This document shows positions 1-42,267 of a stretch of 42,267 nucleotides of DNA, piece after piece. Each line of letters starts with the position of its first letter. Position 1 is the first letter of the stretch. The stretch is from Verrucomicrobiota bacterium (GTDB lineage: Bacteria > Verrucomicrobiota > Verrucomicrobiia > Chthoniobacterales > UBA10450), in the NCBI GenBank assembly GCA_003218305.1, contig QHMY01000082.1:1-42267 (forward strand). The letters are read 5' to 3'. The notes beneath the pieces were generated by a model. It ran no database searches. It was not told the origin of the DNA and saw nothing but the letters and a program-made list of their open reading frames with translations. The translations under genes were made by a program, and so were the position numbers.

Positions 1-2
1 TT

Positions 3-1316
3 CTGCTCGACCCCGTGCTCGAACTGCGGGGCTCAGCCGGGTTTGCCACCGTCGTGAACAACAACTGGAGAGACACCCAGGAGGCTGAGATTCAAGCCAC
101 CGGCATCGCCCCCGTCAATGATCTGGAATCAGCCATTGTCGCCACGTTGCCTCCCGGTTCTTACACCACCATTGTCAGAGGCAACGGGAATACGTCTGGC
201 GTTGGCCTGGTCGAAATCTACGATCTCAGTCAGGGACTCACGTCGAAACTGGCCAACCTGAGCACCCGCGCCATGGTCGGCACCGGCGAGAATATCGTCA
301 TTGCGGGATTCACCTTGAGCAACGCGGCTGGTGATGACTCGCTCATCGTCCGGGGCCTCGGCCCCAGCCTCGCTGCTGCTGGCGTGCCGGCTGTGCTGGC
401 TAATCCAGTCTTGGAGCTCCGGGACTGTCAGGGAACGCTTCTGTTCGCCAATGACGACTGGCAGGACGATCCGGCCCAGGCCGCCATCGTTACCGCCGCC
501 GGCCTCGCGCCTTCTAATAACCTCGAAGCCGCCATTGCCGCGACTCTGCCTCCGGGTCCCTACACCGTTCTGTTCTTTGGCCAAAACAACGGCACCGGCA
601 TCGGCTTGATTGAAGTGTACGACCGCGGCACTAACGTTCCGAACGGCCCGGTGCTCCCGCACAGACCGCCCTGCGCGCCACCACCGCCGCCGATTACTCC
701 AACACCCACGCCCACCCCGATCCCCGTCCCGAGCCCAAGTCCTACCGGCCCCTGCCTCGAGAATTTTGACGGCGTAAACGCCCCTGGTCTGCCCGCTGGT
801 TGGACGGCCACGAATGCTGTCGGACCGACTCCGCTCTGGGTCACCTCGCCCACCACCCCGGATACCGCTCCGAATGATGCGGTAGTCAAAGATCCCGCCG
901 AAGTCAGCGACAAACGTCTCGACACGCGCAACATCATCGTTAATTCGCCTGCAGCTCAGTTGAGTTTCCGCAACAACTTCAGTCTTCAGGACACCTTTGA
1001 TGGCGGAGTGCTGGAGGTTTCGTCACCCAATATTGCCGGCGGAGCATTTACCGATGTCACGAACGCGGCAGTCGGCGGCAGCTTCGTCACCGGCGGTTAT
1101 ACCGGCCCGCTTAACAACACGCTCGGCAATCCGCTCGGCGGCCGAATGGCCTGGTCGGGCAATTCCGGTGGGTATATCAACACCGTGGTCAACCTCGGCC
1201 CGAACGTCGTTGGGCGGACGATCAAGCTCCGCTTCCGCCTCGGGACCGATCAAGCCATCGAAGTGGGCGCCTGGCGCATCGACTCCATCGCCATCACCGG
1301 CGCCGCCTGCCCCTAA
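3..1316 (+). CDS. Secreted/surface modular repeat protein, 5' end cut by window edge
   Basis: Frame stays open upstream of the listed ATG (reads LLDPVLELRGSAG, the same motif as NPVLELRDCQG later in the protein). Contains about 120-aa repeats (NLSTRAMVGTGENIVIAGFTLS...RGLGPSLAA...LELRD...DDWQD...LAPSNNLEAAIAATLPPGPYTVLFFG...GLIEVYD), a Pro/Thr-rich linker and a C-terminal beta-rich domain. Confidence 0.8.
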   Translation: MLDPVLELRGSAGFATVVNNNWRDTQEAEIQATGIAPVNDLESAIVATLPPGSYTTIVRGNGNTSGVGLVEIYDLSQGLTSKLANLSTRAMVGTGENIVIAGFTLSNAAGDDSLIVRGLGPSLAAAGVPAVLANPVLELRDCQGTLLFANDDWQDDPAQAAIVTAAGLAPSNNLEAAIAATLPPGPYTVLFFGQNNGTGIGLIEVYDRGTNVPNGPVLPHRPPCAPPPPPITPTPTPTPIPVPSPSPTGPCLENFDGVNAPGLPAGWTATNAVGPTPLWVTSPTTPDTAPNDAVVKDPAEVSDKRLDTRNIIVNSPAAQLSFRNNFSLQDTFDGGVLEVSSPNIAGGAFTDVTNAAVGGSFVTGGYTGPLNNTLGNPLGGRMAWSGNSGGYINTVVNLGPNVVGRTIKLRFRLGTDQAIEVGAWRIDSIAITGAACP

Positions 1317-1322
1317 TCCCCT

Positions 1323-1365
1323 CGTAATCGTGCTCCTGCTCGTGCTCGTGCTCGTGCTCGATCCC
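1323..1365. repeat. GCTCGT hexamer repeat tract
   Basis: CGTAATCGTGCTCCTGCTCGTGCTCGTGCTCGTGCTCGATCCC immediately after the stop codon of the first CDS. Confidence 0.8.
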
Positions 1366-1432
1366 TAAAGCCCGGTCGATCCTGATTTCCTCCTGCTCTT
1401 GATCCTGATTCTGCTCCTGATTCTTCTCCAAC

Positions 1433-1485
1433 GAATCGAACACGAGCTCGCCACGGCGAGTCCGTCCTTTGGCGGACATGAGCAC
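1433..1485 (-). repeat. Interspersed palindromic repeat, copy 1 (inverted relative to copy 2 at 6015-6067)
   Basis: Reverse complement GTGCTCATGTCCGCCAAAGGACGGACTCGCCGTGGCGAGCTCGTGTTCGATTC matches 6015-6067 at 48 of 53 positions by eye; internal stem CTCGCC-GT-GGCGAG. Confidence 0.85.
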
Positions 1486-1528
1486 TTCCGCCGACCGGCG
1501 TGCCGACTAGCGTTGGCTTGGGTTCGGA

Positions 1529-2464
1529 TTAAAACGCGAGCTGCGCCCCGAAAATCAAGCTCGGCGTCACCACATTGTATTGGCGCGCGCCGACACTCGA
1601 GAAGTTGCCGATATAAGAGGCAGTCGCCGCCAGCACCAAATATTGAGTCGGCATCCAGCTCACCGACGCACCCACCGTCACATTGAAATCGTCCCGGTCG
1701 CCCGCTGGATCATGCGTGTAATGCTGCACCTCGGGCCGGGTGAATCCGCTCAACTGAACCGTTTCGGAAAGATTATAGATGGCGAGGAAATTGAAATAGC
1801 CGGCGAAACGATCGGACACTGAAGGATCGCCGTGCCGCCAGTAGGTGCCGCCCGTGATCCCGAGATTGACCGGAGTGCTGCCCAGCGGCATCAGGTGAGT
1901 GACACTGGCGTTCAGAAATCCGTACCGGTAAAACTCATCGACGGAGGAATGCGGTGCGGTCAGCCGGCTTAGCGAGTAGGAAGTATTGCAAAACCACGTG
2001 TCGTTTGCGTTGAGGTCGTACTTCAAGTCGAGAAGCAAAGTCTGTGAATTGAAATCCAACGAGCCGAATTCGCCGTAGCGAAACCAGTTCTGATCGAAGA
2101 CCAGCGTCGGGGTGAAGTTCCGGGTGGCATAAGGCACGAACGCGGCCCCGACCCGGCCGTTCCAATAAAAATCGCTCTGCTCGCCGTCCGGAACCAGAAA
2201 GGCGTTGCTGGTGAAATTGAGTGATTGCGTGGTGAAGAAGGTAAACATTTTCGGCCTCGGCTGGCGTGAGACCAGGCTGATATCGCCCAGCTCGGAATCG
2301 GAAATGGCCTCCGGTTGTTCCTCATTGTTCAACACATTTTGCTGCCGCGCCCTGGCCTGCTGCTGCGTTTCCACCCGCACGTCCTGGGCGAAACTCTGCG
2401 CCACGGCCAGGAACGAACCGAGGAGCAGAAAAGCTGTTCGATTATGCCAGATGGTGAAGCTCAT
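1529..2464 (-). CDS. Putative outer-membrane beta-barrel protein
   Basis: 311 aa, signal peptide (AFLLLGSFLAVAQSFAQ), alternating aromatic/polar strands, terminal Phe (SLIFGAQLAF). Confidence 0.65.
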   Translation of the reverse strand: MSFTIWHNRTAFLLLGSFLAVAQSFAQDVRVETQQQARARQQNVLNNEEQPEAISDSELGDISLVSRQPRPKMFTFFTTQSLNFTSNAFLVPDGEQSDFYWNGRVGAAFVPYATRNFTPTLVFDQNWFRYGEFGSLDFNSQTLLLDLKYDLNANDTWFCNTSYSLSRLTAPHSSVDEFYRYGFLNASVTHLMPLGSTPVNLGITGGTYWRHGDPSVSDRFAGYFNFLAIYNLSETVQLSGFTRPEVQHYTHDPAGDRDDFNVTVGASVSWMPTQYLVLAATASYIGNFSSVGARQYNVVTPSLIFGAQLAF

Positions 2465-2487
2465 CGTCGGTTTGGGCGAGGTTCCAA

Positions 2488-3804
2488 TTAACGGCCGGGA
2501 AATTGAACAACCACCGAGTTGCTGTTCTGCCCGACCGCCAGCGCTCCGCTAATTACCTGCACTTGCCCATTGTAAAAGACCCGGAGAGTAAAGGGATCGC
2601 TCCCATTCGGAGAATTAAAATTGTTCACGAAAAACGTGTAGAGACCCGCGAGAGGAATTCCGTTGATCGAGATGTTTTCCACTCTCGTTCTCGGCGGAAT
2701 GTCGATCGTGCCCCCGCGGTTATCGTGGTCCAGCAGGGCGAGGGCGCGGCCGTTGTTGAACCTGACGGAGACGTTGCTGAAAGAAACAACCTGCCCCGTG
2801 GGCAGGGTGAGATACAAATCGAGGTCGGCTGAAGTATTCCAGATCAGTTGGGCCTGGATGATGCCGGTGCTGCCGACCGGAAGAATTCCATTAGGATTCT
2901 TGGTCTGAAGCTGCGCCACGGTATCGAGCGGAACCACCTGCCCGACCAAGGCCATGTTAATCGGTCCTGAGGACACTCTGACGTTTGTCTGGTCGACGAA
3001 GCCATGGCGGGCATCGGCTTCGTATTGGGCGATCGCCTGGTTCACCTCGACCGCGTTTGGCAACGGCGCGTTGAACCCCTTGATCAGCGGCGAAGTCTTG
3101 ACGAAGCGCGGAATGTCGAACTGGACCACGCGCGGCATCCCATCCGGCCGGGCAATCAGCATCTCCCCGGCACCAAGCCGGAACGGGGTGGTGTGCTCGT
3201 GGCCGGAACTATCGGTCCAGCGCGATCCGCCATGGATCTTTCCTTCGAGCATGCCGACAATCGTCGTCGTTCCTTTGCCCTTGGAATGACCGGTGCCCTG
3301 TACCGGCGCGGTCGAGATAAAGCCGGTCGAGCCGGTGATCGCGCCGGATATTGCCCCGGATTGAAGCTGGATCGGCCCCGAATTCTTCGGCTTGGAGAAG
3401 AGCACCGCGCCTCTGGTGAAATGCATCGCCCGTGCCGCCGCGTCGAAGGAGAAAATCGAGTTCGATCCAAGACGCGCCAGGGTGAGATCAGCGAACTCGA
3501 GTTCAGCGCGCGATTCCGTTCCGGTCCGCACCACGTTGTCTGGTTGTACCACCGCGCCTTGCGCGGCCGGGCGCGCTTCGGCCGAGAGGTTGGGCGCGAG
3601 GGTGACCACATTATGTTTCTCGCGTACCACCGCCTGCGATAGATCCGCTCCCTGCGCCAGGCTGGCCACGGAGAGGGAACTCGCCACCATTAGAAACGAC
3701 AACCCCCGCTGGGGGGAGCGAAAGATCGAAAGGCGGGCGATAGCCCACCGGCAGGGCCCAGTAAACATGGCCCTAATGGCACCTTGCCCCCCCGGGTTAG
3801 TCAA
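2488..3804 (-). CDS. FecR-domain secreted protein with DUF2135-like C-terminal domain
   Basis: FecR-like core (VVQPDNVVRTGTESRAELEFADLTLARLGSNSIFSFDAAARAMHFTRGAVLFSKPK); C-terminal LIWNTSADLDLYLTLPTGQVVSF...LDHDNRGG...GLYTFFVNNF. Exact start uncertain. Confidence 0.75.
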   Translation of the reverse strand: MTNPGGQGAIRAMFTGPCRWAIARLSIFRSPQRGLSFLMVASSLSVASLAQGADLSQAVVREKHNVVTLAPNLSAEARPAAQGAVVQPDNVVRTGTESRAELEFADLTLARLGSNSIFSFDAAARAMHFTRGAVLFSKPKNSGPIQLQSGAISGAITGSTGFISTAPVQGTGHSKGKGTTTIVGMLEGKIHGGSRWTDSSGHEHTTPFRLGAGEMLIARPDGMPRVVQFDIPRFVKTSPLIKGFNAPLPNAVEVNQAIAQYEADARHGFVDQTNVRVSSGPINMALVGQVVPLDTVAQLQTKNPNGILPVGSTGIIQAQLIWNTSADLDLYLTLPTGQVVSFSNVSVRFNNGRALALLDHDNRGGTIDIPPRTRVENISINGIPLAGLYTFFVNNFNSPNGSDPFTLRVFYNGQVQVISGALAVGQNSNSVVVQFPGR

Positions 3805-3862
3805 GTTCTTTCCTATGATAAAAGGTTCGCGTTCCTGATCGCGCGTCCGCTATCAAAGGCAG

Positions 3863-6001
3863 GTGCGCATCTTACGCTCCCGGCGTTTCGTCCACGCGGC
3901 GATCGCGCTCGCGGTTTTCCTCGTCGTTGCCGGCCTCTACCGCTTGGAAACCGCCCACCGCGGCACCCGCATCCTGTTAGACCTGGAAAACGGCTTCCGC
4001 GACAGCATCCTCACCGTCGGTGGCCGCCATAATCCCGTCGACCCCAGGCTCGTCTTCCTCGGGATCGACAACGCCTCCCGATCATTGACCAGCCTCGATC
4101 TCCAAAATCGCGACCTCGCACCCGACAGCGCCGAGTATCGCGCGTTATCGCTGATGCTCGAGCCCTGGCCCTGGTCGCGCGAGGTCTATGCGCTCCTCTG
4201 CGAACGTTTGCTGACGGCCGGCGCGCGTGCCGTGGTCTTCGATATCAGTTTCCCGACCCCTAACCGCGGCGACGACGCCCTCCAGGAGGTCATTCGCCGT
4301 TTTCCCGACCGGATCGTGCTCGGCAGCAATCTGGTCCTGGAAACGATCGGACCCGGACAACAGGCTTGGACCTGGAGCATTCCGTCCACCAGCATTCTTC
4401 CCGACTCGTCTCCCGAACATCCATCAGTCGGCTACGTAGTTTTCAATTTCTGGGAATTTGATGCGGTTATCCGGCGTGCCCAATATCAGGCCACGCTCGA
4501 GCAGTTGCAGGGGCTTGCGCCCTCTAATGAGCAGGCGAAAACCGCGCCCGCCTCTCTCGGATTTCGCGCCGCCAGCAAGCTGGCTCCGGTCCAGCTCGAC
4601 CACCCTTTTCAACCCAAACTGTTTCGCTTCACCGGCCCGCCTTACACCTACCCGGCCATTCCCGTTTACCAGGTCTTTACTTACTGGAAGCAAAACTTCG
4701 ACGACGGCGCGGCCTTTAAGGACAAGGTCGTTATGGTCGGCGCGGCCGGAAGCATCTTTCAGGATGAGAAGATAACTCCGTTCGGCCTGATGCCTGGGCC
4801 TGAACTGCATTTGAACGTAATCAACGCTCTTCTGCGCAATGCGTTCCTTCGGGAAATCCCTCCCTGGGCCAGCGACCTTCTCATCGCCTGCGCCGTCCTC
4901 GCCGCCTGGGGCCTCACCGTTCTCGTCCGCAAGACCTGGGTCCGCTTCGCCGCCTTCTTTCTCTTGGTCATCGCCTACCTGGTTGCCGTCAGGATTGTTC
5001 ACGACCGCGCCGACACCATCCTTCTCGCGATCCCTCCCGTCCTGGCGTTCGCGATCGCCGGGCTCGTCTCCTTTATCTACGATTTCACCCACGAAACCCT
5101 CGAGAAACTCCGAATCCGCCGCACCCTCGAGGCCTACGTGTCGAAGGACGTCGTGCGCGAAGTGCTTGATAACCCGGAGAGCTATCTCAGCAAACTCGGC
5201 GGCGAACGCGAGAGGGTCGCGCTCATCATGACCGACCTGCGCGGTTTCACCACCATGTCGGAAGAGATGGACTCGACCCAGCTGGTCGCCCAGCTCAACG
5301 AATATCTCTCCATCATGGTCGACGACATCTTCTCCCGGCGCGGCTCCGTCGATAAATTCATCGGCGACGCCATCCTGGCCGTCTGGGGCCACGTCAAAAG
5401 CGAAGGTCCCGCGCAGGATGCCACCCTGGCGGTCGAAGCCGCTTTGCTCATGCGAGAGAGCCTCCGCCGCTTGAACGCCGATTGGGAAACTCGCGGACTG
5501 AAATCCTTTCACATGGGGATTGGGGTAAACTACGGCGAAGTCATCTTCGGCAATATCGGATCGTCCCGAAAGATGGAGCCGACTGTCATTGGCGACGCCG
5601 TCAATACCGCGTCGCGTCTCGAAGGACTCACGAAAGACTACGGTCGCGACCTGCTCATCGGTGAAGCCGCCGCCGATCTGATCGGCCAATCTTTCAAACT
5701 CCAGTTCGTCGACAAGGTCACGATGAAAGGGAAAACCAAACCGCTCCGGATTTACTCAGTCGTTTCCCGCGGCGACGAACCGGTCGATCCAAAGATGACC
5801 GCTTATCTCGAAGCCTACAACCTGGCCCACGCCAGCTATTCCGCTGGCAACTTCAAGGAAGCGAAATCTCTATTCGAGAATTGTCTGCCCCACTCACCCG
5901 ACGATGCGCTGGTCCGGATGTACATCGACCGTTGCGCCACCCTGATCGACCGCCCCTCCGAAGGCGCCTGGACCGGCGTTCATATCGCCGACCACAAATA
6001 A
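3863..6001 (+). CDS. CHASE2 domain-containing class III adenylate/guanylate cyclase
   Basis: GTG start; N-terminal TM, CHASE2-like periplasmic domain, TM cluster, then cyclase domain: MTDLRGFTTMSEEM, DKFIGDAILAVWG, PTVIGDAVNTASRLE, VTMKGKTKPLRIYSV. Metal Asp, Lys/Thr specificity and Asn/Arg residues are present. Confidence 0.93.
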   Translation: MRILRSRRFVHAAIALAVFLVVAGLYRLETAHRGTRILLDLENGFRDSILTVGGRHNPVDPRLVFLGIDNASRSLTSLDLQNRDLAPDSAEYRALSLMLEPWPWSREVYALLCERLLTAGARAVVFDISFPTPNRGDDALQEVIRRFPDRIVLGSNLVLETIGPGQQAWTWSIPSTSILPDSSPEHPSVGYVVFNFWEFDAVIRRAQYQATLEQLQGLAPSNEQAKTAPASLGFRAASKLAPVQLDHPFQPKLFRFTGPPYTYPAIPVYQVFTYWKQNFDDGAAFKDKVVMVGAAGSIFQDEKITPFGLMPGPELHLNVINALLRNAFLREIPPWASDLLIACAVLAAWGLTVLVRKTWVRFAAFFLLVIAYLVAVRIVHDRADTILLAIPPVLAFAIAGLVSFIYDFTHETLEKLRIRRTLEAYVSKDVVREVLDNPESYLSKLGGERERVALIMTDLRGFTTMSEEMDSTQLVAQLNEYLSIMVDDIFSRRGSVDKFIGDAILAVWGHVKSEGPAQDATLAVEAALLMRESLRRLNADWETRGLKSFHMGIGVNYGEVIFGNIGSSRKMEPTVIGDAVNTASRLEGLTKDYGRDLLIGEAAADLIGQSFKLQFVDKVTMKGKTKPLRIYSVVSRGDEPVDPKMTAYLEAYNLAHASYSAGNFKEAKSLFENCLPHSPDDALVRMYIDRCATLIDRPSEGAWTGVHIADHK

Positions 6002-6014
6002 CCCCCTCGTTTTC

Positions 6015-6067
6015 GTGCTCATGTCCGCCAAAGGACGGACTCGCCGCTGCGAGCTCGTAATCGAGTC
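6015..6067 (+). repeat. Interspersed palindromic repeat, copy 2
   Basis: GTGCTCATGTCCGCCAAAGGACGGACTCGCCGCTGCGAGCTCGTAATCGAGTC; first 32 nt identical to reverse-complement copy at 1433-1485. Confidence 0.85.
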
Positions 6068-6105
6068 TTGATAAAGCAGTCGGCTTCCTACAGGTTCGCC
6101 GGAAT

Positions 6106-9078
6106 ATGTTCCATTCCCTCAAGCGACAAGTCGCCCACTTTTTGTTCAACCTTATACTTGCGGTGATAGCGCTGAACGCGGTGGACGCCCAAAGTGTGCT
6201 TATCCCGAGTACGACGCGCCGAGATCTGGTTTTCGATTTTGCCGGCCAAAATCTCTACATCTCAAACAACACCGGCATCGTCCAAACCTTCAACCTTGCG
6301 ACGCTCACCTTCGGAACCAGCTACAATCTTGGCGGTTCATTGAACGGGCTGGATATTGCGCGCGATAATTCATTCCTCCTGGTTGCGCAAAACACTACCA
6401 GCGGCAATCAGGGAACGTTTCACAAAGTGGCCCTGCCTGCCGGAACAGTAACCAATATCAATTATACGCGTGCATCTGGCGAGACGGGAGCCTGGGATGT
6501 GGCGATCGCTTCAAACGGCTTGGCTCTGGTTACGACGCAATTCGGTGGCTCTGGCTCGGTTCCCCTCCGCCAGATTGATTTGGCATCCAATGTCATCACC
6601 ACCCGGGCAGACAAACCGATGGTGCAGCAGAATACGCACATTCATCGCGGCGGGGACGGAACGCGTTTTTTCTTCCTGGAAAGCAATATCTCCAGCGGGC
6701 CGATCTTTACCTACAGCGCCACCAGCAACACCTTCGGACCAACTACTTCCACGAACACGTTCTTGAGCAATGTCGGCGCGGCCGTAAATCGGGACGGCAG
6801 CCTCATCGCCTTCCGGACCTTTAACAGCATGGGATCTTTGAGCACGGCTCCGAGCTTCAATTATGTTCGCAGCTTTAACGGAATAGATGGAGGAGTCGCC
6901 TTCAGCGCAACCTCCGATACCTTTTTCGGCGTCAACACTGCGACCGACCAGATCGTCGCCTATAGCACTCAAACGTTTGCGGAATTATTCCGCCTTAACA
7001 TTGGCGAAGACATGCCTTCCGGCTCCACCGACTTTGGGACTGGAACGTTAGTGGCCAGCGCGGACGGCAACTGGTTGGCTTTGGAAACGCCGGCGGGCAT
7101 CCGCCTGTTCCAACTCTCAGCACCGTTCCCGACTCCTACCCCCACGCCGACACCCACTGCCACTCCCCCCGTTACCCCCACGCCCAGCCCGGGTGTCCCT
7201 CTTCTTCTGCCCAGCACCACCCGCCGCGATGTGGTCTTTGATTTCGCCGAACAAAATCTCTACATCACAAACTCGACAGGCATCGTTCAGACTTTCAACC
7301 TTTCGACTCTGACCTTTGGAACGAGCTATAATCTGGGCGGTTCTCTCAACGGACTGGATGTCGCTCGTGATAATTCGTTCGTGCTCGTTGCCCAAGGCGC
7401 CAACGGCCCCGCTCAGGGAACTTTTCAGAGAGTTGATTTGCCATCGGGATCGATCACAAATATCAACTACACCCGACAGTTTGAAGCGGGGGCCTGGGAT
7501 GCAGGGATTGCGGAAAACGGCTTAGCTTTGGTTACCACGCAATCCGCGGGCTCTGGCTCGGTTCCGTTTCGTCAGATTAATCTGACGACGAACGCCATCG
7601 CCGTTCGCTCGGACCGGCCATCGGTGAGCCAGAACAGCCAGATCCACCGCAGCACGGACGGCACGCGGCTTCTCGTGATGGAGAGCGGTATTTCCAACGG
7701 GCCGATTTTTACCTATAGCTCTGGCAGCAACACCTTCGGGCCCACTTTCAACACTCAAGATTTTGTGAGCAACGGGGCCGTGAGCCGGAATGGCAGCCTG
7801 GTTGCCTATCGGATCTTTAACAACCCTGCATCCTTAAGGACCGCGCCGGATCTCAATCTGGTGCGAACCTTCCCCGCCATAGATGGGGGGGTCGCATTCG
7901 ATGCGACCAATGACGTGCTGTACGGCGTCAACAGCTCCACCGACGAGATTATTGCTTACAGCACGCAAACATTTGCGGAATTGTTCCGCATCACCATCGG
8001 CGAAAACATGCCTTCCGGCATAACCACATTCGGGATCGGGCCAATGGTGGCGAGCGCGAGTGGCCACTGGCTGGCTTTGCAAACCCCGTTGGGTATCCGC
8101 CTGTTCCACATTCTTGCGCCTATTCCAACTCCTACCCCTGTAGTTCCCACACCGACGCCCACACCTACGGCATCGCCCACCCCTACCGCAAGCGCCACGC
8201 CTCCCGCTACGCCCACCCCTACCGCCACAGCAACTGCCACGGCGACTGCCACTGCCACTGGAACTCCCACTGCCACCGCCACACCTACCTCAACTCCCGG
8301 GCACCTGGGCAACATCTCCACGCGGCTGCGAGTCGAGACGGCTGAAAACGTTATGATCGGCGGCTTTATCATCACCGGCACTCAGCCTAAGAAAGTCATC
8401 GTTCGCGCGATCGGCCCATCTCTAACCGGGCTGGGCATTCCCGGCGCACTGGAAAACCCGATCTTGGAGTTGTACGACTCCTCGCAATTGGTCGCGTCAA
8501 ACGACAATTGGATGGATGCGCCCAACCAGCAGGAAATAATCGCTAGCGGCGTGGCGCCGACCAACGACTTCGAATCCGCCATTCTGATGACGTTACCGGC
8601 CAACAACGCGGGTTACACCGCCATTGTGCGCGGAGTAAATCAAGGCACAGGCGTTGGAACTGTAGAAGCGTATGACCTGGACGGCACCGTAAACTCCAGA
8701 TTGGCAAACATTTCCACCCGTGGCCAGGTCCAGACTGGGGAGAATGTGATGATCGGCGGGTTTATTGTGGTGGGCAGCACCCCGAGCCGAGTGGTCGTAC
8801 GAGCGATCGGGCCGTCGTTGAGCTCAGTCCCGAATCGGCTCGCTAATCCCACCTTGGAATTGCGCGATGCCAACGCCGCGTTGCTCCAATCGAACGACGA
8901 CTGGATGGACGCGCCCAATCGCCAGGAGATCATCGATAGCACGCTGGCGCCGAGCAACGACCTAGAATCGGCTATTCTGATGACGCTGCCAGCCAACAAC
9001 TCGGCGTACACCGCGATTGTGCGAGGGGTCAATGGCACGACGGGTGTGGCCTTGGTGGAAGTGTACTCGTTGCCATAA
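6106..9078 (+). CDS. Large secreted repeat protein: two duplicated propeller-like domains, TP-rich linkers, two copies of the repeat module also in the first CDS
   Basis: 990 aa; internal duplication IPSTTRRDLVFDFAGQNLYISNNTGIVQTFNLATLTFGTSYNLGGSLNGLDIARDNSF vs LPSTTRRDVVFDFAEQNLYITNSTGIVQTFNLSTLTFGTSYNLGGSLNGLDVARDNSF; PTPTPT linkers; two NISTR...TAENVMIGGFII...VRAIGPSL modules. Confidence 0.85.
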   Translation: MFHSLKRQVAHFLFNLILAVIALNAVDAQSVLIPSTTRRDLVFDFAGQNLYISNNTGIVQTFNLATLTFGTSYNLGGSLNGLDIARDNSFLLVAQNTTSGNQGTFHKVALPAGTVTNINYTRASGETGAWDVAIASNGLALVTTQFGGSGSVPLRQIDLASNVITTRADKPMVQQNTHIHRGGDGTRFFFLESNISSGPIFTYSATSNTFGPTTSTNTFLSNVGAAVNRDGSLIAFRTFNSMGSLSTAPSFNYVRSFNGIDGGVAFSATSDTFFGVNTATDQIVAYSTQTFAELFRLNIGEDMPSGSTDFGTGTLVASADGNWLALETPAGIRLFQLSAPFPTPTPTPTPTATPPVTPTPSPGVPLLLPSTTRRDVVFDFAEQNLYITNSTGIVQTFNLSTLTFGTSYNLGGSLNGLDVARDNSFVLVAQGANGPAQGTFQRVDLPSGSITNINYTRQFEAGAWDAGIAENGLALVTTQSAGSGSVPFRQINLTTNAIAVRSDRPSVSQNSQIHRSTDGTRLLVMESGISNGPIFTYSSGSNTFGPTFNTQDFVSNGAVSRNGSLVAYRIFNNPASLRTAPDLNLVRTFPAIDGGVAFDATNDVLYGVNSSTDEIIAYSTQTFAELFRITIGENMPSGITTFGIGPMVASASGHWLALQTPLGIRLFHILAPIPTPTPVVPTPTPTPTASPTPTASATPPATPTPTATATATATATATGTPTATATPTSTPGHLGNISTRLRVETAENVMIGGFIITGTQPKKVIVRAIGPSLTGLGIPGALENPILELYDSSQLVASNDNWMDAPNQQEIIASGVAPTNDFESAILMTLPANNAGYTAIVRGVNQGTGVGTVEAYDLDGTVNSRLANISTRGQVQTGENVMIGGFIVVGSTPSRVVVRAIGPSLSSVPNRLANPTLELRDANAALLQSNDDWMDAPNRQEIIDSTLAPSNDLESAILMTLPANNSAYTAIVRGVNGTTGVALVEVYSLP
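8120..8305 (+). repeat. Low-complexity Pro/Thr/Ala-Thr coding linker
   Basis: Runs of CCNACN / GCNACN codons encoding TPTPTPTASPTPTASATPPATPTPTATATATATATATGTPTATATPTSTP. Confidence 0.85.
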
Positions 9079-9180
9079 AAACCCTTGCCTGTTACGCCGT
9101 TTCGGCTTGTCGACATCTGAATCAAAGCGGTCGTTGGCCCAGAAGGTCAGTTGATATTGGGGAGGCGGTTCCACCTTTTT

Positions 9181-9894
9181 TCACTCCCCTCGTTCTCGCA
9201 ATCGTGATCGAATCTCGACAGAAGCGCTTTGCTTCCCTGCGTTTGGCGGCAGCTCGCCAATGATTGCCGGCCGCGGCCGTGGCCTGCTGCCGGAAACGCG
9301 CGGAGTGACCACTTGAATGGTGGGGCCGTACGCGAATCCCTTGCGATCAGAACCGGAGTTGCCCTTCTTGCGCACCCAATGATCGCGCCGCATTCGCACC
9401 CAGGCGGTGCCTCCAATCTTCCTGTTCTCCTCACCGTCCCAAAGAAGAATCAGGACGTGGCTGTCACGCGCGATCAGCTCTCCCACTTTGGCGTACTGTC
9501 GCGTCCGATTCCGCGTTCCGGCCTTTGCCGCCATTGGAATCTCCCATCGAGATTTGGCCCTCGCCAGGAGCGCGCGAAATTCCGCCAGCGATTTTGCAGT
9601 GATAAAGTCTCGCTCGTATTCAGCCTGCTCCATCGGCAACGGCACGATAAGGTCGATCCCGGATGCCAGGGCCACTTCCGCGGCCAAGCGATCGGCTCCC
9701 TCCGCCAGAGGAGTCAGGAGCTGAAATGGAGTGTGGGGATAGGCCGCGCGAAAAGATGAAAACACGCGTGAAAGCTGTTTTCGTAATGTCGGGATACTAC
9801 GGGCCACCAAATCGCGGTGCCCGCTAACCCCGAAGACCAGCGGCGGTTGCTGGTCGGCTCGCTCGCCGCGTCGGTTTGTGTTTCCAGCCTTCAC
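9181..9894 (-). CDS. SLOG-like (TIR/LSDAT superfamily) protein, apparently short
   Basis: PPLVFGVSGHRDL...TPFQLLTPLAEGADRLAAEVALASGIDLIVPLPMEQAEYERDF...VLILLWDGEENRKIGGTAWVRM...GPTIQVVTPR. Confidence 0.65.
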   Translation of the reverse strand: MKAGNTNRRGERADQQPPLVFGVSGHRDLVARSIPTLRKQLSRVFSSFRAAYPHTPFQLLTPLAEGADRLAAEVALASGIDLIVPLPMEQAEYERDFITAKSLAEFRALLARAKSRWEIPMAAKAGTRNRTRQYAKVGELIARDSHVLILLWDGEENRKIGGTAWVRMRRDHWVRKKGNSGSDRKGFAYGPTIQVVTPRVSGSRPRPRPAIIGELPPNAGKQSASVEIRSRLRERGE

Positions 9895-9998
9895 CAGGTT
9901 GTCTTAACAGAAAGCATTTAACCGACAAGCAAACTGCCGGTCGTACCGTCGCCGAATTCGGGTGCAAGAGTTGAGAGAGCGTCCGTCATAGGTCAGTT

Positions 9999-10292
9999 AT
10001 GTTTAGTTCTACGCCCGAGACATCTGCCAGGATCTTCCCCCCAACCGATGAAGAATTGCCGGCCCTTTCGCTTTGGACGTTTGCGCTCGGCATCCTTGCA
10101 CTGCTGACTTTCGGGCTTACCTCGGTGCCTGCAATTATTTGCGGGCACCGGGCGATCGCGGACGAACGCCAGTCGAATAAGGGATCGTTAGGGCGATCCG
10201 TCGCCCTCACTGGGCTGGTAATCGGATATGTCGGTGTCGCGCTCCTGGCGACATGGATCATCGTCGCGGCAAAACTTCTCGCGATGCCCTAG
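9999..10292 (+). CDS. DUF4190-like small membrane protein
   Basis: 97 aa, two hydrophobic segments: LSLWTFALGILALLTFGLTSVPAIICGHRAIADE...SVALTGLVIGYVGVALLATWIIV. Confidence 0.7.
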   Translation: MFSSTPETSARIFPPTDEELPALSLWTFALGILALLTFGLTSVPAIICGHRAIADERQSNKGSLGRSVALTGLVIGYVGVALLATWIIVAAKLLAMP

Positions 10293-10397
10293 CGACGCGG
10301 CTAGTCATCGCCTCCCGCACTGCTCGAATGCCTGACGGCCATTCCGGAAAATCGGCGCTCCGGCATCACCCTCGCCCGGCGTCCTGCGCTTCGCGGC

Positions 10398-13300
10398 CTA
10401 CCGCCAGTCACCCATGAGAACAAATGGCGCCCAGTAAAGTGGACGCGCGAACTTGGGGTTCTTCAGCAGCTTGATTTCGGCACTCTGCAAGGCTGCCGCT
10501 TTGGACTGACCGGAGGCCAGCTGGCGATAAAACTCGACCATGAGTTCCTTCGTGCTTTCGTCGCCGACGCTCCAGAGGCTGGCCAGCACGGTCGTAGCGC
10601 CGGCGCTCGAAAAAGCCTCGGCTAGGGTGGTGATTTCGCCTCCATCCGGATCCTTGTCGCCCAACGCCGATTCACAGGCAGACAACGTTACGAGAGTCAC
10701 CTTCCGTAGGGGAAGATCCCACACCTCGCCCACGGTCAAACGGTCCTGGCCCGGCGCCACGGCCGTCGCCAGTTGGATATAGCTATCGGCCGGAGTCGTC
10801 GCGTTGAGAATCCCATGAGTAGCAAAATGAACGATTCGCTTGTTCAACATTTGCTCGGTGTTCAGCGCCACTTTCGTGACTTCCCCGCCGGAAAGCACTT
10901 CGGTCGATGGAAAAACCTGAGCAATGGCTTTCACCTCCGCTTCGGCGGCGGGAAGGTTCGCCCCGGTCGGATTCCCGAAGGCAACCATGCCGTCGGTTGA
11001 TTTTTCGTTATCGGGCGGTTGCACAACGCTCATCACGTCGGCCGCGGTCAGGTAGACGATCTCTTTGTCTTCGATCAGATATCGCAACGCACCGTCGGCC
11101 TGCTTTTTCGCGAGCGCCTGCATTGGCAGATAGAAGAGAAGCTGATTTGGAATGAATGCGATGGTCTTGATCTGGGCCAAGTCCGATTCAATTGGTGAGA
11201 TGAGCAGATCGTAAAGAGCGGTCAGGTTTTTGGTCAGCGGCCCTCCCGATTCCCCCGTGGTGATCTGCTTGCGCACGGTCTTGATCTTCTTCCAAAGATC
11301 CTCCGGCTTGCCCGGCGCAATCACGATCTTCAAACTCTCCTTGCTCACGAGAAAGATGTAGAGCTGCTCACCGAGCGGCGCGTACTGGATCAGCATGACG
11401 CCCGCCGGAATGCTTCGCTGCGTTTCCTTGAGCGCCTTGGGATTCACGGTCATGAACTTTTCCCAGTTCGGGTTCGAAGACTTGATCTGTTCCACCACGC
11501 GGCGGAATTCTCCCTGGGTAGAGGCGACCACTGTCTTCAGATTTTCGATCTTGCCCTTGTCGCGCTCCGTTTCCGGCTTGGCTTCTTCAGTCCGCAGCTG
11601 CGAAGAAGCGGCATTGAGTTTCGTTTCCAAACCAGCCGCGCGATCCAACAAGCCCTGCATCGTCTTGTCGCCACTCTTCATGCTGGAGAGTCGGAGCGAC
11701 TCCTGCAGCTTTTTTGACTTGGCCCGGTTCAGGTAATCAAAAGCCTCATCCGCTCGGTTCAGCTTGATCAGGATCCTCACGATCCGCTCGTACGGACGGT
11801 AATTGCGTTTCACGTCGGCAAACGTCGTTTCCGAGGCGGCGGTGGCGCGCACGCTTTCGACCAGCTTCACCGCTTCCTTAAAAGATTCCAAAGCCTTCTC
11901 GTTCTCTCCTTTTGCTTCAAATAATTCCCCTTCTGTGCCCAGTGTTCCCATCCGGTCACTCACCGAACCTGTCTTGGCGTCGGCCCCTTTCGCCTCGTCG
12001 ATCAACGTTCTCGCCTCATCGAGTTTGTTTTGTTTCACGCGGATCGACGCAAGGGCCCGGGCCGAACCAGAGACCGCGCTGAAGTTGCCCGTCTTGCGAG
12101 CCAGGAGAAGCGCTTCGCCGCCCCGGCTTGCAGCCTCATCGAGCTTGCCTTCCTCGTCGGCGATTACGGTCAGGAATTGCGTGGCCGAAACCACGCTGCT
12201 CAACTTATGAGCAGCCGCAAAGATCTGCCGGGCTTGCTCGAGCAACTGGCGCGCATTCGCATTATCGCCCTTGCTGAAAGCAAGATCGGCGGCCTGAAGC
12301 AACGATTGCGCCGTCCAGTCATCCTGCCCGATCTGGCGCTTGATGGCGATTGTCTCATTCAACTCCTTCACGGCCAGGTCGACCTCTCCACTCTCGGCAT
12401 GCAAATAGGCCAGACCGCCCCACACCCTGGCCCGTATCCGAGCACGGAAAATCTCGAAGACGTTGATATACCCGCCCTTGGGAAGATCCTCGCCGACTTT
12501 GCGAGCCATCTCATAATACGAAACCGCTTTCTTCAGGTCCCCTTCTTCCTGGCTGATGTCGCCAAGATTCAACAAAGCCATGGCTTGCGACATGCGGTCC
12601 AGGGCCAGCTTCATGTCCCGCGTCTGCGCTTCGGTCTCCTCATGCTTGGCCAGCTCGTCCTTCGTCATGGCGGCCTTCCGTTCCGGCGTCATGAATCGGT
12701 CCTCGGTTAAATCCTTCTGCCTGACCGCGGCCGAGGCTTCGATGCTAGCCAGGGCTTGCTGATAATAATCCCGCGCCTTGGGCAAATCGCCCACGTTGAA
12801 GGCGTACATTCGCGCCAAGGCGGAAAGGCTTTCTTCCAGTTTTCGCTCGGGCATGCTCTCCGGCAGAGCGCGGCGAAGCTCCAGCGCCTCAAGGCCGCTC
12901 TTCTCCGCCTGGTCAAAAAGAGCCAGATCCGCCTGGGCATTCGAAACCCTCTCCAACGCCGTCGCGACGTGCGCGATCTTTTGATTTACCTCTTCAACGG
13001 GTGCCTTCACCTTCGTGAGATAACTCAATTCCAAGCGCCGGATCTCCAGCGATCGCGTTGTATATTTGAGCAGGTTTTCTGCGTCGTTGTTGTCCCGGGC
13101 CAGCTGCTCCAGTGTCGAGAGAGTGTTGAAACGCGTCAGATACCGATTTTTTTCCCAGCCGTGAATCAGCGTTCGCAGGATGGCCTTCTTCGACTCCTCA
13201 GCCTTCGCAAGCTGGTCCCCAAGGGTCTTGATTTGCCCATCTATCTTAGCGTCCTCTTCCACAGCGCCAGTCCGCTCGTATTCCTCCCAGTAGGCTCGCC

Positions 13301-13649
13301 CGGCGGCATAACTTTCGTCCTTGAGGTCCGCACTCTTCGCAAACCAGGTCGCGGCCTCCTCAAATTTGCCGGAATCGAACGCGATCCAGGCGATGTCCGA
13401 CGCAACCTGCATGGCGTTTCTGGCCGCATCGGCTCTTTCCTTTGTCTTATCTTTGGCCGCAACCCGAGCGGCGTCGGCTTTCTTGAATTGGGCTTCAAGC
13501 TGAACGCGGTCAGGCTTTGAGTTGGGGGCGGCTGAGGGGCTCTGTTCTTCGCTGCGAAGCTGGCCCGCAGCTGCCAGGAGGCATGCCGCTACAGCCACGA
13601 TGGCCACCGAGAGCCTTCCAGATATTAAAACGGTATAACTATTTCTCAT
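10398..13649 (-). CDS. Exported TPR-CHAT domain protein (caspase-like protease fold)
   Basis: N-terminal signal/lipoprotein-like segment (SVAIVAVAACLLAAAG), multiple TPR motifs, C-terminal CHAT with RIVHFATHGILN and VTLSACESALG (His/Cys dyad), AGATTVLASLWSVGD, WAPFVLMGDW. Confidence 0.93.
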   Translation of the reverse strand: MRNSYTVLISGRLSVAIVAVAACLLAAAGQLRSEEQSPSAAPNSKPDRVQLEAQFKKADAARVAAKDKTKERADAARNAMQVASDIAWIAFDSGKFEEAATWFAKSADLKDESYAAGRAYWEEYERTGAVEEDAKIDGQIKTLGDQLAKAEESKKAILRTLIHGWEKNRYLTRFNTLSTLEQLARDNNDAENLLKYTTRSLEIRRLELSYLTKVKAPVEEVNQKIAHVATALERVSNAQADLALFDQAEKSGLEALELRRALPESMPERKLEESLSALARMYAFNVGDLPKARDYYQQALASIEASAAVRQKDLTEDRFMTPERKAAMTKDELAKHEETEAQTRDMKLALDRMSQAMALLNLGDISQEEGDLKKAVSYYEMARKVGEDLPKGGYINVFEIFRARIRARVWGGLAYLHAESGEVDLAVKELNETIAIKRQIGQDDWTAQSLLQAADLAFSKGDNANARQLLEQARQIFAAAHKLSSVVSATQFLTVIADEEGKLDEAASRGGEALLLARKTGNFSAVSGSARALASIRVKQNKLDEARTLIDEAKGADAKTGSVSDRMGTLGTEGELFEAKGENEKALESFKEAVKLVESVRATAASETTFADVKRNYRPYERIVRILIKLNRADEAFDYLNRAKSKKLQESLRLSSMKSGDKTMQGLLDRAAGLETKLNAASSQLRTEEAKPETERDKGKIENLKTVVASTQGEFRRVVEQIKSSNPNWEKFMTVNPKALKETQRSIPAGVMLIQYAPLGEQLYIFLVSKESLKIVIAPGKPEDLWKKIKTVRKQITTGESGGPLTKNLTALYDLLISPIESDLAQIKTIAFIPNQLLFYLPMQALAKKQADGALRYLIEDKEIVYLTAADVMSVVQPPDNEKSTDGMVAFGNPTGANLPAAEAEVKAIAQVFPSTEVLSGGEVTKVALNTEQMLNKRIVHFATHGILNATTPADSYIQLATAVAPGQDRLTVGEVWDLPLRKVTLVTLSACESALGDKDPDGGEITTLAEAFSSAGATTVLASLWSVGDESTKELMVEFYRQLASGQSKAAALQSAEIKLLKNPKFARPLYWAPFVLMGDWR

Positions 13650-13682
13650 TAAGCTATTTTGAAAACTTTATATGTATATTTT

Positions 13683-15797
13683 CTATTTTACTTTCAGCTC
13701 GTAGATCCCCGTCCAATTCGATGGGGCCGCCGCGATTAACTCCCGGCATCTCTCTGCCATCAGCTTGCTCGGCTTGTCCTGCGCTTCCCGCTCCAACGCG
13801 GTAAACTTCCCTTCCGCCTCCGCAAATTCTCCCCGCTCATAGTCGACGAAGGCTGAACCATATTCCCGGGCGATCTCCTCGAAATTGGCCGGGCCGAACG
13901 GATGCTTCACCTCCAACAGTTCCAGCGGGAGAGTCTTGCCTTTGACGACAACCCGATCAACCACTCGCGCCTGCGGCGGTGCCGACACCTTCTCATACGC
14001 TTCGCGGGTGATCAGGAACAGCACCCCATAGTGCTTGGTTAACGACTCCACCCGCGCCGCGGAGTTGATCAGATCTCCCACCAGACCGTAATCCAGCCGT
14101 TGGGCCGATCCCTTGTTTCCGATCAAAGCCGTTCCGCTGTGAAGAGCCACGCCATAGTGAAAAAGCGTTTCCACCCGCGGATCCAATTTCGGACGCAGCC
14201 CCTCCATTCCCTCAATCAGAGAGAGCGCGGCGCGAAAGGCCCGATCAGTCGCGTCCGGTTGCGGGTCCGGGGCTCCCCAATAACTCAGGAATTGGTCGCC
14301 GAGAAAATGCTCCATGCTGCCGTCTTCGGCCATGATCGCCCGGGTCTGCACCTCGAAGACCTGATTCAACAGCTGGAACGTGCCGCCGGGCCCCAGCGTC
14401 TCAGCGATCGCAGTAGAGTTGCGCAGGTCCGTCAGAAGGAGGGTCAACTTCGCCTGCTGCGGTTCCATTGATCCCGGGTTCTTCAGGACGTGCTCCATGA
14501 TGCGCGGCGAAAAATAGAGGCCCATGGTGGCGCGAAGTCGCAGGCGTTGCATGAACTCATAGCTCTGCCTCCGTCCCAGTTCGGCTAACGTGATCAGGCT
14601 CCACGCTGCACTCACGGTCACCAGACCGGGCACCCAGTTTGTCTTGATGATGAGGGCGGCGCTGAGAACGCCGGCCAGCGCCACGAAACCAATCCAGAAA
14701 AGGAGAAGCGGCCATGCCCCGCGAAACAGCTTCGTCGCGGCTCCAAAAAGAACGAGCGCAAGAATCGCGAGCGCATCGAGCCAGCGCGGAGTCCGACGTA
14801 ACCAGTTACGCTGGATCAAATCGTTCAAGGCGGTCGAATGCAAAACAACCCGCGGTTGATTCGCGGCCAATGAAGTCGTGCCCACGTCCCCCAGCCCGGC
14901 TCCGTAGTAGGAAACGATCACGATCGCGTTCGTCAGCGGTTGCGCCTTCGTCTGGCGGCTCGCCTCATGGAGCTCGCTGAGCTGCGCCATGTTGTAATGC
15001 CGGAACGCGGCCGGACCAGAACCAGACCACGGGCTGCGATAATTCAGGAGAACGGGATCCAGCTTAAGCTCGCGCGGCTCGATCGTCGTAAAGTCGCTCG
15101 AAATTTCTTCCCAACGCGCAAACCCTCTCCCCCCAGCCTTGGGAAAGGCAACGCCCTTCTCCCAATCCACATCTCGCCAGGCCAGATAACAAGCGAGTCC
15201 AAGCGACGGCTCATGTTTCCCTGCAGAGCCGTGGACATATTCATAGTGACGCAAAGCTCCGTCTCCATCCGCTTGGACGTTGATCAACCCCGCCGGCAGA
15301 ACTCTTTCCCGAAAAGGAAACGACCGAATTCGCTCTTCCTGTCCGCTGTCCGCTGAAGGCAGGAGCGCTTCGGCGAATATCACAGTGCGGTTCTCGCCTC
15401 GGACGCGCTCGACCTCTTTCAGGATCGGGTCCGCCATGGCCTGGTCCCCGCGCCCGAAGACAACATCGAATGCCACGACCCGAGCACCGAGATCGATCGC
15501 CTGCCGAATGATGGTGGCCGCATGCTGATACTCCAGTTCGAGTGTGGGCAGCTTTTCCAAATCCTGCCGAGTGATGTCGGCATGAACAATGTTGGGGTCG
15601 GCCGGAGGAGCCAACCCGTGTTCGTAACGCCAGCGCAAGACCCGCCCGAGCCATCGCATTTCCAGAGGCTCGATCGGACTTCCCGCCAGTAGAACCCAAA
15701 GAGCGGCCAGACCGCAAATCGCCAGGAGGAGCGGCCAGGGCGATCTCAACCACACCTGCTCGTCGGCCGGATTTGTCGGGACGGTGTTACCAGCCAT
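13683..15797 (-). CDS. CHASE2 domain-containing class III nucleotide cyclase (second copy)
   Basis: N-terminal TM + CHASE2-like region, three TMs, cyclase domain LLLTDLRNSTAIAET, EHFLGDQFLSYWG, DYGLVGDLINSAARVE, VVVKGKTLPLELLEV. Confidence 0.9.
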   Translation of the reverse strand: MAGNTVPTNPADEQVWLRSPWPLLLAICGLAALWVLLAGSPIEPLEMRWLGRVLRWRYEHGLAPPADPNIVHADITRQDLEKLPTLELEYQHAATIIRQAIDLGARVVAFDVVFGRGDQAMADPILKEVERVRGENRTVIFAEALLPSADSGQEERIRSFPFRERVLPAGLINVQADGDGALRHYEYVHGSAGKHEPSLGLACYLAWRDVDWEKGVAFPKAGGRGFARWEEISSDFTTIEPRELKLDPVLLNYRSPWSGSGPAAFRHYNMAQLSELHEASRQTKAQPLTNAIVIVSYYGAGLGDVGTTSLAANQPRVVLHSTALNDLIQRNWLRRTPRWLDALAILALVLFGAATKLFRGAWPLLLFWIGFVALAGVLSAALIIKTNWVPGLVTVSAAWSLITLAELGRRQSYEFMQRLRLRATMGLYFSPRIMEHVLKNPGSMEPQQAKLTLLLTDLRNSTAIAETLGPGGTFQLLNQVFEVQTRAIMAEDGSMEHFLGDQFLSYWGAPDPQPDATDRAFRAALSLIEGMEGLRPKLDPRVETLFHYGVALHSGTALIGNKGSAQRLDYGLVGDLINSAARVESLTKHYGVLFLITREAYEKVSAPPQARVVDRVVVKGKTLPLELLEVKHPFGPANFEEIAREYGSAFVDYERGEFAEAEGKFTALEREAQDKPSKLMAERCRELIAAAPSNWTGIYELKVK

Positions 15798-16492
15798 CAG
15801 GGAGCTGGAGAATCCTTGGCCGCGCCTTCACTGGAGAGAATCAACACGCCCGGACGATCGTCGGCAAAATCGATGCTTTGCGCGAACTGACGCCACGGAA
15901 ATGTCGCGTCTGCGCCTCCGCGGAAAACGCCACCCAACTCAGGCTCGGTTATCGGGGCCTGGTTGACTTTCTCCTTCTCGCTCGTGATGCGGCCAATCAA
16001 CTCGCGCAGCTTGTTCACCTGCATCGCCAGAAGACGCTCGTCGACTTTGGGAGCCTGCATCGCCGCGACCAGCTTTCGCGCTTCCTCGACTTCCTTCGAA
16101 CTGGGAGGCAGGAAGAGGACGAACAAATCGAACGGCGCCTTGGTTCCAGACCACTCCCAGGTCACCGGGTCTTTGGGCAGCTGAACCTCCTCAAATTCAG
16201 CCGCCACCTCCGAAAATTGTGGCCGCCATCCGTTGGCGAGCTTTCCATCCTTGGTCAAAGCAGCCAGCAACACGACGCATTTGTCGCTGGCATCGACGTG
16301 CGCTCTTACGGTCGAGCCCGGCCTCGCCGCCGTCGCTGACGGCTTGAATGGTTCTTCCTTGGCCGACGATCCGGAATCGAGGATCGAGATGCAGGCCCTC
16401 CCCTGCGGTTGATCCGAATCGGCCGCCATCAAACGGCCTGAACAAAACAAGAGGGCGAAAACGCCTGCCAGCAACAAGAAAGCCTTACTCAT
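15797..16492 (-). CDS. Small secreted protein, DUF4384-like
   Basis: Start MSKAFLLLAGVFALLFCSGRLMAA (signal peptide); ARPGSTVRAHVDASDKCVVLLAALTKDGKLANGW resembles DUF4384. Stop overlaps the cyclase ATG by one base (TGATG). The longer listed ORF to 16711 is probably an over-extension. Confidence 0.65.
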   Translation of the reverse strand: MSKAFLLLAGVFALLFCSGRLMAADSDQPQGRACISILDSGSSAKEEPFKPSATAARPGSTVRAHVDASDKCVVLLAALTKDGKLANGWRPQFSEVAAEFEEVQLPKDPVTWEWSGTKAPFDLFVLFLPPSSKEVEEARKLVAAMQAPKVDERLLAMQVNKLRELIGRITSEKEKVNQAPITEPELGGVFRGGADATFPWRQFAQSIDFADDRPGVLILSSEGAAKDSPAP

Positions 16493-16664
16493 AGAGACAC
16501 GTAATGGATAAACGCACTTTGTTGACGAACCAACACGGCTCTTTGTGCGGAATTTCCATGAATTCCGATTCTTCCCATGAACCAAAGAAACGCCAGTCAA
16601 AACCATGCCGATGTTTCCTCGCCATGTCCGAGGATCGTGCGAATGATTAGCGGATTCTGCGCGA

Positions 16665-17726
16665 ATGAACGAAACGGTCTTTACCACCATCGCTCTTACC
16701 GGGTTCGGCATTGCCTTTTTTCACGCGGCCATCCCGACCCATTGGCTTCCGTTCGTCATCACGGCCCGGGCGCAGGGATGGAACCGGAACAAGACGATCG
16801 GCGTGACGGCGCTGGCCGGCACCGGGCATGTCCTTTTCACAGCGTTTCTCGGCGTGCTCATTGCCTGGTTCGGAATCGCGCTGCACGATCGGATCGGCGT
16901 CTGGTTCCATTTGATCGCCGGGGGCGCGCTCTTGCTCTTCGGGCTCTTTTACGTTTATCGGCAGCTCAGCGGGACCGGTTGCGGCCATAGCCATTTGTTT
17001 GGCGGGCATTCGCATCACGGAACAACCCCTCACCTTCACGTGCACGAAAAGGCGGCTTTGCAGCCCGGTCCGCACGGCGGAGCACTGATCGAGACCGGGA
17101 ACGGTGTGGTGGAGATTGCCATCGTCAAAGAAGCTGAAAACGCGAAGTTCCGCCTCTACCCGGTCCCGTCACCGCAGCGACCGGTTGCCACCGTGCCGGC
17201 GCCGAGTATGACCCTCGAAACCATTCGCCCGAGCGAGGAGCGGCAGATTTTCTCCTTTCAAAGTGCGGATGGCTGCCTCGTATCCACGGAGACCATTCCG
17301 ATGCCGCATGAATTCAGGGCGGTTCTGAACGTACCGCATGGAAATCATGTCCACGCTTATGAGACGCATTTTCATCAGCCGGCGGAGCAGACGTCACCAG
17401 AAGAGACAATCGAGATTGTCGCGCCCCAGCGTGGCCGCGTCTCAGATCGCCTGGCCGTCACCAGCTTGCTGGCGTTGCTCACCTTTTCGCCCTGCGAAAG
17501 CTTTCTTCCGGTTTATGTCTCGGGCGTCCGTTACGGATGGATTGGATTCGCCCTCCTCACTGCCGTCCTCTCCATTGCGACGGTCCTGGGAATGGTCATC
17601 TTCACCTGGCTCACACTCAGCAACCTGGAAAAACTTAACCTTCGTTTCCTCGAGAAATACGAAAGCGGAATCATCGGTGGTTTGCTCTGCACGCTGGGAA
17701 TTTTGATAATTGTCCTGGAAAACTAG
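16665..17726 (+). CDS. His-rich polytopic membrane metal transporter-like protein with internal soluble domain
   Basis: TM segments at both ends (FFHAAIPTHWLPFVITARAQGW; LLALLTFSPCESFLPVYVSG), His clusters (CGHSHLFGGHSHHGTTPHLHVHE), central domain GPHGGALIETGNGVVEIAIV. Confidence 0.6.
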   Translation: MNETVFTTIALTGFGIAFFHAAIPTHWLPFVITARAQGWNRNKTIGVTALAGTGHVLFTAFLGVLIAWFGIALHDRIGVWFHLIAGGALLLFGLFYVYRQLSGTGCGHSHLFGGHSHHGTTPHLHVHEKAALQPGPHGGALIETGNGVVEIAIVKEAENAKFRLYPVPSPQRPVATVPAPSMTLETIRPSEERQIFSFQSADGCLVSTETIPMPHEFRAVLNVPHGNHVHAYETHFHQPAEQTSPEETIEIVAPQRGRVSDRLAVTSLLALLTFSPCESFLPVYVSGVRYGWIGFALLTAVLSIATVLGMVIFTWLTLSNLEKLNLRFLEKYESGIIGGLLCTLGILIIVLEN

Positions 17727-17741
17727 CGACCTCGATCCCAG

Positions 17742-18651
17742 ATGAGCGGCCATCAACACGACCAACCGGATGACTGTTGCGGACACTCGTCGAGCGCGGT
17801 GGGTCACAGTCACGCGCCCGCCAGTTTCGGAACCGCTTTCGCCGTCGGCATTACCCTCAACCTCGGTTTCGTTATACTCGAGGCGGCCTACGGCATCTTC
17901 GCCCATTCTCTCGCGCTGATCGCGGACGCCGGCCATAACCTCGGCGACGTCTTGAGCCTGTTACTAGCCTGGCCCGCACCGCGCCAACCGAGCGGCGGAC
18001 CTATGGCCTGAGAAGCTCATCGATCCTCGCGGCCCTGTTCAACGCGATTTTTCTTCTTATCACAGTGGGCGCGATTGCCTGGGAGGCAGTCCGCCGTTTT
18101 GGCGATCCCACGACGGTTGAGGCGAGGACGGTGATCTGGATCGCTATGATTGGAATTGTGATCAACACCGCGACCGCGCTGATGTTCATGTCCGGCCGGA
18201 AACGCGATCTCAACATTCGGGCCGCTTTCCTCCACATGATGGCCGACGCAGCCGTTTCCCTGGGAGTTGTGATCGCCGGCTTTGTTATCCTGGCCACGGG
18301 TCTGGCGTGGATCGACCCGGTCATCAGCCTCGTGATTGCCGCCGTCATTACGTGGAGCACCTGGGGCCTACTGCGCGATTCGGTCAACCTCGCGCTCCAC
18401 GCCGTGCCCCAAGGCATTGAAATAGCCGAAGTGCGCCGTTACCTGGCCAGCCTTCCACACGTGACCGAGGTCCACGACCTCCATGTCTGGCCGATGACGC
18501 TCATCTGGTGCGCGACGTGGCCGACTGCGACTGCGCGCTTCTGGACCAAGCCGCGCGGGATTTACATCGCAAGTTCGAGATCCAGCACGCCACCTTACAA
18601 TTCGAGACCGTTGATCACCATTGTCACCTGGCGGCGGACGAGAAAGTTTAG
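17742..18651 (+). pseudogene. Cation diffusion facilitator (CzcD/ZitB-type) broken across three frames
   Basis: Frame A ends LALIADAGHNLGDVLSLLLAW; frame B continues ARTAPTERRTYGLRSSSILAALFNAIFLLITVGAIAWEAVRRF...VTEVHDLHVWPMT; frame C continues HLVRDVADCDCALLDQAARDLHRKFEIQHATLQFETVDHHCHLAADEKV-stop. Confidence 0.85.
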
Positions 18652-18724
18652 CCGCACCAACTCCGAGATGGCTTCGATAATTCTATTGAAACGGATACCC
18701 GATCGCATTGACTGTCCGCCAGGC

Positions 18725-19117
18725 ATGAGAATCACGCGTCGTCTGGTGGCAGTGGTCCTGATCGCGCTCGGACTGCTGAATATCATTTCCTGCAGTGCCA
18801 AGGAGAAGAAGCTCACCTTTAACGGCGGCGACTTGTATTACAGCTCTCAAGTGACCGAGGCCGACGCGAAAAGGCTGGGGAATTACCTGGTGGAAGACAA
18901 GTTTTTCGATGGCATCCAAAAAACGGCGAAGCTCGACAAGAACGGAGAAACCTACGAGTTCCGGATGGTCTTAAAAGACGCGGAGAATGTTCGCGAGGTA
19001 ATGAAAACCTATCCCGCCGTCGCAAAGAAACTGAGCGAGCAGGTCTTCCATGGCAAAAAGGTCGCCATTCATTTGTGCGACGACGGTTTCAAGACGCTCC
19101 AAGTCGTCGAGAACTAA
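18725..19117 (+). CDS. Putative small lipoprotein
   Basis: ATG at 18725: MRITRRLVAVVLIALGLLNIISCSAKEKKLTFNGGDLYYSSQVTEADAKRLGNYL...; signal sequence with lipobox-like IISC. In frame with the listed 18065-19117 ORF only by accident of the CDF frameshift. Confidence 0.75.
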   Translation: MRITRRLVAVVLIALGLLNIISCSAKEKKLTFNGGDLYYSSQVTEADAKRLGNYLVEDKFFDGIQKTAKLDKNGETYEFRMVLKDAENVREVMKTYPAVAKKLSEQVFHGKKVAIHLCDDGFKTLQVVEN

Positions 19118-19164
19118 TTACAGCAGCCGGCCAAGCCGCTTCTCAAGCCTCCGCAATCTGCGTT

Positions 19165-20088
19165 TTAAGCGGATAGATTCTCAACGTCGAAAGCGCTCAT
19201 GGCCCTGAACATTTCGTAGCGCTCGGCAATCTGCGGCATGGTCAGGGTCCGCAGACGCTCCATGCTGAACGCCTCAACGTTAAAACTCGCGAGCACACTC
19301 CCTGAAATGATCGCGCGGCGAAGATCGGCAAAAGTCGGATCCACCTTTCTCGAGGCGAGATAACCGGCCAGGCCGCCGGCAAATGTGTCCCCTGCTCCGG
19401 TCGGATCGTGGATGTCCTCCAGCGGATAAGCGCCACAACTAAAAAACTCGTTCTCGCCGAAGAGCAGCGCACCGTGTTCGCCTTTTTTAATCGCGACATA
19501 TTTCGGACCTGAGGCGCGAATCTTCCGCCCGGCTTTGATCAGGCTCGTTTCCTTGGTCAGCTGTCGGGCTTCGCTGTCATTAAGAATGAGCAGGTCCACT
19601 CGCGGAAGGAGCGCGTCGAGCTCGGGCCGCGTGGTTTCAATCCATAGATCCATAGTGTCCGCGACGACAAAGCGCGGGCGCTTCATCTGATCGAGCACGT
19701 GGGACTGCAGCGCGGGCGCGATGTTCGCCAGCAAAACGAAATCAGTCTCGCGGTAGGACGGCGGGAGCTCCGGGCGAAAATGCTCGAAAACGTTGAGCGC
19801 CACCGAGCGCGTCTCGCGCGTGTTCATGTCCCACGCGTATTCGCCAGACCAGCGAAAAGTCTTCCCGGAAACCCGTTGGACACCTTCCGCTTCAATCTGG
19901 CGCGATTTCCAGAACTCGAATTCCGAAGCTGGAAAATCGTCGCCCACGATTCCAACCAGTTTGACGGGTGAAAAGAAGCTCGCCCCCAGGGCGGCGTAGG
20001 TAGCTGACCCTCCCATCAGATCGGCGTGTTCTTCCAACTGAGTTTTGACGGTGTCGAGTGCGATGGAACCAACAATGAGGACTGACAT
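19165..20088 (-). CDS. PfkB family carbohydrate kinase
   Basis: MSVLIVGSIALDTV...GGSATYAALGASFF...DPTGAGDTFAGGLAGYLAS. Confidence 0.92.
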   Translation of the reverse strand: MSVLIVGSIALDTVKTQLEEHADLMGGSATYAALGASFFSPVKLVGIVGDDFPASEFEFWKSRQIEAEGVQRVSGKTFRWSGEYAWDMNTRETRSVALNVFEHFRPELPPSYRETDFVLLANIAPALQSHVLDQMKRPRFVVADTMDLWIETTRPELDALLPRVDLLILNDSEARQLTKETSLIKAGRKIRASGPKYVAIKKGEHGALLFGENEFFSCGAYPLEDIHDPTGAGDTFAGGLAGYLASRKVDPTFADLRRAIISGSVLASFNVEAFSMERLRTLTMPQIAERYEMFRAMSAFDVENLSA

Positions 20089-20747
20089 TAGGATTTTTGA
20101 TTTTCGATTTGCGATTTGCGATTTAACAGCTCTTTGGCCGCTCGGCCATACGCCGCGATATCTTCTGCCAAAAGCAAACCCGAAACAATAACAACACGGC
20201 GCGCACCTGCTTCGATCACTTCCGGCAAATTGTCCAGCTTGATGCCGCCAATACAGAAAATCGGCAGGCGCACCGCGTCGTGAACCTTTCGGATGTCTTC
20301 AAGCCCGATTGGGCGGTAATCGGGCTTCGTCGGCGTGGCGAAAATGGGCCCGAACCCTATGTAGTCCGCCCCTTCGTAAAAGGCTCGAATCGCCTGATCG
20401 ACACTGTGCGTCGATTTCCCCACGGAACAATTGGGCCCGGCGATTTCCCGCACTTCGGCAATCGGCGGGTCATCCTGCCCCACATGCACGCCTTCTGCCG
20501 CAACCAGACGCGCGATCTCAGGATGGTCGTTGATGATCAACGGAACCCCGTGCGCGGCGGTGACACGGTGCAAGTCCGCCGCCAGCCGCGCGATCTCTGA
20601 CGCCGGCTGCGCTTTCGCGCGCAATTGGAGCAGATCGATACCCGCGGCGATCATTTGTTCGGCCACCTTCACAGCCTCGGAGCTCTCCACGTAGCCCAGG
20701 TCGAGAATGCCGTAGAGCCGGCAGCTGTTTAGATCCGCGGCGGTCAA
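20088..20747 (-). CDS. thiE: Thiamine phosphate synthase
   Basis: GIDLLQLRAKAQ...PLIINDHPEIARLVAAEGVHVGQDD...VGKSTHSVDQA...ADYIGFGPIFATPTKPDY...PIFCIGGI. Confidence 0.92.
   Translation of the reverse strand: MTAADLNSCRLYGILDLGYVESSEAVKVAEQMIAAGIDLLQLRAKAQPASEIARLAADLHRVTAAHGVPLIINDHPEIARLVAAEGVHVGQDDPPIAEVREIAGPNCSVGKSTHSVDQAIRAFYEGADYIGFGPIFATPTKPDYRPIGLEDIRKVHDAVRLPIFCIGGIKLDNLPEVIEAGARRVVIVSGLLLAEDIAAYGRAAKELLNRKSQIENQKS
20091..20125. repeat. Short tandem GATTTGC/GATTTTC repeat at thiE 3' end
   Basis: GGATTTTTGATTTTCGATTTGCGATTTGCGATTTA; encodes the ThiE tail NRKSQIENQKS. Confidence 0.75.
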
Positions 20748-20757
20748 GGGCGGGCGG

Positions 20758-22143
20758 TTACTCGTGCAACCGGGTCGGAGTCGGCTTCAACTCGAAGTGA
20801 TCGGAGCTCATCACCCGTTCCACAAAGCCGGTATCATAGGTGCCGTTACAGAATTCCGCATTCCGCATGATGGCGCTATGAAACGGGACAGTCGTCTTGA
20901 TCCCGGTAATGTAATACTCATCCAGCGCCCGGCGCATGCGCGCGATCGCCGAATTGCGCGTCGCCCCGACCGTGATCAACTTCGCAATCATCGAGTCGTA
21001 ATAAGGCGGCACGACATACCCGGTGTAGGCGTGCGAATCGATCCTGACTCCGCGTCCTCCCGGCGCATAATAGAATGCGATCCGGCCCGGCGAGGGTTGA
21101 AAATTTTTCTCCGGATCTTCGGCATTGATCCGGCATTGAATCGCATGAAGCCGCGCCGTGGCGTTAGCCACATGGGGTGAGAGGCGCTCACCCGCCGCGA
21201 TCAAGATCTGTTCCTTGACCAGATCACAACCGTAAACCTCCTCCGTGATCGTATGCTCCACCTGGATCCGGGTATTCATCTCGATGAAATAGTAATTCCC
21301 CTGGTTATCGACCAGGAATTCCATCGTCCCGGCGTTTTGATAACCGACCGATTGCGCCAGCTTGACCGCGGCGTGGCCCATTTTTTTGCGCAACGCGGGC
21401 GAGACCATCGGTGACGGACACTCCTCGATCACCTTCTGGTTGCGCCGCTGAATCGAACAATCCCGTTCTCCAAGGTGAACGACGTGTCCATGCTGGTCGG
21501 CCATGATCTGGAATTCGATGTGATGCGGATTGACGATCAGTTTCTCGATGTAGACATCGCCGTTTCCGAAAGCCTTCTCCGCCTCGGTGCGGGCAGCGTG
21601 AAAGGCCGGGCCGAGGCTGGCTTCGTTATGCGCAGCCCGCATCCCGCGTCCACCTCCGCCAGCCACCGCCTTGATCATGAGGGGGAAACCAATCTTGCGC
21701 GCGAGCTTGAGGGCATCCTCTACGTTCTCGATAATTCCGTCACTGCCCGGCGTGACCGCAACCCCAGCCTTGCGGGCAGACGCACGCGCGGAGTTCTTGT
21801 CCCCCATGGCGTGCATCGCCCGGGCGGGAGGACCGATGAACTTGATCTCGCAGCTTTCGCAGACTTCGGCGAAGTGCGCGTTCTCGGAGAGAAACCCGTA
21901 GCCGGGATGGATGGCATCCACGTCTCCGACTTCCGCGGCGCTCATGATGCGATCGATCTTAAGGTAACTTTCCGAGCTGGCCGGGGCGCCAATACAGATC
22001 GCCTCGTCGGCCAATTGGACATGGAGGGAATCCACATCCGCCTCGGAATAAACCGCGAGCGTTCGGATACCGAGTTCCTTGCACGCCCGGATAATGCGCA
22101 GGGCGATTTCTCCGCGATTGGCGATTAGAATTTTCTCAAACAT
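20758..22143 (-). CDS. accC: Acetyl-CoA carboxylase biotin carboxylase subunit
   Basis: [36 protein letters not shown]...; [15 protein letters not shown]. Listed ORF to 22326 is N-terminally over-extended. Confidence 0.97.
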
Positions 22144-22199
22144 CACAGTGGCGCCCGTTCCCGCCGAAAGACCGAAACTACGTAAGCGGAAGGACTGCG

Positions 22200-22664
22200 T
22201 TACCGGACGCGGAAAAGGACCTGGCCGAATTGGACGGGCTTTCCGCCTTCGGCCACGATTTCGGCGATCACGCCTTTTGTTTCCGCCTTGATCTCGTTCA
22301 TGACTTTCATCGCCTCGATAATGCAAACGACCGTTTCTTCGGTGACCTCTTTGCCTACGTCGATGAACGGCGGGGATTCCGGTGAGGCGGCGCGGTAGAA
22401 TGTGCCCACCATGGGGGACACGATCTCCCGGAGAGATGCACCTTTTTCCGCTGCGGAGGCCGCCGGGGCTGGGGCGGGAGCGGACGCGGCCGGCGGGGCC
22501 ACGGGCGCCATCGCGGGCAGGCCGTTAACGGGTTGGGCGAACATCGTTTGCTCGCCCGCGCCCTTTTGCAGCTTCAGCTTGAAGCCGTCCTTCTCCATCT
22601 CGAAGACCGACAGGTCGTTCTTCCTCATGAGATCGATAACGGCTTTGATGTCTTTTAATTCCAA
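22200..22664 (-). CDS. accB: Acetyl-CoA carboxylase biotin carboxyl carrier protein
   Basis: C-terminal [37 protein letters not shown] biotinyl domain; Ala/Pro-rich linker. Confidence 0.96.
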
Positions 22665-22752
22665 GATGGCTCCGTGGTCGAGGCTGGGCGTTTAGGTAAC
22701 GCGGTTTTCCCGCCAAGGTCAAGCAAACGAATGACCGCCTCCCCATCGTTCT

Positions 22753-22832
22753 CGTGCTCGTGCTCCGGCTCGTGCTCGATTAGGGACCGGCCTGACACAG
22801 AACGAGCACGAGTAGGAGCACGAGCACGATTA
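22753..22832. repeat. Inverted GCTCGT-type repeat between accB and ABC ATPase
   Basis: Perfect 14-bp arms CGTGCTCGTGCTCC (22753-22766) and GGAGCACGAGCACG (22815-22828) around a 48-nt spacer; right edge contains the ABC gene TAA. Confidence 0.85.
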
Positions 22833-23624
22833 CGAAATGGATGAGGAATCCCCCACCACCCGCCCATCACGCATCTCGACCCGCCGGGAGGCGGCCCGCG
22901 CCACTTCGTCGCTGTGGGTCGCCACAATCAGGGTAGTCATCCGCTCTGTGGCGATCTCCTCCAGCAGTCGCATCACGCTCGAGGCGGACTGAGAATCGAG
23001 ATTGCCGGTCGGCTCGTCCGCGATCAAAAGCGCGGGACGATGGATCAGTGCCCGAGCGATGGCGGTTCGTTGCTGCTCCCCTCCACTGAGTTGATGAATG
23101 AAGTGCGTCGATCGATCGGTCAGTCCGACCAGATCGATCAGCTCCGCCGCTCGTCTCTCGCTCTCCTCCGCCGGCACCCCTTGCAACAGCAAAGGGAAGC
23201 TGACGTTTTCCCTCACGTTCATCGTCGGCAGGAGATTGAAGAACTGAAAAACCAGGCCGAGCTGTCGACGGCGATATTCCGTCAAAGCCGCGTCATCTGC
23301 GGTGTGCAACGCCAGACCGTCCACTACGATCTCCCCTGTAGTCGGCTGCTCCAGGCCCGCGAGAAGGTGAATGAGCGTGCTCTTGCCGCAACCGCTCGGT
23401 CCGCGCACGGCAACAAATTCATTCCGCGCGATTTCAAGCGAGACTCCGTCCAGCGCGTGCACCGCCCGTTCTCCAGTCTTATAATGGCGACAGATGTTCC
23501 TCAGCGAGATCAAGGAAGCTCTATCAGCCACGGCCGCCACGCGCGCAAACAACGCCGCCACCTTCGCGATCGTGGCCGAAAGCGATGACTTCATCGTCGT
23601 CGAGAAGCCGGCTTTCCTGCTCAT
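22830..23624 (-). CDS. ABC transporter ATP-binding protein (LolD/MacB-type)
   Basis: [51 protein letters not shown]. Start uncertain because of head-to-head overlap with the next CDS. Confidence 0.93.
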
Positions 23625-24294
23625 TCATCCCAGCAAACCGACCAATGCTCGCACGCTCTGGGGCGAGCTCCGGCATCTGCTCGCTTTCGAACTCGCCAAC
23701 GGCGGCCAGGTTTCGATCGTCAATCGGCTCGACCGGGAAACGAGCGGGCTGGTCCTGGTGGCCAAGAACGCAGCCACGGCGCGGCGCTTTGGATTGGCGA
23801 TGCAGGAGCAGCGAATCGCCAAGGAGTATCTCGCCATTGTCTGGGGGTGGCCGGAATGGGAATCGAAAACCGTGGATGCGCCCCTGCTCCGGCAAGGCAT
23901 TCACGCGCCATCAAAGATCTGGCTCAAACAAACCATCCACCCGGCGGGTGCCCCGGCCCGAACGCAATTTACGATTGAACGGCGGTTTACTCGCGACGGG
24001 GCAGGCAACGACCGCTTCAGCGTCATCCGGGCGATACCCGAGACCGGCCGCACCCATCAAATCCGCGTGCATCTCTCCTCCCTGGGACATCCGGTCGTCG
24101 GCGACAAGATCTATGGACCGGACGAGGGACTCTATCTTGAATTCATCGAGACCGGATGGACGCCGGCGCTGGAATCTCGCCTTCTCCTGCCACGCCACGC
24201 TCTCCATTCCGCGGCTCTGAAAATCGACGCCGGCGAAACCTGGACCAGTCCGTTGCCGGCAGACCTGAGAACTTTCGCGGGCGACGTCCCCTGA
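23494..24294 (+). CDS. RluA-family pseudouridine synthase
   Basis: [59 protein letters not shown]. Start uncertain. Confidence 0.93.
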   Translation: MFLSEIKEALSATAATRANNAATFAIVAESDDFIVVEKPAFLLIHPSKPTNARTLWGELRHLLAFELANGGQVSIVNRLDRETSGLVLVAKNAATARRFGLAMQEQRIAKEYLAIVWGWPEWESKTVDAPLLRQGIHAPSKIWLKQTIHPAGAPARTQFTIERRFTRDGAGNDRFSVIRAIPETGRTHQIRVHLSSLGHPVVGDKIYGPDEGLYLEFIETGWTPALESRLLLPRHALHSAALKIDAGETWTSPLPADLRTFAGDVP

Positions 24295-24333
24295 ATTGCA
24301 ATTCAGCACGCCCGTCCTATCGTAGCGCGCTCA

Positions 24334-24951
24334 ATGAAAATCTTACGGGTTCTCTCGATATTGTTGCTCGTCGGCGTGGGATCTACGCCGTTCGCCCGCG
24401 CGGCGGAGGACAAGGTTTCAACCCGTTTCGTTGCCGATAATTCTGATGCTCCCAGTTTCGAGATGGCCGCCGAGACCGCCTACATGCTTGGGATCATCAA
24501 CAACCCCAACAGCTACGAGATCGGGGCCCAGTTCATCACCGCGCGCTGGCGTTTTGGTCCCGTGTATCGCGAGGGATTTTTTCGCGGGTACAATCAGTTT
24601 TATTTCTCCGGCGTGGCCGAGCCTATTTTTCGAGGTCCGGAGAATTTCTATTACGGAATCACCATCGGGCTCCGTTACAATTTCCTCCATGCCGGCAGCC
24701 GATGGACTCCCTACGTCTCCGGGGGCGTTGGCCTCGGTTGGATTGACAGCCACGCCAACGTGATTGGCGCGCAGGGCCAGGATTTCACTTTCAATGTCAC
24801 CAGCGCCGCCGGCATTTCCTACCGGATTAACGACCACTGCCAGGCGAGCCTGGGCTTCCTCTTCCAGCATCTTTCCAATGGGGGACAAACCGATCCAAAC
24901 CCAAGCCTCAATCTGCTTGGCCCGCAGCTGGGTGTGACCTGGTCCTACTAG
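24334..24951 (+). CDS. PagL-like acyloxyacyl hydrolase / outer-membrane protein
   Basis: Signal peptide; beta-barrel; C-terminal FLFQHLSNGGQTDPNPSLNLLGPQLGVTWSY resembles the PagL His-Ser active-site motif. Confidence 0.75.
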   Translation: MKILRVLSILLLVGVGSTPFARAAEDKVSTRFVADNSDAPSFEMAAETAYMLGIINNPNSYEIGAQFITARWRFGPVYREGFFRGYNQFYFSGVAEPIFRGPENFYYGITIGLRYNFLHAGSRWTPYVSGGVGLGWIDSHANVIGAQGQDFTFNVTSAAGISYRINDHCQASLGFLFQHLSNGGQTDPNPSLNLLGPQLGVTWSY

Positions 24952-24964
24952 TTTGGGTGCGTCC

Positions 24965-25579
24965 ATGAGCCAGCCCGAAGAAAATGTTCTGGTCGTCCGG
25001 CGCAGTCTCTTCGATGAGCTCGGCAGTTTTCATGGCCTCAATTTTGAGCCGGAGAAATACCTCCCGGCGCTTCTTTCGCGCGGAAATAATTTTTTCCTTC
25101 CCCGGGCGCAGGCCGAAAACGATCCCACCCATAAACAGATCATCCCCTATGCCATCATCGCGCACGGGGACACGGTGTTGCATTACGTCCGGGGCAAGAA
25201 AGCCGGCGAGCAACGTTTGGTCGCGAAAGGTTCCATTGGCATCGGCGGCCATATGAATGACAGCGATGAATCGCTCTTTGCGTGGGATGAGGCGGCGTAT
25301 CGCGCCGGGGTGGAGCGGGAAGTGAACGAAGAGATCACCATCGAGACACCGTTTGAAGATCGAATCGTGGCCCTGCTCAATGACGACACGACTGAAGTCG
25401 GGCGCGTCCACCTTGGCATCGTGCATCTCTTTCGTCTGGCCGAACCGAAGGTGGCAAAGCGCGAAGCGATGATCACCAATGTCGCCTTCCTGACGAGGGA
25501 CGAATTGAAGGCTCGGCGCGACAATCTGGAGACATGGTCGCAGCTTTGCCTCGACTCGCTCGATCGCCTGCTGAGTTAA
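24965..25579 (+). CDS. NUDIX-like phosphoesterase
   Basis: GSIGIGGHMN...YRAGVEREVNEEITIE...ALLNDDTTEVGRVHLGIVHLF. Confidence 0.75.
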   Translation: MSQPEENVLVVRRSLFDELGSFHGLNFEPEKYLPALLSRGNNFFLPRAQAENDPTHKQIIPYAIIAHGDTVLHYVRGKKAGEQRLVAKGSIGIGGHMNDSDESLFAWDEAAYRAGVEREVNEEITIETPFEDRIVALLNDDTTEVGRVHLGIVHLFRLAEPKVAKREAMITNVAFLTRDELKARRDNLETWSQLCLDSLDRLLS

Positions 25580-25626
25580 CCCACGGTCGCCTTGACCTGG
25601 TCTCGCCCTATCCGACGGGCCGCATC

Positions 25627-26178
25627 TTAGCGTTTCCGCTTTTGCTTCGTTTTCTGCTCCGGCGCAGGCGAAGGCGTCGGGGACGGACTTGCTGCCAACA
25701 TTGGCGCTGGTGTTGGCGTCGCTGGAGGAGCTCCCGTCAAAGTGACCGAATCGATCTGCCAGACCGTCATTCCCCGGGAGATATCCACGTCCATTTGGGC
25801 CGTAGTCGCCGGATATTTCAGCTGCGCTTTGAACGTTCCCCTGGGATCGAAGAAATAGGAGCTGAAAACGACGTCTCCCTGGACCTCTATCGGCTGGGCC
25901 GGCACGCCTAATTGGCGCAATCGTTCCAAGAAATTTTCACGCGCCGATTGCAGATACGTCCTCTGCGCTTCGGGACTTTGGTTAACGTGGAAATATTTCT
26001 CGTCGTAGTTTACGGCCAGCCGGGTGACGACGTCGCGGGCAAAAATGCGCGCATTCTTTTCGTGGTTCCGACGCGACTGATACAACCACCAGACGATGCC
26101 ACCCAGCAGCAGCACCACGATTACGAGAAGGGCGAGCCCCCCTTCACCCTTGATTCGCGCGCTTCGAGCGAGTCTCAT
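25627..26178 (-). CDS. Hypothetical single-pass membrane protein with Pro/Thr-rich C terminus
   Basis: GLALLVIVVLLLGGIVWWLYQSRR; C-terminal PATPTPAPMLAASPSPTPSPAPEQKTKQKRKR. Confidence 0.65.
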   Translation of the reverse strand: MRLARSARIKGEGGLALLVIVVLLLGGIVWWLYQSRRNHEKNARIFARDVVTRLAVNYDEKYFHVNQSPEAQRTYLQSARENFLERLRQLGVPAQPIEVQGDVVFSSYFFDPRGTFKAQLKYPATTAQMDVDISRGMTVWQIDSVTLTGAPPATPTPAPMLAASPSPTPSPAPEQKTKQKRKR

Positions 26179-26544
26179 TTAGAAACCAAAACCCGTCCCC
26201 TTGATCACCTGGCCGTCGCGGATCAGCGCTCCGTGTTTCTGCTTCCCGGTGTAGGCGCCGAACCGGTTTCGGGCAGCGACCTTAAACTCCACCAGATAAC
26301 CATAAACATGCTTCCCATCCCGCCCCGGCAAATCAGCTGGCTTCGGCGCGGCAGTCCACTCTACTTGCGCGCTCTCCGGGTCGACCAGTTTAGTCCCCAA
26401 CCATTTGAGAATGATCTCCTGGTAATTCTTAGGGTATTCCCCATAGACCGTCGGATCCGCTGCGATTTCGATTTCCGTTGTCTCCGCCCGAACCAGCGTC
26501 GGGCAGGCCAGCCCGAGCAGGAGAAGAAGTGCGATCGCTTTCAT
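26179..26544 (-). CDS. Hypothetical secreted protein
   Basis: Signal peptide MKAIALLLLLGLACPTLVRA; directly abuts the downstream CDS. Confidence 0.65.
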   Translation of the reverse strand: MKAIALLLLLGLACPTLVRAETTEIEIAADPTVYGEYPKNYQEIILKWLGTKLVDPESAQVEWTAAPKPADLPGRDGKHVYGYLVEFKVAARNRFGAYTGKQKHGALIRDGQVIKGTGFGF

Positions 26545-26600
26545 TTAACCGACACTAATAAACCACCAGGGAGAAGTCGAGCTTCTCGCGCGACCGCTGT

Positions 26601-27725
26601 TTAGGGCCGCTCGTCGATCGGTATGACTTTCTTCCCCGGCGGCTCGCCGACGTATTCGCTGAGCGGCCGATAGAGCCGATTGTCTTCCAATTGCTCAAGG
26701 ACCTGCGCGCACCAGCCGGAGCAGCGCGCGATGGCAAAAATGGGCGTAAACAAATCCGTCGGGATCCCGAGCGAGTAATAAACAGTCGCCGAATAGAAAT
26801 CGACGTTTGCATTCAGGTTCTTCTTTTCCTTCATCAGCTTCGCAATCCGCTCCGACATCCGGATCCATTTCGGATCGCCGAGCTTCTCGCTCAACTTTAT
26901 CGCCATCTTCTGCAAATGCGGCGCGCGCGGGTCGAGCGTTTTGTAAACTCGATGTCCGATTCCCATGATCTTCTTCTTCTCCGCCAGCTGCTTCTCGATG
27001 TATCCGTCGACATTCTCTTCGCTTCCGATCTCCTCCAGCATGTTAATCACACCTTCGTTCGCACCGCCGTGGAGCGGACCCTTGAGAGTACCGATCGCGG
27101 CGGTAATGGCGGAGTAGAAGTCGGTCAGGGTGGAAATCGTCACCCGCGCACTGAAGGTCGAAGCGTTCATTCCGTGATCGGCGTGAAGAATAAAGGCCAC
27201 GTCGAGCGTGTCGCTGGCCTCTTTCGCCTGCGGTTCGCCGCACATCAGATAAAGAAAATGCTCAGCCTCCGTCAGGTCATCGCGGACGGGCGGAAGCGAC
27301 TTGCCGTTCCTGGCGCGATGAAAGTAAGCGGCGATCACTCCGATCTTCGCGGTGATCGAAATTGCCTGACGCCGGTTAATCTCCGGAGTGGCTTCTTTTC
27401 CGATGTCGGGATCGTACAGGCCCAGCATCGACATCGCGGTGCGCATGACATCCATCGGCTCAGCGTCCTTCGATGCCGATTTCAAAAACTCGATGACTGG
27501 CTCCGGCAACTGGCGTTGGCTGCGCAGTTCGCGCACAAACGCTTCCAGTTCCCGGCGGTTCGGCAGTTTTCGATGAAAGAGCAAATAGACGACTTCCTTG
27601 TAGCTGACTTTGCCCACCAGCTCATTGATGTCGTAGCCGCAATAAATGAGCTGGCCCTTGTCGCCAATGACGTCGCTCAATCGGGTGGTGTTGGCGACGA
27701 CGCCTTCGAGTCCGCGTGAAACCAT
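26601..27725 (-). CDS. gltA: Citrate synthase
   Basis: LIYCGYDINELV, LHADHGMNASTFSARVT, GPLHGGANEGV, GIGHRVYKTLDPRAPHL, NVDFYSATVYYSLGIPTDLFTPIFAIARCSGW. Confidence 0.95.
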   Translation of the reverse strand: MVSRGLEGVVANTTRLSDVIGDKGQLIYCGYDINELVGKVSYKEVVYLLFHRKLPNRRELEAFVRELRSQRQLPEPVIEFLKSASKDAEPMDVMRTAMSMLGLYDPDIGKEATPEINRRQAISITAKIGVIAAYFHRARNGKSLPPVRDDLTEAEHFLYLMCGEPQAKEASDTLDVAFILHADHGMNASTFSARVTISTLTDFYSAITAAIGTLKGPLHGGANEGVINMLEEIGSEENVDGYIEKQLAEKKKIMGIGHRVYKTLDPRAPHLQKMAIKLSEKLGDPKWIRMSERIAKLMKEKKNLNANVDFYSATVYYSLGIPTDLFTPIFAIARCSGWCAQVLEQLEDNRLYRPLSEYVGEPPGKKVIPIDERP

Positions 27726-27737
27726 TAGAAGGTTTTG

Positions 27738-27977
27738 CTATTCGGAACCATTGGGTTGCGCCCCATGCACTTCGAGCTGCGTAATCATCGGCACATCAAC
27801 CATGAAATAGGAGGGTGTTTGCTCAATCGGTGATGTTACAAAAGCCGTGCGACCGTGGCCCATTATTGCAATAAAATCTGGATGCGGAACATGGAGGGAC
27901 CGGCCGTCGGCAACGTGAATCGTAAAGGGCTGAAAAGGAGCCGCATGCATAGCCTCTCGCAATTTTTCTAATTTCAT
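27738..27977 (-). CDS. Small conserved-type hypothetical protein (79 aa)
   Basis: MKLEKLREAMHAAPFQPFTIHVADGRSLHVPHPDFIAIMGHGRTAFVTSPIEQTPSYFMVDVPMITQLEVHGAQPNGSE; resembles the 'PFxPFTIxxADGRxxxVxHPDF' small protein family. Confidence 0.75.
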   Translation of the reverse strand: MKLEKLREAMHAAPFQPFTIHVADGRSLHVPHPDFIAIMGHGRTAFVTSPIEQTPSYFMVDVPMITQLEVHGAQPNGSE

Positions 27978-28000
27978 AATCTGTGGGGATACACGCGAAG

Positions 28001-28882
28001 CTAATTGCTTCCCTTCAAGCGCGCAATCAGCGTATCGGCCATCACCGCAGGTGTTTCGGCGACGGCAATCCCGGCCGCTTTGAGGGCCTCGATCTTTCCC
28101 GCGGCTGTTCCCTTGCCCCCTGACACAATGGCACCCGCGTGTCCCATGCGCCGGCCCGGCGGTGCCGTCGTCCCCGCGATAAACGCGGCGACCGGCTTCC
28201 GGCAATTCTCCTTGATCCACGCTGCCGCTTCTTCTTCGGCGGTGCCGCCGATTTCACCGATCAGAATCATCGACTCCGTCCCCGGATCGTCGTTGAAAAG
28301 CTTTACCGCATCGAGATGCGACATTCCGTTGATGGGATCGCCTCCAATGCCGATGCAGGTCGATTGGCCGAGGCCCCGCGAAGTTAATTGCCAGACTGCC
28401 TCGTAAGTCAGCGTTCCCGAGCGGGAGATCACACCCACACTGCCCGGCTTGTGAATGTAGCCCGGCATGATCCCGATCTTGCAGGCGCCCGGAGTGATGA
28501 TTCCCGGGCAGTTTGGGCCAATGAGACGGCTCGGCCGGCCGGCCATTTCTGCTTTTACCCGCATCATGTCCATCACCGGAATTCCTTCCGTGATGCAAAT
28601 GACAAGCTCCACTCCCGCGTCAACCGCTTCGAGAATTCCGTCGGCTGCTCCCGCTGCCGGCACAAAAATCACTGAGACATTGCACCTGGTTTCCTGTCGC
28701 GCTTCCCAGACGGTATCGAAGACCGGCACTTTGCCGTCGAACTTTTGGCCACCTTTTCCGGGCGTCACGCCGGCGACCACATTCGTCCCGTACTCCATGC
28801 ATTGCCGGGCATGAAATCCACCGGTGTTGCCGGTAATTCCCTGGACCACGAGACGCGTGTTTTTGTCGACCAATACGGACAT
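28001..28882 (-). CDS. sucD: Succinyl-CoA synthetase alpha subunit
   Basis: [45 protein letters not shown]...[31 protein letters not shown]...[14 protein letters not shown]. Confidence 0.97.
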
Positions 28883-28885
28883 TCG

Positions 28886-29236
28886 CTATTTCCTTTTGTG
28901 CACGACCAGTTTGTTTCCGTCCGGATCTCGAAATTGCGCCATCCAGCAGACCGGCGTCTCGAGCTTATCCATATCAAATTGCACTCCGCGTTCCTTCAAG
29001 ATCGCGATGGTGGCATCGATGTCGTCCACTTCAAACGCCACCGTCGTTCCGTCGCGCGATGGCTGCCAGGAGGGATGGCAACCCACCCCGATCGTCGTCT
29101 CACCCAGATCGTATTCGACCCAGGCGCCGCCCATCGCCGTCGCGCCCGGCTTCAGTTCAAGTGTCTCCTGGTAGAATTTCCGCGCCCGCTCGGCGTCGGA
29201 AACCGCGATGGCGACAAATGCAACTTCCTTGATCAT
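28886..29236 (-). CDS. VOC (glyoxalase/bleomycin resistance) family protein
   Basis: VAFVAIAVSDAERARKFYQETLELKPG...GTTVAFEVDDIDATIAILKERGV...FRDPDGNKLVVHKRK. Confidence 0.9.
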   Translation of the reverse strand: MIKEVAFVAIAVSDAERARKFYQETLELKPGATAMGGAWVEYDLGETTIGVGCHPSWQPSRDGTTVAFEVDDIDATIAILKERGVQFDMDKLETPVCWMAQFRDPDGNKLVVHKRK

Positions 29237-29254
29237 ATCGCTTTCGTTTGTTCG

Positions 29255-29617
29255 CTAGGCTGATTTCAGTGCGTGAATGATGATTTTGTTTCCGTCGGGA
29301 TCTTGCACCACGGCCATGCGACAAACCGGACTTTCGATTCCCTCGGCGGCGAAGGGCGCACCCGCGTCTTTCAGACTCTTGATCGCGGCATCGAAATCTT
29401 CCACTTCAATCGCGACACTCGTGCCGTCTGCCGATGGCTTCCATTGATCGCCCACGCTACCGATCGCGAGCGTGTCCGGTCCGATCTCATATTCAATCCA
29501 AACGCCTTCCCCAAATTCGCCGGAAACCTTTAACCCCAACACCTTTTCGTAAAAAGCGCGCGCACGTTTGATGTCGGTTACCGGAATTCCGGTGAAGGCG
29601 ATCTTCTTCGCTTTCAT
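29255..29617 (-). CDS. VOC family protein, paralogue of the adjacent gene
   Basis: [46 protein letters not shown]...[20 protein letters not shown] overlaps the sucC TGA (ATGA). Confidence 0.9.
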
Positions 29618-30804
29618 TTTCCTCCTCCGGCCGCTTTCACAACCTTTTCCGCGGCATCCGCGAGATCGCCAGCCGTGATCACCGCCAGACCGGATTCCGC
29701 GAGCAACTTCTTGCCAGCTTCCATGTTCGTGCCCTCCAACCGCGCCACCAGAGGGACCGGCAGGTTCACCGCCTTCACCGCATCGATGATTCCCTGCGCA
29801 ATCACATCGCATTTCATGATGCCGCCAAAAATGTTGACCAGGATCGCTTTTACTTTGTCGTCGGAAATCAGGATCTTGAACGCTTCCGTCACCTGATCCC
29901 CCGTCGCGCTGCCGCCGACATCCAGGAAGTTTGCGGGGCTGCCGCCGTAAGACTTGATGATATCCATCGTGGCCATGGCCAGACCCGCGCCATTGACCAG
30001 GCAGGCGATGTTTCCATCGAGCCCGATGTAATTCAGGCCGTGCTTCGACGCTTCCACTTCGCGCGGATCCTCTTCCGCGATGTCACGCATCGCCGCCAGC
30101 TCTGGGTGCCGATAAAGCGCGTTGTCGTCAAAGTTGAATTTCGCATCGAGCGCCAGCACCTGGCCCTCCGGCGTCACTACCAGCGGATTCACTTCCACCA
30201 TTGAGCAGTCGCAGGCTAGAAAAGTGCGATACAAACCCTCGAACAATTTCGCCGCCGCTTTCGCCTGAGTTCCTTCGAATCCCAGCTGCTTCGCCAGTTT
30301 GCGGGTTTGAAAAGCCTGCAAACCCGCCAGCGGATGGATTTTTTCCCGCAGGATTTTCTCCGGCGATTTTTCGGCCACTGCCTCGATTTCGACCCCGCCT
30401 TCGGTGCTCGCTACCACAATGGGTCCGGCGGTCGCCCGATCGAGCAGAATGGCAAAATAGATTTCGCGCGCGATGTCTACCGACTCCGCGACCAGCACCT
30501 TGTTGACGACGCGGCCGGCCGGCCCTGTCTGGTGGGTGACCAAAGTTTGCCCAAGCATTTTCGACGCAACGTCGCGCACCTCCTCGGGCGACTTGCACAA
30601 GTGGACTCCGCCTTTGAATCCATTCGCGAACGTCCCCTTCCCTCGCCCGCCGGCGTGAACTTGCGCCTTGATTACGAGATTGTCCGTCCCCAATTCTCGC
30701 GCCGCCTGCTCCGCTTCCTCCGGCGTGGAGGCAGCCTTGCCCCGCGGCGTGGCGACGCCGAATTTTTGCAGCAATTCTTTCGCCTGATATTCGTGGATGT
30801 TCAT
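29614..30804 (-). CDS. sucC: Succinyl-CoA synthetase beta subunit (ADP-forming type)
   Basis: [39 protein letters not shown]...[12 protein letters not shown]...[17 protein letters not shown]. Listed ORF to 30987 is over-extended. Confidence 0.97.
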
Positions 30805-30901
30805 CGAGCCTTGTCGCTGACCACTAAGCCTTTGAACGGCGCGCCCGGCAATCGAAAAGAACGATTGCAATGGCAGGACGGTATCGCAAAGTTCGCCTCG
30901 C

Positions 30902-32932
30902 ATGGCCGGGGCTGACTTTGAGGATGCATCTCTGTTGGAAAAGGCCACTGAAGCGGACGATCTCCGCGATTCGGCCGCGAAGAACATTCGCGAATTGCTC
31001 GGAGCTTCGGCCTCACCGGTTTACGCCGCCGCCGTTTCCGAGCTCGCGCGCGCGGGAGAATGGGCGGAGCTCAACGACCGCTTCTACAAAACCCTCGCTT
31101 TCGGCACGGGCGGCCTGCGCGGGCGGACCATTGGGAAGATTGTCACCCGCGCGGAACGGGACGAGGCAGACCCGCAGGAGCGACCACGATTCCCTTGCGT
31201 GGGAACGAACGCGATGAACGATTTCAATGTCAGCCGCGCTACTCAGGGGCTCGTCGCCTATCTGCACGAGTGGCGCCTTCGCCAAAAAATCGAGGGACCA
31301 CCGAAGATTGTGATCGCCTACGATTCGCGGCATTTCTCGAAGGAATTCGCGGAACTGGCCGCCAGGACCGCCGTGGAAAATGGTTGCGATGCCCGCGTCT
31401 TCGAAGGCCCGCGATCGACGCCGGAACTCTCCTTCGCCGTCCGGCAGCTCCGGGCGAGCGCCGGCATCGTAATCACGGCCAGCCACAACCCGCCGCATGA
31501 CAATGGCTATAAAGTCTATTTCGACGACGGCGCCCAAGTGATCGAGCCGCACGCCGGCGGGATCATCGCGCAGGTCAACAGTATTAAGAGCGAGACCTCC
31601 GCCACCAAACCGGAAAAAGGCGGCGAAGTGAGCACGGTCGGGCGCGAAATCGACGAAGCCTACATGAAGCGGCTCGAAAGCCTGATCCTGAATCGCGAAC
31701 TCGTTCGGTCGGCCAAATCGCTTCGCATCGTTTTTACGCCCCTGCACGGTACGGGCGGCGTCATCATCAAACCGATGCTCGAACGGCTCGGTTTCAACTT
31801 CCAGGTGGTCGAGGCACAGGACCGTTTTGATGGGGATTTTCCCACGGTCGATTCTCCCAACCCCGAGAACGCCGCCGCCCTGGCGCTTGGGGTCGAGCTG
31901 GCCGAAAAGGAAAACGCCGATCTGGTTATCGCGACGGATCCGGACTGCGATCGCATGGGAGTTGCCATTCGAACCGCGAACGGCCAGATGGCCCTGATCA
32001 CGGGCAACCAGATTGGTTCCCTCCTCGCCTACTACCGGGCGAAGACGCTTTTTGAAATGGGCGTGCTCACCAAGGAGAACGCGTCCCGCGCCGTCATCAT
32101 CAAGACTTTCGTCACCACCGATCTGCAAAAGGCGATCGCAGAACATTATGGTATCCGCTGTGTCGAGACGTTGACCGGTTTCAAATACATCGGGGCGAAG
32201 CTGGGCAAGTACGAACGCGAGCTCCTGGCGGCTCTGGGTAGGGACGCCGCGCTGCGGCGTCCGAACGAGTCCTCTCCCGCCGCCACCGGCGCGGAGCGCC
32301 GTCCCTACCGGGAAATGTCTGAGGAGGAAACTCGTGAGCTCCGGCTTGCCCACTCGTCCTACTGCTTCTTTGCCGGCGAAGAAAGCTATGGGTATACCGG
32401 CGGCGATTTCGCCCGCGACAAGGATGGCAACGGTGCCTCCATCATGTTTTGCGAGGTTGCTGCTTGGGCGAAGTCGCGCAACCTGACGGTCGACGCGCTC
32501 CTCGATGAGATTTTTTCCGAGTTCGGCTATTTCCAGGAATTCACCGGATCACTTACCTTCGACGGAGCCGAGGGAGCGGAGACGATTGCGCGTTTGCTGG
32601 GATCGTATGTCACCCGTCCTCCAACTGAGATGCTGGGAGCGCAATTGATCCAGGTGAAAAACTTCGAAACCGACACCTACCGGGACATCGAGGGCGAGGA
32701 GATTCCGAAAGAAAAAATGCTGGTGTTCGCGTTTGGGGACCACACTCGCATCGCGATCCGCGCTTCCGGGACCGAACCCAAGATCAAATATTACCTGTTC
32801 GCGCAACGAAGACCGGAGGGGACCCGATTCAGTGCGGCGGAGCTGGCTGAACAAAAACGCCAGGTGAGCGAGCATCTGAAACGGGTCTGGGCTTGGCTGC
32901 GCCAGGATGCGTCGGTGCGGACGGTCGCATAA
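30902..32932 (+). CDS. Phosphoglucomutase/phosphomannomutase (phosphohexomutase family)
   Basis: [83 protein letters not shown]. Confidence 0.95.
32237..32309. repeat. REP-like two-hairpin palindromic element inserted within the phosphohexomutase ORF
   Basis: Terminal inverted repeat GGTAGGGACG...CGTCCCTACC; hairpin GGACGCCGC-GCT-GCGGCGTCC (32242-32262); hairpin CGGCGC-GGA-GCGCCG (32287-32301). Translates in frame as [25 protein letters not shown]. Confidence 0.8.
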
Positions 32933-32971
32933 GCAGCTCGACAACCTGGCTGGGACACGGGAAATTTTCTT

Positions 32972-33286
32972 ATGGCTCGCGAAATCAATCTGGGTGGAGG
33001 CGAAATCACCCTCTTGAAGAAGATCGGCCTGGGAGGCGGACAGATGTACGGCAAGCTGCTGATCGATCGCGTCGATGGAATGGAGACCGCGGAGTTCCTC
33101 GAGACGCTCATCGGCTTGATTGATCAGGGTTACGTTCTCTCAAACAAAGTAAACATTCGACTGATCGAAGAGGCCGAGAAGGCGTTCTTTCGGGTCAACG
33201 CCGCCTACGCCAAGGATTTGCGCGATGCCGTGAATCCCGGGCGAAAGCGGGACCAGCAGCGAATGAAGCGTCAACGGCGCCTCTGA
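32972..33286 (+). CDS. Small hypothetical protein (104 aa)
   Basis: MAREINLGGGEITLLKKIGLGGGQMYGKLLIDRVDGMETAEFLETLIGLIDQGYVLSNKVNIRLIEEAEKAFFRVN...; no family recognised. Confidence 0.7.
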   Translation: MAREINLGGGEITLLKKIGLGGGQMYGKLLIDRVDGMETAEFLETLIGLIDQGYVLSNKVNIRLIEEAEKAFFRVNAAYAKDLRDAVNPGRKRDQQRMKRQRRL

Positions 33287-33294
33287 CAATACGA

Positions 33295-34950
33295 GTGGCC
33301 GCGTTTCCAAAAGCGCTGCGGCTCTGGCCGTGGCTGGCAGCGATACTGAGCGGCTTACTTTGCACCGCCTGCTTCGCACCGTTTGATCAGGGGTGGCTCT
33401 GCTGGGTCGCGTTGACGCCCCTGCTCGCGGCGATTTGGTTTTCGGGCGCCAATTCGAAACGTCGCTGGTTGCGCGATCTCCTGCTGGGATACGTCGCCGG
33501 GCTGGCGTTTTTCTGGTCTGTTTTTTCCTGGCTCAGGACCGTGACCGTGCCCGGCCTGTTCCTGGTCGGAGCCTACATGTCTATTTATTTTGCGCTCTGG
33601 AGCTGGGTCTGCGGATTGTTGCGCCCATCGCTGCGCGCTCCTGTGGAGGTGGATCGCGGAACGCCACCGCCGCCTGAGGAAGAAGCGTTGCGTGCCCGGT
33701 CCCCCTGGTTGCGTTCGACGAACAACCTTCGTCTCGCTTTTCTTCTCGCGACCGTCTGGGTCGCCCAGGAATGGCTGCGGAGCGTGGTTTTTTCCGGATG
33801 GGGTTGGAACACCCTCGGGGCCGCTTTGCATGCCCAATTGGTCCTCATTCAAATCGTCGAATACACCGGCGTGCCCGGACTTTCCTTCCTGGTCGCATTT
33901 ACCAACGTTATTCTCCTCGCAACCATCCGCCGCCTCATCCTGGAAACGCGGGTCCGGCCGATCCGCCCCCATTACGATTTCACGCTGACGATGGCGGCGA
34001 TTATCGCCGTCATGAGCTTCGGCCTCAGGACGTTGCAAACTGGGCAGCCCTCGAAGCCTCTCCGGGTGGCCCTGGTCCAACCCAACATTCCACGCGAGCA
34101 AAAATTCAGCCCGATGTTTGCGCAGCAAACTTTTGATCAATTCACCGGTTTGAGTACTCCCGCCCTTAGTTCCAGTGCCCCGCCGGACCTAATCGTCTGG
34201 CCGGAAAGCTCGATGCCGGGCCCGGTCCTGCAGGACGAGCTCAGTTTCCAATTCGTCATGGACTTTGCCACCTCGGCCAAGACCGACCTGCTCCTCGGCA
34301 CGCTCGATCTGGATGAAACGCGCGATTACAACGCAGCGCTTCTCGTCGCAGAAAGCGGGCAGCGCGCCCAAATTTATCGGAAAATTCACCTCGTCCCGTT
34401 CGGCGAATATATTCCGGGCCGGCATACCATTCCGTTGCTTGCGCGCGTGGTGGGCGATCAGGTCCCGAGTGATTTCGCTTTCGGCAAGGATTACACGGTC
34501 TTTCGCCTGACGAATGATAAGGCCTTTGTGGCGCCCTTGATTTGCTTCGAGGATACGATCGGAGATTTGGCGAGGCAGTTCGTTCTCGGGGGGGCCAACC
34601 TCCTGGCCAACGTCACGAATGACGGCTGGTTCCTGCGCTCCGCCGGTTCGCAGCAGCATTTGGCCAATGCGGTCTTCCGTTGCATCGAAACGCGCCTGCC
34701 GATGGTGCGGGCGGCGAATACCGGAGTTACCTGCACCATCACTCCGTTAGGCCAGATTTCCTCGAGCCACCTCCTGCCTCCTTTCACAGAAGGTGTCCTC
34801 CTGGGAGAAGTGAACCTGCCCACCGAGCGCGTTCTTACCTTTTACGTGCGGCACGGCGAGATCTTCACCTACGGGTGCGTCGGCGTTTCGATCCTGATGT
34901 TCCTGTTCCTTGGAGCGCAACGACTCCTTAGACGCCGCAAGTCAGCATAG
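33295..34950 (+). CDS. lnt: Apolipoprotein N-acyltransferase
   Basis: GTG start; multiple N-terminal TMs; carbon-nitrogen hydrolase domain VALVQPNIPREQKF, VWPESSMPGP, KIHLVPFGEYIPG, LICFEDTIGDLARQF, NVTNDGWF. Confidence 0.95.
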   Translation: MAAFPKALRLWPWLAAILSGLLCTACFAPFDQGWLCWVALTPLLAAIWFSGANSKRRWLRDLLLGYVAGLAFFWSVFSWLRTVTVPGLFLVGAYMSIYFALWSWVCGLLRPSLRAPVEVDRGTPPPPEEEALRARSPWLRSTNNLRLAFLLATVWVAQEWLRSVVFSGWGWNTLGAALHAQLVLIQIVEYTGVPGLSFLVAFTNVILLATIRRLILETRVRPIRPHYDFTLTMAAIIAVMSFGLRTLQTGQPSKPLRVALVQPNIPREQKFSPMFAQQTFDQFTGLSTPALSSSAPPDLIVWPESSMPGPVLQDELSFQFVMDFATSAKTDLLLGTLDLDETRDYNAALLVAESGQRAQIYRKIHLVPFGEYIPGRHTIPLLARVVGDQVPSDFAFGKDYTVFRLTNDKAFVAPLICFEDTIGDLARQFVLGGANLLANVTNDGWFLRSAGSQQHLANAVFRCIETRLPMVRAANTGVTCTITPLGQISSSHLLPPFTEGVLLGEVNLPTERVLTFYVRHGEIFTYGCVGVSILMFLFLGAQRLLRRRKSA

Positions 34951-35096
34951 GCATCAAGGAGGGGCGCTTTCCAAACCGCCCATTCCGCCACGCTGCGAAG
35001 CAGTCACTTTACTCAGCGGGCAAACGCCCCCTTAACGCTCCTTTCGATTTTCCGTGCGAATCGACCCGCGCTTGGTTAATCGTCTCCCTGACTCAA

Positions 35097-36032
35097 ATGC
35101 CCGCAAACTCCGAATTTGCCATCTACGTGCGCGGACTCCGCAAGTCCTACAACGGCTTCGAGGCGGTCAAAGGCATCGACTTCGAAGTCCGGCCGGGCGA
35201 AGTCTTCGGATTGCTCGGCCCAAATGGAGCCGGCAAGACAACCACGGTGGAAATTCTCGAAGGCTTGCGGCCTCGCTCCGCGGGCGAAGTCATGGTGCTT
35301 GGTCTGGATCCCGATCAGCAAAAGAAGCAGCTGAAAGACCGGATTGGCGCCTGTCTCCAGGCGACAAATCTCCCCGACAAGATCACGGTGCGCGAAGCAT
35401 TGGACTTTTTCGGGTCGCTTTACTCGCGCAAAGCCGACGTCAATTCGCTCCTCAAGCGGCTTCAGCTCGAGGAGAAACGAGATGCCGGCTACGCCACCCT
35501 TTCCGGCGGGCAAAAGCAACGGCTCGCTCTCGCCCTCGCTCTGATCAACGATCCTCAGATGCTCTTTCTGGACGAGCCGACAACCGGGCTCGATCCCCAG
35601 GTGCGCCTCGAAATTCGCGACCTGATCGAGGAATTGCGGGCCGACCAGCGCACGATCCTGATGACGACGCACTATATCGAAGAAGCGGAGCGCCTTTGCG
35701 ATCGCGTCGCCATCATCGACGCCGGCCAGATTATCGCCATCGGCACGCCCCGCGACTTGCAGGAGCGAAGCGCCAACCAATCGAGCATCGAAATCAAACT
35801 CGTCCAGCCGCTGCCGGACGCTGCTTTGCCTCAGTGGGCGGAGGCGGGTCGCACCATTGTCAGCGACGATCGGCGTTCGATCATCGTCTACTCCGCGCGT
35901 CCGGCGCGGACACTCGTGGAAATGGTAAAGTGGATCGACGCCAGCGGGTACGAGCTGGATGACATCCGCCTTTCGCGTCCCACCCTGGAAGACGTTTTCA
36001 TTGAGCTGACCGGGAAAAAGTTGCGCGACTGA
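35097..36032 (+). CDS. ABC-2 type transporter ATP-binding protein
   Basis: LLGPNGAGKTTTVEILEGL, LSGGQKQRLALALALINDPQMLFLDEPTTGLDPQ. Confidence 0.95.
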   Translation: MPANSEFAIYVRGLRKSYNGFEAVKGIDFEVRPGEVFGLLGPNGAGKTTTVEILEGLRPRSAGEVMVLGLDPDQQKKQLKDRIGACLQATNLPDKITVREALDFFGSLYSRKADVNSLLKRLQLEEKRDAGYATLSGGQKQRLALALALINDPQMLFLDEPTTGLDPQVRLEIRDLIEELRADQRTILMTTHYIEEAERLCDRVAIIDAGQIIAIGTPRDLQERSANQSSIEIKLVQPLPDAALPQWAEAGRTIVSDDRRSIIVYSARPARTLVEMVKWIDASGYELDDIRLSRPTLEDVFIELTGKKLRD

Positions 36033-36033
36033 A

Positions 36034-38229
36034 ATGAAAGCCTTCCTCGCCTTTCTCAAGATCGACCTGAAGCTGGCGCGCCGAAACCGGGCCGTCCTTT
36101 TCTTCAATTATCTCTTCCCCCTTCTGTTCTTCTTCGCTTTCGGCTTCGCCTTTGGCCGATACGGCAGCGGGATTCTTCTTGTTGTAACCATGGTGACAAC
36201 CATTGGCATTCTCGGGACCGGCTTCTTCGGCGCTGGCATGCGCGCGGTTCAGGAACGGGAAGAAAATATTCTGCGGCGTTACAAGGTTACTCCGATCACA
36301 CCCGTGCCGCTCTTGTGCGCGTCGATCGCCATGGGAGTGATTCTCTACCTTCCCACGGTCGGGCTGATGCTGTTTTTGGCGCACAACATTTTCGGCATGG
36401 CCTATCCGCCAAACTGGGTTTCGCTGCTGATTTTCGTTTGTCTCGGGGTCGCGGCGTTTCGTGCCTTCGGTTTGATCATCGCCGCCGTAGTTAACTCCTC
36501 CCAGGAAGGCAATGTCCTCATTCAGATCATTTACATGCCGATGCTTTTCCTGAGCGGGGCGAGCTTTCCCCTCGCCATCATGCCGGACTGGTTAAAACTC
36601 GTGACGAACTTCGTTCCGGCGAGCTATCTGGTCACGGGGATGGCCGGCATTCTCCAGCATGGGGAATCCATCGCGCAGAATTCTAAGTCCGTGTTCGTGC
36701 TGATCATTACTACGCTGGTCGCGCTTTTTATTGCGACCAAACTGTTTCGCTGGGAGAAGGAAGAAACGATCAAGCCTTCCGCCAAGCTTTGGGTGTTGGT
36801 CGTCCTCCTGCCTTTCTTTCTGCTTGGCGGATATCAGGCCTGGAGTCGACAGGAGTTAACCAAAGTCAAAATTCTCGATCGCGAGCGAGCGCGCACACAT
36901 AACTGGCTCATTCAGAATGCGCGCATTTTTGTCGGCGACGGAAAGGTGATTGAGTCGGGCGCGGTTTTCATCCGGGACGGCAAGATCGAAAACGTCTATG
37001 AGGGAAATTCTCCCGACGCCAAATCACTAAACGCGGAAGCAGTCGACGCGGCGGGCAAGACGGTTTTGCCCGGTTTGATCGACGTGCATGTGCATCTGGG
37101 CGCCACCGGCGGCTTCCCGGAAGATTTCGCGAAGCATGATCCCGCCGCGGCTGCCGAGCGCGCACTCCAATCCTATCTGTATTGCGGCGTCACCGCGGTG
37201 CGCAGCGTGGGAGATCGGCTCGACTACATGTTGAAACTGCGCGGCAAGTTTGGAACCGGCGAAGCGCTCGGCTCGGAATTGTTCTTTTGCGGTCCGCTTT
37301 TCACCGTCGAAGGCGGCCACCCGACCGAGTTCGCTAAGTTTATTCCGGAAGTGATGCGCGCATCATTCGAGGGTGAATTTGTCCGGACTCCGAAAACGGC
37401 GGACGAAGCGCGCCAACAAGTAGATGAATTGTCCGCGAAGCACGTTGATGCCATCAAGGGGGTGCTGGACGAAGGGGTGCCGGGTTATCCCTTCAACCGC
37501 ATGGACGTCGATATCCTGCGCGCCGTCGTTGAGGAAGCGCACTCGCACAAACTGCCCGTCGCTATTCACACGGGAAAAAGCGCGGATGTGGTCGATGCCG
37601 CCGCCCTCGGAGCTGACTCGGTCGAGCACGGCTCGTTCGCCGATGACATTCCCGACGCGACGCTGGCCGAAATGAAGAGCAAGGGAATTGCCTACGATCC
37701 TACTTTGAGCGTGGTGGAAGGCTTCACGAATTTCGCGAAAGGCGACACGACCCTGCTCAAACGCTCCCTCGTTCAGCAGGTGACGCCCAAGGACTTGCTC
37801 TCGGGCACGGAGAAAGCGGCCTCGAGCGACCAATTCAAGGGTCTGCGGGAAGGCTTGACCCATTATCCAATGTCGATGGATACCGGCGGAAAGAACCTGC
37901 TCAAAGCCTGGCGGGCGGGTGTCCTTCTCGTGACCGGTTCGGACGCCGGAAATTTTCTCGTGTTGCACGGATCGACCGTGCAACACGAGATCGAGCTTTG
38001 GGTCGCCGCGGGAGTTCCGATCGAAGTAGCGCTTCAGGCGGCAACCTTGAATGCTGCGAAGCTGCTTCGAGCGGATTCGCGCATCGGGACGGTGGAGGCT
38101 GGCAAAGAAGCCACCCTGCTCATCGTCGATGGCAACCCGATCCAGGATGTCCGCGCTCTTTCCTCCGTTTCCGCCGTCTTTCTGAAAGGCGAACGCGTCC
38201 GCCGCGCGGAACTCTTCGAACAGAAGTAA
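36034..38229 (+). CDS. Fusion protein: ABC-2 permease (N-terminal) + imidazolonepropionase-like amidohydrolase (C-terminal)
   Basis: About six TMs of ABC-2 type, an added TM (LWVLVVLLPFFLLGGYQAW), then amidohydrolase with GLIDVHVHLG, DAIKGVLDEGVPGY, VAIHTGKS, SVEHGSF, VTGSDAGN in one uninterrupted 731-aa ORF. Confidence 0.93.
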   Translation: MKAFLAFLKIDLKLARRNRAVLFFNYLFPLLFFFAFGFAFGRYGSGILLVVTMVTTIGILGTGFFGAGMRAVQEREENILRRYKVTPITPVPLLCASIAMGVILYLPTVGLMLFLAHNIFGMAYPPNWVSLLIFVCLGVAAFRAFGLIIAAVVNSSQEGNVLIQIIYMPMLFLSGASFPLAIMPDWLKLVTNFVPASYLVTGMAGILQHGESIAQNSKSVFVLIITTLVALFIATKLFRWEKEETIKPSAKLWVLVVLLPFFLLGGYQAWSRQELTKVKILDRERARTHNWLIQNARIFVGDGKVIESGAVFIRDGKIENVYEGNSPDAKSLNAEAVDAAGKTVLPGLIDVHVHLGATGGFPEDFAKHDPAAAAERALQSYLYCGVTAVRSVGDRLDYMLKLRGKFGTGEALGSELFFCGPLFTVEGGHPTEFAKFIPEVMRASFEGEFVRTPKTADEARQQVDELSAKHVDAIKGVLDEGVPGYPFNRMDVDILRAVVEEAHSHKLPVAIHTGKSADVVDAAALGADSVEHGSFADDIPDATLAEMKSKGIAYDPTLSVVEGFTNFAKGDTTLLKRSLVQQVTPKDLLSGTEKAASSDQFKGLREGLTHYPMSMDTGGKNLLKAWRAGVLLVTGSDAGNFLVLHGSTVQHEIELWVAAGVPIEVALQAATLNAAKLLRADSRIGTVEAGKEATLLIVDGNPIQDVRALSSVSAVFLKGERVRRAELFEQK

Positions 38230-38313
38230 CGCTGCAAGGCGGAAAAGGAAGGTCGATTTCCAAACGCCGAACCAAGTCAACTGGCGCCTGGCACAAGCGC
38301 CTCTCTAAAAGCA

Positions 38314-38345
38314 AACGGCGACCCGAATTTCCCCGGATCGCCGTT
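38314..38345. terminator. Probable bidirectional terminator hairpin between convergent genes
   Basis: AACGGCGA (38314-38321) / TCGCCGTT (38338-38345) arms, flanked by T-rich CAAATTTT on + and CTTTTAG on - strand. Confidence 0.55.
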
Positions 38346-38368
38346 CAAATTTTGCGTTACGCGAAGGG

Positions 38369-38689
38369 TTACGCCTTGTCTTCCTTCTTGTGCATCTTCG
38401 AGCACTCGGTCTTCAAGGTCGCTAATTGCTCCTTGGACAAAATGCCTGCCGCGGATTTCAGGAACTTCTCCATGCTCTCCTTGGTGCAGCCGTTCTTGTC
38501 GTAATCGGCGTGCAGAGCGTCCATTTTCGCCTTCTGCTCGGTGGAAAGGTTGAGTTTCGCGTAGGTCTCCGACATGCACATTTTGCTGTCGTTCTTGGCG
38601 TGCGATGCGCAGCAAGCCTTGTCCCCGGCGTAGGCCGAAGTTGCTGCCAAAACTGCTACCGCCACAAATGCTAGTCCCTTGAGTTTCAT
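38369..38689 (-). CDS. Small secreted Spy/CpxP-like protein
   Basis: MKLKGLAFVAVAVLAATSAYAGDKACCASHAKND...LNLSTEQKAKMDALHADYDKNGCTKESMEKFLKSAAGILSKEQLATLK. Listed ORF to 38803 is over-extended. Confidence 0.7.
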   Translation of the reverse strand: MKLKGLAFVAVAVLAATSAYAGDKACCASHAKNDSKMCMSETYAKLNLSTEQKAKMDALHADYDKNGCTKESMEKFLKSAAGILSKEQLATLKTECSKMHKKEDKA

Positions 38690-38737
38690 GGCGGGGAATG
38701 TGGGACAGAAGGGCCGTGAGTGCAACGCGCAATTTTC

Positions 38738-38800
38738 TGTAGCCGCGACCCTGTGGGACGCGTTTACGTGGCCGCACGGCCGATAGTCCCGTGGCTGCAA
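38738..38800. repeat. Intergenic palindromic (REP/MITE-like) repeat
   Basis: Imperfect terminal inverted repeat TGTAGCCGCG...CGTGGCTGCA; internal hairpins GCGACCC-TGT-GGGACGC (one mismatch) and GGCCG-CA-CGGCC. Confidence 0.65.
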
Positions 38801-38805
38801 CAATC

Positions 38806-41376
38806 CTACGCCACCTCGAATTTCAGATTGCCCCCTGCGACATCCACCGTGACCCTCTGTCCCTCGTGCACTTTCCCTTCGAGAATGTCCATGCTCAGGG
38901 GATCGAGAATGTATTTCTGGATCGCTCGTTTCAGCGGACGAGCGCCGTAAACTGGGTCGTAACCGTGGCTGGCGACGAATGCCTTCGCCTCGTCGGATAA
39001 TTCCAGGGTGATCTTCTGATTCTCCAGTCGGCGCACGAGCCGCTTCAACTGAATCTCCACGATCTTCTTCAACTCGTCCTCGATCAGCCGGTCGAAGATG
39101 ACGATGTCGTCGATTCGATTCAGAAATTCGGGGCGGAAATGCTGTCGCAACGCCTCCATGACCAGGCGTTCTCGCGCCTCAGGAGACGACTCCTCCATGA
39201 TGTATTGCGAGCCAATGTTCGAAGTCATGATGATGACGGTGTTTTTGAAGTCGACCGTCCGCCCCTGGCCGTCGGTGATGCGCCCGTCATCCAGCACCTG
39301 CAGCAGCACATTAAAGACATCCTGGTGCGCCTTCTCGATCTCATCGAACAGCACCACCGAATATGGCTTTCGCCGGACCGCTTCGCTGAGCTGGCCGCCT
39401 TCCTCGTACCCGACATAACCGGGCGGCGCTCCGATCAGTCGCGAGACCGTGTGTTTCTCCATGTATTCGCTCATGTCGAGCCGGATCATGGCGTTCTCGT
39501 CGTCGAACAGAAACTCGGCCAGCGCGCGCGATAGCTCGGTTTTTCCCACGCCCGTCGGTCCCAGAAAAATGAACGAACCGATCGGCCGGTTTTCGTCTTG
39601 CAAACCGGCCCGCGCCCGGCGAATCGCGCTGGCCACGGCCTTGATCGCGGTATCCTGTCCGACCACGCGTTGGTGAAGATGCTCCTCGAGCCGGACAAGC
39701 TTCTGCCGCTCACCTTCCTGTAAACGTGAAACCGGAATGTGGGTCCAGCTCGAGACCACTTCGGCGATATCCTCTTCGGTCACCTCTTCGCGAAGCAATT
39801 TATTGCCGCTCGCCGCGATCTTCTCCTCGGTCTCGCGCAGTTTCTTTTCGAGCTCGGGGATACGGCCATATTGCAGTTCGCTCGCTTTCGCCAACTCTCC
39901 CCGGCGCTGCATCCGCTCCAACTCAGTCCGCGCCTGCTCGAGTTCCTCCTTCATCTTGCGCTGTTCGTCGATGACCGCCTTTTCTTTCTGCCACTCCGCT
40001 TTCAGCCCGGAAGATTTCTCCTTCAAGCTCGCCAGTTCTTTCTCGAGTTTCTTCAGCCGCTCTTTGCTCGCCGGATCCTTTTCCTTTTTCAATGCCTGGC
40101 GTTCCATCTCCCGCTGCATGACTTCCCGTTCGATTACGTCGATTTCCGTCGGCATCGAATCGAGTTCGATCTTCAATCGTGACGCCGCTTCATCCACCAG
40201 ATCGACCGCCTTGTCCGGCAGGAACCGGTCGCTGATGTAGCGATGCGACAACACCGCGGCCGCGACCAAAGCAGCGTCCTGAATGCGAACGCCATGGTGC
40301 ACTTCGTAGCGTTCCTTCAATCCGCGCAAGATCGCGATCGTGTCTTCGACGGTGGGTTCATCGACCATGACCGGCTGAAAACGCCGCTCGAGCGCCGCGT
40401 CTTTCTCGATGTATTTCCGATACTCATCGAGCGTCGTCGCCCCGACGGTGCGCAATTCGCCCCGCGCCAGCTGGGGCTTCAACAAGTTCGAAGCGTCCAC
40501 CGATCCTTCCGCCGCGCCTGCGCCGACGATGGTGTGGAGCTCGTCGATGAACAAAATGATCTCGCCCTGCGAATCAGTCACTTCCTTGAGGAACGCCTTC
40601 AGCCGGTCTTCGAACTCTCCCCGGAATTTCGCGCCAGCCACCATCGAGCCGATGTCCATCGCAACGATCCGCTTTTTCTTCAGCGATTCCGGCACGTCGC
40701 CGCTCACGATCCGGCGCGCCAGTCCTTCCACGATCGCGGTCTTTCCCACGCCGGGTTCGCCAATCAGGACCGGGTTGTTCTTGGTTCGACGCGAGAGAAC
40801 CTGCATGACCCGCCGGATCTCGTTGTCGCGTCCTATCACCGGATCGATCTTCCCCTTTCGCGCCATCTCCGTCAGATCGCGCCCGTACTTCTCCAGTGTC
40901 TGGTATTTTCCTTCCGGGTTCTGGTCGGTCACTCGCTGCGACCCGCGCACCTGCTGCAACGCCAGCATCAATTTATCGCGCGTCACTCCGGCGTCCTTGA
41001 GGAACCTGGCCGCGGCGCTCTTCGAATCCGCGAGCGCGAGCAGATAATGCTCGGCGCTGAGAAACTCATCTTTCAGTTTCGCCATCTCCTTTTCCGCCGC
41101 ATCGATCATCGTTCGCAACTCGTTGCCGACGCGCACATCGTAATTTCCGCCCTGGATTTTTGGCCGCCGATTTAGCTCCTGATTCAGTTCGTCTCGCAAC
41201 TGCGGGACAGGGACACCCATCTTTTCCAGCAACGGGCGCGTCACCCCATCCGCCTGATCGAGGAGCGCGAGCAGGAAATGCTCGTTCGTTATTTCCTGCT
41301 GATTGAACTGTGAGGCGACATCCTGCGAGGCCTGCAGCGCCTCCTGCATCTTCTGCGTAAATTTATCCGGCCGCAT
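38806..41376 (-). CDS. clpB: ATP-dependent chaperone ClpB
   Basis: [21 protein letters not shown]...[18 protein letters not shown], coiled-coil middle domain, [23 protein letters not shown]-terminal [19 protein letters not shown]. Confidence 0.97.
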
Positions 41377-41526
41377 GCTTTACCCTATTCTTCGCATGTA
41401 AACCGACAACTAAACTTAAGTCTCATTCTGCAAAACGCCGTTGAGGCAGTCCGTGACGTTCTGAAAACAGTTTGACTCCGCGAGCTCTTTTCGGACATCC
41501 TTGCGGAAACGAATCGACCCACCCCG

Positions 41527-42267
41527 ATGCGTAGCCCCCTTTTTGTCGCAGCCGTTACCGGTGTGATAGCCGGCGGATTCTTCGCCCACTCTTCCTTTGG
41601 CGAGGCACCGGTGAAGCCCGCTTCTGTTGGCTCGGACCTGCAAACCAGCGCCGTGACGACCACCTACGGCGTCTTGAAAGCGCGCGACGATGACACTCCG
41701 CGCGATAAGGATGTGCCTTGCCAGGTAAAACGAGGAGAGGGCATCTGGATCGACGTCCTGGATATCGATGATTGGCTACGGGATCCCAAGGTCGTTCCCC
41801 GCCTGCCGCAGGATCACGGAACCAATCGTCTGGTTCCATTTATCAATGGCAATCCCCTGCAAGGCGTCTACCCGGACAAAAGCGAATACTATGAATATAC
41901 CGACCCGGTGGGACTGCATATTGGTCGAAGTTTTCACTTTATTCTTCGCCGGACCGCAACCTCCAAGAGCAGTTGGGACAAGTTGCTAAATCGGCCCGTA
42001 TTCGTACGGCCGATGGAGCTCTCGGTCGGCTTCGAAAACGGTGAGCGCATGCCGACGTGGGTCGTCCCAAAGACTGGCCTGGATTCCCCTTTCCAATTGA
42101 TCCTCATTCCTACCGCGCGGTTCCTTGCTGGCGTCGCGGTGATCGTGGGGTCATTTATCCTGTTCCTCATCCTTGCCAGCAGCACCGATATCATTCGCGA
42201 CACGACCGTTGCGCTGCGCCCGGACGGTCTGCGGCCTTACAGCCTCGCCCGTGCGCAAATGGCGTTT
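41527..42267 (+). CDS. Hypothetical exported/membrane protein, truncated at right window edge
   Basis: Not in the ORF track, but open for 247 codons from ATG 41527: MRSPLFVAAVTGVIAGGFFAHSSFGEAPVKP...FLAGVAVIVGSFILFLILASSTDIIRDTTVALRPDGLRPYSLARAQMAF (signal peptide, C-terminal TM). Confidence 0.75.
   Translation, partial: MRSPLFVAAVTGVIAGGFFAHSSFGEAPVKPASVGSDLQTSAVTTTYGVLKARDDDTPRDKDVPCQVKRGEGIWIDVLDIDDWLRDPKVVPRLPQDHGTNRLVPFINGNPLQGVYPDKSEYYEYTDPVGLHIGRSFHFILRRTATSKSSWDKLLNRPVFVRPMELSVGFENGERMPTWVVPKTGLDSPFQLILIPTARFLAGVAVIVGSFILFLILASSTDIIRDTTVALRPDGLRPYSLARAQMAF

Follow-up and report, generated by a model that had tools for sequence, protein, structure and literature searches.

The window, a 42,267-nucleotide stretch of DNA from an uncultured soil bacterium of the Chthoniobacterales (Spartobacteria), carries three adjacent minus-strand genes (Table 1). 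Read along that strand, they encode SML, a small, apparently secreted protein; CYC, which joins a CHASE2 domain to a class III nucleotide cyclase domain; and a caspase-like TPR-CHAT protein. The initial annotation had the layout right: all three genes share one strand, SML and CYC overlap by a single base, and 33 nt separate the end of CYC (13683) from the start of CHAT (13649). Across the orthologs of the genus, the SML and CYC genes overlap by 1–4 nt, the tightest coupling of the set; CYC and CHAT are spaced by 10–33 nt, the exception being L045 (about 1 nt, counted from its conserved start). No promoter-like sites were found in 10250–16800, nor did the gap between CYC and CHAT contain anything resembling a terminator.

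Table 1. Features of the three-gene locus and its neighbour (positions in the window)
Feature	Position	Strand	Basis or remark
SML, small, apparently secreted protein, 231 aa	15797..16492	-	ORF list; signal-peptide-like N-terminus
TGATG stop/start overlap of SML and CYC, common base 15797	15795..15799	-	sequence
CYC, CHASE2-class III nucleotide cyclase, 704 aa	13683..15797	-	ORF list and domain matches
CHASE2 domain, residues 32-353	14739..15704	-	E=1.9e-25
Class III cyclase domain, residues 448-621	13935..14456	-	E=4.5e-9
TPR-CHAT caspase-like protein, 1083 aa, signal-peptide-like N-terminus	10398..13649	-	ORF and domain match
CHAT domain, residues 808-1081; dyad H945 and C992	10407..11228	-	E=7.2e-66
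SLOG/DprA-like Rossmann protein gene, without signal peptide	9181..9894	-	near trio in 5 of 7 genus genomes

CYC has the architecture of a CHASE2 receptor cyclase: CHASE2 lies between N- and C-terminal membrane segments and is followed by the class III cyclase domain. The hydrophobic segments (residues 24–45 and 340–389) are compatible with a topology that, together with knowledge of the family, places CHASE2 outside the cytoplasmic membrane and the cyclase domain inside. The residues that define class III enzymes are conserved: metal ligands D457 and D501, and transition-state residues N578 and R582. CYC is taken to be a membrane receptor and the probable maker of a signalling nucleotide.

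The substrate-specifying positions of CYC, mapped with a check on the solved cyclases 3r5g (K/T) and 2w01 (E/G), are occupied by H497 and G571 in place of K and T/D. This H/G pair is invariant in seven CYC orthologs and is present also in G529 and G530. Because these residues are unusual, the product is not predictable; an enzyme with this pair might be weakly active or inactive. CYC is not a canonical adenylyl cyclase, which needs Lys and Thr/Asp. Nor is it a canonical guanylyl cyclase, which needs Glu at the first position, where CYC has His; its second-position Gly is compatible, since in guanylyl cyclases that position is variable and can be Gly (PMC4215837).

The TPR-CHAT protein has a TPR region and a CHAT domain with both His and Cys, and is a predicted peptidase. 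The dyad motifs noted at the outset as intact-looking (HFATHG and LSACES) are indeed present, and the His and Cys are invariant in seven orthologs. C992 is the only cysteine beyond the signal-peptide region; the orthologs of the genus likewise have few cysteines apart from the catalytic one. The trees of the two CHAT halves conflict strongly. Recent gene conversion is nevertheless not the explanation; third codon positions are near saturation, which makes the exchange an old one.

SML is modelled as a beta-rich domain followed by a helical hairpin (AlphaFold2, mean pLDDT 72, moderate confidence). A Foldseek search of this model against the PDB gave no match below E 0.02, and a Pfam search with SML and 11 homologs gave no convincing family match. 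The label 'DUF4384-like', first attached to this gene, finds no support: none of the 12 homologs matches DUF4384 (PF14326) in Pfam, and the whole genome holds no match either. Homology to DUF928 (PF06051) was rejected as well, through the lack of a Pfam match and a profile comparison (hhalign probability 0.1%). The mature protein has two cysteines, C34 and C72, invariant across the 12 homologs.

Both SML and CHAT begin with signal-peptide-like sequences, as judged by a home-made rule rather than by SignalP. By the same rule, such N-termini occur in most trio members and most homologs, and are lacking in the SLOG neighbour and in almost every cytoplasmic control. Together with the cysteine patterns, these sequence features support the export of SML and CHAT that was initially proposed. 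Exported-looking TPR-CHAT proteins are common in the order, many without a CHASE2 neighbour, and cyanobacterial ones look exported too; CHAT may therefore have a wider role.

The three genes are kept as a unit, in the same order and on the same strand, in seven of eight genus genomes. SML itself occurs in 12 of 213 genomes of the order, reaching two further families beyond the genus. None was found outside the order in a 388-genome phylum sample or in plasmids; a scan of 84,980 species genomes, with patterns built from the genus alone, recovered genus members only. Within the taxonomic family, 8 of 34 CHAT matches lie no more than 5 kb from a CHASE2 match, where a rough calculation would predict about 0.2; 7 of these 8 pairs are orthologs of one genus. 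Further independent adjacencies occur elsewhere in the order. CHAT/CHASE2 adjacency is far above the chance level, and the loss of adjacency in relatives, which the initial annotation had named as grounds for abandoning its proposal, is not what the genus and the order display. A fortuitous neighbourhood of three unrelated genes has nothing in its favour beyond the single-window origin of the observation; conservation across three families of the order, and the parallel trios described below, already contradict it and leave it scarcely credible.

The three genes are not equally bound to one another. SML adjoins a CHASE2 protein in all 12 of its genomes, 11 of which also have a CHAT gene on the contig that carries SML. 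CHAT follows CHASE2 directly in most SML genomes; it is divergent in G530 and convergent in G531 and G532, and the short contig that carries SML in G529 lacks it. The stricter SML-CHASE2 adjacency, along with the SML/CYC overlap, suits a two-part receptor, to which SML would contribute in the periplasm, either as an inhibitor or as a ligand-binding co-receptor. CHAT would then lie downstream, as an executioner or a quality-control protease that belongs to the same stress response and acts in the envelope after the receptor has fired. An exported CHAT would, however, have no obvious route to a cytoplasmic nucleotide signal, and its usual position right after CHASE2 and its retention in both types of trio also speak against this arrangement, which we consider a lesser possibility but the most serious competitor.

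The output domain of the SML-associated CHASE2 protein is a cyclase in ten genomes and a TIR domain in two. Those two, G531 and G532, each contain SML, CHASE2-TIR, and two CHAT genes. A parallel trio, CHAT/CHASE2-cyclase/DUF928, is present in ten other genomes of the order. Related CHAT/CHASE2/DUF928 sets are found on cyanobacterial plasmids; on Gloeothece plasmid pP742401, genes for CHAT, DUF928, and CHASE2-HATPase lie side by side. Neither the TIR exchange, nor DUF928 in the place of SML, nor the unusual substrate residues of CYC figured in the initial annotation. Since the trio is kept while the inner half of the receptor is sometimes TIR, it looks like a module for passing an outside event inward.

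CHAT might instead be a TPR scaffold for envelope stress or cell-division control, sharing only regulation with its neighbours and giving the receptor no proteolytic input. The founding CHAT protein, HetF of Anabaena, is a predicted single-pass membrane protein that resides in the divisome and interacts with FtsI (PMC8406250), and the many exported TPR-CHAT genes apart from CHASE2 would fit such a role. The invariant dyad would not, nor would the assembly of the same three kinds of component in two types of trio; we regard the scaffold as unlikely.

Our preferred model is a three-part envelope signalling unit, in which an extracytoplasmic proteolytic event leads to an interchangeable inner output; judged from sequence, it has about an even chance of being correct. 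The intact, conserved catalytic residues of both CHAT and the cyclase support it, as do the conservation of the trio, the TIR exchange, and the parallel trios. Weighing against it are the varying gene order, the many TPR-CHAT genes apart from CHASE2, the doubtful activity of the H/G cyclase, and the moderate confidence of the SML model. SML and TPR-CHAT would be exported and act next to the CHASE2 ectodomain in the periplasm, a placement suggested by their signal-peptide-like N-termini, their cysteine patterns, and the conserved linkage of the genes. The TPR part of CHAT may sense damage or a foreign protein; activated CHAT would then cleave SML, or an SML/CHASE2 complex; and cleavage would switch the inner domain of the receptor. 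That domain would here make a cyclic nucleotide of unpredicted base, and is TIR in two relatives, hence the interchangeable output. The initial proposal, with a secreted partner and an exported protease providing the input to the CHASE2 receptor, is retained as the best reading; its step of cleavage or activation is one that we infer.

Could the operon instead be an anti-phage or cell-suicide system, like CBASS, Pycsar, or Thoeris, with the nearby SLOG protein reading the nucleotide? TIR replaces the cyclase in two relatives; the neighbours in relatives include SLOG, SLATT, TIR, patatin, DUF4062-TPR, TPR-S-cyclase, nSTAND1, and S8 subtilase; and the conflicting trees of the CHAT halves point the same way. 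Yet the sensor and the protease face outside, the neighbours differ between genomes, and only the SLOG gene is present in the window. Foldseek likens its product to ShosA (probability 0.98) and DprA (0.90), but at E 0.03–0.06 and with a model of mean pLDDT 63; it is possible that this gene is part of the system. PADLOC matches to the Pycsar cyclase PycC are unspecific, since ordinary cyclases with the K/T pair in these genomes score higher, and CYC was not accepted as a PycC. An anti-phage or cell-suicide role seems improbable.

More broadly, and tentatively, the trios may belong to a class of modular envelope-surveillance systems not described so far. Such a system would pair a caspase-like protease that is exported with SML or DUF928 as the small secreted partner, and the two would gate a CHASE2 receptor with an interchangeable effector (noncanonical nucleotide cyclase, TIR, or histidine-kinase-type ATPase), in some genomes beside a cytoplasmic nucleotide-sensing/protease module (SLOG, TPR-S-cyclase, GAF, S8 subtilase). 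No description of the trio was found in the open literature searched on CHASE2 with CHAT, or on CHASE2 with TIR output. If the model is true, caspase-like proteases, best known intracellularly, would be tied to outside-in signalling in bacteria. The trio would also give a clean genetic unit for testing the input of CHASE2 receptors, which is unsettled in most organisms. That TIR can stand in for the cyclase while receptor and partner stay the same suggests that outputs for signalling and outputs of immune type are exchangeable components.

The closest solved relatives of the CYC catalytic domain are the Synechocystis guanylyl cyclase Cya2 (PDB 2w01) and Pseudomonas aeruginosa CyaB (3r5g). CYC shares the second-position Gly with Cya2; at the first position it has His, whereas Cya2 has Glu and CyaB has Lys.

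At the level of the whole receptor, the Sinorhizobium meliloti proteins CyaD1, CyaD2, and CyaK are likewise CHASE2 class III cyclases that need another envelope protein, the outer-membrane NsrA, to respond to an outside protein signal (PMC13001267); they are a precedent for a CHASE2 cyclase acting together with a second protein of the envelope, as in the preferred model. NsrA differs in being a beta-barrel, and the part of that paper used here mentions neither a CHAT protease nor SML.

CHAT resembles Csx29, of the type III-E CRISPR Craspase, in its TPR and CHAT architecture and its His/Cys dyad, although sequence similarity is very weak (E 0.03–0.06). Csx29 works within an RNA-guided CRISPR complex, whereas CHAT here looks exported; no Cas genes, including gRAMP/Cas7-11, were recognised among the neighbours at the loci examined. 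The contrast initially drawn with the cytoplasmic CHAT of Craspase is justified, but it is not special to this locus, because exported TPR-CHAT proteins are ordinary in the order, and those of cyanobacteria also look exported.

The nearest counterparts are the CHAT/CHASE2/DUF928 sets of cyanobacteria and other Chthoniobacterales. They, too, bring together neighbouring genes for a TPR-CHAT protein with a signal-peptide-like N-terminus, a CHASE2 membrane protein, and a small secreted protein. They differ in having DUF928 rather than SML, in gene order, and in output: a K/T-type cyclase in Chthoniobacterales and a HATPase in Gloeothece, against the H/G cyclase of the trio described here.

The window comes from an uncultured bacterium with a 3.6-Mb draft genome and encodes three closely packed genes: SML, a small, predicted secreted protein of 231 residues; CYC, a CHASE2-class III cyclase of 704 residues; and CHAT, a TPR-CHAT caspase-like protein of 1083 residues. 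The gene arrangement described in the initial annotation is sound: all three lie on the minus strand, SML and CYC overlap by one base, and 33 nt separate CYC from CHAT. In six relatives the SML/CYC overlap is 1-4 nt and the CYC-CHAT spacing 10-33 nt (about 1 nt in locus L045, counted from the conserved start). No promoter-like site was detected across the trio region of the window, and no terminator-like site in its CYC-CHAT gap; this layout is consistent with a single operon.

Features of the trio, its surroundings and its CHASE2-TIR counterparts
Feature	Location	Positions	Strand	Remark
SML	window	15797-16492	minus	first in transcription order
CYC (CHASE2-class III cyclase)	window	13683-15797	minus	second in transcription order
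TPR-CHAT protein	window	10398-13649	minus	third in transcription order
SLOG/DprA-like gene	window	9181-9894		near trio in 5/7 genus genomes
DUF4190-like gene	window	9999-10292	opposite strand	
CHASE2-TIR gene	L094	4311-6032		beside SML and CHAT genes
CHASE2-TIR gene	L100	8837-10588		beside SML and CHAT genes

Conserved adjacency of CHAT and CHASE2 was the main test of the proposed unit, and it holds in seven of the eight genus genomes (83 family genomes examined) and in independent cases in the order. The genus relatives are labelled as Spartobacteria or Chthoniobacterales bacteria, several out of palsa samples. The same seven genomes carry the full trio, SML included, and the eighth, G020, has one CHASE2 match and neither CHAT nor SML; the trio is thus there or missing as a whole unit. 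Its shape is constant while its flanks vary: among the loci read, the flanking gene at 16665-17726 and PfkB are common to the window, G021 and G023 only. Across the family, a CHASE2 match lies less than 5 kb from a CHAT match in 8 of 34 cases, versus about 0.2 expected by rough arithmetic, and because seven of these 8 pairs are orthologs from one genus, the independent cases weigh more. G024 also encodes a diverged SML paralog (L044:6038-6694; 36-37% identical) immediately 3' of CHAT.

A search of 213 genomes of the order with a profile built from 12 SML sequences yields SML in 12 of them (four genera, three families); a 388-genome phylum sample gives no match outside the order. Every one of the 12 has a CHASE2 protein adjoining SML. 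Among the genomes outside the genus, G471 retains the SML-CYC-CHAT order on a single strand; in G530, CHAT is oriented divergently; and in G529, SML-CYC occupies a 7-kb contig without CHAT. In G531 and G532 a CHASE2-TIR fusion replaces the cyclase (TIR_2 E ~4e-11 and ~7e-11), and in each two CHAT genes face it.

A parallel trio contains DUF928, another small secreted family, which is strongly matched in 11 of the order's genomes and partially in G008. Ten of the 11 have the order CHAT, CHASE2 cyclase, DUF928, with DUF928 downstream; the G487 contig stops within the cyclase gene. CHAT, DUF928 and CHASE2-HATPase genes are neighbours on a Gloeothece plasmid, and Planktothrix and Nostoc plasmids carry DUF928-CHAT and CHASE2-DUF928 pairs; PMC5587647 briefly mentions a Nostoc cluster that combines CHASE2 and DUF928. 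Compared directly, SML and DUF928 show no sequence homology. That two unrelated small secreted proteins keep the same company suggests a functional role for such a protein alongside CHASE2 and CHAT.

As for location, a simple signal-peptide rule scores SML and CHAT of the window as positive, together with most of their homologs; it scores the SLOG neighbour and almost every cytoplasmic control as negative. Mature SML has two cysteines, invariant across 12 homologs, as expected for a disulfide outside the cytoplasm; mature CHAT of the window has a single cysteine, the predicted catalytic C992. Rule and cysteine patterns both favour the export features first proposed for SML and CHAT. Predicted export of CHAT is by itself unremarkable, since TPR-CHAT proteins with such features are common in the order and occur in cyanobacteria, some of them with no CHASE2 gene beside them. 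(One 41-kb contig, L113 (G533:C273), carries several TPR-CHAT genes in a run.) The hydrophobic segments of CYC, at residues 24-45 and 340-389, are compatible with a CHASE2 domain outside the membrane and a cyclase inside.

The CHAT dyad, originally described as intact-looking, is invariant across the genus (H945 and C992). Trees of the TPR and CHAT halves of the seven orthologs disagree. In the CHAT half, G022 and G024 (84-97% identical in windows) form a fully supported group, which both the TPR half (p-AU 3.6e-4) and CYC reject. Because third codon positions are close to saturation, the intragenic exchange is old.

CYC retains the metal and transition-state residues. Its substrate-specifying residues, His497 and Gly571, do not vary among the seven genus orthologs and are also present in G529 and G530; G471 has Lys/Gly. 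Aligned solved cyclases have Lys/Thr (CyaB, 3r5g) or Glu/Gly (2w01), and in guanylyl cyclases the first position is Glu while the second varies and may be Gly (PMC4215837). Because His/Gly fits neither the Lys/Thr type nor the guanylyl Glu rule, these residues point to no particular product. The pair also occurs in CHASE2 cyclases of genus g214, beside FecR and beta-barrel-like genes (L084-L086), and so marks a wider clade.

Downstream of CHAT, several relatives carry SLOG-like, TPR-S/class III cyclase, CobW_C-domain, S8 subtilase, GAF and sigma-factor-like genes. Other neighbours include a DUF4062-TPR gene (G021), TIR, patatin and SLATT-type genes (G022), and an upstream nSTAND1 gene (G024). 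In this region the window has only the SLOG-like and DUF4190-like genes; the SLOG assignment draws on a resemblance in motifs and on weak structural matches to ShosA and DprA. These neighbours suggest a possible link to nucleotide-based conflict systems; Pycsar membership is not supported by PADLOC. In L044-L046, GAF, S8 subtilase, CobW_C, TPR-S-class III cyclase and SLOG genes form a conserved cassette 3' of CHAT, whose CobW_C protein ends in a Cys/His-rich tail (e.g., DSEEHDCCHH). GAF and S8 genes also lie close to CHAT of G530, from another family.

Sequence comparison thus documents conserved linkage, a swapped output, intact predicted catalytic residues and export features. CHAT and SML may act on the CHASE2 ectodomain outside the membrane and control the receptor's inner domain, with proteolysis by CHAT the most likely input. 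The main alternative is that SML and CHASE2 together form the receptor and CHAT acts downstream. The trio, for which no description was found in the open literature, is best called a set of known parts in an arrangement with interchangeable output and putative function.

A precedent for CHASE2 cyclases relying on another envelope protein comes from Sinorhizobium meliloti, whose CHASE2 cyclases need outer-membrane NsrA to perceive a plant protein (PMC13001267). At 2488-6001 and 1529-2464 the window also encodes a second CHASE2 cyclase (K/T type), divergent from a FecR gene and the gene after it; a homolog of the latter (L087:12784-13725) weakly matches a beta-barrel porin. This set of genes, conserved in G021, G023, G026 and G028, is reminiscent of the S. 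meliloti CHASE2-NsrA pairing.
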